A stretch of DNA of 54,211 bases from an uncultured bacterium (GTDB taxonomy: Bacteria > Patescibacteriota > Minisyncoccia > Moranbacterales > GWC2-37-73), in assembly GCA_903885965.1 (NCBI GenBank), contig CAISKQ010000058.1, positions 1 through 54,211 of the forward strand, written 5' to 3'. Below are positions 1 to 54,211 of this stretch, in pieces. How positions within the stretch are numbered: the first letter of the stretch is position 1; each line of letters begins with the position of its first letter. A program made the translations under genes and the position numbers. The notes beneath the pieces were generated by a model, which made no database searches, was not told the DNA's origin, and saw only the letters and a program-made list of their open reading frames with translations.

Positions 1-99
1 TGGAATTCTTTTTACTTTTTCCCGTAGGATAGCATTCTCGTTTTTAAGTCTGGAATTTATTTGTTTTTGTCTTTGCAAATCGCTTAATTGTCCTCTCAT
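1..99 (-). CDS. Partial coiled-coil-like protein, runs off left edge
   Basis: An open frame reads leftward from an ATG at 99-97 to the window edge (33 codons, no stop). The visible part begins MRGQLSDLQRQ and is rich in Gln, Lys, Arg, Leu and Asn, in the style of a short coiled coil. An in-frame TGA lies a few codons upstream of the ATG, so the start is probably real. A TACAAT box lies 8 nt upstream and could be a -10 element. Too little is visible to name a function; the entry rests on the open frame and composition only. Confidence 0.4.
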   Translation of the reverse strand, partial: MRGQLSDLQRQKQINSRLKNENAILREKVKRIP

Positions 100-150
100 T
101 GCTTGATTGTATCATGAAATACGGGAAATTTTAAGTGCTTAGAGGGGTCA

Positions 151-1254
151 GTGAGGAGTTACAAATTTTCAGCTACTGAAGCACCTATTCCTGGATTGCG
201 AGTTTTTGAAGCAAGAGTTTATTTTAACGATTTTTATGGCAAAGCAGAATTGAAAATAAAGATTTCAATGGATATTACCAGATTTGATAAAACCATACTT
301 CCAATTCAAGAAGTAGACTTGATTCATCCATATTCTGATGCTTGCGATGTGGCTTGCAAAATAAAATGCATGAAACTCGAAGAAATTATTGCAACAAAGC
401 TAAAATGTTTAATGCAACGACAACACGCACCTGATTTATTTGATTATGTATACTCTATTAAGCTTCTGGGTGGAGAATTAAACAAAGAAGAAGTTGTAAG
501 GACTTTCGTGCAGAAAACAATTTTTGAGAGAAATCCACATGTTTTGAAAAATATCCTATGCAAAACGCCTTTTGATTACTTTAAAGAATACTGGTGCAAA
601 ACCGTTATTTGTGCAAAACAATTCATATTTGAAGTTGAAGAAGCAATTGAAATATTTGTTGCAGATATGGAAACTTTATTTGGAATTTATCCAGATAATG
701 GCTATGCTCAATTTGCATATTTTGAATCCGAATTAAGAATCCCAATAATGAAAGCTGGGAGAGAGCAAACGCTTTTAAAAATTTGTTACAAGGGAGAGGA
801 TAGAATAGTTGAGCCCTATTCTTTGAAATATTTGCAACGCAAAGATGGAGCGGAGCGTGAATATTTTTATGTTTACAATAGAAGTGGCGGTAGTAATCGG
901 CCAGGAATAAGATGTTTTCTTCCGGAAAATATAGAGTCAATTGAAAATACTGAGGAAAAATTTGATCCGCAATTTCAAATTGAACTATCCAAAGCTGGCG
1001 AAACACCAGAGAATCCGTACCTATTTGATCCAAACAGGCCAACGCCAGCCCCAAGACAAAAAATTCACTCACTTCGTGGCATCAGAAGATCTCCAAAGCG
1101 TACATCTTTTGGTATAAAATATGTCTATCAGTGTAGTTTTTGTGGAAGAAAATTCACTAAAACAATTTTTGATGGCAATCTTCGTGAGCACAAAGATAAA
1201 AATGGATATAGATGCGGCGGAAGATATGGTTTTTACGTTGACACGAAGTATTGA
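151..1254 (+). CDS. AbiEii-family nucleotidyltransferase fragment fused to WYL-like domain and zinc finger
   Basis: Residues 1-140 match the middle and end of the AbiEii/AbiGii nucleotidyltransferase toxin family: a VDLIHPYSDA strand, then MKLEEIIATKLKCLMQR and a DLFDYVYSI helix, which is the family's K-x4-KL...R...DLYD pattern. The family's N-terminal GG and DxD catalytic motifs are missing. The frame is open only back to a TGA at 115-117 and the start would be a GTG, so the gene looks 5'-truncated. Residues about 205-285 resemble a WYL domain (VEPYSLKY, REYFYVY, GIRCFLPENI). The C-terminus has CSFCG, a His and a later Cys, like a zinc finger. A HEPN gene follows 13 bp downstream. AbiEii acts in type IV toxin-antitoxin systems; this copy is probably not catalytically intact. 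Confidence 0.6.
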   Translation: MRSYKFSATEAPIPGLRVFEARVYFNDFYGKAELKIKISMDITRFDKTILPIQEVDLIHPYSDACDVACKIKCMKLEEIIATKLKCLMQRQHAPDLFDYVYSIKLLGGELNKEEVVRTFVQKTIFERNPHVLKNILCKTPFDYFKEYWCKTVICAKQFIFEVEEAIEIFVADMETLFGIYPDNGYAQFAYFESELRIPIMKAGREQTLLKICYKGEDRIVEPYSLKYLQRKDGAEREYFYVYNRSGGSNRPGIRCFLPENIESIENTEEKFDPQFQIELSKAGETPENPYLFDPNRPTPAPRQKIHSLRGIRRSPKRTSFGIKYVYQCSFCGRKFTKTIFDGNLREHKDKNGYRCGGRYGFYVDTKY

Positions 1255-1267
1255 AAAATAAGAAAAA

Positions 1268-2164
1268 ATGAATCCAGAAAAAGTATCGGTTAAATTTTCC
1301 ATAGTTATAGCGAATAACACTCACAAGAATAGATCTTTCTTTTCGGACGAGTGGAATTTTACTATTGGTAGATATGCTTTTTTTAAAATAAATGAAGATG
1401 AAGTTTTGGTTTCATTTTCTTTTAATGCTGTTCTTAAAACATATGATGAACAGCATAGAATGATTGATGAATGCCCATCCGAGTATTTACCAGAATTTCA
1501 AGAATTTGAAGATGAAGTCGAGACTATATTGGATTTGCTTTCTTTGGAGGTTGGCAGAGGGATAAAAATAAAAGATGAAAGCTTTTTCTTCTCATCAGCT
1601 ACATGCGGTGATGGTGAAATTAATAATAATCATCCAATAAATCCTTCTCAAACAAGAGGCCTTTATCTTAGACTTAGCGACCCAAAAACCGAAAATGATA
1701 AGAAAATAAGATTAGCTCTTCGTCTTTACAGGCAATCAGTATCAACAAATGATCCAAGAGAGCAAATGGCTAAACTTTACTCAGCTCTAGAGCAACTATT
1801 TTTTGATGGAAGTGGAAAATTGTTAAATAAACAAGAAATTAAGCAAGTAAAGCAGATCATGAATACACTGCCGCTTTCCCTAGAAAAGAAAAAAGCTATT
1901 ATTGATAGAGCTTGTGATATCAGAAAAAGTCCAAAAACAATGATTATTGAAAATCTTGAGTTAATGTATGAAAATGAGATTATTTCTGAAGATGAAAAAA
2001 AGAAGCTAGTTGGAACGTGGAATAGATTTAGATCAGCAATAAGTCATGGTGAAATTGTTTCAAGAAGAGATGAAGAATTCGACTTTGTTGTTGCTGAAAT
2101 TGACACCATCGTAGAAACTGTCCTTACAAGGAGTATAGCCCATAGAATGCAAGAAGGTGCATAA
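1268..2164 (+). CDS. HEPN-domain protein, candidate RNase
   Basis: The 298-residue protein has an uncharacterised N-terminal half and a helical C-terminal half (from about residue 150) that resembles the Apea-like HEPN family. The signature is R255-S-A-I-S-H260, an R-x4-H motif of HEPN RNases, preceded by a long amphipathic region with KLYSALEQLFF. HEPN proteins are common effectors in abortive infection and toxin-antitoxin systems and often pair with nucleotidyltransferases, which fits the AbiEii-like neighbour just upstream. The ATG at 1268 follows the neighbour's stop by 13 bp, so the two are probably co-transcribed. There is no Shine-Dalgarno, only an A-rich leader. HEPN membership is fairly clear; RNase activity is inferred. 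Confidence 0.6.
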   Translation: MNPEKVSVKFSIVIANNTHKNRSFFSDEWNFTIGRYAFFKINEDEVLVSFSFNAVLKTYDEQHRMIDECPSEYLPEFQEFEDEVETILDLLSLEVGRGIKIKDESFFFSSATCGDGEINNNHPINPSQTRGLYLRLSDPKTENDKKIRLALRLYRQSVSTNDPREQMAKLYSALEQLFFDGSGKLLNKQEIKQVKQIMNTLPLSLEKKKAIIDRACDIRKSPKTMIIENLELMYENEIISEDEKKKLVGTWNRFRSAISHGEIVSRRDEEFDFVVAEIDTIVETVLTRSIAHRMQEGA

Positions 2165-2203
2165 TAATGTTAGCTATTTAAGAAGTAGAATATTTATATA
2201 ATA

Positions 2204-2241
2204 AAAAAGGAGTCATTATTAGATAAAGATAACTCCTTTTT
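2204..2241. terminator. Bidirectional Rho-independent terminator
   Basis: AAAAAGGAGT (2204-2213) pairs perfectly with ACTCCTTTTT (2232-2241) around an 18-nt loop. Runs of A on the left and T on the right let it serve both the HEPN gene and the convergent RND gene. Confidence 0.85.
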
Positions 2242-2251
2242 ATTAGTGTTT

Positions 2252-5200
2252 TTATTCTTGATCTTTTTCCCACTTTTTTCCTTCAAATGTTTGATACAGC
2301 AATGGAAAAATGATGAGTGTTAAAACAGTTGAAACTGAAAGTCCAAATATAATTGCCCAAGCCAAGCCTTCCCAAACTGGATCTGCAATGATAGTCAGTG
2401 AGCCTAAAATTGCCGTAAGGGATGTTAGCAAAATTGGAAGTAATCTGACACGTCCTGCTTCCATTAAAGCTTCCACGAGTGGCATTTTGCGCTCCTTGAG
2501 TTCATCGAGATATGCAAGATATATAATAGCGTTTTTCACCACAATACCAGCCAATGCAATAACTCCAATCATAGATGTGGCATTGAAATATGTTCCCTTG
2601 GTTGCGCCTAGGATTGCAAATCCAACAAGTACACCAATCAAAGCTAATGGGATTGTTGCCATTATCAGGAGTGGAACTACGACAGAACGAATCTGAATAA
2701 CCAAGACGAAATATATAAGAAGTAATGCTACAGCCATGGCTGTGCCAAGGTCACGGAAAATTTCAAGCGTAAGTTTCCATTCTCCATCAATGCGAACATC
2801 CACATTTTGACCAGCTGTATTCGTGTAGGTCATTCCTAATGGTGACCAAGATGTTATTTTTCCACTTCCATCACTGAGATGATATCCAAACAGTTTTGGA
2901 AAAAGATCAAACACGGCATACATCACACTTCTTGCTCCCATTTCTCCGCTGACATAAACAACTTGCTGCCTAGCGTCCGTGGCAATTTCACTTTGAGCTG
3001 CAAGAGGTTGTTCAATTAGTAGTTCAGATATTGGAACAGTAGCTCCTGTTGAACTTTTTACGGTGATATGTGAAAGGTCATTAATATCGGTGCGATCAGA
3101 TTGTTGCATGCGCAAAATTACAAATTGTTGTTCGGCTTGACGATCACCATCAGTCAATGTTGTTTGGTAGCGCGCAACATTTATGCCTGATAGTGCAGCA
3201 TGCAGAGTTTCAACAATTGTCGCTGGCGCAACTCCAATTCGGCCTGCTTTTTCAATATCAACTTTGTACTGTTTTTCAATTGATCTTTGGGGTGAAGATG
3301 TTTTCAGATCAACAATTCCAGAAATATTACTAGCTATTTGCTGCAAATCTTTGGCAGTAGAATCTAGTAGTTGTTGGTCATCTCCTTGAACTTTTAGAAA
3401 AAATGTTGAGCGCACAGGTGGTCCTGGTGGATCTTCCACAACGGTTATTTTTGCTCCACCCTCATGCATAAGAACCTCTTGATTTAGTGTGTTGCGTAGG
3501 CGCAGAGCAATTTGCTCGGATGTTTCGCTACGCTGAGTATGCGCGGTAAGATTTATTTTTAATGTTGACTGATTTTCTTGAGAGCGCATAAAGCTGCCTT
3601 TGAAAAGTCCATTAAAATCAGATATTGGAGCTGTGCCAATAAAACTTTCAACACTCGTGACTTCTTTTGAGTTGAGTGATGCCTTTTCCAATTCAGTGGA
3701 CACTTCATTTGTTTTGGCGTAAGTGGTTCCACTTGGCATATCCAAATAGATGTAGAATTGTTCTTTGTTAGCCTTTGGCAACATACGGAATTGCACTATT
3801 CTAAATAGAGGTAAAAGCAAAGAAAGAAATAATAAGATTGCAGCCGAAGCTAGTACGATATTTTTCTTTCGTTTATTTTTTGCAAGATCTCCAATTAATT
3901 TTGCGTAGCGATTTTCAACTTTATGAATTGCTTTCACAAAAACATTTTCTTTTTCTTCAGCCTTATGTGAGGAAAACATGCCAGTAAGTGCTGGATTAAT
4001 AGTAAAAGCAAAAAACAAGGATACTAACAATGTGACGGAAACAAAGAAGGGAATAGGACTCATATATGGTCCCATCATACCACTCACAAACGCCATAGGA
4101 ATAAAGGCGAGCAGAATTGTGATTGTAGACATAAACACACCAACTCCAACTTCATCAACTGCTTGGATAATCAGAGTTGATTTATGCTTGCCAGGATTAT
4201 TCTTGATTGTTCTGTGCACATTTTCAATAATCACAATGGCATCATCAACCAGAAGTCCCAATGCTAAAATGAGCGCGAAAAGCGTAATGCGATTTACGGT
4301 TTGACCAGCTAGTAATCCGATTCCAAAAGAAGTTAAAAGTGTAAGTGGAATGGAGATAGCTACAATAAGTGAGTTTCTTATTCCAAGAAAAGCCATCAAA
4401 ATAATTACCACAATAACAATTGAAAGGATTAGATGTTTGGTAAGAGTGAATATTTCATCATGTGCAGTTTCTCCATCATCTCTCATTATCGAAAAATTAA
4501 CTGATGAAAATTGGCTTTGTTTTTGCACAATAGCAAGTTTTTCTCGAACTGCACTTGTCACACTGCTGATATTGGCACCTTTAATTTTTGCAATTGTGAC
4601 GTAGGCTGCATTTTTGGGATCAGAATTTTTTTCTGCAACATGAACATTACTGGTTATTTCTCCTGGTCCTTGTGTGATTGTTGCCACATCGCCAAGGGTA
4701 AGTGGCTTGTCTTGATTTGGAATCAAAACAACATGCGCAGCATCATCAATTGAGGTAATGCTACCGTTAATTCTTAAAGTTTCAGTATCACCATCATTTT
4801 TTAGTGGCTCAGCCGTATAGATGCCGTTTGAAGCATTGAGCATGCCAATTACATCCGAAACAGCTAAATGATATTGTGATAATTTTTCTGCATTTAATTC
4901 TATTTGCAGATTATTGCTAAGTCCACCAACCACGACTACTTTTGAGGTGCCATCCACTAATTTTAGCTGATCAGCTAAGTTGAATGCTAAACTTCGCAGA
5001 GCTTCAGGAGAGCGCACGTCTGATGTTAATGCTATGGAGATAATTGGAACATCATCAGGATCCAGAGTTGTCATGGATGGATCACTGGCTCCAATCGGTT
5101 TTTGAAACATGTTGTCCTTAAGTTTTTGGGAAAGTGATATTTTTGCATTTTCGGCTGGCGTTCCAACTTTAAATTGCACCATGGTAGCGGCCTGGCCACC

Positions 5201-5533
5201 ATCAAACGAATGAGAAATGAGTTGATCAACATTAGGAAGCTCGCTTATGGCATCTTCCATGGGGCGAGTGACAAGTTCTTGAACTTGCTGGGCATTAGCT
5301 CCAGGGAGAGATGTTGTGATGGTAAAAGCTGGTGCAACAATATCAGGATTATAGGCTTTTGGCATTAAGATGAAACTGCCCACTCCCCAAGCCACAATGA
5401 AAAGCATGACTAAAATATTTAGTTCCTTATTTTTTACAAAGAGACTGGCCATCTTTCCAGCAAGACCTAATCTTTTTGGATGTTCTTGATTTGGCATATT
5501 AATTTGATTCATAAGGTTTTGTGGCTGATCCAT
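2252..5533 (-). CDS. RND-family efflux pump, HAE1/AcrB-like
   Basis: At 1093 residues it has normal RND length. It shows a first membrane helix near residues 38-57, a large porter domain, a block of helices around 360-540, a second porter domain, and a final block of helices. The motif GLLVDDAIVIIENVHR carries the paired Asp of the proton-relay helix, as in AcrB-type drug pumps; CusA-type metal pumps normally differ here. Substrate is therefore not decided by sequence, but the CsoR-type operator upstream suggests metal or sulfur stress. The start at 5533 lies 35 bp inside the membrane-fusion gene; ATGs at codons 8 and 13 also overlap it, so translation is probably coupled. No outer-membrane channel gene is nearby. 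Confidence 0.93.
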   Translation of the reverse strand: MDQPQNLMNQINMPNQEHPKRLGLAGKMASLFVKNKELNILVMLFIVAWGVGSFILMPKAYNPDIVAPAFTITTSLPGANAQQVQELVTRPMEDAISELPNVDQLISHSFDGGQAATMVQFKVGTPAENAKISLSQKLKDNMFQKPIGASDPSMTTLDPDDVPIISIALTSDVRSPEALRSLAFNLADQLKLVDGTSKVVVVGGLSNNLQIELNAEKLSQYHLAVSDVIGMLNASNGIYTAEPLKNDGDTETLRINGSITSIDDAAHVVLIPNQDKPLTLGDVATITQGPGEITSNVHVAEKNSDPKNAAYVTIAKIKGANISSVTSAVREKLAIVQKQSQFSSVNFSIMRDDGETAHDEIFTLTKHLILSIVIVVIILMAFLGIRNSLIVAISIPLTLLTSFGIGLLAGQTVNRITLFALILALGLLVDDAIVIIENVHRTIKNNPGKHKSTLIIQAVDEVGVGVFMSTITILLAFIPMAFVSGMMGPYMSPIPFFVSVTLLVSLFFAFTINPALTGMFSSHKAEEKENVFVKAIHKVENRYAKLIGDLAKNKRKKNIVLASAAILLFLSLLLPLFRIVQFRMLPKANKEQFYIYLDMPSGTTYAKTNEVSTELEKASLNSKEVTSVESFIGTAPISDFNGLFKGSFMRSQENQSTLKINLTAHTQRSETSEQIALRLRNTLNQEVLMHEGGAKITVVEDPPGPPVRSTFFLKVQGDDQQLLDSTAKDLQQIASNISGIVDLKTSSPQRSIEKQYKVDIEKAGRIGVAPATIVETLHAALSGINVARYQTTLTDGDRQAEQQFVILRMQQSDRTDINDLSHITVKSSTGATVPISELLIEQPLAAQSEIATDARQQVVYVSGEMGARSVMYAVFDLFPKLFGYHLSDGSGKITSWSPLGMTYTNTAGQNVDVRIDGEWKLTLEIFRDLGTAMAVALLLIYFVLVIQIRSVVVPLLIMATIPLALIGVLVGFAILGATKGTYFNATSMIGVIALAGIVVKNAIIYLAYLDELKERKMPLVEALMEAGRVRLLPILLTSLTAILGSLTIIADPVWEGLAWAIIFGLSVSTVLTLIIFPLLYQTFEGKKWEKDQE

Positions 5534-6608
5534 TGATTAAATATTGTTGACCCTCAGTCACAATTTTTTGATTCGCGACTAAACCTTCTGTCACATCGAT
5601 CAGACCACTATGTTCCGAGCTTGTTTTTATTGATTGTTCTTTGGCAATGTTTTTATCATTTACAACAAAAACAATTTGATCTCCTCCACGAGAAACGATT
5701 GCATTTCTTGGAATTGAAACAGCTTCCTGCGAGCGTGGAATTAAAATCTGACCATGTAGAAAATCTCCCAAATAAATAGTATTAGAGACATCGTCTATAT
5801 GTATGCGAAGGAGTGTTTTTAAACTTTGTGTATCACTGCCAGCAGAAACAGCGGTTATTACGCTAGAAACAGGTTGTCCATTTGAGGTTTGCATTGTTGC
5901 AATTGTTCCGACTGTGATATTTCGTCCATCAGTTGCTGAAACATAAGTTTCAATTTCTTTGCTATTTTGGGTACTAATGCTAACAAGTGGCATCGAAAAG
6001 TTTGCAAAACCACCTTCGCGTCCATAGACAGTTGTTATTGTTCCTGCAAATGGAGCAATTAATGTAGAATTATTTCTGCCAGCCTGAGCAATGCCTAAAG
6101 CTCCTTGAGCTGCAATTAATTGATCTTTGGCTGCTTGAATTTGGAGATCGCGTCCACGTTTGGCACTTTTTGTTGCCTCACTATTTGAACTGGAATCATT
6201 TTTAGCTTGATCAACAAGCTGGTTATAATATTTTTTGCTATCATCTAATGTTTTGGAAAGAGCATCAACACTTGATGAAGCTGCTGCAAGCTGAGCATCA
6301 GAAACATTCGCATCGATTGTTGCAAGCACATCTCCTTTTTTAACTAATTCTCCTTCATGCTTAAATATGCGCAAAATTCTGCCACTGGCCATTGGTGCAA
6401 TATCAGCTCTGCTTTCTCCCCGAACAAAGCCAGAGATTTCCAAGGGCATATTTTTATCAGCCTCTCTTGCAATAACAATTTTCACTGGCTGAACTGATGA
6501 TGTATTTTCATTAGCATTGCTATGCATTCTTAATAAAAATGTTGCCACTATTATAATAGCGACCACTCCTATTGCGGAGTATCTCTGTTTTGATGTGATC
6601 CGTTGCAT
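5499..6608 (-). CDS. RND membrane fusion protein (AcrA/HlyD family)
   Basis: The 369-residue protein has an N-terminal anchor (residues about 10-27), a biotinyl-lipoyl-like half motif (IAPMASGRILRIFKHEGELVKKGDVLATID), a coiled-coil hairpin of about 80 residues, the returning lipoyl half (LIAPFAGTITTVYGREG), then beta-barrel and membrane-proximal domains. These are the parts of a periplasmic adaptor linking an RND pump to an exit duct. It is the promoter-proximal gene of the two-gene unit and is read from the CsoR-type promoter at 6667-6701. In a monoderm CPR cell it cannot dock on a TolC-like channel, so its role may be substrate capture or pump stability. Confidence 0.92.
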   Translation of the reverse strand: MQRITSKQRYSAIGVVAIIIVATFLLRMHSNANENTSSVQPVKIVIAREADKNMPLEISGFVRGESRADIAPMASGRILRIFKHEGELVKKGDVLATIDANVSDAQLAAASSSVDALSKTLDDSKKYYNQLVDQAKNDSSSNSEATKSAKRGRDLQIQAAKDQLIAAQGALGIAQAGRNNSTLIAPFAGTITTVYGREGGFANFSMPLVSISTQNSKEIETYVSATDGRNITVGTIATMQTSNGQPVSSVITAVSAGSDTQSLKTLLRIHIDDVSNTIYLGDFLHGQILIPRSQEAVSIPRNAIVSRGGDQIVFVVNDKNIAKEQSIKTSSEHSGLIDVTEGLVANQKIVTEGQQYLINGSATKPYESN

Positions 6609-6666
6609 GTTTTTTAGAATTATTTATTAATTAGTTGTAAACAAAAAAGCCTTTTGGCTCATGTAT

Positions 6667-6701
6667 TTGACATAATACCCTAGGGGGGTATATACTGTCA
6701 A
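6667..6701. promoter_or_regulatory. Overlapping divergent promoters around one CsoR/CstR-type operator
   Basis: The plus strand shows TTGACA (6667-6672), 18 bp, TATACT (6691-6696). The minus strand shows TTGACA (6701-6696), 18 bp, TATTAT (6677-6672). Both spacers are filled by the same motif, ATACCCTAGGGGGGTATAT (6675-6693), which closely resembles the CsoR operator of Bacillus copZA. One bound repressor would therefore silence the RND/MFP unit and the DUF2892/csoR unit together. The cognate repressor is probably the protein at 7731. Confidence 0.88.
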
Positions 6702-6731
6702 GTAGGCATTCCAAATAGATTTTATTTAGCC

Positions 6732-6757
6732 GAAAACAATTTTAAGCCTAATTCGTT
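6732..6757 (+). promoter_or_regulatory. Candidate ECF-sigma promoter (GAAAAC-N16-CGTT)
   Basis: GAAAAC at 6732-6737 is followed after 16 bp by CGTT at 6754-6757, with ATAT after it. Near-identical elements precede 8492 and 11140. The form matches ECF promoters such as the sigma-W type (TGAAAC-N16-CGTA). Spacing is one base longer than in the other two copies. Confidence 0.5.
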
Positions 6758-6794
6758 ATATTTAGTAATTAATTAATATTTTCAAAACAAACAA

Positions 6795-7685
6795 ATGAAA
6801 AACGAAGGAATTATTGAAAGAAGCATTCAAATAACCATTTCAGCAGCCTTATTTCTGGGCGCATTTTTCTGGGTGGGTGGAATTTGGCAGATAGTGCTTT
6901 TTATTATGGCTTTTGCTGTTGGTATATTTGCAATAATTGGATTTTGTCCGCTGTACGCACTTATTGGCAAAGGAGCATCATGTCCAATTGAAAAACTGAC
7001 CAAGGGGAGAATCATATTTCTTTTCATTTACGCATTTGTCTTATTGGCAGCTGGATCATACGGAAGTATCTTTTTCACTAAAAAAATATTTGTGGAAGAT
7101 TTTAATGCAATGAATAAAGATTACAAGCAGACACTTTTTGAGACTGGCCAAGAGAAAAGAAGTCAGTCTAAGGAAAATTATGACAAACTGGTTGTTTCAT
7201 ATGCAATTTTTGAAAACAAATATTTGGCTTATCATCCTTATTCTTTGCGAGCAGATGCATCATTTAATAGTGATTTAAAAAAGATTGAAGGAATTATTTT
7301 GGGAGCAAAAGATGGTGTTTATAATGGAGATCTGAAAGCGATGCATTTGGAATTTGAAAAAGTGCGTCCAATCACGCAGGATATTTTGAAACGCAATGGT
7401 TTTTCAATGCTGGCAATAACATTGGTGGATTTTCACGATTCAATGGAAAAAGTTCTCGATGGGGCAAATGCAAAAGATGCAGCAAAAGTGATTGCAACCT
7501 ATGATGAGGCTAATGCTAAATTGTCAGCAGTTGAGCAAGAGGCTAATGACAGCGAAATTCAAGCAATTCGCAAAAATCTTGATGAAATTTTGCAGCTTGC
7601 CAAGGATGGAAAATTAGATCAATTGCCAGCAAAAGCAGGAGAACTTAAGAGTAGTTTCGTGAAAGTGTATCTGGTTCGTGGCTAA
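6795..7685 (+). CDS. DUF2892 membrane protein with extracytoplasmic four-helix domain
   Basis: Residues 1-60 form a DUF2892/YgaP-type helical hairpin ending in the typical GFCPLY motif. A third membrane helix lies at about 75-95. Residues 100-296 are a charged, all-helical domain with a four-helix-bundle look, including DFHDSMEKV, and would lie on the opposite face of the membrane from the hairpin's loop. DUF2892 hairpins accompany rhodanese and persulfide proteins in many bacteria, and four-helix bundles often bind metals, but no ligand set is certain here. It is read from the CsoR-type promoter and possibly also an ECF-type promoter. The fusion is unusual; I do not recognise a named family for the full protein. 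Confidence 0.7.
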   Translation: MKNEGIIERSIQITISAALFLGAFFWVGGIWQIVLFIMAFAVGIFAIIGFCPLYALIGKGASCPIEKLTKGRIIFLFIYAFVLLAAGSYGSIFFTKKIFVEDFNAMNKDYKQTLFETGQEKRSQSKENYDKLVVSYAIFENKYLAYHPYSLRADASFNSDLKKIEGIILGAKDGVYNGDLKAMHLEFEKVRPITQDILKRNGFSMLAITLVDFHDSMEKVLDGANAKDAAKVIATYDEANAKLSAVEQEANDSEIQAIRKNLDEILQLAKDGKLDQLPAKAGELKSSFVKVYLVRG

Positions 7686-7702
7686 TTTTTTTGATCGTGG
7701 TG

Positions 7703-7708
7703 TATAAT
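7703..7708 (+). promoter_or_regulatory. -10 box of a promoter for the csoR-like gene
   Basis: TATAAT lies 22 bp before the ATG at 7731, giving a leader of about 16 nt. No good -35 is seen. This would let the repressor be made independently of the operon promoter. Confidence 0.55.
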
Positions 7709-7730
7709 AAAATCATAGAGATCCAATTTT

Positions 7731-7994
7731 ATGGCAAAGGCAAAGAAAACTGAGAAAGAGATGCGAGAACAGTTGTCTAACAGGATTGTTCGCATTGAAG
7801 GGCAGCTAAAAGGTATTCATCGCATGATCAAAGAAGAAAAGGAATGTGTTGATATTATTATGCAAATATCCGCCATCAGATCTGCTGTTTCTAATCTTGG
7901 CGTGGAGTTGTTGAAAAATGATCTCGTTTGTAAACAGCAAGGAAAAAAGACTATCGATGAATCATATTTGAAAACACTATTTAAAATAAGTTAA
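7731..7994 (+). CDS. csoR: CsoR/CstR-family (DUF156) repressor
   Basis: An 87-residue all-helical repressor with the family signature NRIVRIEGQLKGIHRMIKEE and QISAIRSAVSNLG. The family binds DNA as a tetramer and releases it when the ligand binds. Cys39 and Cys67 occupy the two conserved sensor positions. The residue four before the second Cys is Asn63, where copper-sensing CsoR has His. CstR, the persulfide sensor, also lacks that His, and two DUF2892 proteins flank the gene, so a sulfane-sulfur signal is possible. The G-tract operator at 6675-6693 is its likely target. The family call is secure; the ligand is open, so the symbol is provisional. Confidence 0.9.
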   Translation: MAKAKKTEKEMREQLSNRIVRIEGQLKGIHRMIKEEKECVDIIMQISAIRSAVSNLGVELLKNDLVCKQQGKKTIDESYLKTLFKIS

Positions 7995-8017
7995 TTAATT
8001 TTTTTATTAATAATCAT

Positions 8018-8212
8018 ATGAAAAACGAAAGTGGTCTGGATCGCATAATAAGAGTTGTTTTGGCGGTTGTATTTTTTGTGCTTGGTGCTTATGTATTCAC
8101 TGGTGTGTTGAGTGTTGTCGCATATGTTTTAGCAGTTGTTATGCTTTTCACTGCAATAACAGGTTTTTGCTTGCTATATAAGATTTTTGGAATTAATACT
8201 GATAAGAAATAA
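8018..8212 (+). CDS. Small DUF2892 (YgaP transmembrane-like) protein
   Basis: This 64-residue protein is almost entirely a two-helix membrane hairpin. It starts MKNESGLDRIIRV, the usual opening of DUF2892 proteins, and ends in TGFCLLYKIFGI, where the usual Pro of GFCPLY is Leu. It is the second DUF2892 protein in the operon. It follows the csoR-like gene by 23 bp and is separated from the ferredoxin by one base, so the three are likely one transcript. In other bacteria such proteins accompany rhodanese-type sulfur transferases; no rhodanese is visible here. The biochemical role is unknown. Confidence 0.85.
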   Translation: MKNESGLDRIIRVVLAVVFFVLGAYVFTGVLSVVAYVLAVVMLFTAITGFCLLYKIFGINTDKK

Positions 8213-8213
8213 G

Positions 8214-8399
8214 ATGAAAGTTGTAAAAGTAGATCCAGCGAAATGCCCTCAAGATCATGTGTGTCCATTGATCAGGATTTGCCCAGTTGGTGCAATAAGC
8301 CAAGACGGTTTTTCAGCTCCAGCAATTGATCAGGAAAAATGCATTGCTTGTGGCAAATGCGTGGCAACATGTCCATATCAAACGCTTTCTTTGGAATAG
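8214..8399 (+). CDS. Small ferredoxin-like Fe-S protein
   Basis: Starting at the ATG that follows the previous stop by one base, the protein has 61 residues; a longer form from TTG at 8187 is less likely. The second half holds a standard 4Fe-4S motif, Cys43-x2-Cys46-x2-Cys49-x3-Cys53-Pro. The first half has only three Cys (11, 17, 23) spaced by five residues, with CP at the last, so the first cluster is atypical or absent. It is probably a soluble electron carrier. The obvious partner is the membrane polyferredoxin encoded next. A terminator follows at 8428. Confidence 0.85.
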   Translation: MKVVKVDPAKCPQDHVCPLIRICPVGAISQDGFSAPAIDQEKCIACGKCVATCPYQTLSLE

Positions 8400-8427
8400 G
8401 ATGCAATTGAAAAATATACCTTTAAAA

Positions 8428-8453
8428 ATGCGACTCCATGAGTCGTATTTTTT
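8428..8453 (+). terminator. Rho-independent terminator after the ferredoxin gene
   Basis: A nine-pair stem (8428-8436 with 8440-8448, one G-U pair) has a CAT loop and is followed by a T run. It separates the csoR operon from the polyferredoxin gene. Confidence 0.85.
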
Positions 8454-8454
8454 A

Positions 8455-8480
8455 TGAAAACAAATAAATTTAAATCCGTT
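8455..8480 (+). promoter_or_regulatory. Candidate ECF-sigma promoter (TGAAAAC-N15-CGTT)
   Basis: TGAAAAC at 8455-8461, 15 bp, then CGTT at 8477-8480, preceded by TC and followed by ATAT. The same arrangement with the same spacing precedes 11140. The site starts just after a terminator, so it is well placed to start a new transcript. Confidence 0.6.
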
Positions 8481-8491
8481 ATATCTACTGA

Positions 8492-9667
8492 ATGCCAACT
8501 TTTCTAAAAAATATAATTTTTAAAAGCAAAAAAATGAAAAATGTTTTCACGCCCAGAAGAATTTCCCAAGCAATAATACTGGGAATTGTTTTATTTTTGA
8601 CAATCAGTCACTTAAGATTTGGTATTGAAAAAGCAGCTCCAATTGATGCATATTGTCCTTTTGGTGCAGTAGAAGGATTTTTTACATATATAACCACGGG
8701 ACAATACCTACAAAGAATTTATACCAGTTCATTTGTTTTGATGGGAATTGTGTTTTTGCTTACTTTGGTTTTTGGCAGAGTTTTTTGTTCATTCTTGTGT
8801 CCACTTGGAGCAATTCAGGAATGGATACGCGCACTTGGCAGAAAAATCGGAATAAAAAAAGATTTGGAGTTGCCAGTCTGGCTCGATAAATATGCCAGAT
8901 ATTTGAAATACATTATTTTGGCGGTTATTGTGTATTTTTCATATAAAGCTGGAGACTTAGTTTTTCGCGCATATGACCCATTCAATGCGCTTATGCATTT
9001 GGGTGAAGAATTTGATGCTAAGGTTGCTGGTTATTCAATATTGGGAATTTTACTTGTAGTTTCACTTTTTTCAAAAAACATTTGGTGTAGATATTTCTGT
9101 CCTTTTGGAGCAATGTTGGGAATCATCAGAAAAATAAGTCCTTTTAAGATAAAGAGAAATGAAAGCAGTTGCATCGGTTGTGGAAAATGCGACAAGGTTT
9201 GTCCGGCAGGTTTGAATATCTCCAATGTTAAAGAAGTTAATTCTGCAGATTGTATCAGTTGCTTGGGTTGCGTTAAAAATTGTCCAAATAGCAGTTTGAA
9301 AGCAACAACTTTCGGCAAAGAAATTCCAAAGAAAAATTTTGGTTGGATGATTATTTTGGCATTTTTTATTCCACTTGGAATTCTAATGCTGACACCTCTT
9401 TGGCAAACCAAGGCTCCATCAAATATTGTTACAAATACTGGCGAGCTGAATCTTGAAAACCTGCGAGGCAGTAACACCTTGCAATATGTGCTTGATACAA
9501 CAAAAGTCCTTTTTTCAGTTTTTCAAGATAAATTAAAATTGCCAGCTGATATCGATAAAACGATGAAGTTGAAAGATATTGGAATAAAATATCAAATAAA
9601 AAATTCAGATGGAGCACTTATTGAGGCTGAAGATTTCCGTAAAGTTGTGGAAGAATTTGCAAAGTAG
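8492..9667 (+). CDS. Membrane polyferredoxin, NapH/NosR/CcoG-like
   Basis: The 391-residue protein has about five membrane helices. It carries the family's Cys-Pro motifs CPFGA (Cys55), Cys99-x3-Cys103-Pro and Cys199-x3-Cys203-Pro, then two full 4Fe-4S motifs (Cys227/230/233/237 and Cys254/257/260/264). A C-terminal region (LENLRGSNTLQYV onward) repeats a fold often attached to these proteins. Relatives move electrons across or along the membrane; CcoG is linked to Cu(II) reduction. In this copper-like context it may reduce metal or feed electrons from the small ferredoxin. The start may instead be the ATG at 8534 (MKNVFTPRR), which would leave a leader of about 47 nt from the ECF-type promoter. 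Such a protein is unusual for a cell thought to lack respiration. Confidence 0.88.
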   Translation: MPTFLKNIIFKSKKMKNVFTPRRISQAIILGIVLFLTISHLRFGIEKAAPIDAYCPFGAVEGFFTYITTGQYLQRIYTSSFVLMGIVFLLTLVFGRVFCSFLCPLGAIQEWIRALGRKIGIKKDLELPVWLDKYARYLKYIILAVIVYFSYKAGDLVFRAYDPFNALMHLGEEFDAKVAGYSILGILLVVSLFSKNIWCRYFCPFGAMLGIIRKISPFKIKRNESSCIGCGKCDKVCPAGLNISNVKEVNSADCISCLGCVKNCPNSSLKATTFGKEIPKKNFGWMIILAFFIPLGILMLTPLWQTKAPSNIVTNTGELNLENLRGSNTLQYVLDTTKVLFSVFQDKLKLPADIDKTMKLKDIGIKYQIKNSDGALIEAEDFRKVVEEFAK

Positions 9668-9692
9668 GATTGCTTAAAGTTATGAATGATTG

Positions 9693-9701
9693 TGTTATGA
9701 T
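9693..9701 (+). promoter_or_regulatory. Extended -10 promoter of the ECF sigma gene
   Basis: TGT-TATGAT (hexamer 9696-9701) ends 6 nt before the ATG at 9708. Transcription would begin at or next to the start codon, giving a leaderless mRNA. Confidence 0.6.
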
Positions 9702-9707
9702 GAAGAT

Positions 9708-10283
9708 ATGAGCGAAAAAGAACTGCAAACAGATGCTGAATTAATAGAATTGGCTAAACAGGATCCTGAACTGTTTGGGCTTTTGATGGAGCGTTATCAA
9801 GTTCAACTTTCTCATTACATCCGGCGTTTGACTCAACTTGGACAAGACGATGTGCAGGATTTGCTTCAGGAAGTTTTCATTAAAATTTATCAAAAATTGA
9901 ATGAATATGATGAGGTGTTGAAATTTTCCAGTTGGGCATATCGAATTGCCCACAATCATATCATCGACTATTTTCGCAAAGTTGGCGCTCGTCCTAAATT
10001 TAATTCACTGGAAGACTATGAATGGGAGAAAATTATTGGAGCCAGTGTTCACATTGAAAAGGATATTATGAATAGAGATTGCGTGGAAAAAGTTAAGGTA
10101 TGTATTTCACAGTTACCAATCAAATACAAAGAAGTTTTGATTTTGAGATTTGTTGAAGAAAAGGAATACGAGGAAATCATGGATATCTTGAAAAAACCAA
10201 AGGGATCAGTTGCAACATTGATTGCCAGAGGAAAAGAAACGCTTATTAGGGAGTTAAAAGAGCAGAATATTAATTGTTTTTAA
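9708..10283 (+). CDS. ECF-type RNA polymerase sigma factor
   Basis: From the ATG at 9708 the protein has 191 residues. Region 2 is clear: DDVQDLLQEVFIKIYQKL, then FSSWAYRIAHNHIIDYFRK. Region 4 is clear too: QLPIKYKEVLILRFVEEKEYEEI followed by the helix-turn-helix GSVATLIARGKETL. Regions 1.1 and 3 are absent, as in ECF factors. The next gene, four bases downstream, encodes a membrane protein that probably holds it inactive. Candidate target promoters lie at 6732, 8455 and 11070. Its own promoter looks like an ordinary extended -10 type, so it may not be self-activated. Confidence 0.93.
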   Translation: MSEKELQTDAELIELAKQDPELFGLLMERYQVQLSHYIRRLTQLGQDDVQDLLQEVFIKIYQKLNEYDEVLKFSSWAYRIAHNHIIDYFRKVGARPKFNSLEDYEWEKIIGASVHIEKDIMNRDCVEKVKVCISQLPIKYKEVLILRFVEEKEYEEIMDILKKPKGSVATLIARGKETLIRELKEQNINCF

Positions 10284-10287
10284 ACTT

Positions 10288-11067
10288 ATGAAAGATTTAA
10301 TCAAAGAAACTATTGAAAAGATTAAAGATCAAGGTATTGCTCCTGAGCCACGCTGGAAATATCTAGTGAAAAAATACGGCATGTGGGCTGTCTTTGGTGT
10401 GATTATTTTATTGGGTGCAATTTCTTTTTCAATCGCTTTTAATTTGCTTAGTCAGTTAGACTGGGATTTGTATCGTTTTGCTCATCAAAGCGCAGTTTTG
10501 TATTCGCTGTCACTACTTCCATATTTTTGGATAGTAACTATAGGAATATTACTTGCATTGGCATTCTTTGATCTGCGAAAAACAGAAACTGGTTACAAGT
10601 ATAGTTGGCTAAAAATGTCGCTAGTATCAATAGGGGGCATAATTGTGATAGGTTTTGTTTTTTTCTTGATCGGCCTAGGTGGAAAATTAAATGCGTTTCT
10701 AATAAAAGATATTCCATATTATGGTCAGCACATGATGATGACCAAGGAGTCACAGTGGATGCAGCCAAATAGTGGATTTCTTTCTGGGACACTAACTATT
10801 ATTTCTAATGGTAAGTTGGAAATAAATGATCTAAATGGGCAAAAATGGAATGTTATTTTGGATGAAAAAACTCTTATTAGGCCAGCAGTTAATATCGCAA
10901 AAGGAGAAATGATTAAGATAATAGGCTCAAAGAAGGATGCGAACAATTTTGAGGCTTTGGAAATACGTCCCTGGATGGGCCAAGGTATGATGAATGGCTC
11001 TGGCGCTGGTCGCAGTAGCGGAATGATGAATAATGGCAGTGGCAGAGACATGATGAATGGAAATTAA
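10288..11067 (+). CDS. Probable membrane anti-sigma factor with Met-rich sensor domain
   Basis: The 259-residue protein has a short cytoplasmic N-terminus (about 30 residues), three membrane helices (about 33-55, 75-95, 105-130) and an outer C-terminal domain. That domain starts with QHMMMTKESQWMQ, contains an OB-like beta region (GTLTIISNGKLEINDLNG to FEALEIRPW), and ends in a Gly/Asn-rich tail with three MM pairs. Met clusters of this kind bind Cu(I). Its position right after the ECF gene and its topology fit an anti-sigma that senses a metal outside the cell. I see no classical zinc anti-sigma motif in the short N-terminus, so the sigma contact is inferred from gene order. Confidence 0.65.
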   Translation: MKDLIKETIEKIKDQGIAPEPRWKYLVKKYGMWAVFGVIILLGAISFSIAFNLLSQLDWDLYRFAHQSAVLYSLSLLPYFWIVTIGILLALAFFDLRKTETGYKYSWLKMSLVSIGGIIVIGFVFFLIGLGGKLNAFLIKDIPYYGQHMMMTKESQWMQPNSGFLSGTLTIISNGKLEINDLNGQKWNVILDEKTLIRPAVNIAKGEMIKIIGSKKDANNFEALEIRPWMGQGMMNGSGAGRSSGMMNNGSGRDMMNGN

Positions 11068-11069
11068 AA

Positions 11070-11095
11070 TGAAAACTTTTTAGTTTGCATCCGTT
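11070..11095 (+). promoter_or_regulatory. Candidate ECF-sigma promoter (TGAAAAC-N15-CGTT)
   Basis: TGAAAAC at 11070-11076, 15 bp, then CGTT at 11092-11095, preceded by TC and followed by TTAT. It is 44 bp before the ATG of the Met-rich peptide gene. The layout is the same as at 8455. Confidence 0.6.
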
Positions 11096-11139
11096 TTATA
11101 CAATGCTGGCAGCAATTAATAAATTAACTAAAAAGTATT

Positions 11140-11385
11140 ATGAATAAAGGAATTGCAATCGGTGTGCTAAGTTTAGCTGTTCTTGGGACAGCAGTGTTTG
11201 CAAGTGGTGCATTTGCTTCAGTTGGAAACAGAGGTCAATTTGGATCAAATTACTCACCAGAGCGACACGCTCAAATGATGGGAAGTGGTCAGGGTCGTGG
11301 CATGATGGGCTCACAAAGAGGTCAAAATGCTGGAGGAAATTTTGTCGATAAAAATGGGGATGGAATTTGTGATCACATGCAATAA
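11140..11385 (+). CDS. Secreted Met-rich small protein, candidate metal binder
   Basis: The 81-residue product has a signal peptide (MNKGIAIGVLSLAVLGTAVFA...) and a short Gly/Gln-rich mature part with HAQMMGSGQGRGMMGS and an acidic DKNGDGICD stretch that resembles a calcium-binding loop. The MM pairs echo the tail of the membrane protein upstream. The composition fits extracytoplasmic Cu(I) or Ag(I) binding. It has its own ECF-type promoter and a strong terminator, so it can be expressed alone. No named family is recognised; the function is inferred from composition and context. Confidence 0.7.
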   Translation: MNKGIAIGVLSLAVLGTAVFASGAFASVGNRGQFGSNYSPERHAQMMGSGQGRGMMGSQRGQNAGGNFVDKNGDGICDHMQ

Positions 11386-11393
11386 GGAAAAAT

Positions 11394-11424
11394 AATAAAA
11401 GAGGCTTTTAAAGCCTCTTTTATT
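11394..11424. terminator. Bidirectional terminator
   Basis: A near-perfect palindrome (11394-11408 pairs with 11410-11424) with GAGGC/GCCTC at its heart and A/T runs outside. It serves the Met-rich gene and overlaps the stop codon of the convergent minus-strand gene. Confidence 0.88.
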
Positions 11425-11992
11425 TTAGGGTATTGGTATAGCTTAATAAAGTTCCACCATGAGAAAATCCTACTTGTATAAATGGATATCCTTCTGTGGT
11501 TTTGTTTGATTTGTCCTCCCATCTGAAAAAGTAGTTAGTTTCCTTGTTGCTATTATTTGCAGATAATTTTTCCAAATTTACTTCTGGCGCATTTTTGGCA
11601 ATAAATTGCTTAGCCATTGTTTCCAGTTCTTGAGCATTATAACGAGGACTATTATCGTATGTTTTTTCATTCTCACTTCCTACGGGAAGAGAGCGTGTTC
11701 CAAATTGAATAATTTTACCGTTACTAGAATCTATCTCATACTGGTCTGGTCCTGCATAATAAAGACTTTCTTGCACATTTTCATTGTATGCTGATTTGCC
11801 CGCGCTTACATATTCAACTTTAATGTCTTGATTTTCGCTAAAGTCCTTTATTTTGGAAATATCTCGTTGCCTTATTTGTTCTTGACTGTCTTGTTGTTGG
11901 GGTTGATTATTTGGCTTTTTAAGGAGCCAAAAACTGGCACCTCCAAAGATGAGAATGAGGATAGCGATAGTTAGAGTTTTTGATAGTTTCAT
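11420..11992 (-). CDS. Membrane-anchored PepSY-like protein
   Basis: The start is placed at the ATG at 11992 (MKLSKTLTIAILILIFGG), because the longer frame to 12082 adds only an unconvincing stretch before the membrane helix. The 190-residue product has one N-terminal helix (about 7-23), a polar Gln/Asn linker, then an alpha/beta domain with YNAQELETMAKQFIAKNAP and a C-terminal YPFIQVGFSHGGTLLSYTNTL. That helix-plus-strand pattern resembles PepSY-type domains of exported CPR and Gram-positive proteins. It faces outward if the helix is a signal anchor. Function is unknown; the PepSY resemblance is by pattern only. Confidence 0.6.
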   Translation of the reverse strand: MKLSKTLTIAILILIFGGASFWLLKKPNNQPQQQDSQEQIRQRDISKIKDFSENQDIKVEYVSAGKSAYNENVQESLYYAGPDQYEIDSSNGKIIQFGTRSLPVGSENEKTYDNSPRYNAQELETMAKQFIAKNAPEVNLEKLSANNSNKETNYFFRWEDKSNKTTEGYPFIQVGFSHGGTLLSYTNTLK

Positions 11993-12083
11993 AAAGTTGT
12001 TTTTTTTATTGTTTTTCTTGCCCCAATAGTACCATCTTATTAGAACAAAATCCATAAAATATGCCCATTTATGAATATGCAAA

Positions 12084-12153
12084 GTGAGACACTATCCTGT
12101 CTTATTTCTCAAAATGAGACAGTGGCTGTCCCGTGTCTCATTTGTCTCATTTT
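12084..12153. repeat. Cluster of TGAGACA / TGTCTCA inverted repeats
   Basis: Within 70 bp there are two TGAGACA and two TGTCTCA sites. AATGAGACA (12113-12121) and TGTCTCATT (12134-12142) form a perfect nine-base inverted repeat. No gene is convincing here. It could be a multi-site operator or the end of a lost insertion element. The rest of 11993-12263 shows no supported gene. Confidence 0.5.
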
Positions 12154-12263
12154 ACCCTCAAGAACCCGACCCGACCTCTCCAATACGCCTGTTTTGACAA
12201 ACCTCCAAAAAAGCCTTATACTGATTGAAAGTTATGGGTTCCAGACCTTGGTAGCCCTCCAAT

Positions 12264-12304
12264 AAAAAACAAATCTTATCTTTAGCGATGAGGTTTGTTT
12301 TTTT
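12264..12304. terminator. Orphan bidirectional terminator
   Basis: AAAAAACAAATCT (12264-12276) pairs with AGGTTTGTTTTTT (from 12291), one G-U pair, and T runs occur on both strands. No protein gene ends here, so it may close a small RNA or be a relic. Confidence 0.6.
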
Positions 12305-12318
12305 AACTTCGTTTTTGT

Positions 12319-12493
12319 TTGTGTATATTGTGTATTGGAAGTTATGCACAACGTAAAGACGCTGTGCGTCCACGTTGCACGGCAGAGTTAAATATATGTG
12401 CTTTATTTGGCTGAAGATAGCCATTTTAAAGTTATGCGCAGGGTTTTGCACACTTGTGTATATTGTGTGCACAAGTGTACTATTGTTACACAA
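12319..12493 (+). promoter_or_regulatory. Repeated operator-like region upstream of lexA
   Basis: TTGTGTATATTGTGT occurs at 12319-12333 and again at 12454-12468. Near the second copy, ACACTTGTG and CACAAGTGT form an inverted repeat. AGTTATGC also occurs twice (about 12340 and 12430). A hairpin (AACGT/ACGTT plus GACGC/GCGTC, 12350-12376) lies between the copies. These may be LexA operators in a form not matching the E. coli or Bacillus box. Confidence 0.5.
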
Positions 12494-12505
12494 ATCCAAA
12501 AGTTG

Positions 12506-12511
12506 TATAAT
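12506..12511 (+). promoter_or_regulatory. -10 box of the lexA promoter
   Basis: TATAAT is followed after 6 nt by the lexA ATG (12518), so the transcript is probably leaderless. Confidence 0.7.
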
Positions 12512-12517
12512 GTCAGA

Positions 12518-13189
12518 ATGCTAAAAGAAAAAACAAAAAAACTTACTCAAAAACAAAAAAAGATTTTTGAATATATTTGTGATTGCCTTGAAAAAGATGG
12601 GTCTTCTCCCACGATTTTGGAGCTGGCAAAGTTTATGGGAGTTTCGTCATTGCGAACTGTGACGCAATACTTGGAAAGTCTGGAAAAGAAAAATCTCATC
12701 ATTCGCTCTCGTCACCAAAATCGCGGCATTCGTTTGGCAACTCATAATGATGTGATGACTCAAACCGTGATTTTGCCAGTGCTCAGCAGTGCTGGTTGTG
12801 ATAACATGCAAGTTTTTGCCGAGCAATCTTTTGCTGAATTTGTCACCCTCGATCGAGATTTTATTCACGGCAAAAATCCTGAGCAGGTTTTTGTTTTCAG
12901 GGCGGTTGGTGATTCAATGTCTGATGCCGGGATTGGAACGGGGGATTTGGTGATCACGGAAAAAACCCTTGAGGTTGTCAACAAAGACAAAGTGGTGGCA
13001 GTGGTTGATGGCATGGTGCTGATAAAACAAATCAATTTTTCTCCCAACGCCGTGGTTTTGCAACCAATGTCTCGCGACCCGCAATATCGTCCGATCATTA
13101 TGAAAAAAGATTTTCAGGTTTTTGGGAAGGTGATTGACGTGATTAAGGATTTTAGCGGGGAAGAAGAATTGGTTTATGAGGCATTGTGA
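12518..13189 (+). CDS. lexA: LexA repressor/autoprotease
   Basis: From the ATG at 12518 the protein has 223 residues. The N-terminal winged helix (residues about 9-70) includes SSPTILELAKFMGVSSLRTVTQYL. The C-terminal S24 peptidase domain has the Ala92-Gly93 cleavage site, nucleophile Ser133 in GDSMSDAGI and general base Lys170 in VLIKQ. LexA represses SOS genes and cuts itself when RecA filaments form. An upstream in-frame extension to 12398 is rejected because it has no protein-like features and the -10 box lies just before this ATG. No recA is in the window. Confidence 0.95.
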   Translation: MLKEKTKKLTQKQKKIFEYICDCLEKDGSSPTILELAKFMGVSSLRTVTQYLESLEKKNLIIRSRHQNRGIRLATHNDVMTQTVILPVLSSAGCDNMQVFAEQSFAEFVTLDRDFIHGKNPEQVFVFRAVGDSMSDAGIGTGDLVITEKTLEVVNKDKVVAVVDGMVLIKQINFSPNAVVLQPMSRDPQYRPIIMKKDFQVFGKVIDVIKDFSGEEELVYEAL

Positions 13190-13225
13190 TATGCATTCTA
13201 CATAACTTTTAAAATTTATAATTCC

Positions 13226-13717
13226 ATGATTATCAGCTCAATTATAAGACGTAGGAGTTTTCGAACATATAAGGATAGCCCGGTTTCCAATGAAGCTATT
13301 GATGAGGTAATTAAGGCTGCTCAGTTTGCGCCGACGGCGCATGGCAAGAGAGCTATTGAATTCGTGGTCATTAGGGACCAGAAAATAAAGGATGCGATTT
13401 TTGCGGTTGTGGATCAGGTCTATATTAAAGAAGCTCCTGTTTTGATTGTGCCTGTTGCTAGCGATCAGGCAACTTTGCCTGTGCAGGATTTGTCTATTGC
13501 TTCGGCGCACATATTTTTGCAAGCAACTGAACTTGGTCTCGGTAGTGTTTGGAAGAATCTGACGCCAGTTTGGGAAGAAAAGGTCAAAGAAGTCCTTGGC
13601 GTGCCGCAAAATTTTCGCATGATTGATATCATTCCTCTTGGTTTTCCTGCCGAAGAAAAACCCGAGCATAGTGACGAGGAGTTTAAAATCGAAAAAATCC
13701 ATCAGGAAAGGTGGTAA
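13226..13717 (+). CDS. Nitroreductase-family FMN oxidoreductase
   Basis: The 163-residue protein opens with IIRRRSFRTYKDSPVSNEAIDEVIKAAQFAPTAHG, the nitroreductase FMN-binding signature (R-R-S-x-R). Later it has DLSIASAHIFLQATELGLGSVW and IIPLGFPAEEKP, the family's dimer-core and C-terminal loops. Such enzymes reduce nitro compounds, quinones or flavins using NAD(P)H. It is short for the family (usual size 170-220 residues). It is 36 bp downstream of lexA and 13 bp upstream of the pyrophosphohydrolase gene, so the three may be one unit. The physiological substrate cannot be read from sequence. Confidence 0.92.
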   Translation: MIISSIIRRRSFRTYKDSPVSNEAIDEVIKAAQFAPTAHGKRAIEFVVIRDQKIKDAIFAVVDQVYIKEAPVLIVPVASDQATLPVQDLSIASAHIFLQATELGLGSVWKNLTPVWEEKVKEVLGVPQNFRMIDIIPLGFPAEEKPEHSDEEFKIEKIHQERW

Positions 13718-13730
13718 GAAATTCAAGATT

Positions 13731-14099
13731 ATGAAAAGAGTCTATTATCGAAAATTGATTCGGGATAAAATTCCGGAAAAGATAAGCAACCGGGGAAGTG
13801 AGCTTGAAACCCGCAGACTTTCGAAAGTTGAGTTTTTGAAAGAGCTTTTGAAAAAGGCTGGGGAAGAAAGTGGCGAACTCTTTTTGAAATCAAAAGGCAA
13901 GAAAGAAATCGTTGAAGAGATTGCCGACGTGCTGGATGTGATTGATGAAATTTTGAAGTTCAAGAAAATCACCCAAAAACAAGTCATCGATCAACAAAAG
14001 AAAAATTTTGAAAAAAAAGGTGGATTTGCAAAAAGACTTTATCTTGTTTGGTCTTCGGATGATAAGTATATGACAAATGAGAAACTGGGAAAGAAATAA
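13731..14099 (+). CDS. MazG/PRA-PH-like nucleotide pyrophosphohydrolase
   Basis: From the ATG at 13731 the product has 122 residues; the longer frame overlaps the nitroreductase and is rejected. It begins YYRKLIRDKIPE, the usual opening of this subfamily, and has the metal-binding helices KKAGEESGELF and EIVEEIADVLDVIDEI (ExxE ... ExxxD). These enzymes hydrolyse nucleoside triphosphates to the monophosphate and pyrophosphate, often as house-cleaning enzymes. There are no histidine-biosynthesis genes nearby, so a HisE role is unlikely. The last 20 residues are basic and less conserved. Confidence 0.85.
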   Translation: MKRVYYRKLIRDKIPEKISNRGSELETRRLSKVEFLKELLKKAGEESGELFLKSKGKKEIVEEIADVLDVIDEILKFKKITQKQVIDQQKKNFEKKGGFAKRLYLVWSSDDKYMTNEKLGKK

Positions 14100-14102
14100 A
14101 AA

Positions 14103-14147
14103 AGCATCAGGACTGTAACATGGCAATGTTGCCATAGTCCTGATGCT
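14103..14147 (-). terminator. Strong terminator of the minus-strand small gene
   Basis: A 12-pair outer stem (AGCATCAGGACT with its complement) encloses a seven-pair inner stem (ATGGCAA/TTGCCAT). Read on the minus strand it is followed by TTTTTTATT. There is no T run on the plus side. Confidence 0.85.
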
Positions 14148-14168
14148 AAACGTAATGTCTTGAAGTTT

Positions 14169-14423
14169 TTATTCCAGCATTGCTGAAAGTTTTTCAATGA
14201 GCTTTTGGGCTTCTGATTTCCCTGGTTCATTGGTTGGTTGTTTGTTTTTTTTGTAGACATATCCTTTTGCCAAAAGGCAGACATCTTCATCGTCTTTGAG
14301 GATGAGTGAAAGCAGAATTCCTATCTCACATCCATCACCACCACCGATTGCATAATCCTTTATCTTCTTGAGATTTTCCCTTAAAGTCTTTGTGTCTGAA
14401 AGTGTTCCCTTGAGAGTTTTCAT
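14169..14423 (-). CDS. Small uncharacterised protein with its own promoter and terminator
   Basis: The 84-residue product is mixed in charge with no membrane helix. It begins MKTLKGTLSDTKTLRENLKK, has a Gly-rich turn (AIGGGDGCEIG) and a hydrophobic strand pair (ILLSLILKDDEDVCLLAKGYVY), and ends in an amphipathic helix. I do not recognise a family. That it is real is supported by a consensus-like promoter upstream on the same strand (14488-14516) and a strong terminator right after it (14103-14147). Overlapping frames on either strand have neither. Confidence 0.65.
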   Translation of the reverse strand: MKTLKGTLSDTKTLRENLKKIKDYAIGGGDGCEIGILLSLILKDDEDVCLLAKGYVYKKNKQPTNEPGKSEAQKLIEKLSAMLE

Positions 14424-14487
14424 AATTATCCTATGTTTTAAATGTTCTGAAATAGACTGACTTTTGACCTTGAATAAACTTCATAGT

Positions 14488-14516
14488 AGTTTATGCCTTT
14501 CCAGCGTAGCTGTCAA
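14488..14516 (-). promoter_or_regulatory. Promoter of the small minus-strand gene
   Basis: On the minus strand TTGACA (14516-14511) is followed after 17 bp by TAAACT (14493-14488). TAAACT and AGTTTA a few bases on form an inverted repeat over the start region, which could bind a regulator. Confidence 0.7.
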
Positions 14517-14576
14517 GCATTTTACGGTCCATTTTTCTTTACTTTTGCTGTTGTTTTGCTTACCTTGAAAGTGCGA

Positions 14577-14582
14577 TATAAT
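14577..14582 (+). promoter_or_regulatory. -10 box before the GHKL-like gene
   Basis: TATAAT gives a leader of about 42 nt. The leader contains tandem TAACAA units (about 14603-14622) just before the ATG at 14631. Confidence 0.6.
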
Positions 14583-14630
14583 GAAAATATGTAAGGTTGA
14601 TAAATAACAATAACAATAACAATAATTAAC

Positions 14631-15140
14631 ATGACCGAAGAAATTTTCGAGAGAAGCCTTGAAATTAAAGCATCACAGGCGGGAAGCATTGTTAATATTG
14701 TCCCGGCTTGGTGGAAAGAAACTTCCAAAGAGGCGAATTCTCCCGCAACTCCTGGCAAGCTTTATGCAATTGGAAACTATTTGGTTCAGTTGGTGAAAAA
14801 TTCTTTGAGCGATGGAAAAGGTGACGGAAAAGTCACAGCTATTTTTGACAGCGAAAAAGTGAAAATTGTGATTGATGATTTGGGCAGTGGCGAAAAAGAA
14901 ATCAATTTGAATGTGAAAGGTGACTATGGCATGAAGGAATCAATTGAATATTTTGATGTTTTCACGGTTGAATCAAAAGGCCGAAAGTATGAAAAAAATT
15001 TCCGCAACATGGTTGAGGAAACAGACGATAGCGACCTGTATGTTGGTTCAAAACTGACGATTATCAAATACCACATTGCGCCAGTTGATGAGGTGGAGGA
15101 AAGTTATCACTCAGGTAGAAATTTTGGAGAACGAATGTAA
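14631..15140 (+). CDS. Small protein resembling a GHKL (histidine-kinase-type) ATPase domain
   Basis: The 169-residue protein has the order of motifs seen in a minimal GHKL fold: LVQLVKNSLSDG like the N-box, VKIVIDDLGSG like the G1 box (DxGxG), YGMKESIEYFDVFTVESKGRKYEK like the lid and G2 region, and GSKLTIIKYHIAP like the last strand. Such stand-alone domains occur as anti-sigma kinases (RsbW type). The N-box Asn is present, but the lid is short and ATP binding is uncertain. There is no anti-anti-sigma gene nearby. The -10 box at 14577 and the palindromic terminator at 15171 mark it as a single-gene unit. Confidence 0.5.
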   Translation: MTEEIFERSLEIKASQAGSIVNIVPAWWKETSKEANSPATPGKLYAIGNYLVQLVKNSLSDGKGDGKVTAIFDSEKVKIVIDDLGSGEKEINLNVKGDYGMKESIEYFDVFTVESKGRKYEKNFRNMVEETDDSDLYVGSKLTIIKYHIAPVDEVEESYHSGRNFGERM

Positions 15141-15170
15141 GCGTGTAAAGACAACTTAAAAATGAAAATA

Positions 15171-15216
15171 AAAAGTGTGACAGAAGTCTGCGGTCGCAGA
15201 CTTCTGTCACACTTTT
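15171..15216. repeat. Dispersed terminator-like palindrome, copy 1 (perfect)
   Basis: A 22-base arm (15171-15192) pairs without mismatch to 15195-15216 around a two-base GT loop. Flanking A and T runs allow termination in either direction. Copies 2 and 3 share the left arm. Confidence 0.9.
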
Positions 15217-15278
15217 AAAATCAAAAAATATTTGGTAGAATTAAAATAAATCCATGCTTAATATTTTAATCAAAAAAT

Positions 15279-15875
15279 ATGGCTAGCAAAACTTTTCTTA
15301 AACAGGTGCAGAAGCACATTCTTAAAAGCGTACCAGCGGTTAACGATTATATTTGTGCTACTCTTTGGGAATTAGGCGAGGCGACTTCGCAGTCATTTTT
15401 CTCTCCAAAATATTCCTTCACAAAACCAACAAGGATGTTGTTTGGATTTGAAACTGGTTTTGAAAATAAGAAAATCAGCAAAAATACAATCAGAAAAAAT
15501 TTGGGAAGATTGATCGCACAGGGAATTGTGAAAAAGAAAGGCAATATGTTCTCACTAAGTAAAGGTGGAATAAAATTATTTAATAGTATCGGCCTGCGGA
15601 AGAAAATTTTAGCAAAAAAATGGGACAAGAAATACCGTTTGGTGATTTTTGATATCCCAGAGAAGAAACGCAGTGATCGAGAATGGCTTCGAGAAGAGCT
15701 TTATCTTTTGGAATATGTGCAGCTTCAAAAAAGTGTTTTTATAAGCAAACATGCTTTGCCCGAGGATATTATTATTGAAATTCAAAAAAGAAAAATGAAT
15801 AAATTTGTAAATTACCTTTTGGTGGACAAGATTTTTGATTATTCAAAAATTGATAAAAAGGGTGGAAATAAATGA
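15279..15875 (+). CDS. PaaX-like regulator with Cas2-type fold
   Basis: The 198-residue protein has an N-terminal winged helix (ISKNTIRKNLGRLIAQGIVKKKGNMFSLSKGG, about 65-100) and a C-terminal ferredoxin-like domain starting WDKKYRLVIFDIPEKKRSDREWLREEL. That second part has the DIPE strand and the LGxxQLQKSVFIS layout shared by the PaaX central domain and Cas2. Such stand-alone proteins are common in CPR genomes and are often mislabelled Cas2. There is no cas1 or CRISPR array here, so adaptation is unlikely and a transcription factor role is favoured. Its targets are unknown. Confidence 0.8.
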   Translation: MASKTFLKQVQKHILKSVPAVNDYICATLWELGEATSQSFFSPKYSFTKPTRMLFGFETGFENKKISKNTIRKNLGRLIAQGIVKKKGNMFSLSKGGIKLFNSIGLRKKILAKKWDKKYRLVIFDIPEKKRSDREWLREELYLLEYVQLQKSVFISKHALPEDIIIEIQKRKMNKFVNYLLVDKIFDYSKIDKKGGNK

Positions 15876-15890
15876 AATTATTTTCCAAAA

Positions 15891-15934
15891 AAAGTGTGAC
15901 AGAAGTCTGCGACCGCAGAGATGTGTCACACTTT
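15891..15934. repeat. Dispersed terminator-like palindrome, copy 2
   Basis: Left arm as in copy 1, loop AC. The right arm differs by a five-base block (AGATG in place of the pairing bases), making an interior loop. It is identical to copy 3. The two flank murI. Confidence 0.88.
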
Positions 15935-15977
15935 TTGAGAGTATGTTTATTTGGGATAAATATTTATAAATTTTATT

Positions 15978-16781
15978 ATGATTGGATTTTTTGATTCTGG
16001 CTTTGGTGGGCTGACCATCCTGAAAGAGGTGGAAAAAACTTTGCCGAATTTTTCCTATATTTATCTGGGCGATAATGCGAGAGCTCCCTATGGTGGTCAC
16101 TCTCAAGAAATTATCTATCAATATATAATCGAGGGGGTGGAAGAATTATTCAGACAAGGTGCTAAGCTTGTTATTCTCGCTTGCAATACTGCCTCAGCGG
16201 TAGCACTTAAAAAACTTCAACAAGAATGGTTGCCACTGCATTATCCAGACAGGCGAGTGCTGGGAATTTTTAACCCAATTGTGGAAGAAGCTGGTGCACA
16301 TAATTTTAAAACGATTGGACTTTTTGCAACTCAGGCGACAGTAGAATCCGAAGCTTTTATTCGGGAAATTGTGAAAATTGATATGGACGTTACTGTTTTT
16401 CAACAGGCTTGTCCGCTATTGGTCCCAATTATTGAAACTGGAAATTTTGACCAACTCGAAAGCGTTGTTCAAAAATATGCACAAGAGCTTTCTGAAAAAA
16501 GTAATCCAATGGATGCTATAATTTTGGGGTGCACGCATTATGCGATAGTTGCAAAAACTTTTCGTAAATATCTTCCAGCTGGGATTAAAATATTTTCTCA
16601 AGGAGAAATTGTCGCAAAAAAACTAAAAGAGTATCTCGATCGGCATCCTGAATTTAAAGGTAAGTTAAAGGAAGGAGAAAAGAAAATATTTTTAACGACT
16701 GAAAATTCACCACATGTCCAAGTGTTGGCGGAATTATTTTATGGTGAGAAAATTGACTTGTTTGTTGTTTCGTTGAGTTAA
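15978..16781 (+). CDS. murI: Glutamate racemase
   Basis: The 267-residue enzyme has the family size and all landmarks: FFDSGFGGLTIL at the start, Cys69 in ACNTAS and Cys185 in GCTHY as the two catalytic acid/base residues, and Asp6-Ser7 and APYGG for substrate binding. It interconverts L- and D-glutamate to supply D-Glu for peptidoglycan. That implies a cell wall in this organism. The gene stands between two identical copies of the dispersed palindrome and is probably its own transcription unit. Confidence 0.95.
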   Translation: MIGFFDSGFGGLTILKEVEKTLPNFSYIYLGDNARAPYGGHSQEIIYQYIIEGVEELFRQGAKLVILACNTASAVALKKLQQEWLPLHYPDRRVLGIFNPIVEEAGAHNFKTIGLFATQATVESEAFIREIVKIDMDVTVFQQACPLLVPIIETGNFDQLESVVQKYAQELSEKSNPMDAIILGCTHYAIVAKTFRKYLPAGIKIFSQGEIVAKKLKEYLDRHPEFKGKLKEGEKKIFLTTENSPHVQVLAELFYGEKIDLFVVSLS

Positions 16782-16822
16782 ATGATTAATAAACTTTTTA
16801 CTGTTTCGCTCATTAGAAAATA

Positions 16823-16866
16823 AAAGTGTGACAGAAGTCTGCGACCGCAGAGATGTGTCACACTTT
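16823..16866. repeat. Dispersed terminator-like palindrome, copy 3
   Basis: The sequence of the stem-loop is the same as copy 2, at the other end of murI. The T run is short on the plus side. Confidence 0.88.
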
Positions 16867-16994
16867 GTTGAGAGAGTTTTTTGTTTTCTTTGTTTTTTTG
16901 TTTGGGTGGTTCTTTGCTGGGGTTTGGTTTGATTTTTGGAGTGTGTTAAGCTTGGGTAGGATTTCTGTAATAAAGTAGTTAAAATTTAAAATAA
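16867..16994 (+). other. G/T-rich intergenic leader
   Basis: About 95 bases of the plus strand are almost free of C and rich in T and G, with GGG and GGGG runs. No gene fits. It leads into the MFS gene, with a TGTAATAAAG that may contain a -10. Confidence 0.4.
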
Positions 16995-18194
16995 ATGAAA
17001 ATTCAAAAAGATAAGTTGATTATAATGACGACGGTGTTTATCGATGTGTTGGGAATCGGGATTATTATTCCAGTGTTGCCTTTTTATGTGGAAAGTTTTG
17101 GCGTTTCTTCTTTTGTGGTGACGTTGCTTTTTTCGGTGTTTGCGCTTTTCTCTTTCGTGAGCGGGCCATTTTTGGGTGCGCTTTCCGATCGGATTGGCAG
17201 AAGGCCGGTTTTGATTTTGAGTATTGCCAGCACTGCCTTGGGTTGGTTTGTGTTCGCCGGGGCCAATGCGGTCTGGGTTTTGTTTTTGGGGCGCATCATT
17301 GATGGAGCGGCAGCTGGAAATTTCCCAATTGCTCAAAGTTATTTGGTGGATATTGCCAAGACAGACAAGGAACGCACCACAAACCTGGGAATTATTGGTG
17401 CAATTTGGGGAATCGGATTCATTGTCGGTCCTTTTATTGGGGCAACGCTGAGCACTATTTCTCCTTCATTTCCGTTTTGGTTTGTGGGGATCCTGGCATC
17501 GCTTAATGTTGTTGGTGCCTATTTCTTTTTGCCTGAAACGCACAAAATTAGGGGAAAATTTGAGAAAAAAATTGAAATCAATCCATTTGGACCACTGATA
17601 AGGGGTGCAAAAGATAAAGTTTTGCGTTCAAGATATGCTGTTTGGTTTTTGTTTGGAGTTGCTTTCGCTTCCATGAATTCAATCTTTTCTTTGTATGTGA
17701 AAGATGTTTTTGGCTATTCTGCGACAGCAGCTGGATATATTTTCACTGGCATGGGCGTAATTTTGGTCATCAATCAAGGATTTGCTTTGAAAAAAATCTG
17801 GCTCAAGCATTTCCGTGAGCGTCAATTGGAGGTTTGGTTTTTTCTGGTTATGGCCATGGGGTTTGTTTTGATGGATTTCAAAAATTTTGTCTTTTTTGCG
17901 ATAGGAATACTTTTTGTAACTTTGGCGCAATCAACTTTGCGAGTCGTGCTTTCAAGTGCCATTGCGGGAAGTGCAGGAAATATGCGCAGAGGAGAAGTGA
18001 TGGGTGTCATGTCATCCGTGCTTTCTGTCTCAATGATTGTGGGCCCACTTCTTGGAGGAGCTTTGTTTGTCAAAAATTCGCAATGGCCATTTTTAGCGAA
18101 TGCTGTTTTACTTCTTGCTTCGTTTTTTATTATTAAAAAATGCTGTGGCGAGGAGAAAATTTTGCAACGAGAAAATATCGAGGTGCTTGGCTAG
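16995..18194 (+). CDS. MFS drug exporter, TetA-like
   Basis: The 399-residue protein has twelve predicted helices. The MFS motif A between helices 2 and 3 reads GALSDRIGRRPVL, and motif C-like GFIVGPFIGATL lies in helix 5, which marks a proton-driven antiporter of the DHA1/TetA group. FIDVLGIGIIIPVLPFY in helix 1 is also typical. Substrates cannot be predicted at this level. It is flanked by the palindrome on the left and a CYTH gene on the right, with no regulator next to it. The start is the first ATG after an AT-rich leader without a Shine-Dalgarno. Confidence 0.93.
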   Translation: MKIQKDKLIIMTTVFIDVLGIGIIIPVLPFYVESFGVSSFVVTLLFSVFALFSFVSGPFLGALSDRIGRRPVLILSIASTALGWFVFAGANAVWVLFLGRIIDGAAAGNFPIAQSYLVDIAKTDKERTTNLGIIGAIWGIGFIVGPFIGATLSTISPSFPFWFVGILASLNVVGAYFFLPETHKIRGKFEKKIEINPFGPLIRGAKDKVLRSRYAVWFLFGVAFASMNSIFSLYVKDVFGYSATAAGYIFTGMGVILVINQGFALKKIWLKHFRERQLEVWFFLVMAMGFVLMDFKNFVFFAIGILFVTLAQSTLRVVLSSAIAGSAGNMRRGEVMGVMSSVLSVSMIVGPLLGGALFVKNSQWPFLANAVLLLASFFIIKKCCGEEKILQRENIEVLG

Positions 18195-18276
18195 TGCATC
18201 TCGAGAAGTTGATAGCCTGAAATGGAATTTTGGAATTTGATGAAGAAGGTATTTTTTAAATTGTTGACTAATTGTT

Positions 18277-18894
18277 ATGATTGAAATTGAAAAAAAATTT
18301 AAATTAAATGAGCTGGAAGCGGCCAGGCTGCTTGAGGGCGCCGAGTTTATCGGTGAAAAAACTTTCACGGATGTTTATTATGACACCAGCGAATTTGCGC
18401 TGACCAAAAATGACATTTGGCTGCGAAAGAGGGCTGGCGAGTTTCAATTGAAGTTGCCAGTTTTTCAAAAAGAGAAAGTGCAGACCACTGGATTTCAAGA
18501 AATCGAAGGCGAAGATAAAATTCGGGAAATTTTTGCGGTGGCGCCAGTGCTGGATTTTGAAACTGACATCAAAGCTTTTGGTTACGAAATTTTTTGCCAG
18601 CTTAGGACAACGCGCAAGAAATATCAAAAGGAAGGCTTTGAGATTGATTTGGATGATGCAGTTTCTGTTTTGCCAGGTGAGGAAGATTTTGTTTATAAAA
18701 TAACTGAGATAGAATTGCTGGTTGAAAATAAAGAAGAAGTATCGTCGGCAAGCAAGAAGATTGAAGAATTTGCAACAAAAAACCAACTTAAACTTGAAAA
18801 AACCTGGGGAAAAATTGCGCAGTATCTTTTTCAGAAAAAACCAAAACATTTTGAAGCTTTGGTTGTGGCGGGGGTTGTTAAGGCAGAGGATTAA
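18277..18894 (+). CDS. CYTH-domain phosphohydrolase/cyclase-like protein
   Basis: The 205-residue protein begins MIEIEKKF, the ExExK signature of the CYTH superfamily (thiamine triphosphatase, class IV adenylate cyclase, tripolyphosphatase). Further along it has FTDVYYDTSEFAL, LRKR and FQLKLPVF, the strands that line the triphosphate tunnel, and FEIDLDDAVS and ITEIELLVE on the other wall. The tunnel residues look intact, so it should bind a triphosphate and metal. Which triphosphate it uses is not evident. A -35-like TTGACT lies very close to the ATG and is probably not a promoter. Confidence 0.88.
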   Translation: MIEIEKKFKLNELEAARLLEGAEFIGEKTFTDVYYDTSEFALTKNDIWLRKRAGEFQLKLPVFQKEKVQTTGFQEIEGEDKIREIFAVAPVLDFETDIKAFGYEIFCQLRTTRKKYQKEGFEIDLDDAVSVLPGEEDFVYKITEIELLVENKEEVSSASKKIEEFATKNQLKLEKTWGKIAQYLFQKKPKHFEALVVAGVVKAED

Positions 18895-18926
18895 GCTTAT
18901 CAGGCTTTAGCTTCTTAGTTTCCTGG

Positions 18927-19111
18927 TTTATTATCTAGCGGAGTGAGTGAAATGAAAGAGTACTTTTATTTCGCAGCGCCTGCCCGAAACGCTTCGCGTA
19001 TCGAAGCGGGCGGGAGCGACGATACCAAAAGCTTTAAAACCTCGCCGATTTTATCGGCGTGAGCCCGAAGGGTGCAGGGTTTACGCTGGGTTTTTAATAC
19101 CCTTTTTATTG
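18927..19111 (+). ncRNA. Structured RNA-like element, copy 1 (with internal insertion)
   Basis: It shares with 29101-29205 the lead TTTATTATCTAGCG, then ACGATA, CAAAAG, ACCTCG, CGTGAGCC and GAAGGGT. AAAACC pairs with GGTTTT, CGCCGA with TCGGCG, CCC with GGG (GAA loop) and CAG with CTG. In the other copy the first two helices have different bases that still pair. A GC-rich hairpin block (18941-19018) is inserted, flanked by AGCG on both sides. It ends in a T run between convergent genes, so it could also act as a terminator. Confidence 0.55.
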
Positions 19112-19134
19112 TATTGGACATTGTAAATTAGGCT

Positions 19135-19893
19135 TTAGGATTTTTGTTTGTATTCTTGCCTTGCTATCACAACAGCGTAGATCTCTTTGGCTCCAGCGGC
19201 CTTGAGAACGCTGGCGCATTCAAAAATTGTGAAGCCAGTTGTGGTGATGTCATCAATAAGTAGAATTTTTTTGTCTTTTATTATTGATTTATCCGTAACA
19301 GTAAAAGCTCCCTTAATGTTTAGATTGCGAGCATGGTGGTCTTTGATAGCCATTTGAGGCGATGTATATCGATTACGAATAAGTATGTCATCACGGAGCT
19401 CCAATTGTGAATCTGGCAAGAGTTTTCTTGCGAGATCATTTGCAAGGAGAGTTGATTGATTAAAGCCCCTCCAACGAAGCCTTTTGGCGTGAAGTGGAAT
19501 TGGAATGATGAGGTCGGGAAGTGGCAGCTCGTAACTTTGGATAGCTTTTGAAACTATTTCAGAAAGCTGGACATGCAACTCTTGGACAAATCGATATTTG
19601 AAAAGATGCACTGCTTTCGAAATAATCGATTCTTGATAACTTGTTGCAACAAGCATCCCAGTGAGAGCTGATATTTTTTTGCAAGCGAAACAAACCTGAC
19701 CATCCGGAGTGATTATCTTTTCACATATAGGGCAAAACTGCTGGTCGCGAATTTTTATTTTTTTAATGCACATATCACAAATCCAAACATCCTCAATCCC
19801 GCAGCCAATGCAATTAATTGGGAAAAAAACATCCAAAACAGCAAGCTTGGTATCCTTGAGGAACTTGAAAATTATTGTCTGCAGCGGTTTCAT
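19135..19893 (-). CDS. comF: ComF-family phosphoribosyltransferase-like protein
   Basis: The 252-residue protein starts with a zinc-finger region (CIGCG, CDMC, CPIC, CFAC, about residues 28-75), followed by a type I PRTase domain ending in LLIDDITTTGFTIFECASVLKAAGA, the PRPP-binding loop. LRWRGFNQSTLLANDLA is the usual ComF signature. ComF is needed for DNA uptake in competent bacteria. Its divergent partner is the type IV pilus operon starting at pilM, and together they suggest natural transformation. The assignment is secure; the biochemical activity of ComF is itself unsettled. Confidence 0.93.
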   Translation of the reverse strand: MKPLQTIIFKFLKDTKLAVLDVFFPINCIGCGIEDVWICDMCIKKIKIRDQQFCPICEKIITPDGQVCFACKKISALTGMLVATSYQESIISKAVHLFKYRFVQELHVQLSEIVSKAIQSYELPLPDLIIPIPLHAKRLRWRGFNQSTLLANDLARKLLPDSQLELRDDILIRNRYTSPQMAIKDHHARNLNIKGAFTVTDKSIIKDKKILLIDDITTTGFTIFECASVLKAAGAKEIYAVVIARQEYKQKS

Positions 19894-19921
19894 TTTTGTT
19901 GTTGTTGATTTTTTAAATGTA

Positions 19922-19930
19922 TGTTATGAT
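19922..19930 (+). promoter_or_regulatory. Extended -10 promoter of the pilus operon
   Basis: TGT-TATGAT (hexamer 19925-19930) with a possible TTGTTG at 19902-19907, spacing 17. The leader to pilM is about 40 nt. Confidence 0.55.
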
Positions 19931-19973
19931 TTATGTATTCACTACTATGACTTAGCGTAACATAAAAACAAAT

Positions 19974-21098
19974 ATGCTTGAATTATTTAAAACAAATAAA
20001 AATCATTTCATTGGTGTTGATTTTGGAACTTCTTCTATTAAAGTTGTGGAGCTTTCATATACCGATAAACAAACTCATTTAGAAAATTACGGATTCGTTA
20101 GTTTGAATTCACCGGAGCATGATACTAGTGTCAATAAGGCATCTTCACTTGAACAAGCGCTGAATGATTCGCTGAAAAAACTCATTGTTAAAATGAGTGT
20201 TAAGCCAATTTCAACATATGTTTCCATTCCAGGATTTAGCGGACTCGTGACTATTATTGAATTGCCGGATATGCCAGAGGATGAGTTAGCAAAGGCTATT
20301 CAATTTGAGGCACACAAATATATACCAAGTGCGCTTGACGAAGTTGCAATGAGTTGGGAAATTATTGAAAGAAAAATGGATGTTGAAAAACTTCAAGATC
20401 AAGGCAGTCTTATTTCTAAACTTAAATTAAAGAGCGAGTCTAAGGCTAGCGGAAAGATAAAGGTTTTACTGGTTGCCGCTCCAAAGAAAGACATTGAACA
20501 CTGTGATAGATTGGTCTCTGGTGTTGGCTTGGAAGTAAATGCGATTGAGCTAGAAACATTCTCAATTGCACGCTCACTCGTGGGTGACAGTAGTGGAACT
20601 TTCTTGGTTGCAGATATCGGCTCTCGCGCAACGAACATTATCCTGGTTGAAAAAGGCGTCATTCGCGTTAATCGTAACATTGATGCTGGAGGAGATGAAA
20701 TTACCTCAGCTATTGCGGAAGGCATGAATATCTCTCGTCCAAGAGCAGAAACATTTAAAAAGGGTGACAAGGATATGCTTAACAGCAATGAGACAGCAAT
20801 AATTGTCCCAGTGCTTGATTTACTTGTGGGAGAGCTAAGAAGAATTATTTCTGCATATAAGGAAAAAAATAAAAGTGTAACTATTGAGGCTTTGATTATT
20901 TCTGGTGGTACTTCAAAAATGAAAGGTATAGAGGAATATTTTAGTCGCACACTGGGAGAAAAGGTTCAAATAGGGAATCCATGGCGTGGTATAGTTGTGA
21001 ATAATGAAGTGGCTCCTTTCGTTAAAGAAATGGGATCTTCATTTTCTGTAGCCATTGGTCTTGCAATGCGTGGAGTTGATGATTACAAGAGAAAATAA
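19974..21098 (+). CDS. pilM: Type IV pilus assembly protein PilM
   Basis: The 374-residue actin-like ATPase has IGVDFGTSSIKVVEL as phosphate-1, FLVADIGSRATNIILVEKG as phosphate-2, and ALIISGGTSKMKGIEEY as the adenosine motif. These are the features of PilM/FtsA-type folds. PilM sits on the cytoplasmic side and recruits PilN through the latter's N-terminal peptide. It opens the pilus operon, and pilN and pilO follow in the normal order. It is of normal length (about 350-380 residues). Confidence 0.95.
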   Translation: MLELFKTNKNHFIGVDFGTSSIKVVELSYTDKQTHLENYGFVSLNSPEHDTSVNKASSLEQALNDSLKKLIVKMSVKPISTYVSIPGFSGLVTIIELPDMPEDELAKAIQFEAHKYIPSALDEVAMSWEIIERKMDVEKLQDQGSLISKLKLKSESKASGKIKVLLVAAPKKDIEHCDRLVSGVGLEVNAIELETFSIARSLVGDSSGTFLVADIGSRATNIILVEKGVIRVNRNIDAGGDEITSAIAEGMNISRPRAETFKKGDKDMLNSNETAIIVPVLDLLVGELRRIISAYKEKNKSVTIEALIISGGTSKMKGIEEYFSRTLGEKVQIGNPWRGIVVNNEVAPFVKEMGSSFSVAIGLAMRGVDDYKRK

Positions 21099-21298
21099 AG
21101 ATATAAAATAAAAATATAAATCACTAATTATTGCGAATTTTGTCGCCATTTAGGACAAATAGTAACTCGAATAACTCAAATCTGCACCAGAATTAATTCG
21201 AATGGTTTGCATTCGTGAATTCAACTGTATGCATCACCAAATGAGGCTTATGGGAAGGAGTGTGAATTTGTAAATTCGAATCGCATTTTTTAAAAAAG
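21099..21298 (+). other. Intergenic region with AATTCGAAT repeats
   Basis: No gene is seen between pilM and pilN. AATTCGAAT occurs twice (about 21194 and 21276), and CATTCGTGAATTC forms a partial inverted repeat with the first. This could be a regulator site or a weak mRNA structure. Confidence 0.4.
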
Positions 21299-21826
21299 AT
21301 GACTACAATTAATCTCAATCAATACCAGCAAAGAGACGAAATGCTTAATCGCACTAGTAAGATGAACTTCAGCATCATTATCTTTCTGGTAGTTTTTTCA
21401 ATAATTGGTCTTGCATATATGGGGTTGAAGATTGGAGCTTCGGTTGTCGAAAAAAAGAACGTTAGTCTGAGGGAGCAAATATTATCATCAGTGCAAGAGC
21501 TTAATGGAAGTAAAAGTGTTGATGATGTTATCGATCTTCAGGTGCGTCTAGGTGAAATAAAGAATAGTTTAGCAGTAAAGGCGGACAATGACGTTGTTGC
21601 TATTCTTGATAAAGTATCAAAAAGTGTTATGCCTGGGATTATTTTTTCTTCCTATACTGAAACCGGTAAAAAAGTTGCAATTTCACTGAGGTCATCTAAT
21701 TTCGATAGTGTTTCAAAGCAGATATACAACTTTAAGCAGGCTGAATTTGTTTCAAGTGTTGAAGTAAAAAGTTTAGATAGGGACGCAAAGGGTATAAAAT
21801 GTGACATTGAAGTTAACCTTAAATAG
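21299..21826 (+). CDS. pilN: PilN-like pilus alignment protein
   Basis: The 175-residue protein opens with INLNQYQQRD, close to the conserved INLLP-type peptide of PilN that docks into PilM. One membrane helix lies at about 24-46, followed by a coiled coil and a ferredoxin-like outer domain. Gene order (after pilM, before a pilO-like gene) supports the name. Sequence similarity to classical PilN is weak, as usual for this family. The start ATG follows an A-rich stretch without a Shine-Dalgarno. Confidence 0.8.
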   Translation: MTTINLNQYQQRDEMLNRTSKMNFSIIIFLVVFSIIGLAYMGLKIGASVVEKKNVSLREQILSSVQELNGSKSVDDVIDLQVRLGEIKNSLAVKADNDVVAILDKVSKSVMPGIIFSSYTETGKKVAISLRSSNFDSVSKQIYNFKQAEFVSSVEVKSLDRDAKGIKCDIEVNLK

Positions 21827-21980
21827 GTTAAATATTAACCAGTTGCGCTGGCTTATCTTACTTGGTGCGTATTGAATATCTAAGGGTTCTTATTGCGCAG
21901 AATTTTTTTTGAATAATAAAATTTTAATGAATAAGTCTGCTATTTTTGTTTAGGTTAACAAAGTGGTAGAAAACAAAAAA

Positions 21981-22736
21981 ATGAGGTTGAAATATATATT
22001 TTTTCCCGTAATCTTGATTCTCGCGACGGCTGTTTTTTTTGGTTATGTAAAACCGGAGATTGATTCTCTTCGAACTATGAATGAGGACTATAGCTCGAAT
22101 TTACAAGTATTGCAAGGTGTTCAAAGCAAAAAAAGCGCAATAGATTCTCTCAATACTAAAATTTCTGCAGATGTGGATGGTAGCGCATTAATTTATGGTT
22201 ACGTTCCAAAAGAAAAGGTTGAGGAGGAAATTATTGGAAAGGTTAATTATTTAGCAGCTAATTCCGGTGTTTTTCTGGATAATATTGAAATTTCTAGCGC
22301 TGCTGCTTCTAACGCTTTGATTACAGGCCCAGTTGCAAGTGATGCTATCCAAAGCACACAAGCAACTGTTGTAGTTGAGGGTGACTATGATAAATTGAAA
22401 ATATTTTTCCATGATGTCCAGCATGTGTCACTTTTTAACTCAATCGTGTCTTTAAATATTACTTCTGTTGAAAAAAATGCTAGTACTGCTGATGCTTCCG
22501 TAGGTCAGGGAGCGACAGTAACTACCGGACAAACATCAAGTACAATTGTGGCTAAGCTTGTAATTAATTTTGGATATTTGAAACTGATAAAAGCAGATGA
22601 CAAAAGATTGAGTAATTTTAAGCCTGAAATTGACAGCGCAGTGATACAAAGTTTAAAGGGATATGTTTCCGGTACTTCTCCAAAAGTTAGCACTACTGGC
22701 GTGGTTATGGGTAGTAGTAATCCTTTCCTGCCTTAA
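21981..22736 (+). CDS. pilO: PilO-like pilus alignment protein
   Basis: From the ATG at 21981 (MRLKYIFFPVIL) the protein has 251 residues; a GTG start at 21963 would add six. A membrane helix at about 5-22 is followed by a coiled coil and an outer alpha/beta domain with LIYGYVPKEKVEEEIIGKVN and VVEGDYDKLKIFFHDVQ, matching the PilO pattern. PilO pairs with PilN in the inner alignment complex. The C-terminal tail is long and rich in Ser, Thr and Gly. It is separated from pilN by 154 bp that contain only a small CCAG...CTGG hairpin. Confidence 0.8.
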   Translation: MRLKYIFFPVILILATAVFFGYVKPEIDSLRTMNEDYSSNLQVLQGVQSKKSAIDSLNTKISADVDGSALIYGYVPKEKVEEEIIGKVNYLAANSGVFLDNIEISSAAASNALITGPVASDAIQSTQATVVVEGDYDKLKIFFHDVQHVSLFNSIVSLNITSVEKNASTADASVGQGATVTTGQTSSTIVAKLVINFGYLKLIKADDKRLSNFKPEIDSAVIQSLKGYVSGTSPKVSTTGVVMGSSNPFLP

Positions 22737-22810
22737 GCTGGGTGATGTAACTTGTTGATTTAAATTGATTTTGGGGGTTTATTTTTTGATTTTTAAACAT
22801 ATTTATTTTA

Positions 22811-24523
22811 ATGAAAACATTAGTAAATGATAAAGATGATGCTTCATTGAAGAGTCAGGCAAATGGTGGATTTAGTGATGGGGAAATTGTTGCTGAAGAA
22901 GCAGGAAAGTTAGATATGCCATATTTGAGTAAGAGTGTCCCGGTTTTTATTGATGTTTTAAATATCATCCCGGAAGATGTTGCTAGAGGAAATCAAATGA
23001 TTGCGTTTGAAAGAAAGGATAATCTTGTTAAAGTTGGAATAGTTGATCCGCAAAACATCAATGCTCTCAATGTTCTTCGTTTTATTTCTGAAAAAACACA
23101 ATTGAAATTTGAAGTTTACCTTATCCCTTTGAAAATTTTTCAAGAAATTGTTGCTCAATATGCTGGTGGAACTGAGAAAGCAATTGAGGAGGCAGTCGAT
23201 TCGTTAAAGGAAGATAAGGACGATGATGCGAGTGGTGCAAATTTACTGATGGACAATGGTGGAGGTAGGACTGACAGTAATGTTCAATCAGCGCCAGTAA
23301 CAAAGCTTTTAAGTGTTATTATCCGTCATGCAATTGACGGAAAAGCTAGTGATATTCATATTGAACCAATCAATAAGGAATATCGTGTGAGATTTCGAGT
23401 TGATGGACTGCTTTACGCTTCGCTTTCAGTTCCAAAGGAAGTTGGAAAGGCGGTTGTTTCAAGGATTAAAATCCTTGCTAATTTGAAAATAGATGAGAAA
23501 AGAAAACCACAAGATGGTCGTTTTAACATTGTTGAAAGTGGTCATTCTGTCGATTTTCGCGTTTCAACACTCCCAATAATGGACGGTGAGAAACTTGTTT
23601 TGCGAATTCTAGATAGGGATAGTAAATTGGCTAGTCTCGAAAACATGGGAATCACAGGACCAGGTGCTGACGTTTTAATTAAAAATATCAATGAGCCATT
23701 CGGAATCATTTTGATAACTGGACCTACAGGTAGTGGAAAATCAACAACTTTATACTCTTGCTTGGAAGTCTTAAATAAAGAGGATCGAAATATCATTACA
23801 CTTGAAGACCCAGTTGAATATTCAATGGTTGGTGTGAATCAAAGTCAAATAAATCCAGAAATTGGTTACACTTTTGCCAGTGGACTCCGATCTATTTTGC
23901 GTCAGGATCCAAATATTATAATGGTAGGAGAGATTCGCGATAACGAAACTGCGGAACTTACTATTCATGCTGCCCTAACTGGTCATTTAGTATTATCGAC
24001 TCTTCATACGAACAGCTCAATTGGGGCAATTCCACGACTTGTGGATATGAGTATTGAGGCCTTCTTATTGGCGTCTTCTTTGAGGGTTGTTGCTGCTCAG
24101 CGCTTAGTGAGAAAGATTTGCGAAAAATGTAAACACGAAATTAAAGTTTCAGCCGCTATTCGAGAGTACATTTTAAAGGAAATTGAGGGTGTATCAAATG
24201 AAGACAAGGCTAGATATGGCGTTGATTTTAACGCTGAAATTAAGTTGTTTGAAGGAAGTGGCTGTGAAGAATGTGGAAAAAGTGGATATAAGGGCAGAAC
24301 TGCAATATTTGAAGCTCTTGAGATAGACACAAATATTAAGGAAATAATCACAGAGCATAATGGAAATGAACAGGCAATTAAGGATTATACTGAGAAAAAG
24401 GGGATGATAACAATTAAACAGGATGGTATGTTGAAAGCAATTACCGGAAAGACTACCTTTTCTGAAGTCGAGCGTGTAACTGAGGGTAGCAGAAGTGTTG
24501 GTGGGGATGTTGATGAGGCATGA
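22811..24523 (+). CDS. pilB: Pilus extension ATPase PilB
   Basis: The 570-residue GspE-family ATPase has an N-terminal MshE-type domain (about 40-130), Walker A GPTGSGKST near residue 305, the Asp box, Walker B with IIMVGEIRDNETAE, and His box LVLSTLHTNSS. A four-Cys zinc site (CEKC ... CEEC) sits near residues 435-490, as in PilB/GspE. It drives pilin polymerisation from the cytoplasm. Its stop overlaps the next ATG in ATGATG, so translation into the response regulator is coupled. Confidence 0.95.
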   Translation: MKTLVNDKDDASLKSQANGGFSDGEIVAEEAGKLDMPYLSKSVPVFIDVLNIIPEDVARGNQMIAFERKDNLVKVGIVDPQNINALNVLRFISEKTQLKFEVYLIPLKIFQEIVAQYAGGTEKAIEEAVDSLKEDKDDDASGANLLMDNGGGRTDSNVQSAPVTKLLSVIIRHAIDGKASDIHIEPINKEYRVRFRVDGLLYASLSVPKEVGKAVVSRIKILANLKIDEKRKPQDGRFNIVESGHSVDFRVSTLPIMDGEKLVLRILDRDSKLASLENMGITGPGADVLIKNINEPFGIILITGPTGSGKSTTLYSCLEVLNKEDRNIITLEDPVEYSMVGVNQSQINPEIGYTFASGLRSILRQDPNIIMVGEIRDNETAELTIHAALTGHLVLSTLHTNSSIGAIPRLVDMSIEAFLLASSLRVVAAQRLVRKICEKCKHEIKVSAAIREYILKEIEGVSNEDKARYGVDFNAEIKLFEGSGCEECGKSGYKGRTAIFEALEIDTNIKEIITEHNGNEQAIKDYTEKKGMITIKQDGMLKAITGKTTFSEVERVTEGSRSVGGDVDEA

Positions 24524-24939
24524 TGGCACTTGAAAATTCTAATTTTTTAAAAAATATAGAAAGTATGGATAAGAAAAAAATATTAATCGTAGAAGACGAT
24601 GTGTTTATTCGCGATATTTACCAAATAAAATTCGCCCAGGAAGGTTTCGATGTCATTATGGCCGAAGATGGAATTGTCGCTCTTAAAAAATTGGAGCAAT
24701 TTGTTCCAGCTATTATTTTGCTTGATATTATCATGCCATATATGGACGGAATGGAAGTTTTAAGGAAAATAAAGGCTAATGCGAAATTGAAAGATATTCC
24801 AATAATAATGCTTACAAATATTTCCGAAAAAGAAAATATTGACGAAGGAATGGAAGTTGGCGCTGATGATTTTCTGATTAAATCCCACTTTACACCTTCT
24901 GAGGTTGTGCAAAAAGTTAAAACTTTGCTGAAAATTTAG
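24520..24939 (+). CDS. CheY-like response regulator
   Basis: A single receiver domain follows a short leader; starts at 24520 (139 residues) or at 24565 (124 residues) are both possible. Landmarks are VEDD near the start, the phosphorylated Asp in LLDIIMP, the Thr switch in MLTN, and Lys in DDFLIKS. There is no output domain, so it acts by binding a partner, as in pilus and motility control. It lies between the extension and retraction ATPase genes, suggesting it sets the balance between them. No histidine kinase is in the window. Confidence 0.93.
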   Translation: MMALENSNFLKNIESMDKKKILIVEDDVFIRDIYQIKFAQEGFDVIMAEDGIVALKKLEQFVPAIILLDIIMPYMDGMEVLRKIKANAKLKDIPIIMLTNISEKENIDEGMEVGADDFLIKSHFTPSEVVQKVKTLLKI

Positions 24940-24947
24940 TTTTTTAG

Positions 24948-24953
24948 TATAAT
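24948..24953 (+). promoter_or_regulatory. -10 box before pilT
   Basis: TATAAT, with a leader of about 27 nt to the pilT ATG. It would allow retraction to be expressed apart from the upstream genes. Confidence 0.55.
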
Positions 24954-24986
24954 ACAAATATATTTTTCTAAAATAAAAACAAAAAA

Positions 24987-26072
24987 ATGATAACATTGCA
25001 TGGTGAACAAAGAGTAAAAAACCTACTACGATTAGTTGCGCAGCAAAATGCATCTGATTTGCACTTAGTTGTGGGGCGATATCCAACCATTCGCTTAGAT
25101 GGAAAGCTTTATCCCCTCACACAAGAAACTATTTTATCCGTTGAGGACACTAAGATACTAAGTGATGGTTTAATGTCGGAGGAGAATAAGCAAAGACTTA
25201 TTGCTGATGGTCAGGTTGATTTTTCGTATAATTTCGAAGAAAAGGCTAGATTCCGTACTAATATTTTTTATCAAAAGGGAAATATAAGTGTAGCTATGCG
25301 CTTAGTTTCAGGGCGAATTAGATCTTTGGAAGAGTTGAATCTTCCACCAGCACTTTATGAATTTACGCATAAAATGCAAGGATTATTACTAGTCACTGGG
25401 CCAGTTGGGCATGGAAAATCAACAACTCTTTCTGCTCTTATCGACTTTATTAATCATAATCAGGATAAGCATATAATTACGATTGAAGATCCGATAGAGT
25501 ATATTTATGAACAAGATCGTTGCATTATTAATCAACGCGAGGTTGGTAAAGATACGAAATCTTTTCAGGATGGTTTGCGTAGTGTTTTTCGGGAAGATGC
25601 TAACGTTGTTCTTATTGGAGAACTCCGCGACCTTGATACTATTAGTACGGCTATGACTGCAGCAGAGACGGGCCATCTTATTTTGGCGACATTACATACG
25701 AATGATACTTCACAAACGATTGATCGAATTATTGATGTTTTTCCAGCTCATCAACAGAATCAAATCAGGTCTCAACTCGCAAGCGTGCTTTTGGGTGTCG
25801 TCTCACAACGACTGTTGACAAAAGTTGGTGGTGGACGAGTCCCAGCGCTTGAAATTATGATTAATAACCATGCAGTTGAAAATTTAATTAGAGAAAATAA
25901 GACATATCAAATTGATTCAGTCATTGAAACAAGTTTGCGTGACGGTATGATTTCATTGGATAAATCCTTAGCTGACCTTGTTCAAAAAGGTTTGATATCA
26001 GTAGATGACGCATTGCTATATTCAAGTAATTGTGAATATTTGCAAATGCTTATCGGTGGTAATAATGAATAA
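24987..26072 (+). CDS. pilT: Pilus retraction ATPase PilT
   Basis: The 361-residue protein has LLRLVAQQNASDLHLVVGRYPTIRLDG at the start, typical of PilT. Walker A reads GPVGHGKST (138-146), with His where Ser is usual; the invariant Gly, Lys and Ser/Thr remain. It also has the Asp box IEDPIEYIYE, Walker B VVLIGELRDLDTI, and His box HLILATLHTND. There is no zinc site, which separates it from PilB. It powers pilus retraction and hence twitching or DNA uptake. The neighbouring pilB and pilC support the call. Confidence 0.95.
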   Translation: MITLHGEQRVKNLLRLVAQQNASDLHLVVGRYPTIRLDGKLYPLTQETILSVEDTKILSDGLMSEENKQRLIADGQVDFSYNFEEKARFRTNIFYQKGNISVAMRLVSGRIRSLEELNLPPALYEFTHKMQGLLLVTGPVGHGKSTTLSALIDFINHNQDKHIITIEDPIEYIYEQDRCIINQREVGKDTKSFQDGLRSVFREDANVVLIGELRDLDTISTAMTAAETGHLILATLHTNDTSQTIDRIIDVFPAHQQNQIRSQLASVLLGVVSQRLLTKVGGGRVPALEIMINNHAVENLIRENKTYQIDSVIETSLRDGMISLDKSLADLVQKGLISVDDALLYSSNCEYLQMLIGGNNE

Positions 26073-26154
26073 GGTGTCATCCTTGTTTGAATCATCATTT
26101 TAAGGCAATGATATAGCAATAAGAGACTAAAATAACTAAGAAATAACTAATATT

Positions 26155-27366
26155 ATGAAATTTTCTTTTCAAGCGAAAAGTTTGGTTGGAGACCTGAGAG
26201 AAGGCCATATTGAGGCTATAACGAGAGATGCAGCTGCAACAATGCTTCAGGCCAAGGGTCTTGTGCCTATTTCGATTGAGCAAGAAAAAAATGTCCCAGA
26301 GATTGTCCAAAGCATTCAACATCTCTGGGAGGGTATAAACTTGCGCGAAGTAGCTGTTTTCTTTAGGCAGATGTCAACCTTAATTGAAGCTAAGGTTGCA
26401 ATTATTTATTCCATGCGAGCTGTAGCAGATCAAACAGAGAATGTGTATCTTCGAACTGTGATTTGGGAGATGGTGGATGATTTGGAGGATGGAATGCCAT
26501 TGTCTGAATCAATGTCAAAGCATCAAGATGTTTTTGAGCCACTATCTATAAGCATGGTTCAGGCTGGAGAAATTTCAGGGAATCTGGAGCGCTCGATTTC
26601 TTTTCTTGCTGAAAATGCAGAAAAAAATTATGACCTCACCTCAAAGATTAGAAGTGCTCTTTTTTATCCAGCGTTTGTTTTGTCTGCTGCTGTAATAATC
26701 GGTTTTGTGGTTTCAACGGTAGTTTTGCCAAAGCTGACAGCTGTATTTAAGGATCTTGGAGCAGAAGTTCCTTGGTATACGAAAGTTTTAATGAATTTTG
26801 CTGATTTCATGAGTAGCTATTGGTGGGCAGTATTGATATTTTTGATTGCATTTGTGACTGGTACTATTTATTATCTGCGTACTGAAGATGGAAAAAGGGA
26901 ATGGGATATTATTAAAATGAAAATGCCCATAGTTGGAAATGTTTTTAAATTCGTTTATCTTGCACGTTTTTCTGAAAATTTATCAGTACTTCTATCCGGT
27001 GGAATTCCAATTGTGCGAGCGCTTACAATTATAAGCGGTGTGGTAAATAGTACTGCTTATGAAAGTGTTATTTTGCGAGCAGCAGATGAGGTGAAAAGGG
27101 GAGGAACGATGAGTAGCGTTTTTGCTCGTTCACCACATTTTCCGCCAATTGTTCCTCAGATGATTAAAATTGGAGAAGACTCTGGAAAAATAAGTGAAGT
27201 TTTGCAGCACATCGCAGTTTTTTATGGAAAAGAAACTGATAACATTACGCGTAACCTTTCAACGATGCTTGAACCAGTATTAATAACGCTTTTGGGAATC
27301 GGGGTTGCAATTTTAGTTTTTTCAATTTTAATACCAATATATAATCTTTCAGCGGTTATGCAATAA
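26155..27366 (+). CDS. pilC: Pilus inner-membrane platform protein PilC
   Basis: The 403-residue GspF-family protein has two repeated cytoplasmic GspF domains, the first around VAVFFRQMSTLIEAKVAI and the second around FSENLSVLLSGGIPIVRAL. Membrane helices lie near 165-190, 215-240 and at the C-terminus. The N-terminal part (VGDLREGHIEAITRDAAATMLQ) is also typical. It sits under the pilus and couples the ATPases to pilin movement. It ends the core assembly operon; pilin genes follow. Confidence 0.95.
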   Translation: MKFSFQAKSLVGDLREGHIEAITRDAAATMLQAKGLVPISIEQEKNVPEIVQSIQHLWEGINLREVAVFFRQMSTLIEAKVAIIYSMRAVADQTENVYLRTVIWEMVDDLEDGMPLSESMSKHQDVFEPLSISMVQAGEISGNLERSISFLAENAEKNYDLTSKIRSALFYPAFVLSAAVIIGFVVSTVVLPKLTAVFKDLGAEVPWYTKVLMNFADFMSSYWWAVLIFLIAFVTGTIYYLRTEDGKREWDIIKMKMPIVGNVFKFVYLARFSENLSVLLSGGIPIVRALTIISGVVNSTAYESVILRAADEVKRGGTMSSVFARSPHFPPIVPQMIKIGEDSGKISEVLQHIAVFYGKETDNITRNLSTMLEPVLITLLGIGVAILVFSILIPIYNLSAVMQ

Positions 27367-27437
27367 AAGTAATGAAATTAATTTAATTCTCTTTTTGTTT
27401 TTTTATTCTGTAAAATGTTTGAATAAAAAAAATACTA

Positions 27438-27446
27438 TGCTATAAT
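27438..27446 (+). promoter_or_regulatory. Extended -10 promoter of the first pilin gene
   Basis: TGC-TATAAT (hexamer 27441-27446) ends 6 nt before an ATG at 27453 that begins a 15-codon reading frame. The pilin ATG (27463) is only ten bases further on and in another frame. Confidence 0.65.
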
Positions 27447-27462
27447 TACATTATGAAAAAAA

Positions 27463-27912
27463 ATGAAAAAATTAAAATTAAAAAATATGCAGCTTATTAA
27501 TAAAAAAGGTTTTACACTGGTCGAACTCATGATTACAGTCGCTATCATTGGTATTTTGGCTAGTATAGTTTTGGTTAGCACTTCAACTAGTGTGGAAAAA
27601 TCGAAAAGAGCATCTGCCATTGCTAGTGCCTCAAGCGTATTACCAGAATTGGTAGCTTGCCAAGATGATGTTGGTTTTGCAAAAAGTACTGCTATAGTTG
27701 CCGGGGATCCAGTTTGCTGCACTAACGGTAGCTGCGGCACTGCTTTTTCCGGACACACTGTGACATGGCCCAATGTGAATACTAAGGCTGGATGGTCATA
27801 TTCTTCATCTGCGCCAACCGGGACCCTAGCTGCGGGGACATATTCGTACACCTTAACGAAGTCAGGGCAGACAAGTATTGTTTGCAATTACGCTACAAAC
27901 GATTGTAATTAG
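27463..27912 (+). CDS. Type IV pilin-like protein 1
   Basis: The 149-residue prepilin has a basic leader and the cleavage site KKG-FTLVELMITVAIIGILASIVL, with Glu5 of the mature form. The outer domain has six Cys, including VCCTNGSC, and is different from the other pilins in the cluster. It follows pilC and precedes three further pilins. Starts at 27463 and 27487 are both possible. A short overlapping frame starts at the first ATG after the promoter and may tune its translation. Confidence 0.92.
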   Translation: MKKLKLKNMQLINKKGFTLVELMITVAIIGILASIVLVSTSTSVEKSKRASAIASASSVLPELVACQDDVGFAKSTAIVAGDPVCCTNGSCGTAFSGHTVTWPNVNTKAGWSYSSSAPTGTLAAGTYSYTLTKSGQTSIVCNYATNDCN

Positions 27913-28018
27913 ACATGTATAATAGAAAATGGAAAGTTTAGATAAAGATTACACCAAAAAGGTCGATGTAATTTAAACAAAAGAAGAAATTATAAGAAAT
28001 AAAATTTAAATTAAAAAT

Positions 28019-28393
28019 ATGAAAAATATGAAAAATATGAAAAAAGGTTTTACTTTGATTGAACTTTTGATTGTTATTGCAATCATTGGAATTTTGGCTG
28101 GTGTTATTTTGGTCAGCACGAGCGGAGCAAGAATCAAGGCGCAAGAGCAAGCTGCGCGTTCAACAATGCGAAGTGCTTTGACTTACATGGTTATGTGTGT
28201 GGGCGGCGGTGCTAATGTTACTGCTTATAGTGCTGGAGGAAATATTTGTTCTGACCCTCTTGCTAGCGATGCTAAATGGCCAGCACAACCAGCTGGATGT
28301 ACAACTGCCTTTGCTTCATCCGCAAACAAGCTTACTGCAACTTGCGGAACAGTTGCAATTAGTTGCGATGCTGCTCTTGGTTCTTGTATATAG
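28019..28393 (+). CDS. Type IV pilin-like protein 2
   Basis: The prepilin leader carries three tandem start codons (MKNMKNMKKG), then FTLIELLIVIAIIGILAGVIL. Counted from the third Met it has 118 residues, with Cys in pairs towards the C-terminus (AISCDAALGSC). It differs from pilin 3 at only seven positions, all between residues 61 and 90 of that numbering, which points to a recent duplication with change focused on one patch. A TATAAT at about 27917 may give it its own promoter. It is probably a major or alternative pilin. Confidence 0.93.
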   Translation: MKNMKNMKKGFTLIELLIVIAIIGILAGVILVSTSGARIKAQEQAARSTMRSALTYMVMCVGGGANVTAYSAGGNICSDPLASDAKWPAQPAGCTTAFASSANKLTATCGTVAISCDAALGSCI

Positions 28394-28426
28394 GAAAAAT
28401 AATAAACTCAATATGCGTTTATCTAC

Positions 28427-28445
28427 GGCATCAATTTTAGATGCC
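28427..28445 (+). terminator. Weak hairpin after pilin 2
   Basis: GGCATC (28427-28432) pairs with GATGCC (28440-28445). There is no long T run after it, so it may be a stabilising structure rather than a terminator. Confidence 0.4.
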
Positions 28446-28455
28446 ATATCTTGGT

Positions 28456-28537
28456 TAGGATTTTTGTTGTCAAAAGTTTAAAAATCAGTATTTACTTTTT
28501 TGAGAAATGCAGATTTGGATTTTTGACAACAATCCTA
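28456..28537. repeat. Imperfect inverted repeat between pilins 2 and 3
   Basis: TAGGATT plus GTTGTCAAAA on the left (28456-28475) is complementary to TTTTGACAACAATCCTA (28521-28537). It lies between two nearly identical pilin genes. The remaining bases of 28394-28698 hold no supported gene. Confidence 0.6.
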
Positions 28538-28698
28538 CTGGGGGAAATGGGTTGTAATTTTTTTGCTAATTCACTATGGAAATACAAAATGATTTCAATT
28601 ATATTAAGCATGACTCAGGTTTGGTAAAAGGATTTGACTTACTCGGGAAAAGTATGAATATCAGAAGGAGTCTTAATTTAATTGAAAGTAGTATTGAT

Positions 28699-29055
28699 AT
28701 GAAAAAAGGTTTTACTTTGATTGAACTTTTGATTGTTATTGCAATCATTGGAATTTTGGCTGGAGTTATTTTGGTCAGCACGAGCGGAGCAAGAATCAAG
28801 GCGCAAGAGCAAGCTGCGCGTTCAACGATGCGAAGTGCTTTAACTTATATGGTTATGTGTGTTGGTGGTGGCGCTAATATTACTGCTTATAGTGCTGGTG
28901 CGAATATTTGCTCTAATCCAGCTGCTAGTGATGCTAAATGGCCAGCTCAGCCAGGTGGATGCTCGGTTGCTTTCGCTTCATCTGCAAACAAACTTACCGC
29001 AACTTGCGGAACGGTTGCAATTAGTTGCGATGCTGCTCTGGGTTCTTGTATATAA
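28699..29055 (+). CDS. Type IV pilin-like protein 3 (duplicate of pilin 2)
   Basis: From the ATG at 28699 (MKKGFTLIELL) the prepilin has 118 residues. A longer frame to 28576 adds a 41-residue leader that pilins do not normally have. The first 60 and the last 28 residues are identical to pilin 2, and the DNA is near-identical too. Seven substitutions cluster in the exposed middle. Processing by the prepilin peptidase at 35359 is expected. The pair may act as variants of one subunit. Confidence 0.92.
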   Translation: MKKGFTLIELLIVIAIIGILAGVILVSTSGARIKAQEQAARSTMRSALTYMVMCVGGGANITAYSAGANICSNPAASDAKWPAQPGGCSVAFASSANKLTATCGTVAISCDAALGSCI

Positions 29056-29100
29056 TGTTTTTCTAACTTGCGTTATCCTCTCAAGTATAGGTTTAACTTG

Positions 29101-29205
29101 TTTATTATCTAGCGACGATAACAAAAGGTTTAATACCTCGAGGCTTGCCTCGTGAGCCTGAAGGGTCCAGGACTTGCTCTGGGGTATTGATACACTTTTA
29201 TTATG
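29101..29205 (+). ncRNA. Structured RNA-like element, copy 2
   Basis: The uninterrupted form of the element at 18927. Helices are AATACC with GGTATT, CGAGGC with GCCTCG (TT loop), CCT with GGG around GAA, and CAG with CTG. The first two differ in sequence from copy 1 but keep pairing. It ends in ACTTTTATT. It lies between pilin 3 and pilin 4. Confidence 0.55.
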
Positions 29206-29284
29206 TTGATAATCTCATTCGTCTATTGATAATATGACGCTGACGTCAAGCAATCTCTCGACTAATATTCAAGTAATAAGGAAT

Positions 29285-29644
29285 ATGAAAAAAGGCTTTA
29301 CCTTGATTGAACTACTAATTGTTATGTCGGTCATTGGTATTTTAGCCACTTCAGTGATAGTAAGTACAGGATTAAATGTTAACAAATCTAGGCAGGCATC
29401 TGGAAGAACAACAATGAGAAGCGTGTTGACTAATATGATTTTATGCCTTAGTGGTAACAGTTCAAATACTGCCTACGTTGCAAATACTGATATGTGCAGT
29501 GACCCTTTGATAACTAATTCGAAATGGCCAATTTTATCTCCCGCTTGTACCTCCTTTTCCGCTGGTGCTGGAACCAACATATTTATCGGAGTGTGTGGAG
29601 GTGTTACTATAACATGTAACGCCAATTTAGGTTCTTGTATATAA
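29285..29644 (+). CDS. Type IV pilin-like protein 4
   Basis: From the ATG at 29285 the prepilin has 119 residues: MKKGFTLIELLIVMSVIGILATSVIVS, then a diverged outer domain that keeps the same Cys frame (MILCLSG, DMCSD, PACTS, GVCGG, ITCNANLGSC). The ending LGSCI matches pilins 2 and 3, so all three share an ancestor. The longer frame from 29234 is unlikely. It is separated from pilin 3 by the structured element at 29101. Confidence 0.9.
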   Translation: MKKGFTLIELLIVMSVIGILATSVIVSTGLNVNKSRQASGRTTMRSVLTNMILCLSGNSSNTAYVANTDMCSDPLITNSKWPILSPACTSFSAGAGTNIFIGVCGGVTITCNANLGSCI

Positions 29645-29755
29645 AGACCTTTTCTTTCTTGCTTTTTTGTGATAATTTCAACTAAATATGATCTTAAGTC
29701 AAGATGACTGGATTTGTTGAAGTTACACTTTTAATATTTCGTGATGTTTAGTGAT

Positions 29756-29796
29756 ATAATTTAATCCTTGGCAGGAAATGTCAAGGATTAAATTAT
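29756..29796 (+). promoter_or_regulatory. Perfect 15-base inverted repeat over the promoter of the next gene
   Basis: ATAATTTAATCCTTG (29756-29770) and its exact complement (29782-29796) are separated by 11 bases. TATAAT occurs in the left arm region (29755-29760) and at the right edge (29794-29799). It could be an operator for a dimeric regulator. The rest of 29645-29755 shows nothing. Confidence 0.75.
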
Positions 29797-29799
29797 AAT
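29794..29799 (+). promoter_or_regulatory. -10 box of the glycosyltransferase operon
   Basis: TATAAT is followed after 7 nt by the ATG at 29807, so the transcript is probably leaderless. Confidence 0.6.
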
Positions 29800-29806
29800 A
29801 AATACT

Positions 29807-31495
29807 ATGCTAATAGTTTCTCGCATAAATAATTACCTAAGGCAATTAGATAAAAATTTCAGAGCATATCCAATTATTGGTTCAGCTATGATATTCTTTT
29901 TAACCTCATTGCTTTATGCAAGTATATATATTAAAAACCCAGGTACATTATTTACTGATGATCATTTTTTTCTTTTTAAATATGCATATGTGATCAGAAT
30001 GCAGGGTTGGGACGCAGTCAGGCATTTCAAATGGATTGCTATTGAACCCGGAAATAGTATAGCTTATCAGTTAACGCTATTTAATTTGGCACTCATTCCC
30101 TTTACTTACATAAAGGACATGACAATCGGGCTCAAGGTGAGCGATATTTTTTGGGCAAGCCTTTCTGTGAGTACTATTTATTATACATTTCGTAAATTTA
30201 AGTTTAGTTGGCCTTCACTGTGGATTCTGGCGCTTGCCTCAGTCGGTGTTTTCGCGGAGAGAGTTTTAATTGGAAGGGCACTGGTATTGGTGCCAGCCTT
30301 TTTGATGTTGGAATTATATTTTGCTAAAGAAAAAAAATATTTCAAATTTTTTCTTATTTCTCTTTTGCATATAGTATGGCATCCGTCCACTTTCTTTTTT
30401 CCAATGGTCATTGCGCTGTTGATTGAAGTTGCGAGAATGTTGGCCAATAGTAAGTTTTTTGGGAAAAATATAATTGGGGCTACGCTGGCTTTTTTTATTG
30501 GTATAAATTTGACGTTGTATAGTATTGTTGGACTTTTGTGGCAGGTGGTTACTATTCAGCTTTTAGCAACTCAGAAGGCCAATGATAATGGACTTAAAAT
30601 TGGCGGGACTGAACTTTATCCAGTTGACTTATTTAAGATGACTACGGGATCACAAATGATGCTACTTTTACTGCTGAGTTGTTTCTCGATAACAATTTGC
30701 TATTATGTGGCAGTTAAAAGAAACAAGATTCCATTAAATGAATCAGAGAAAGAAGATAATGTTCTTTTGTATAGTGCCTTTTTGTTTGCGTTGATGTCTT
30801 TTGCAGGTTCAATACTTGTAAGTGGGCGTTTTTATGACTATTATTTTGTTTCAGTAATTTTCTTAGCGGCTGCTGTGATTACTGTTTTGCTCAAGAGAAG
30901 AGACCTACTTGTGGCACCAAAAATTATGAGGTATTTTTTGGCAGGAGTGGCCTTGTTTTTTTTGGTGGCAGTGACGAATGTTTTTTTGAATGTTAAACAT
31001 GATATATCCAATTCGAATTATGATGTTTTAGGGGAGGTTGCAAGTTGGGTTGCCTTAAGGTCAAATAAGGACGATAGAATTTTCTTAAGTGATTGGAGTC
31101 TGTTTCCTGTGGCCTTTTTTTATAATTCAAAGAATATTTACAACATTGGGATTGAGCCAGAGGGGCTTCGCATGGCTAATCCAGAGCTATATTGGAAATG
31201 GTATAATATCTTTGTTTATCGGATGTATTGCGATAAAGCATATGATTGCTTGGCTGAGAACAAAAAAATGTCGGCGGATATTGGTGCTGCAAGCGAAGAG
31301 CAGAAAAAGCAAATGACCAAGGAAAATTCTCGAAAAATAATTGAATCAATAAAAAATGATTTCGACTCTCGCTTCCTGGTGATTTCTGGTGCTCTTGGAA
31401 ATGTCATTGATATGAATCCTGATATGATAGCAGATAAGATTGAAAAAAGTGCTAGTATTGATGGTGAGGACATAAGAGGGTATGAATTGAAATAG
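29807..31495 (+). CDS. Polytopic membrane protein, GT-C glycosyltransferase-like
   Basis: The 562-residue protein has about eleven membrane helices. After helix 1 it has TDDHFF, an Asp-rich loop in the place where GT-C enzymes keep their catalytic or metal-binding acid. The C-terminal 150 residues are soluble and outside, including DRIFLSDWSLFPVAFFY. This layout resembles oligosaccharyl or polyprenol-sugar-using transferases. It heads a run of glycosyltransferase and methyltransferase genes directly after the pilins, so pilin or surface glycosylation is plausible. No closer family is recognised. Confidence 0.6.
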   Translation: MLIVSRINNYLRQLDKNFRAYPIIGSAMIFFLTSLLYASIYIKNPGTLFTDDHFFLFKYAYVIRMQGWDAVRHFKWIAIEPGNSIAYQLTLFNLALIPFTYIKDMTIGLKVSDIFWASLSVSTIYYTFRKFKFSWPSLWILALASVGVFAERVLIGRALVLVPAFLMLELYFAKEKKYFKFFLISLLHIVWHPSTFFFPMVIALLIEVARMLANSKFFGKNIIGATLAFFIGINLTLYSIVGLLWQVVTIQLLATQKANDNGLKIGGTELYPVDLFKMTTGSQMMLLLLLSCFSITICYYVAVKRNKIPLNESEKEDNVLLYSAFLFALMSFAGSILVSGRFYDYYFVSVIFLAAAVITVLLKRRDLLVAPKIMRYFLAGVALFFLVAVTNVFLNVKHDISNSNYDVLGEVASWVALRSNKDDRIFLSDWSLFPVAFFYNSKNIYNIGIEPEGLRMANPELYWKWYNIFVYRMYCDKAYDCLAENKKMSADIGAASEEQKKQMTKENSRKIIESIKNDFDSRFLVISGALGNVIDMNPDMIADKIEKSASIDGEDIRGYELK

Positions 31496-31505
31496 AAAAA
31501 ACAAT

Positions 31506-32450
31506 ATGGAAAAGAAAATAGTCATCGGCATTCCTTGCTACAATGAAGCGCCGTCAATAGAAAAAGTCGTCGAGGATTTCAGGCGAGAACTTCCGACAGC
31601 GGATATTTTAGTGGTGGACAATAATTCCAAAGATCAAACAGCTCAGCTTGCGAAAAAAGCTGGCGCAATTGTTATTTGCGAAAAAAGGCAAGGAAAAGGT
31701 TTTGCTGTCCAGCGGATTTTTCAGGAGTTTTCTGGTGATGCCCTGGTCTTAGTTGATGGAGATGATACCTATATTGCTTCAGATGTGCACAAATTGCTGG
31801 CTCTTTTTGAAAAAGGCGAGGCTGAAATGGTAGTGGGAAACAGGATTCATGAAAAAAATAAAAAGACATTCTCCTTAAGTCATTGGTATGGTAATAAATT
31901 TCTAACAACATGTTTGAATTTTTCTTTCGGGACAAGACTTTCTGATATGGAATCTGGTTTTCGAGTGATTGACGGGAAGTTTGTTTTGATTAGTTCGCTT
32001 TTAGCTGGTGGATTTAACACGGAGCCTGAAATAACTATTCAGGCTCTGGAAAAAGGTATGAGAATTAAAGAGGTCCAAATTTCTTTGCAGACCAGAAAGG
32101 CAGGAAGCTCATCGAAATTAAACGCTGTTAAAGATGGTATAATGGCCCTATACACTGTGGTTTCATTGTTTCGAGATTATAAACCAATGAATTTCTTTGC
32201 TCTTTTTTCTGGAGTTTTATTTGTGCTTGGCATGAGTCTTGGCTGGTATGGTGTGCGGGGATATTTTTCCTCTGGCTTAGTTGATCATTTACCAGCCCTG
32301 GTAGTGGCTAATTTTTTAGTGCTCGCAAGCTTCATTAGTTTTATCGCTGGGCTTATCTTGAGTTCTATTAAGCGACGACATAATGAGTTGGTCGTTATTT
32401 TAAATAGAAAAAAAAATGAAAATTGGAATTATTATTGTAAATTACAATAA
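31506..32450 (+). CDS. GT2 glycosyltransferase, dolichol-phosphate-sugar-synthase-like
   Basis: The 314-residue protein has a GT-A domain: VIGIPCYNEAPSIEKVVEDF, VVDNNSKDQT, then the DxD-type metal site LVDGDDTYI, then a DMESGFRV acceptor motif. Two membrane helices sit at about 225-245 and 265-285. These features match enzymes that load a sugar onto a lipid phosphate. It starts ten bases after the GT-C-like gene, whose lipid-linked sugar donor it could make. Its last 35 bases overlap the next gene. Confidence 0.9.
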   Translation: MEKKIVIGIPCYNEAPSIEKVVEDFRRELPTADILVVDNNSKDQTAQLAKKAGAIVICEKRQGKGFAVQRIFQEFSGDALVLVDGDDTYIASDVHKLLALFEKGEAEMVVGNRIHEKNKKTFSLSHWYGNKFLTTCLNFSFGTRLSDMESGFRVIDGKFVLISSLLAGGFNTEPEITIQALEKGMRIKEVQISLQTRKAGSSSKLNAVKDGIMALYTVVSLFRDYKPMNFFALFSGVLFVLGMSLGWYGVRGYFSSGLVDHLPALVVANFLVLASFISFIAGLILSSIKRRHNELVVILNRKKNENWNYYCKLQ

Positions 32451-33444
32451 AAAAGACTTATTGGAAAAGTGTTTACATTCTCTTGAGAAAGTTTCATATG
32501 AAAAATTTCAAGTTTTAGTTGTGGACAATGGTTCAAATGATGAATCCTTAGAATTTGTCGGTAAAAATTTTCCCAATGTTGATCTGATAAAAATGGGTTA
32601 TAACTCTGGCTTTTGCAAAGCTAATAATATCGGCATTAAAAGAGCTTTCGAGCTTGAGTGTGAAGCGGTGTTGTTGCTTAATAATGACACAGAAGTTGAG
32701 CCTGGTTTTTTGACTGCCATGGTAGGTTCACTAGACTGCAAAGAAAAAATAGGAATGGTAGCTGCGAAGATACCTTTTTTGAAGCGCAAAAATTTGATAG
32801 ATTCATGTGGCTTAGTTATAACGCCTGACGGACTGACTAAAAATAATGGCTCCGAAGAAGACGTTAGTCTTTTTAATAAAAAAGAGGAAGTTTTTTGCCC
32901 TGCTGGCGCAGCAGCTCTTTATGCAAAGCAATTACTGGATGATATTGAATATGATGGTCAATACCTTGATGAAGCGTTTGGATTTTATTTTGAAGAATTG
33001 GATTTAGGTTGGCGCGCTAGATTGAGAGGATGGAGATGCATGTTTGTTCCTGAAGCAGTAGTGTATCATTTGAAAAGTGCAACTGCTGGTGCTTATTCTG
33101 AATTCGTTGCATTTCACACTAATCGAAATATTTTTTATAATATTATAAAAAATTATCAATCATCCTTAGCATTGCGAGCATTGGGGCTTACTTTCTTGAG
33201 GTATGGTCTTTTGCTGTTTGGAATTTTTAGTGGAAAAGGTCCTGCTGACAGGATAAACAAGCAAATTGGCACATTTAAAATGCTGCGAGCTTGTCTTAGA
33301 GGATGGTTTGATGTGTGTAGGCTTCTGCCTAATATGTTAAAGAAAAGAAGAATAATTAAAAAGAGAATAAGTGTTTCAAAAAAAGAAATTCAAACATGGT
33401 TTTCAAGGTTTGGAATATCCTTTTTTGATTCAATTTATAAATAA
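32416..33444 (+). CDS. GT2 glycosyltransferase, rhamnosyltransferase-like
   Basis: The 342-residue protein has the GT-A fold: GIIIVNYNKKDLLEKCLHSL, VVDNGSND, GYNSGFCKANNIGI, and the DxD-type motif LLNNDTEVEPG, with FFEELDLGWRARLRGW near the catalytic base. That set is typical of WbbL-like rhamnosyl- and related transferases. It has no clear membrane helix apart from a hydrophobic stretch near 260. It is translationally linked to the upstream gene by overlap. The acceptor is unknown. Confidence 0.9.
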   Translation: MKIGIIIVNYNKKDLLEKCLHSLEKVSYEKFQVLVVDNGSNDESLEFVGKNFPNVDLIKMGYNSGFCKANNIGIKRAFELECEAVLLLNNDTEVEPGFLTAMVGSLDCKEKIGMVAAKIPFLKRKNLIDSCGLVITPDGLTKNNGSEEDVSLFNKKEEVFCPAGAAALYAKQLLDDIEYDGQYLDEAFGFYFEELDLGWRARLRGWRCMFVPEAVVYHLKSATAGAYSEFVAFHTNRNIFYNIIKNYQSSLALRALGLTFLRYGLLLFGIFSGKGPADRINKQIGTFKMLRACLRGWFDVCRLLPNMLKKRRIIKKRISVSKKEIQTWFSRFGISFFDSIYK

Positions 33445-33448
33445 AAAT

Positions 33449-34180
33449 ATGAGAATAGGAACAGAACGAATGCGTAGAAGCTTTCCTTTATGGCTTTGGA
33501 ATGAACATCTTGCTCGTTATTTATTTGCTGCTAATTTTGTAGCCAATAAAATTGTTGTTGATTGTGCTTGTGGGGCTGGAATTGGATCGAATATTTTTCT
33601 TAAAAAGGGAGCTGCTCATTTGATTGGATTTGATTTGTCTCAAGAGGCTATTGATATTGCTATGGGTAATAATAAAGATGTTAGTAATGGAGATTTTTAT
33701 GTTGCAAATAGTAATAGTTTGCCATTAGAAAAGGATTATGCGGAAGTTTTTATATCATTAGAAACAATAGAACATATTCAGGAAGATAGTTTATTTCTGA
33801 AAGAAGTTTCCAGGGTAATGAAATCTAAAGGCGTTTTTATTTGTTCGACTCCCAATAGAACAGTTACTAATCCAGGCACCAATCTTGGTCATAAGCCATG
33901 GAACAGCTTTCACGTGAGAGAATATTCTCAAGCAGAATTTTTAAGTTTAATGCATGAGGAATTCGAAGAGGTTGAAATGTATGGCCTTAATGGGATATCT
34001 TTGTCTGTATTGACTTTCGAAAACAAGCTAAGAAAGATTTTTTTCATAAATGGATATGTATGGACTAATATGAAAAAGTTCCTAAAAATTTTTTGGGACG
34101 ATATTGATAATTATAAAATAGAAAAAGTGGCAGCTGATTATGAGTATGAGTATTTAATTGCAGTTTGTTCAAAAAAATAA
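33449..34180 (+). CDS. SAM-dependent methyltransferase (class I)
   Basis: From the ATG at 33449 (MRIGTERMRRS) the protein has 243 residues; the longer frame to 33371 only reads into the previous gene. Motif I is VVDCACGAGIGSNIFLKKGA, motif II is LIGFDLSQEAIDIA, and VFISLETIEHIQEDSLFLKEVSRVMK matches the post-motif region of Methyltransf_11 enzymes. It lies in the glycosyltransferase run and may methylate a sugar or lipid carrier. The substrate is not evident. Confidence 0.9.
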   Translation: MRIGTERMRRSFPLWLWNEHLARYLFAANFVANKIVVDCACGAGIGSNIFLKKGAAHLIGFDLSQEAIDIAMGNNKDVSNGDFYVANSNSLPLEKDYAEVFISLETIEHIQEDSLFLKEVSRVMKSKGVFICSTPNRTVTNPGTNLGHKPWNSFHVREYSQAEFLSLMHEEFEEVEMYGLNGISLSVLTFENKLRKIFFINGYVWTNMKKFLKIFWDDIDNYKIEKVAADYEYEYLIAVCSKK

Positions 34181-34186
34181 AATAAT

Positions 34187-35137
34187 ATGCAAGTTATTGA
34201 TAATGGGCAATGTCTTATCTGTGGTGGGGAAATGAAATTTTTTCTTACTGGGAAGGATTATCTGTATCGAACTAGTAAGAAAGATTTTAAAATATATAAA
34301 TGCACTATTTGTGGGCTTGAAAGAATAACACCCATGCCTAGCAGTGTCGAATTGAAAAATGCCTACCCAGAAAAATATTATTCTCTTAATATGGTTAATA
34401 ATATGGGCTTGCTTTCAAAAATAAAAAAAAGCAGCATTCAAATAAATTATGCTTGCAAGAACTTAGCAGTTAAGAAATTGGTAGCTGGCGCAATGAATAT
34501 TTTTTATTATTTCGGTTTGCCGGAAAATTTTAAAGAAGGTTCTAGGGCACTTGATATTGGATGTGGTGATGGATATGACGTTCAATTGATGCGTCATTGC
34601 AATTGGGAGGCTTATGGATTTGAAGTTGGAGCTAGGGGGTCGCTGGAAAATGTCTTCTATGATAGCTCTTTGGATCTCGTTGATTTTGGTGGTATGCAAT
34701 TTGATTTGGTTAGGATGTGGCATTCTTTTGAACACATGAAAGATCCACGTGCTTGTCTTGTAGTAATAAATAGTTTAATGAAAGAGAACGGTTTCTTGGT
34801 GATGGCCGTGCCAAATACTAGAAGTGTAGCAGCTTGGTTTTTTGGTAAATATTACCTGGGACGTGATATCCCTCGACATTTATTCGGTTATAATGATAAA
34901 AATATTGTTACCTTGTTAGCTAAAAATAATTTCAAAGTAATTAAAATAAGGTATCAATCCTTAAATGGGATAGCTGCAAGTATTAGTAATTTGATTAATG
35001 AAAAATTTAAAACAAAACTTGATTGGCAAGGAAATTTTATTTGGATTGCCTTGTGGCTTCCACTGGAATATTTTATTAGTTTTGCTAGACTTTCGGACCA
35101 AATGTCGATAGTTGTCACGAAGGAATTAAGCGAGTAG
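34187..35137 (+). CDS. SAM-dependent methyltransferase with N-terminal zinc ribbon
   Basis: The 316-residue protein starts with CLICGG and a later CTICGLER (about residues 9-47), a four-Cys zinc ribbon. The methyltransferase core has ALDIGCGDGYDVQLMRH as motif I and VRMWHSFEHMKDPRACLVVINSLMKENGFLVMAVPN. This architecture is common in surface-polysaccharide clusters as a sugar methyltransferase. It follows the previous gene by six bases. A hydrophobic segment at about 280-300 could touch the membrane. Confidence 0.88.
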   Translation: MQVIDNGQCLICGGEMKFFLTGKDYLYRTSKKDFKIYKCTICGLERITPMPSSVELKNAYPEKYYSLNMVNNMGLLSKIKKSSIQINYACKNLAVKKLVAGAMNIFYYFGLPENFKEGSRALDIGCGDGYDVQLMRHCNWEAYGFEVGARGSLENVFYDSSLDLVDFGGMQFDLVRMWHSFEHMKDPRACLVVINSLMKENGFLVMAVPNTRSVAAWFFGKYYLGRDIPRHLFGYNDKNIVTLLAKNNFKVIKIRYQSLNGIAASISNLINEKFKTKLDWQGNFIWIALWLPLEYFISFARLSDQMSIVVTKELSE

Positions 35138-35327
35138 TTGTTTATTTTGAAATTGTTTAGTCAGTGTTTTTTTGAGACGTGAATATTGAAATAAGATTGG
35201 TATATTTTCCGTGTTTATGGTAAGATATATATGTAAGTAAGCAATGTGAATAAGTAAAAAATGCTAGGAAAAGAGATTTAGTTGGTGATTGCAAGAAAGG
35301 ATTAAACTAATATTGCAGTTTTGCTTG

Positions 35328-35333
35328 TATAAT
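35328..35333 (+). promoter_or_regulatory. -10 box before the prepilin peptidase gene
   Basis: TATAAT lies 25 bp before the ATG at 35359 and 4 bp before an in-frame TTG at 35338. The 190 bp before it (from 35138) contain no gene. Confidence 0.55.
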
Positions 35334-35358
35334 TTTTTTGAAAAGAAGCGGTAAATTT

Positions 35359-36159
35359 ATGATTATTATTTTTCTCATCTTTGGCCTTATTATTGGTAGC
35401 TTTCTAAATGCCGTTGTATATCGACTCAATGCTGTAGAGTCTTTGATGGAGCGATCACATTGCCCTAATTGCAAGAAGATGGTTCGTTGGTTTGATAATG
35501 TTCCACTCTTTAGTTTTATTTTGCTAAGTGCAAGATGTAGGGATTGTGGAGAAAAAATTTCCTGGCAATATCCTATAGTGGAAGCCTCAACTGGAGTAAT
35601 TTTTGCCCTGATTGGGAATTATTTTTTTGATATTGCTAATTTTTCGACCTGGGCACTGGCGGCTTATTACTTGATTATATTTTCGATTTTGATGATTATT
35701 TTTGTGTATGATTTTAAATACATGGAAATTCCAATGTTGATTCTGTGGCTTGGAATTGGTGTAAGTTTGGTGTATTTTATTTTTTCTGACTGGCAAAGTT
35801 TCCATAGCGCTGGCTCTATTTTTGATTTAAGATTGGTTTCTGGTATTTTAGGTGGTTTAATAGCTGGGGGATTTTTCTATGGCTTAGCTGCTTACTCAAA
35901 GGAAACATGGATGGGTTATGGCGACGCGTATCTTGGTTTACTGGCAGGCCTCGTTGTTGGGTGGTCAGATATTTTCTTAGCGATGATGGCCTCCTTTGTA
36001 ATTGGGGCGTTTGTTAGTGTGGTGCTCATTGTGGTGAGTAAAAAAACCATGAAGAGTCAGGTTCCATTTGCACCTTTTTTGATTTGCGGTATTTTTCTGG
36101 TCATATTTCTTCCTAGGATTTTTCCTCAACTGCAGCCCTACTTTTTACTTTTTAGTTAA
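35359..36159 (+). CDS. pilD: Prepilin peptidase
   Basis: From the ATG at 35359 the protein has 266 residues. It begins with FGLIIGSFLNAVVYRL, then the methylase-type zinc loop with CPNC and CRDC (about 33-75), and EKISWQYPIVE. The two catalytic aspartates are in DFKYMEIP and GYGDAYLG. It has about seven to eight membrane helices. It cleaves leaders at G-F sites and may methylate the new N-terminus. Its substrates are the four upstream pilins and the three following pseudopilins. Confidence 0.94.
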   Translation: MIIIFLIFGLIIGSFLNAVVYRLNAVESLMERSHCPNCKKMVRWFDNVPLFSFILLSARCRDCGEKISWQYPIVEASTGVIFALIGNYFFDIANFSTWALAAYYLIIFSILMIIFVYDFKYMEIPMLILWLGIGVSLVYFIFSDWQSFHSAGSIFDLRLVSGILGGLIAGGFFYGLAAYSKETWMGYGDAYLGLLAGLVVGWSDIFLAMMASFVIGAFVSVVLIVVSKKTMKSQVPFAPFLICGIFLVIFLPRIFPQLQPYFLLFS

Positions 36160-36168
36160 TTTTATTCT

Positions 36169-36711
36169 ATGTTGGCTAATCAAGAAAAACAAAAAAATTT
36201 TCAAATTAAAAAAAATGAATCAGTAAGGAGTGGTTTTACGCTGATTGAACTTTTGATGGTTATTGTGATTATTTCGATAATGTCGGGAGTTATACTGACT
36301 AATCTTAATCAGGGCAATGGGTCGAATGAACTTGAAATTGCTGCCCTTCAGACTGTTGCTCAACTTAGATCATTGCAAAGTGATGCTGTTAATGGGCGGG
36401 GTATCGGAGGTGTAACCGCGTGCAAGTTTCAGATCCAAGTTTCTAATGGTACAAAAACATACACAACCACCATTAGTGATTGTGCTTCAACTCCTGCTAT
36501 AATGGGGTCGCCTATTTCTACTTATTTTAGTGCAAAAAAAGCGAATGGTACTGTTATTTCAACGGGTCCTGATATAACATTTTTTTTCACTTCCCCTTTA
36601 GGGACAGTTAATACTGCTGGTCAGATAGTGCTGACTTCAGGAACTGAGAATTATTATGTTTGCGTCAATGCCTCAGGAAATATCTTTTCTCAAAAAAATG
36701 CATGTCCATAA
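36169..36711 (+). CDS. Pseudopilin, GspH/FimT-like
   Basis: The 180-residue prepilin has the site SG-FTLIELLMVIVIISIMSGVIL, preceded by a polar leader of about 20 residues. The outer domain is longer than in the major pilins and has paired Cys near the C-terminus (YVCVNASGNIFSQKNACP). Its place first in a set of three after the peptidase fits a minor pilin of the initiation complex. It begins nine bases after the peptidase stop. Confidence 0.85.
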   Translation: MLANQEKQKNFQIKKNESVRSGFTLIELLMVIVIISIMSGVILTNLNQGNGSNELEIAALQTVAQLRSLQSDAVNGRGIGGVTACKFQIQVSNGTKTYTTTISDCASTPAIMGSPISTYFSAKKANGTVISTGPDITFFFTSPLGTVNTAGQIVLTSGTENYYVCVNASGNIFSQKNACP

Positions 36712-36774
36712 TTGATAGAAAATAAATGCTTACCTTGGAAACGTGAAGTTAAAAAATGCTTTAATGATAATTTT

Positions 36775-37365
36775 ATGAAAAAAATAATTTCAGAAATGCT
36801 GTATATGAAAAAATATAGTCAAGATAGGAAAGTCTTTTCTAAGGCAAGGGGCTTTTCCTTGATTGAGGTTTTGTTTTCGCTACTGGTATTTGCTATTGGA
36901 ATTGTTAGCGTTGTTTCAATTATGACGGCTAACATCAAAGTTTCCGTAAACTCTAAGGATCAGATTATTGCTGCCCAACTTACTCAAGAGGGGATTGAAT
37001 TTATCAAAAATTTGATTGATAATGCTGACCCAAGAGTTACAGGTAATATTTTACCTTACAATAATTATAGGGTAGATATGCCAGATTCATCGGGGATAAG
37101 GTTTGCACCTGCTGGTGGTCTGTATCGGCTATATCTAAATTCGACGAGTGGTATTTACTCTCACAATTCGAGTGGAGCAGTTACAAAATTTGCCAGAAGA
37201 ATAGATCTAGATGCCAACAGTGATGGATTAGAGGTTGGAAAAAAAATAGTCACAAGTACGGTTTCTTGGGATGGTACAGGGACTTTTCCGGATGTTTGCA
37301 ACATTTCAAATAAGTGCGCAAAGGCGACACTGGTTATATCTCCCGCCATTCTCCCGCATCCTTAA
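36775..37365 (+). CDS. Pseudopilin, PilV/GspI-like
   Basis: The start is placed at the ATG at 36775; another ATG at 36805 (MKKYSQDRK) is equally possible, and the 36712 extension has no good start codon. The cleavage site is RG-FSLIEVLFSLLVFAIGIVSVVSIM, which is the PilV/GspI form of the motif. The outer domain has DQIIAAQLTQEGIEFIKNLID, the typical 'QEGIE' helix of PilV-like proteins. Two Cys near the end may form a disulfide. It is a minor pilin. Confidence 0.85.
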   Translation: MKKIISEMLYMKKYSQDRKVFSKARGFSLIEVLFSLLVFAIGIVSVVSIMTANIKVSVNSKDQIIAAQLTQEGIEFIKNLIDNADPRVTGNILPYNNYRVDMPDSSGIRFAPAGGLYRLYLNSTSGIYSHNSSGAVTKFARRIDLDANSDGLEVGKKIVTSTVSWDGTGTFPDVCNISNKCAKATLVISPAILPHP

Positions 37366-37403
37366 ATGGGAAATTGCTGAGTTAATAAGTATCATTTTAT
37401 TTT

Positions 37404-37982
37404 ATGTGGATAAAAAAGAAGATAGAAAATATAAAAAAGGCTTGCATGGAAAAGAAGCTCGGGTTTACCTTATTGGAAACGCTTATTTCGGTTCTATTGT
37501 TTTCTTTTATTGCTGTGATGATGTCCGGAGTATTCGGAACTTTTTTGAAAAACTATATTGAAGCAAGAATAATGCTTCAAGGGGTTGATGGCACCCAATT
37601 TGCTATGAATCTCATGGCAAAAACAATTAGAACGGGTGAGGTGAAGTACACCGTTGGTAGCAATACTCTATTTCTCTACGACCGTGCTCAAAAAAAGTGT
37701 ATGGAATATATATATGTTCCTGCTTCCTCAAAAATGCAAGTTGATATAAGTACTACAAGCAATGAGGGATCTGTTGACAGGTGCACATTTGCTTCAATGG
37801 GTGGAGCGCAAGACATTACTCAATCAAACATGATAACGAACGCATCATTTATTGTAGTGCCATCTACCCCATCAAGTATGGGAATTGTTACCTTAGCACT
37901 TACTGTAAGTTCGCCTGGGCAAAGAACTTCTCCTGTGCAAGTGCAGATGACAGTTTCGCTGCGAAATAATACAATGTACTAG
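37404..37982 (+). CDS. Pseudopilin, PilW/GspJ-like
   Basis: The 192-residue prepilin has a leader of about 20 residues and the site LG-FTLLETLISVLLFSFIAVMMSGVFG. The rest has GTQFAMNLMAKTIRTGEV, the helix typical of PilW/GspJ, followed by beta segments. The expected PilX/GspK gene is absent; the next gene is ligA. It ends the pilus block and is closed by the terminator at 38059. Confidence 0.83.
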   Translation: MWIKKKIENIKKACMEKKLGFTLLETLISVLLFSFIAVMMSGVFGTFLKNYIEARIMLQGVDGTQFAMNLMAKTIRTGEVKYTVGSNTLFLYDRAQKKCMEYIYVPASSKMQVDISTTSNEGSVDRCTFASMGGAQDITQSNMITNASFIVVPSTPSSMGIVTLALTVSSPGQRTSPVQVQMTVSLRNNTMY

Positions 37983-38058
37983 TGTTCGAGGTTCAAGTGG
38001 CTTGTATTTTATGGAATGATCCTCTTTCTCTCATTGGATAAAAAACTTGTCGTGACTC

Positions 38059-38086
38059 AAAAAAAGCATCTCGGGATGCTTTTTTT
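38059..38086 (+). terminator. Terminator of the minor-pilin operon
   Basis: AAAAAAAGCATC pairs with GATGCTTTTTTT around a TCGG tetraloop. It is strong and symmetric. Confidence 0.92.
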
Positions 38087-38088
38087 GA

Positions 38089-40365
<2,277 letters not shown>

Positions 40366-40397
40366 ATTGAATTTTGAAATTATATTTCGCTCGCATC

Positions 40398-40462
40398 GCA
40401 TACATTTTTCTTTTTATCCCAGTAAAATCTGCTGATTTTAAGTGAAAAAAGAAAAAGTATGC
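40398..40462. repeat. Inverted repeat between ligA and gatC
   Basis: GCATACATTTTTCTTTTT (40398-40415) pairs with AAAAAGAAAAAGTATGC (40446-40462) with one bulged base. It may end the ligA transcript. Confidence 0.65.
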
Positions 40463-40481
40463 TCTGCTCACTTACGCAGTT

Positions 40482-40487
40482 TATAAT
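40482..40487 (+). promoter_or_regulatory. -10 box of gatC
   Basis: TATAAT gives a leader of about 11 nt to the ATG at 40505. Confidence 0.55.
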
Positions 40488-40504
40488 TCTTAGCTTAAGA
40501 AATT

Positions 40505-40792
40505 ATGTTAACAAAAGAAGAAATTTTACACATTGCAACGCTGGCCAGAATTGGGGTCAATGAGAAAGACGTTGAAAAATATCAACATGATTTGTCTGAA
40601 ATTTTGGATTATTTCAAAAAATTAGACCAAGTTGATGTGACAGGAGTTGAACCGATTGGGCATATTACTGGCATGCAAAACGTTTTTCGCACAGACGCGA
40701 ATTTTTATTTTGGCTCAATTGGAAAGCAGGCGATTATGCAAAATGTGCCGGAAGAGAAAGACGGATATGTAAAGGTTAAGTCTGTTTTGTAG
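40505..40792 (+). CDS. gatC: Asp-tRNA(Asn)/Glu-tRNA(Gln) amidotransferase subunit C
   Basis: The 95-residue protein has LTKEEILHIATLARIGVNEKDVEKYQHDLSEILDYFKKLDQVDVTGVEP, which is the whole GatC signature. GatC wraps GatA and GatB and stabilises the complex. Its presence next to gatA implies the indirect route to Gln-tRNA and/or Asn-tRNA. gatB is not in this window. The intergenic gap to gatA holds a long dispersed repeat. Confidence 0.95.
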   Translation: MLTKEEILHIATLARIGVNEKDVEKYQHDLSEILDYFKKLDQVDVTGVEPIGHITGMQNVFRTDANFYFGSIGKQAIMQNVPEEKDGYVKVKSVL

Positions 40793-40865
40793 GGTTTTTA
40801 GGGAGAATGGGGTTGTTAGGTGAAATAATAGGACAAATAAGACTAAGAGGATGGAAAGAGAATGT

Positions 40866-41056
40866 AATTTAAAATAATCAAGATACAACGTAGTTTTAAA
40901 ATAACCAAGAAACAAGAAACAAAAACCCTGCCTACCGGCAGGCAGGCAAACAAATCTCAAATTCAAAAAATCAATAACCAAGCATTTTGTAATTTGGATT
41001 TTGATTATTGTAATTTGTTTGTGATTTGTATTTTGATGTTTGTATCTTTATTTCAG
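40866..41056. repeat. Long AT-rich dispersed inverted repeat (copy A)
   Basis: The left arm carries ATAACCAAGAAACAAGAAAC and CAAACAAATCTCAAATTC. The right arm (TTGGATTTTGATTATTG, GTTTGTGATTTGTATTTTG, GTTTGTATC) is its approximate complement. It closely resembles 49091-49230 upstream of gyrB, and also 48310-48400. Confidence 0.7.
40926..40946. repeat. CPR-type GC-rich palindrome nested in the AT-rich repeat
   Basis: CCTGCC-TACC-GGCAGG with a further CAGG. Its minus-strand reading gives the peptide CLPAGRQ, a recurring artefact in CPR annotations. The matching repeat at 49091 lacks this block, so it looks like an insertion. Confidence 0.75.
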
Positions 41057-41057
41057 T

Positions 41058-42527
41058 ATGATTAGAGAATTTCACAATAAATTAGTCAACAGGGAAATAA
41101 CTGCAACGCAATTGGCGCAGCAGTATTTTGATGTGATTGAAAAAAAAGACACAGAAATTGGAGCATATTTGACAATTACGAAGCAACTTGCTTTTGAGCA
41201 GGCAAAATTCGTAGATGAAAAGATTGCCAGGGGTGAGGAAATTGGTTTAATGGAGGGAATCCCGGGAGCCATTAAGGACATGATTTGTGTCGAAGGCGTG
41301 CGAGCAACAGCTGGTTCAAAAATTCTCGACAACTACATTGCACCCTTTGATGCGACAGTTATTAGAAAGCTTAAAGAAAATGGCGCGGTGATTCTTGGCA
41401 AGGCTAATCAAGATGAATTTGCAATGGGATCTTCAACCGAGACTAGCGCCTATCAGATCACAAAAAACCCGGTTGATACAAGCCGCGTGCCAGGAGGTTC
41501 TTCTGGTGGAAGCGCTGCAGCCGTAGCGGCAGACGAGGCAGTATGGTCATTGGGAACCGATACAGGAGGCTCAATTAGACAACCGGCTTCATTTTGTGGG
41601 GTGGTTGGACTTAAGCCGACTTATGGCAGGGTTTCGAGATATGGTGGAATCGCAATGGCTTCAAGTCTCGACCAAATCGGACCGTTTGCAAAAACTGTGG
41701 AGGATGCAGCCATTGTACTTAGCGCTATTTCTGGAGAAGACCCAATGGACGCGACAAGCGCAAAAAGCTCTGACAAAAAATATGAAGACTTCTTGACTGG
41801 TGATATCAAGGGAAAAACTATTGGAATACCAAAAGAATATGTTGAAAATCTTGAAGGTGAAATCAAGGAAATTTTTGAAAAATCAGTCGAAAAATTCAAA
41901 GCTTTAGGGGCTAAAGTGGAAACTGTGAGTTTGCCTCACTCGCAGTATGCTTTGTCAGTTTATTATATAATTATGACAAGTGAGGTTAGTTCTAATCTTG
42001 CAAAATTTGATGGAATTAAATTTGGTATGCGCGCTGATGATTTATCCGAATCAAAAAACGAATTAGAATCGAATAAAAAAACAAATACTTTGCCAAAAAA
42101 TCTCCTAGAAACATATTTAGACACCAGGAAAATTGGCTTCGGAGATGAAGTTAAGCGCAGAATAATGCTTGGAACATATACGCTGAGCGCCGGATATTAT
42201 GACGCATATTATCTTAAGGCTCAGAAGGTTCGCGCGCTTATTCGCAGAGATTTCGAGCAGGCATATAAAAAAGTTGATCTTATTTATTGTCCAACTTGTC
42301 CGGAAGTCGCATTTAAATTTGGTGAAAAAACCGCTGATCCGCTCAAGATGTATCTTTCTGATATTTTCACGATTTCTGTTAATTTGGCAGGTGTGCCGGC
42401 AATTTCTTTTCCGATTGGTTTTTGCGAAGTTGAAGGAAAAAAACTTCCAGTTGGTGGGCAGTTGATAGGGAAATGGTTTGATGAAGAGGGAATTTTGAAC
42501 GCAGCGCATACTTTTGAAATAAATTAG
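41058..42527 (+). CDS. gatA: Asp-tRNA(Asn)/Glu-tRNA(Gln) amidotransferase subunit A
   Basis: From the ATG at 41058 the enzyme has 489 residues, normal for GatA. The amidase catalytic triad is visible: Lys at about residue 73 (GAIKDM), the cis-Ser in GGSSGGSAAAVAA and the nucleophile Ser in GTDTGGSIRQPASFCG. The C-terminal CPTCPEVAFKFGEK and LAGVPAISFPIGF are also family marks. It releases ammonia from Gln or Asn for GatB. The start is chosen over 41040 because that extension falls within the repeat. Confidence 0.96.
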   Translation: MIREFHNKLVNREITATQLAQQYFDVIEKKDTEIGAYLTITKQLAFEQAKFVDEKIARGEEIGLMEGIPGAIKDMICVEGVRATAGSKILDNYIAPFDATVIRKLKENGAVILGKANQDEFAMGSSTETSAYQITKNPVDTSRVPGGSSGGSAAAVAADEAVWSLGTDTGGSIRQPASFCGVVGLKPTYGRVSRYGGIAMASSLDQIGPFAKTVEDAAIVLSAISGEDPMDATSAKSSDKKYEDFLTGDIKGKTIGIPKEYVENLEGEIKEIFEKSVEKFKALGAKVETVSLPHSQYALSVYYIIMTSEVSSNLAKFDGIKFGMRADDLSESKNELESNKKTNTLPKNLLETYLDTRKIGFGDEVKRRIMLGTYTLSAGYYDAYYLKAQKVRALIRRDFEQAYKKVDLIYCPTCPEVAFKFGEKTADPLKMYLSDIFTISVNLAGVPAISFPIGFCEVEGKKLPVGGQLIGKWFDEEGILNAAHTFEIN

Positions 42528-42585
42528 ATTGAGTTTTTTTAGACCGTGATGTTTTAAAGCAGATAATTTTTAATTTTTTAAAGTT

Positions 42586-43119
42586 GTGGATTACGACGTT
42601 ACAGGTTTTATTGATATAATATTTTCTTCTTCGAATGCATTTTATCATTCGTCTGTTTTTCTGGTTTTAAAAATTATTCTCGGAATTTATTTAGCGGTTA
42701 TTCTCGCTGATATTGTGTTGCTGCTAATCCTGCGTGATATTTCTTGGGATATTAAGGTTGGATCGAAGGGTGCAGATATGCCAGTAATTTCAAAGAATAA
42801 AATGCAAAAACGCTGGGATAAAGTCAAAGAAAGGCTCAGTAGCGGCAATGCCTCACAGTATAAGGTTGCAATTATTGAAGCAGATGCCATTGTGGAAGAG
42901 TTATTAGGAGGTATCGGTTATCACGGTGAGAACATGGGTCAAAAACTCGAACAAGTAGGAGAGCTGCATTTGGATGATCATCGCGAGACGCTTATCGAGG
43001 TCCATAAACTTCGTAATCGCATTGTGCATGAAGCTGATTTTGAAATAGACAGGGAAATAGCGGGGGAGGCTATCGATGTTTACGAAAACTTCCTTAAATA
43101 TTTGGAATTTTTGAACTAG
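42586..43119 (+). CDS. Membrane-anchored HEPN-like protein
   Basis: The 177-residue protein starts at a GTG. It has one long membrane helix (about 24-50) and a helical cytoplasmic domain. Near the C-terminus, R143-N-R-I-V-H148 is the R-x4-H motif of HEPN/DUF4145-type domains, followed by an acidic helix. Similar membrane proteins are common and conserved in CPR genomes next to housekeeping genes, so a structural or RNA-related role is as likely as defence. The catalytic function is unproven. Confidence 0.6.
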   Translation: MDYDVTGFIDIIFSSSNAFYHSSVFLVLKIILGIYLAVILADIVLLLILRDISWDIKVGSKGADMPVISKNKMQKRWDKVKERLSSGNASQYKVAIIEADAIVEELLGGIGYHGENMGQKLEQVGELHLDDHRETLIEVHKLRNRIVHEADFEIDREIAGEAIDVYENFLKYLEFLN

Positions 43120-43205
43120 TTTAGTATTGAATATGGGTTCTGGGCTTTAAATATTTAAAAAACCTAAATAAAGTACGCAAGTATTGATTTATTTAAGGCA
43201 AAAAA

Positions 43206-43550
43206 ATGAATATAAAAAATGATAAACGACCCTGGGGATACTTCCGCAAATTTACTGAAAATGAATCTTCAACAATAAAACTGATTAATGTTACCGCTGG
43301 TCAAAGTTTGAGCTTGCAGTATCATCTCAAGCGCAGCGAATTTTGGGTAATTCTTGCTGGCAATCCAATCGTTACTGTTGGTGAAAAAAATACACATGCA
43401 AAAGTTGGAGATGAATTTTTAATTTTGCAAAAAGAAGTGCATAGATTAGCAGCAAGGGATCTTGATGTGCAGATTCTTGAAATTGCATTTGGAGAATTTC
43501 AGGAAGATGATATAATAAGAATAGCTGATTCTTACGGTCGCAAATCTTAA
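43206..43550 (+). CDS. Mannose-6-phosphate isomerase-type cupin
   Basis: The 114-residue single cupin begins KRPWGYFRKF, the conserved opening of type II mannose-6-phosphate isomerase domains. It continues with SLQYHLKRSEFWVILAGNPIVTVGE and DEFLILQKEVHRLAA, which carry the metal-binding His and Glu. In larger ManC/AlgA proteins this domain is fused to a GDP-mannose pyrophosphorylase; here it stands alone. It lies 18 bp before two GH130 genes, consistent with a mannose pathway. Confidence 0.88.
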   Translation: MNIKNDKRPWGYFRKFTENESSTIKLINVTAGQSLSLQYHLKRSEFWVILAGNPIVTVGEKNTHAKVGDEFLILQKEVHRLAARDLDVQILEIAFGEFQEDDIIRIADSYGRKS

Positions 43551-43568
43551 GGCTTCAAAAAACAAAAA

Positions 43569-45401
43569 ATGGCAAAAATAAAATCCACATTTTATCCTTT
43601 TTCAGCCGTATCGCACGAAAAAAAAGTCGTGCTTGCTTATGGTATTAAAAGTTTTATTGAGACAAAAATATTCTTGTCTCAGAGTGAAGATGGCCTGAAT
43701 TTCAAAAATAAACATGAGATTTATATTATTTCAGAAAGTGGGAAAAGAAAACGCATAGTTGAATGCGGGGCACTTTCTTTTTTTGCTTATGGCAGTCAGG
43801 CATATCTGACATTTCAACAAGTGGTTAGGGGAAAAAAACAAATATTGATTGCTAGGTCGGATGATATGCTGAATTTTAAACTCTCAAAGGGAGTTTCTGA
43901 CTTGGCTGATATGTTTCCAATTATTTCAAACTATAAATACAAGAGAAATTTCTTGGCTTATTTCGGTAATAAATCTATTCAACTGGCAGCTTCTGATAAT
44001 TTGACTCATTGGCATAGCACCGGAGCTTTGCTGCCAAAGAGAAAAGATTTTTTTGATGACGGAGCGCTGCTTCATGTTATTGGCTCTGTGATTGTAGAGC
44101 GTGGAATATTGGTTTTGTATGACGGGCGAATTGACGGAAAGAAAAGTTATGAGATAAAAATTGGCTGCGCACTGTTTTCCCCGGACAAGCCGTATTCGCC
44201 TATCTGGAGATCGGAAAATCCAATTTGGGAGGAAACTGTGGAAAAGAAAAAATATCTGGTGCGATTTTTGGGTTGCGCTATTGTGGATGAATCGCTTCAC
44301 ATATATTGGTCATCTTTTGGAAATGAGTTCTTTGTAAAAACTATTAATCTTGCTTCGTCAGGTTTAATTTTGATAAAGAATACTAGGCAGTTAAAAAGAC
44401 ATGCTAGTAATCCGATACTCAAACCGAAATCGGTAAACAAATGGGAACAGGACGCAACTTTCAATCCTGCCGCACTGTATTTGGACAACAAAATTCACTT
44501 GCTATATCGCGCAATTGGGGAAAATGGTGTGTCGGTCCTGGGTTACGCTAATTCAAAAGATGGAATTGCAATCAATGAGCGTTTGAATTATCCAATTTTT
44601 TCACTTGCGGAAAATTTAAGAATTACCAAAAAGAAGCCCACTCTTGTTTCTCCTTATGTTTCAGGCGGTAGTTGGGCGGGTTGCGAAGATCCTCGCGCAA
44701 CTCAAATTGGAAAACGTATTTACGTAACGTATGTTTTTTTTGACGGATATAATCCTCCAGGCGTAGCACTTACCTCAATAAGTGTCGGTGATTTTCTTAG
44801 CAAGAATTGGAAATGGAGAAAACCAAAACTGATTTCAAAAACAGGTGAAATTCAAAAGAACTGGATGCTATTTCCAGAAAAAATAAATGGGAAATATGCA
44901 ATTCTCCATAGTATTACCCCAAAAATTTCAATAGAATATATTGATGATTTGGAGGATGATGACATTGTTATTGAGAGTATGAAGAAACCTGGAATTGATG
45001 AACATCGCTGGGATAATGTTGTCAGGGGTGCAGGTGCACCGCCACTTTTGACCAAATATGGTTGGCTGGTTTTATATCATGCTATGGACAAACGCGACCC
45101 TGATAGATACAAGGTTGGCGCAATGATTTTGGATTATAATGATCCAACGAAAATTTTGCATCGTTGTAATTATCCAATTTTGGAACCAGTGGCTCACTAT
45201 GAAAATAATGGTGCCAAGGCTGGTGTGGTTTATGTTTGTGGGGCAGTCATAAAGGATAATACACTTTTTGTGTATTATGGCGGAGCTGATAGTGTGGTTT
45301 GTGTTGCCACAGAAAATGCCGATGAATTTTTGAAGGAATTGACTTCATCTGTCACGCATGCTTCCAAGAAATCTTTTCTCTTGGATATAAATAATAAATA
45401 G
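43569..45401 (+). CDS. GH130-like protein with two domains (first degenerate)
   Basis: The C-terminal half (about 290-600) is a GH130 propeller: SNPILKP, FNPAALYLDNKIHLLYRAIGE, AGCEDPRATQI, FFDGYNPPGVALTSI, LFPEKINGKYAILHS and VLYHAMD. GH130 enzymes are mannoside phosphorylases or hydrolases acting on beta-mannosides or manno-oligosaccharides. The N-terminal half has propeller-like repeats (LLPKRKDFFDDGALLHV, FLGCAIVDESLHIYW) but lacks the GCEDPR signature, so it is probably inactive. At 610 residues it is about twice the usual size. It is followed by a second double-domain GH130 gene. Confidence 0.85.
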   Translation: MAKIKSTFYPFSAVSHEKKVVLAYGIKSFIETKIFLSQSEDGLNFKNKHEIYIISESGKRKRIVECGALSFFAYGSQAYLTFQQVVRGKKQILIARSDDMLNFKLSKGVSDLADMFPIISNYKYKRNFLAYFGNKSIQLAASDNLTHWHSTGALLPKRKDFFDDGALLHVIGSVIVERGILVLYDGRIDGKKSYEIKIGCALFSPDKPYSPIWRSENPIWEETVEKKKYLVRFLGCAIVDESLHIYWSSFGNEFFVKTINLASSGLILIKNTRQLKRHASNPILKPKSVNKWEQDATFNPAALYLDNKIHLLYRAIGENGVSVLGYANSKDGIAINERLNYPIFSLAENLRITKKKPTLVSPYVSGGSWAGCEDPRATQIGKRIYVTYVFFDGYNPPGVALTSISVGDFLSKNWKWRKPKLISKTGEIQKNWMLFPEKINGKYAILHSITPKISIEYIDDLEDDDIVIESMKKPGIDEHRWDNVVRGAGAPPLLTKYGWLVLYHAMDKRDPDRYKVGAMILDYNDPTKILHRCNYPILEPVAHYENNGAKAGVVYVCGAVIKDNTLFVYYGGADSVVCVATENADEFLKELTSSVTHASKKSFLLDINNK

Positions 45402-45477
45402 TTAGTCGCCAGTTTTACGCGGAATTTTACTTTGCCAAACTAGGACTTAGAGATAATAAAATAAAAATTACTGAAAT

Positions 45478-47373
45478 ATGCTAGTCGTAAGAAGATCAAC
45501 TCACAATCCACTGCTAAAACCAATTTCAGATCATTCATGGGAATCATTTGGAACTTTCAATTGGTGCCCAATTCAAGATAAAAACAAGATTCATGCTTTG
45601 TACCGAGCAGAATCAGAAACTGAATATGTTCACAAAAAAGAATTGCGTATTTCGACTGTTGGTTACACCTGTAGTGAGGATGGTCATCACTATGAGCAGC
45701 GTAGGCAACTTATTGCGCCTGAATATGAATGGGAGCAATTTGGTTGTGAGGATCCGCGCGTTACAAAAATTGATGATACTTACTACATTTTCTATACCGC
45801 ACTTTCGACATTTCCATTTTCTGCCGAGGGTATCAAGATTGCGGTTGCAACAACCAAGGATTTCAAACAAGTGCTTGGGAAACATTTAGTTACGCCATTT
45901 AATGCTAAGGCGATGGTGCTCTTTCCTGAGAAAATTAATGGAAAATATGTTGCAATGCTTAGCGCGCATACGGACTCTCCACCAGTGATTACAGCGCTTG
46001 CAGAGTTTGACAGTCTTGAGCAACTTTGGTCGCCAGCATATTGGGACAAGTGGCATAGTGAAATCGAGAGTCATCGAATAGTTCTGCGACGAGGTGAAAG
46101 CGATCATGTAGAAATAGGTTCAGCTCCAATTAAGACAAAAGACGGCTGGCTTTTGGTATATTCGCATATTCAAAATTATTTTAGTGAAAATAAAATTTTT
46201 GGAATTGAGGCGCTGCTTTTAGATTTGGAAGATCCGAAAAAAATTATTGCCAGAACTTCAGGCCCACTATTGGTGCCAGAGGAAACCTATGAAGAATTTG
46301 GACAAGTACCAAATGTGATTTTTCCATCCGGTTCATTTGTAGCCGACGGAAAGCTGTTTATTTACTATGGAGCTACCGACACAACATGCTGCAGGGCCAG
46401 TGTTAATTTGGAAGATTTGCTGCGTAGCATAAAAAGGCAACCGGTATTTTTTCGCGATGAGAAAAATCCAGTGCTTTTGCCGATTGAGAGTCACGGTTGG
46501 GAAGACAAAGCGGTGTTTAATCCGACAGTTGTCGAGCTGGAAGGAAAAGTTCACATTGTATATCGAGCAATGGGACACGAAGACACCTCTGTAATGGGAT
46601 ATGCTGTTTCGGAAAATGGAAAAGACATTTTAGAAAGATTGGATCAGCCAATTTATGTTCCTCGCCAAGGATTTGAAATGAAATCGCATCCTGGAAACTC
46701 TGGCTGCGAAGATGCTCGAATCACACGCATTGATGACACCTTGCATATGTTTTATACAGCATACGATGGGGTTAATCCTCCGGGAGTTGCTGCTACGAGT
46801 ATTGCGGTGGATGATTTTTTGAAAAGGCAATGGGACAAGTGGACGCAGCCAAGCATCATCACGCCACTGGGAATAGATAATAAGGATGCTTGTCTCTTTC
46901 CGGAAAAAATCAAAGGGAGATATTTAGTGTTTCATCGAGCGCATAATCATATTTGTCTTGATCCTATTAAATCGCTGAATTTTGAAATAGACAAGATTGA
47001 AAGTCTTACTCCTATTATTGGTCCGCGAACTGGAATGTGGGACAGTCAAAAGGTTGGCATCGCCGCACCACCGATAAAAACAGAAAAAGGTTGGCTCCTG
47101 TTTTATCATGGCGTTTCAGACAGTAGCACTTATCGAGTCGGAGCAATTCTTTTGCAATTGGAAGATCCAATCGTAGTTCTTGCCAGAATCACCGATTCTA
47201 TTTTTGAACCAGAGACGGACTATGAAAAAAATGGTCAAGTTTCTCAAGTAGTGTTCCCCTGTGGTATCATTAGCCGCGGGGACACGGCATTTATGTATTA
47301 TGGCGGGGGAGATAGTGTTGTCGGCATCGCCACGGCTAGTATTAGTGAAATTTTAAAGGCAATGGATGTTTAG
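45478..47373 (+). CDS. GH130-like protein with two intact-looking domains
   Basis: The 631-residue protein has two GH130 propellers. The first (about 1-320) has FGCEDPRVTKIDDTYYIFYTA, LFPEKINGKYVAMLSAH and FIYYGATDTTCC. The second (about 325-631) has SGCEDARITRIDDTLHMFYTAYDGVNPPGVAATSI, LFPEKIKGRYLVFHRAH, LLFYHGV and FMYYGGGDSVVG. Both keep the family motifs, including the acid in GCED-x-R. A tandem GH130 chain is unusual and suggests internal duplication. With the neighbour there are up to four propellers in a row. The likely role is use or recycling of beta-mannosides. Confidence 0.87.
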   Translation: MLVVRRSTHNPLLKPISDHSWESFGTFNWCPIQDKNKIHALYRAESETEYVHKKELRISTVGYTCSEDGHHYEQRRQLIAPEYEWEQFGCEDPRVTKIDDTYYIFYTALSTFPFSAEGIKIAVATTKDFKQVLGKHLVTPFNAKAMVLFPEKINGKYVAMLSAHTDSPPVITALAEFDSLEQLWSPAYWDKWHSEIESHRIVLRRGESDHVEIGSAPIKTKDGWLLVYSHIQNYFSENKIFGIEALLLDLEDPKKIIARTSGPLLVPEETYEEFGQVPNVIFPSGSFVADGKLFIYYGATDTTCCRASVNLEDLLRSIKRQPVFFRDEKNPVLLPIESHGWEDKAVFNPTVVELEGKVHIVYRAMGHEDTSVMGYAVSENGKDILERLDQPIYVPRQGFEMKSHPGNSGCEDARITRIDDTLHMFYTAYDGVNPPGVAATSIAVDDFLKRQWDKWTQPSIITPLGIDNKDACLFPEKIKGRYLVFHRAHNHICLDPIKSLNFEIDKIESLTPIIGPRTGMWDSQKVGIAAPPIKTEKGWLLFYHGVSDSSTYRVGAILLQLEDPIVVLARITDSIFEPETDYEKNGQVSQVVFPCGIISRGDTAFMYYGGGDSVVGIATASISEILKAMDV

Positions 47374-47408
47374 TTTTTGGTTTAAAACTCATAAGAATAA
47401 TCGCAAGC

Positions 47409-47441
47409 AAAAAAGCATTCATGAAATATGAATGCTTTTTT
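47409..47441. terminator. Terminator after the GH130 operon
   Basis: AAAAAAGCATTCAT pairs perfectly with ATGAATGCTTTTTT around GAAAT. It is symmetric, so it also ends the tRNA-Asp transcript from the other strand. Confidence 0.92.
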
Positions 47442-47448
47442 ATCTATG

Positions 47449-47523
47449 CGGACTGGAAGGGACTCGAACCCTCGACCTTCCGCGTGACAGGCGGACGCTA
47501 CTAACCAACTGAGCTACCAGTCC
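47449..47523 (-). tRNA. tRNA-Asp (GTC)
   Basis: Acceptor GGACTGG/CCAGTCC, anticodon stem TCCGC/GCGGA with loop CTGTCAC (anticodon GTC), T arm GAGGG-TTCGAGT-CCCTT, discriminator G. CCA is not encoded in full, so it must be added. Confidence 0.93.
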
Positions 47524-47529
47524 ATTTTA

Positions 47530-48207
47530 TCAAAATAAAATATTTTGCTTTTTGAAATAACCTTCAAAAACCTTTTTCTTTCGCTCCAAAAACAAATCAC
47601 TTTTCGTATTGTACATGAATTTATACAACTTGCAACTATCCTTAACTGAATAATATAAGCGATAATACCCATCAATGTTATGCAAAGTTCCGCCCAGCAA
47701 TCCTGCCATTTCGCTTAAATCCTTTTTTAATTTCTTTAAAAATATTTCACTTCCACAAGTAAAGCCCGACAACAAAGTTACACTTTTTTTATTTCTCCCT
47801 TTTCTTTGATACTCATTGGCGTAAACATTTCCATCTCCATCAAAATGCCCTCGCACAAAATCTTTGAAATATTTTTTCGGAACCAATGGCATTTTCAAAG
47901 TTTTGCTTTTTCGTGGTGTCATTCCTAGTAACAACAAATCCTCAAACATTGTTTTACTACCAAGTTGTAACCTATAAACCTTTTTCCATTTCACATTTCT
48001 ATTTCTTACCGAAATCTTATTTTCTGAACCTAGCAATTTTTTAATTTTTTCCAAAATATCTAAATCAGTAATATGAAACTCAATAAAATGTGCTCCGCGA
48101 TTGTTTTTAATCATGCAACCATCTGCTGCAAAAAATCCCAACACGTAAGCCATTTCCGGTGACCATTTTTTAAAGAAATTCTCATTTTTCTTTTTGTAAA
48201 TTGGCAT
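47530..48207 (-). CDS. Free-standing LAGLIDADG homing endonuclease between tRNA genes
   Basis: From the ATG at 48207 the protein has 225 residues; a TTG at 48225 would add six. The two LAGLIDADG helices are AYVLGFFAADG (about 21-31) and FVRGHFDGDG (about 113-122), each ending in the acidic metal-binding residue. This is a two-motif monomeric enzyme that cuts long asymmetric DNA sites. The gene fills the gap between tRNA-Met and tRNA-Asp (6 bp to one, 24 bp to the other). Both tRNAs appear whole, so it is not in a tRNA intron. It is read with the tRNAs from the same strand. Confidence 0.88.
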   Translation of the reverse strand: MPIYKKKNENFFKKWSPEMAYVLGFFAADGCMIKNNRGAHFIEFHITDLDILEKIKKLLGSENKISVRNRNVKWKKVYRLQLGSKTMFEDLLLLGMTPRKSKTLKMPLVPKKYFKDFVRGHFDGDGNVYANEYQRKGRNKKSVTLLSGFTCGSEIFLKKLKKDLSEMAGLLGGTLHNIDGYYRLYYSVKDSCKLYKFMYNTKSDLFLERKKKVFEGYFKKQNILF

Positions 48208-48231
48208 GATTTTTTTTTCAATCAATATCAG

Positions 48232-48305
48232 TAGCAGGGGCGAGACTCGGACTCGCGACCCCAGCCTTATGAAGGCTGTGCTCTAACCAACTGAGCTACC
48301 CTGCC
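48232..48305 (-). tRNA. tRNA-Met (CAT), probably elongator
   Basis: Acceptor GGCAGGG/CCCTGCT with a G-U end pair, D arm GCTC...GAGC, anticodon stem CAGCC/GGCTG with loop TTCATAA. The body resembles bacterial elongator tRNA-Met. tRNA-Ile with a modified CAT anticodon is a less likely alternative. Confidence 0.85.
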
Positions 48306-48309
48306 CTGC

Positions 48310-48400
48310 CAATGGCATAAATTACAAACATCAAACAACAAATACCAAAATTAAAATTGGAATTTGAAATTTATTTTTGTGTAATTTCAAACTTGTTTGC
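48310..48400. repeat. AT-rich repeat between two tRNA genes (copy C)
   Basis: AAATTACAAACATCAAACAA and its approximate complement TTTTTGTGTAATTT are related to the repeats at 40866 and 49091. Confidence 0.55.
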
Positions 48401-48403
48401 CTG

Positions 48404-48477
48404 TTGCGGGAGTAGGATTCGAACCTACGACCTCGTGGTTATGAGCCACGCGAGCTGCCAGACTGCTCCATCCCGCT
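48404..48477 (-). tRNA. tRNA-fMet (CAT), initiator
   Basis: The first base (A) cannot pair with A72, the mark of an initiator. Acceptor GCGGG/CCCGC, D arm with GAGCAG...GCAGCTC, loop CTCATAA, T arm GTAGG-TTCGAAT-CCTAC. The anticodon stem has only two of the usual three G-C pairs. Confidence 0.9.
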
Positions 48478-48553
48478 ATGTAAAATTGTCTCGCAACCAT
48501 GCAGCTTGATTCTTTGCTGCAATGCGCCGCGTGAAATTACGATAACATTCCTC

Positions 48554-48581
48554 ATTATACGGGTTTTTGAAATTATGTCAA
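48554..48581 (-). promoter_or_regulatory. Consensus promoter of the tRNA operon
   Basis: On the minus strand TTGACA (48581-48576) and TATAAT (48559-48554) are both perfect, 16 bp apart. It drives fMet, Met, the endonuclease gene and Asp. Confidence 0.9.
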
Positions 48582-48607
48582 TTCAATCCAGAAAAATGAT
48601 TTTTTGC

Positions 48608-48636
48608 TTGCCTTCAAAGGCTTTTTCCTCTACAAT
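48608..48636 (+). promoter_or_regulatory. Promoter of the small membrane protein gene
   Basis: TTGCCT (48608-48613), 17 bp, TACAAT (48631-48636). The leader of about 70 nt holds CCTGC and GCAGG that can pair. Confidence 0.65.
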
Positions 48637-48713
48637 GGATAAGTAACAAGAAAGCAAAAATTCAACCTGCTGGGTAAAAATTAAACGTTGCAGGGAAGAC
48701 AAAAAATAAAAGC

Positions 48714-49088
48714 ATGACTTTAAAATCATATCTTTGGGGAATAAGAATTGGTTGGGCAATTTCTCTTGCTGCCTGGACTATGGTCTTTATTAACGTCGAT
48801 TCGGAAAAATCCGGAATTGTCGGTTTGCTGCTTTTCTATGTCAGTGCGTTTTTGTTTTTGGCTAGTACATTTGTTTTGCTGCTTACTTGGATTTGGCGCA
48901 AATCTCAAAGGAATGAGGACGAAGCGATGATATATATCAGCGTTAGCTTCAGGCAGGGAGTTTTGCTTGCACTTTTGTTTATTCTGCTTTTGATTTTTCA
49001 ACAACATCGAGTGTTGACCTGGTGGGACGGCGCTTTGAGTGTAGCAGGAATATTTTTGATAGAGTTATTTTTTTTGACAAGAAGATAA
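48714..49088 (+). CDS. Small four-helix membrane protein
   Basis: The 124-residue protein has about four membrane helices (around 10-27, 34-60, 78-97, 104-121) joined by short loops. The middle loop KSQRNEDEAMIYISVSFRQG is charged and probably cytoplasmic. Proteins of this layout recur in CPR genomes, but I recognise no named family. It lies between the tRNA cluster and gyrB and has its own promoter. There are no catalytic motifs. Confidence 0.7.
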   Translation: MTLKSYLWGIRIGWAISLAAWTMVFINVDSEKSGIVGLLLFYVSAFLFLASTFVLLLTWIWRKSQRNEDEAMIYISVSFRQGVLLALLFILLLIFQQHRVLTWWDGALSVAGIFLIELFFLTRR

Positions 49089-49090
49089 TT

Positions 49091-49230
49091 TTAAAATAAC
49101 CAAGATACAAGAAACAATAATCAAACAAATTTCAAATTTCAATATTCAAAAATACAAATGGTTTGAATGTTTGAATTTTGATTATTGAATTTTGTTTGAT
49201 GTTTGTATCTGGGTGTTTGTATTTTGTTGC
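49091..49230. repeat. Long AT-rich dispersed inverted repeat (copy B)
   Basis: AAATAACCAAGATACAAGAA and CAAACAAATTTCAAATTTC face their approximate complement GAATTTTGATTATTG, TTTTGTTTGATGTTTGTATC. It is related to copy A at 40866 but lacks the nested GC palindrome. Confidence 0.7.
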
Positions 49231-49250
49231 TGGGTTTTTAAGAAGAAATA

Positions 49251-49256
49251 TATAAT
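49251..49256 (+). promoter_or_regulatory. -10 box of gyrB
   Basis: TATAAT. Transcription would start near 49263, giving a leader of about 24 nt to the ATG at 49287. Confidence 0.55.
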
Positions 49257-49286
49257 TAGTTTAAATTGGAAATTAAAAATAATACT

Positions 49287-52200
49287 ATGGCAAAAGACAA
49301 AATAGCAAAATCAGATTACGGTGCGAAATCGATTCAAGTTTTGGAAGGTCTTGACCCAGTTAGGAAGCGTCCCGGAATGTATATTGGGGGCACTTCCACA
49401 GAGGGACTTCATCATTTGATTTGGGAGGTTGTTAATAATTCTATCGATGAAGCGATGGCTGGCTGGGGCGATGATATCTTAGTGCAACTGCTGCCGGATA
49501 ATATTATTTCAGTGCGCGACTTCGGACGGGGAATTCCAGTTGAAATTCATCCACAGACAAAGAAATCAACCCTTGAAACAGTGCTAACAGTTTTACATGC
49601 CGGGGGAAAGTTTGGCGGCGATGGCTACAAAATTTCGGGAGGTTTGCACGGTGTGGGTGTTTCAGTTGTTAATGCTCTTTCATCTTGGACCAAGGTGGAG
49701 GTTTGCCGCGAAGGAAAGCTTTGGGTGCAGGAATTTAAAAAAGGAATTTCGCAAGGCAATGTTAAAGCTATTGGAAAATCTGATCGCACCGGAACAACAA
49801 TTATCTTCAAAGCTGACAGTGAAATTTTTCCAGAAATAAAATATAGTTGGACAAAAATTTTGGACTATGTTCGCCAGCAAGCTTATTTAACCAAGGGTGT
49901 GAAAATTGTGGTAGAGGACAGGCGAGAGGCAGCAACTCCTGAAGAAGAATACAAAGTTCGCAAGCATGGATTTTACTTCGATGGTGGAATAGTTTCATTT
50001 GTGAAGTTTTTGAATCGTGGAAAAATTGTAAAAAATGATATTCCAGTCTATGTGGAAAAAATCGTGGACGATGTAGCGGTTGAAATTTCTTTGCAATATA
50101 CTGATGGATACAAAGAGCATCTTTATTCTTTTGCTAACAATATTTTCACGCCGGAAGGTGGCATGCATGTGGTTGGTTTCAAGATGGCGCTTACTCGCGT
50201 GCTGAATGACTATGCAAAAAAGAACAATTTGATCAAGGAAAAAGACGGAGGAATGACGAGCGAAGATTTGAAGGAAGGACTTACGGCAGTTGTTAGTGTG
50301 AAATTGCGCAATCCTCAATTCGAAGGACAAACGAAATCAAAACTTGGCAATGCCGAAGTAAAAGGTATTGTTTCAAGCATTACTTCGGAAGGAATTGTGG
50401 AATTTTTGGAAAAAAATCCAAGTAACGCTAAGTCAATGATTGACAAGTGCTTGCTGACTGTACGCGCTAGAATCGCTGCCAGGGCTGCTAAGGATGCTGT
50501 CCTGCGAAAAGGTGCCTTGGAGGGAATGACACTGCCTGGCAAGCTTGCAGACTGCTCTACGAAAGATGCTGAAATTTCCGAACTCTATATTGTTGAGGGA
50601 GACTCGGCTGGAGGATGTTGGGAAAAAAATACAAAAGTAGCGTTAGCCGACGGAAGGAATATTTCTTTTGTTAAACTTGTTGCGGAGGATAAACAAGGCA
50701 AGAAAAATTTTTGTTATACCATGAAAGACAATGGGCATATTGGGATTGCTCCAATACTAAATCCAAGAAGGACTAAAAAAAATGCTACAGTCATAAAAGT
50801 TATTTTGGATAATGATGAAGAACTGATTTGTACTCCAGATCATTTGTTTCGCTTAGTTGACGGAACATATATCCAAGCTCGTGAACTTACTGTCAAGCAT
50901 AGTATCTCGCCTCTTTATAAGCAATTGTCAAAAAAAGAAGGACTACGAACCTTGGATGGATATGAATTAGTTTTTGATCCAAAAAGTAAAAAATGGATAT
51001 ATACACATGTGTTGTCGGATATGTTTAATCTTGAAAACAATGTCTACGTAGCGTCAGATGGGAAGCATCGTCATCACATAGATTTCAATAAGTTAAATAA
51101 TAATCCAACAAATATCCAAAGAGTTTCTCATGATAAACACATGGGAATCCATCACTCTCACTTGGAGCATACCTTGCATCTTCCGGATGTAAAAATAAAA
51201 TCTACCGAGGCGAAAAGAACTGATGAATTCAGGACTAAAGCACGTAATAAATCTCTTGAGAAAAAAGAATTGTTCAGCGCAAATGCTAAAAAACAATGGG
51301 AAAATGCGGAATATAAAAAATTCATGGGTGAGAAGTTCTTAGAATTTTACAAAGCCAATTTGCAGTATCAAGAAAAAAATAATCAATTATTAAATGAAAA
51401 TCAAAAGAATTATTGGTCTGATGAAAAAAATAGAAAAGAACAATCAGAAAGAGTAACACAATACTTTAAAGAAAATCCTGAGCAAAAAGAAGAGCTTTCT
51501 TTGCTGGCAAAAAAGCAGTGGCAAGATAGGCAACTGCTTGATTGGAGAAAAGAGAAAACTTCTCAACAGTGGACGCCAGAATTTCGAATAAAAAGAAAAA
51601 ATGCCTACAATGAAACATATTTGCAAAAAGCTTTACAGGTTTTGCACACGGTCTATAAGTCAAAAAATAAAATTGACAAAACGACTTACAATGAAATAAG
51701 GAAAGAAACAAACGATAAAACCCTCATTAAATATGAGACCATCTGTCAAAGATTTTTTGGTGGAAGTGAGGAAAAACTGCAAGAAGCGGCGGTGCACTTT
51801 AACCATCGCATTAAATCGATTGAAAAAGTGTCAAAGAAAATAGATGTGTATGATCTTGAAGTACAAGGTACTCATAACTTTGCTTTGGCTTCAGGAATTT
51901 TTGTGCACAACAGTGCTAAACAAGGTAGAAACCGAATGTTTCAGGCAATTTTACCATTGCGAGGAAAATTGGTTAATGTGGAGAAAACCAGCTTAGACAA
52001 AGTCGTCAAATCTGACACCCTTAAACCAATTATTATTGCGCTGGGGACTGGAATTGGAGAAACTTTTGACGCTAGTCGTTTGCGGTACGGAAAAATAATT
52101 ATCATGGCAGATGCCGACGTTGATGGTTCACATATTCGCGTGCTTCTTCTGACTTTCTTCTATCGATATTTTGAAGAACTTATCACCAATGGAAATATTT

Positions 52201-52661
52201 ATATTGCAGTCCCGCCACTTTATCGAATTCAAAAGGGAAAGGATATTCGCTGGGTTTATAATGACGAAGAAAAAGACAAAATTGTAGAAGAGTTTCGCTT
52301 GAAATCTACCGAGAAAAAAGCGGCAAAGGCCACAAAGACAGAACCAGTTTCAATTGTCACCGCAACTGCGGCAGAATTGGCTGATTATGCATTGTCACAA
52401 GCTGAAATTGAAGAGGCTGGCGGCGATGTTGAGAAGATTGCCGGAGTGGCAATTCAGCGCTATAAAGGTCTTGGAGAAATGAACCCGCAACAATTGTGGG
52501 ACACAACCATGAATCCGGAAACTCGACTAATGTTTAAGGTTGAAATCCAAGACGCGGAAGAAGCTGATCGTATTTTTGACATCTTGATGGGATCTGATGT
52601 TGAACCTCGTCGAAGATTTATTCAGGCTCATGCGAAATATGTGAAAAATTTGGATGTATAA
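49287..52661 (+). CDS. gyrB: DNA gyrase subunit B precursor with intein
   Basis: From the ATG at 49287 the precursor has 1124 residues; a TTG at 49266 would add seven. Without the 432-residue intein the mature subunit has 692. The GHKL ATPase domain shows [20 protein letters not shown] and [15 protein letters not shown]. The Toprim domain shows IVEGDSAGG and [23 protein letters not shown], and the C-terminus has [19 protein letters not shown]. An Ala/Lys-rich insertion lies before that last motif. The intein interrupts EGDSAGG/SAKQGR in the Toprim catalytic loop, so splicing is needed for activity. gyrA is not adjacent. Confidence 0.96.
   Translation: [1124 protein letters not shown]
50616..51911 (+). 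mobile_element. GyrB intein with HNH endonuclease and NUMOD-like repeats
   Basis: The intein is 432 residues. It starts with Cys1 ([14 protein letters not shown], block A) and block B is [11 protein letters not shown]. Block F is [17 protein letters not shown], and block G ends in Val-His-Asn followed by extein Ser+1. An HNH nuclease region lies at about 140-180 ([27 protein letters not shown]). After it come three or four repeats such as [14 protein letters not shown] and [13 protein letters not shown], which look like NUMOD3-type DNA-binding modules. All splicing residues seem intact. The HNH and modular tail resemble intron endonucleases more than the LAGLIDADG type usual in inteins. Confidence 0.93.
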
Positions 52662-52692
52662 AAAAGTTTTTAAATGTGACATAAAAACAAAA

Positions 52693-53391
52693 ATGAAAAA
52701 AATAATTTTATTGGCGGCTGTTTTTTTGTTCGGAGTTAGTTGGATTCCTGTTTTTGCCATGTCGAGCACTAACTATAAAATAAGTGCTGATTCAATCAAT
52801 TCAGGTGGAAGTTTAGGGTCTTCGGCAAATTACAAATCACTTGATTCAATTGGGGAAGGTTTCACCGGAAGTGGGGCAAGTGCCAATTTCAAAACCAATC
52901 TTGGTTTTGAGCCAATGTTGCAACAAAATTCATCTTCAACGAGTTTGACTTTTTCTTTGGATTCGAGCACGAAAAATATCGGCTCAATAACTACTGGAAC
53001 TCCAATAAATTCAACAACTACGGCCTCGGTTACAACTGATGCAGTTGGTGGTTATGATCTTTATGTGGCTGAGAATAATGATCTGAAGCATACTGATGGC
53101 GCAACGACGATAGCGCCATATTCTTGCACGATAGCTGCTCCTTGTGCTTGGTCTGGCACTGGTTTTGGTTTTTCGCTAAATTCTGGAACCTCAATAGAGT
53201 CAAAATGGGGAACTAACCCTAACAATAATTATGCGGCTTTTCCAACTACATCAACCTTAATTCACACAAAAGCTGGCTTTGCAAGTGGCGTCGACACTAC
53301 CGTGATTGGCTATAAGTTAGACGTTCCGCTTTCACAAAAATCAGGAAACTATACCAATATTTTGACTTACACTGTGATAACAAAGCTCTGA
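52693..53391 (+). CDS. Secreted Ser/Thr-rich surface protein
   Basis: From the ATG at 52693 the protein has 232 residues and a signal peptide (KKIILLAAVFLFGVSWIPVFA). The mature start SSTNYKISADSINSGG and SSANYKSLDSIGEGFTGSG are repeats seen in CPR surface proteins. The rest is rich in Ser, Thr, Gly and Asn with beta-strand character, including one Cys pair (SCTIAAPC). There is no membrane anchor at the C-terminus. The longer frame from 52654 overlaps the end of gyrB by eight bases and is less likely. Its function is not known; it may be cell-surface or adhesive. Confidence 0.7.
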   Translation: MKKIILLAAVFLFGVSWIPVFAMSSTNYKISADSINSGGSLGSSANYKSLDSIGEGFTGSGASANFKTNLGFEPMLQQNSSSTSLTFSLDSSTKNIGSITTGTPINSTTTASVTTDAVGGYDLYVAENNDLKHTDGATTIAPYSCTIAAPCAWSGTGFGFSLNSGTSIESKWGTNPNNNYAAFPTTSTLIHTKAGFASGVDTTVIGYKLDVPLSQKSGNYTNILTYTVITKL

Positions 53392-53494
53392 CAATTTCCT
53401 TTTTTTATGTTAGAATGGAGTTAGCTTAAATAGAAAAATTCAAACTTCAAGTTTCAAGTCTCAAGTCTCAAATTTAAAATTACAAACTATCCCC
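53392..53494. other. Intergenic region with repeat-like AT tract
   Basis: There is no gene. TTCAAGTTTCAAGTCTCAAG, with related CAAGTCTCAA units, resembles the AT-rich dispersed repeats. TTAGAATGG at about 53415 may hold a -10. Confidence 0.4.
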
Positions 53495-54211
53495 ATGTTC
53501 TCCTTAAAGAAAAAAACTCAAATTGGCGTCCGTAGAAAATTTGATTTGCAAAGAAAAACTTTCATCTCAAATTTAGCAGCGAAGAAAATTACCAATTTAA
53601 AGAAAATCAAAATCTTTCTGATAGATCATTTCAATCTGCTTTTTAAGCATGCTAAACATAGTCACCACCGCATGCTCAACAACAAAAACAGCCGGGGCGA
53701 AAGAATTTGCAATTTGAGTTTTCTCTCTTTCAATCACCTGGAAAAATATCAAAAAAAAGTCAGACTCTACACCTTCTCAACCACCTTCACAGTCGTGGCA
53801 GTATTTGTTGCCATTGTGGGCATTCAATTTTTTTCGCCAAAATTCAAATCCAAGGCTGCTAATCTTGGTTGGGCGCAAACTGATTGGACAGGCGGCGCCG
53901 ACATCGCCAACTTTCCCACCATTGCCAATCAAGGTGGCTGGACTAAATTTTTCTCCAAAGATTCCAATGTGGACACCAGCGCAGGAGAGGCAAAATTGAG
54001 CGGGGCGGGGTCGGTTTTGTCGCAGACTAATGATTTGGATTTTGCTTCGTCGGCAAACACCAATGTCTATGTCAGTGGCACTGGCGCTGGCGCCAGTGTT
54101 ATGCTGCTCAAAGCCAACGGTGCGGCTTGCACAATTGGTGCGGAATGTGCGAGTGGAGGTTGCGTCACGACCTGTGTTCCTGTTTGCAGTACGACCACCG
54201 CTTCTGGACAA
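53495..54211 (+). CDS. Partial large surface protein, runs off right edge
   Basis: An ATG at 53495 opens a frame that continues to the last base (239 codons, no stop). The first 90 residues are very basic with many Lys and His. A membrane helix (about 93-112, TFTVVAVFVAIVGIQFF) then leads into an outer part with GWAQTDWTGGADIANFPTIA and, near the edge, a Cys-rich segment (ACTIGAECASGGC, CVPVC). The region is also GC-richer than the rest of the window. It is probably a signal-anchored surface or adhesin-type protein. The antisense frame over the same bases is a shadow. Confidence 0.65.
   Translation, partial: MFSLKKKTQIGVRRKFDLQRKTFISNLAAKKITNLKKIKIFLIDHFNLLFKHAKHSHHRMLNNKNSRGERICNLSFLSFNHLEKYQKKVRLYTFSTTFTVVAVFVAIVGIQFFSPKFKSKAANLGWAQTDWTGGADIANFPTIANQGGWTKFFSKDSNVDTSAGEAKLSGAGSVLSQTNDLDFASSANTNVYVSGTGAGASVMLLKANGAACTIGAECASGGCVTTCVPVCSTTTASGQ

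Follow-up and report, generated by a model that had tools for sequence, protein, structure and literature searches.

Overlapping divergent promoters governed by a single repressor are already known from PacrA/acrR of Escherichia coli, a bidirectional promoter at which an RND pump operon lies opposite another gene and one repressor, AcrR, controls both (PMC12825309). Within the CsoR family, TTHA1953 of Thermus thermophilus controls the divergent pair TTHA1422/TTHA1423 (PMC10318464), and FrmR occupies its operator with two tetramers (PMC4528141). The CstR and YrkD persulfide sensors are two-cysteine members of the same family that repress sulfur-stress genes (PMC9774590, PMC9405070, PMC9918477), and CsoR itself is the copper repressor of the Mycobacterium tuberculosis cso locus (PMC10318464). 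A literature search for a CsoR protein acting at overlapping divergent promoters found none.

Here we describe a 35-bp element in which two opposed predicted promoters enclose one CsoR-type operator. It lies in a contig of 54,211 nucleotides (the window) from an uncultured member of the Moranbacteria, bacteria of very small size. As at PacrA/acrR, an RND pump operon lies on one side. Unlike PacrA/acrR, where the -10 box itself is shared, the -35/-10 pairs here interlock around a spacer operator and the predicted transcription starts lie approximately 38 bp apart; furthermore, the opposed gene there encodes the TetR-type repressor, whereas the constant opposed gene here encodes a DUF2892 protein and the repressor is of the CsoR type, often encoded elsewhere. 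With TTHA1953 the system shares an apparent response through cysteine reactivity, a regulator encoded away from its targets and a divergent gene pair, but the TTHA1953 operator (TACNNTACNNNNGTANNGTA) lacks a G/C tract and its targets are sulfur-oxidation genes (PMC10318464). The element resembles the M. tuberculosis cso operator in its class, with a G/C tract, and in its position over the -35/-10 core promoter; there CsoR acts in one direction and uses a His ligand, whereas here there are two directions and no His.

Geometry and conservation of the element

The element (TTGACATAATACCCTAGGGGGGTATATACTGTCAA; Table 1) comprises a predicted rightward promoter, TTGACA-18-TATACT, and a predicted leftward promoter, TTGACA-18-TATTAT, each with a sigma70-like score of 11/12; these are the top two promoter-like sites in 5500-9000. 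Transcription would start near 6703 rightward and near 6665 in the RND direction. The sequence-only reading had described facing TTGACA boxes with each -10 box overlapping or abutting the opposite -35 box. The boxes do overlap, sharing exactly one base on either side, 6672 on the left and 6696 on the right. That reading had also placed one operator within shared 18-bp spacers; the operator is single, as claimed, but the spacers overlap only over 6678-6690 (13 bp), and the operator at 6675-6691 runs into both -10 boxes through its outer ATA/TAT arms. Because a single CsoR-type operator is common to two opposed promoters, co-control by steric block, which had been proposed from the start, is borne out as a prediction by geometry and conservation, and the geometry likewise agrees with the earlier expectation that polymerases would exclude one another at the two predicted promoters. 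The element is a candidate bidirectional promoter in that one short pseudo-symmetric sequence carries promoter elements on both strands, 11/12 each, while its -10 boxes are separate (6672-6677 versus 6691-6696) rather than shared.

Table 1. Features of the divergon in the window.
Feature	Position	Strand	Basis or remark
RND permease (ACR_tran)	2252-5533	-	multidrug models score above CusA/CzcA; below every NCBIfam cut-off
RND periplasmic adaptor (membrane fusion protein)	5499-6608	-	TIGR01730 over cut-off
Small hairpin followed by a T-run, RND transcript leader	6647-6660 (within 6641-6660)	-	retained in most relatives
Divergent promoter-operator element	6667-6701	.	sequence, promoter scan, exact geometry in 10 order genomes
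Predicted rightward promoter, -35 TTGACA	6667-6672	+	promoter scan; invariant in 10/10 aligned genomes
Predicted leftward (RND) promoter, -10 TATTAT	6672-6677	-	promoter scan; invariant in 10/10 aligned genomes
CsoR-type operator ATACCC-TAGGG-GGGTAT (ATACCCTAGGGGGGTAT)	6675-6691	.	motif search; across the phylum the same motif precedes csoR genes
Predicted rightward promoter, -10 TATACT	6691-6696	+	TATACT/TACACT/TACAAT/TATTAT in 10-genome alignment, always TA...T
Predicted leftward (RND) promoter, -35 TTGACA	6696-6701	-	promoter scan; invariant in 10/10 aligned genomes
DUF2892 (YgaP-like TM) protein with C-terminal all-helical domain	6795-7685	+	first gene of rightward operon
CsoR-family repressor	7731-7994	+	PF02583
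Second, short DUF2892 protein	8018-8212	+	profile search
Small ferredoxin	8217-8399	+	67% identical paralog of the C1 ferredoxin that also has the operator
Polytopic 4Fe-4S (Fer4_5, NapH-like) membrane protein	8492-9667	+	probably in operon
ECF-type sigma factor	9705-10283	+	probably in operon; follows DUF2892 gene/operon in 6/10 divergons compared
Membrane protein with Met/Gly-rich tail	10288-11067	+	adjoins sigma factor; no Pfam match

An order-wide search with the pattern TTGAC-N2-6-TACCC-N5-GGGTA-N2-6-GTCAA revealed matches in 10 of 131 genomes, spread over three families; the spacing was the exact 35 bp in all ten, each time between the RND adaptor gene and a DUF2892 gene, and the reversed pattern gave no matches in the same 131 genomes. 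In the ten-genome alignment the mean pairwise identity of the element is 95.5%, as against 54% and 41% for the 35-bp blocks that flank it. Ranked by identity, the top 35-column window of the intergenic alignment coincides exactly with the element; windows that do not overlap it average 39% and reach at most 56%. This pattern indicates that the 35-bp element is under selection. Conservation is far stronger evidence than the shuffle or genome-count figures, among them that the window holds one fully overlapping opposed pair of promoters scoring at least 11/12 in 54 kb and that TTGACA-N23-TGTCAA has exactly one match in the 1.27-Mb genome.

In two genomes (G002 and G005) the rightward -10 box is weakened to TACACT, which lowers the promoter total to 10/12. 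Searching the order with the adaptor protein recovered 13 orthologs, ten of them with the exact element; in G013 the element is 34 bp long (TTGACATAATACCCCATGGGGTATATATTGTCAA), a 1-bp loss that leaves both spacers at 17, and in G016 the operator and the RND-side promoter are retained and the DUF2892-side TTGACA is lost at the site, so two-way control would not be universal. The outgroup-like adaptor of G684 is 47% identical and has no DUF2892 neighbour, and there is no operator at that adaptor locus. Among 384 genomes sampled from the class, matches were confined to members of this order, and when 380 genomes sampled from the phylum were searched for the full element with up to three mismatches, the window itself and a single-direction csoR promoter were the sole matches. 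The nearest named relatives of the window genome are Candidatus Moranbacteria/Moraniibacteriota metagenome-assembled genomes, and all the evidence presented here derives from the sequences of such assemblies. One divergon (L127, from G015) is longer than the others by about 250 bases in the stretch that separates the element from the DUF2892 gene, at approximately +51 to +378 from the element.

Flanking genes

The rightward genes are separated by gaps of only 4-92 bp and therefore likely form one operon. The earlier description of a DUF2892/csoR operon named two genuine members of this unit but stopped short, since the predicted operon continues through the ferredoxin, Fer4_5 and ECF sigma factor genes and the neighbouring gene. 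Next to the ECF sigma factor, the proteins encoded at 10288-11067 and 11140-11385 carry Met/Gly-rich (GRGMMG-like) stretches; they are conserved in several divergons and have no Pfam match. The helical C-terminal domain of the first DUF2892 protein is conserved (FHDSME motif), likewise without a Pfam match, and a fold search with the predicted structure of this protein (mean pLDDT 83) gave no PDB match at E ≤ 0.001 and brought up nothing more specific than generic helical bundles. The same domain is found in Patescibacteria outside the order (G124 and G332). On the RND side, the leader hairpin begins approximately 5 nt into the predicted transcript, and in most relatives its stem is kept and its loops are changed; its role may be that of a leader hairpin or an attenuator.

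The repressor and its likely signal

The product of 7731-7994 belongs to the CsoR/RcnR family (DUF156), scoring 69.1 bits with PF02583, whose cut-off is 22.8. It retains two cysteines, C39 and C67, but does not carry the ligand set of Cu(I)-sensing CsoR proteins: the His of HXXXC, the copper-binding motif of CsoR (PMC4528141), is replaced by Asp64, and the stretch between the cysteines is one residue shorter, the residue missing before C67. Its relatives at thioredoxin loci also lack the His. The C39/C67 pair without His is the dithiol arrangement of CstR (PMC9774590, PMC9405070), with a Cys-Cys spacing of 28 compared with 29 in CstR of S. aureus and 31 in that of E. faecalis. However, the best PDB match is CsoR (4m1p), and the CstR chains 7mq1 and 7mq3 match only over residues 18-64, more weakly than 4m1p; unlike the CstR and YrkD systems, this divergon contains no recognisable rhodanese, SQR or persulfide dioxygenase, the targets expected for CstR. 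For both of these reasons, the closest solved relative and the lack of recognisable persulfide enzymes, we do not file the protein as a CstR.

Phylogenetic analysis placed the three RND-linked CsoRs within the thioredoxin-locus group (97/83 branch), the split between copper-type and thioredoxin-type clades being weakly supported (62/91). A csoR gene is linked to the divergon in 3 of the 10 element genomes, namely the window genome, G694 and G743, the latter two of which carry another csoR as well. Six genomes (G002-G005, G015 and G017) have no csoR in the divergon and a single CsoR gene beside trxB, and G007 has two csoR genes, neither in the divergon. The sequence-only reading had cast the 7731 product as the dedicated repressor of the element; this assignment is not supported as it stood, and a dedicated cis-encoded regulator was rejected, because 6/10 element genomes carry only a trans-encoded csoR, so that the repressor must act in trans there, and because the window genome holds a second paralog of the same clade (C30, beside C58, the 7731 protein). 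We infer that the repressor usually acts in trans; in the window genome both paralogs may bind there.

The operator is of the CsoR type as defined in PMC10318464: a quasi-palindrome that overlaps the core promoter and contains a run of four or more G or C. A search of the window for ATACCCNNNGGGGGTAT with up to three mismatches returned only 6675-6691, plus the same site on the other strand. In the whole genome, exact TACCCNNNGGGGGTA occurs at three sites, the element and one each on C1 and C57. The C1 site (C1:17413; L001 1500) is enclosed by the -35 and -10 boxes that precede a ferredoxin-thioredoxin operon, and a one-mismatch site precedes the second csoR (C30), itself upstream of trxB. These positions suggest a small regulon made up of the RND pump, ferredoxin-thioredoxin and csoR-trxB. 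At C57:41621 (L002 1500), a perfect operator match stands approximately 110 bp before an apparently unrelated gene, whose translation resembles shikimate dehydrogenase.

The CsoR label of the sequence-only reading and its proposed Cu(I) test, in which persulfide was the other ligand, had also suggested copper as a likely signal. A sensor that answers Cu(I) or another soft metal, with the same element and the same double repression, would accord with the CsoR-like operator and fold, with the closely similar operator that copper-type CsoRs of the same class use before csoR-copA, and with the Met-rich stretches of the 10288-11067 and 11140-11385 products. We nevertheless consider it unlikely, and copper sensing was rejected as the leading reading. 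The HXXXC His is missing from both paralogs, as from their thioredoxin-linked clade, in which the second Cys also lies one residue closer, and no operator was found at the CopA locus of the same genome with up to three mismatches allowed. The permease scores higher with multidrug than with CusA/CzcA models, and elsewhere in the genome operator sites precede ferredoxin-thioredoxin and csoR-trxB. A CstR-like dithiol sensor of sulfur or thiol stress is the better interpretation on residues and gene neighbours, as two cysteines without His, thioredoxin and ferredoxin partners and DUF2892 would fit persulfide or thiol stress.

Two promoters or one

Single-direction csoR promoters provide a reference for the two halves of the element. 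At approximately 18 copper-type csoR loci across Patescibacteria the operator sits in the -35/-10 spacer, the usual layout, in two registers (-35 at -7 to -10, and -10 at +14/+16), and the window element combines both registers, one per direction. At the thioredoxin-type csoR loci of Moranbacteria the operator follows the -10 box and TTGACA lies at -26/-27.

These loci bear on a second alternative, which we also regard as improbable, that only one promoter is used, the second TTGACA having arisen through the symmetry of the operator or forming the outer half-site of a larger palindrome bound by the repressor or another factor. G016, which retains only the RND-direction promoter, and G007, in which the element is nearly palindromic, are in keeping with it. 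Yet single-direction loci have TTGACA on one side only, at promoter spacing; at thioredoxin loci the box moves with the promoter, whose -10 box comes just before the operator; both TTGACA boxes are invariant in ten genomes, in which the rightward -10 box varies only as TA...T; and the 1-bp loss in G013 leaves both promoters with a 17-bp spacer. Because TTGACA shifts with the promoter rather than with the operator when loci are compared, the boxes are best read as -35 boxes, and the outer half-site was rejected. The weakest alternative, that a low-GC intergenic region merely came to resemble two promoters and an operator, draws on the fact that promoter-like matches across 5500-9000 are not more numerous than in shuffles (13 versus 13.3), but its probability is negligible and chance origin was rejected, since 0 of 60 dinucleotide-preserving shuffles of the window yielded a fully overlapping opposed pair of at least 11/12 and the element is the best-conserved stretch in ten genomes.

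Proposed mechanism

Taken with its conservation, the architecture makes it probable, in our judgement, that fused opposed promoters are served by one operator, that a dithiol CsoR-family repressor shuts both operons, that thiol modification releases it and that the promoters then compete. The element would be an opposed sigma70-type pair around one quasi-palindromic CsoR-family operator, whose outer arms, ATACCC and GGGTAT, overlap the starts of the predicted -10 boxes, the flanking TTGACA on each side completing a promoter. Bound to the spacer, the reduced dithiol repressor would exclude RNA polymerase from both promoters and so silence together the leftward RND adaptor/permease operon and the rightward DUF2892-csoR-DUF2892-ferredoxin-Fer4_5-ECF sigma operon; a binding mode like that of the two FrmR tetramers is compatible with a large block of this kind. 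The repressor would come off the DNA once C39/C67 were modified, persulfide/reactive sulfur or another thiol oxidant being the most likely agent. Because both promoters are near-consensus, competition between them is likely after release, one polymerase excluding the other; at high activity, opposed polymerases compete at PacrA/acrR, and such competition has been demonstrated for bidirectional promoters (PMC12825309). With csoR inside the rightward operon, negative autoregulation would be added; where csoR is missing from it, the CsoR of the thioredoxin locus would have to act in trans.

More tentatively, and with less confidence than we place in the mechanism itself, the 35-bp symmetric switch kept in three families could be a device by which a dithiol sulfur/redox sensor couples RND export and a membrane electron-transfer/ECF-sigma operon as mutually exclusive outputs, using whichever CsoR paralog is present; the cis element would have stayed in place as the gene for the regulator entered and left the operon.

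Implications

Little is known about gene regulation in Patescibacteria, and a literature search for CsoR regulons or promoter maps in this group found nothing relevant. What appears new here is the interlocked spacer-operator architecture, conserved base by base within an uncultured order, together with a cis element that seems to be retained more stably than the gene for its regulator. A conserved promoter-operator element, a regulator family, a predicted regulon and a residue-based ligand prediction together make a directly testable case, because in vitro assays with the DNA, the two repressors and a heterologous polymerase do not require the host to be cultured. The natural variants (spacers of 18/18 and 17/17, and the one-sided form) also offer a set in which to study polymerase competition at interlocked promoters.

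The CsoR of the window genome is 93% identical to that of G743 (L015), which belongs to another family, and same-genus species lack the divergon csoR (L015, L016 and the window compared). High identity across families together with absence from same-genus species suggests horizontal transfer of the RND-csoR divergon.
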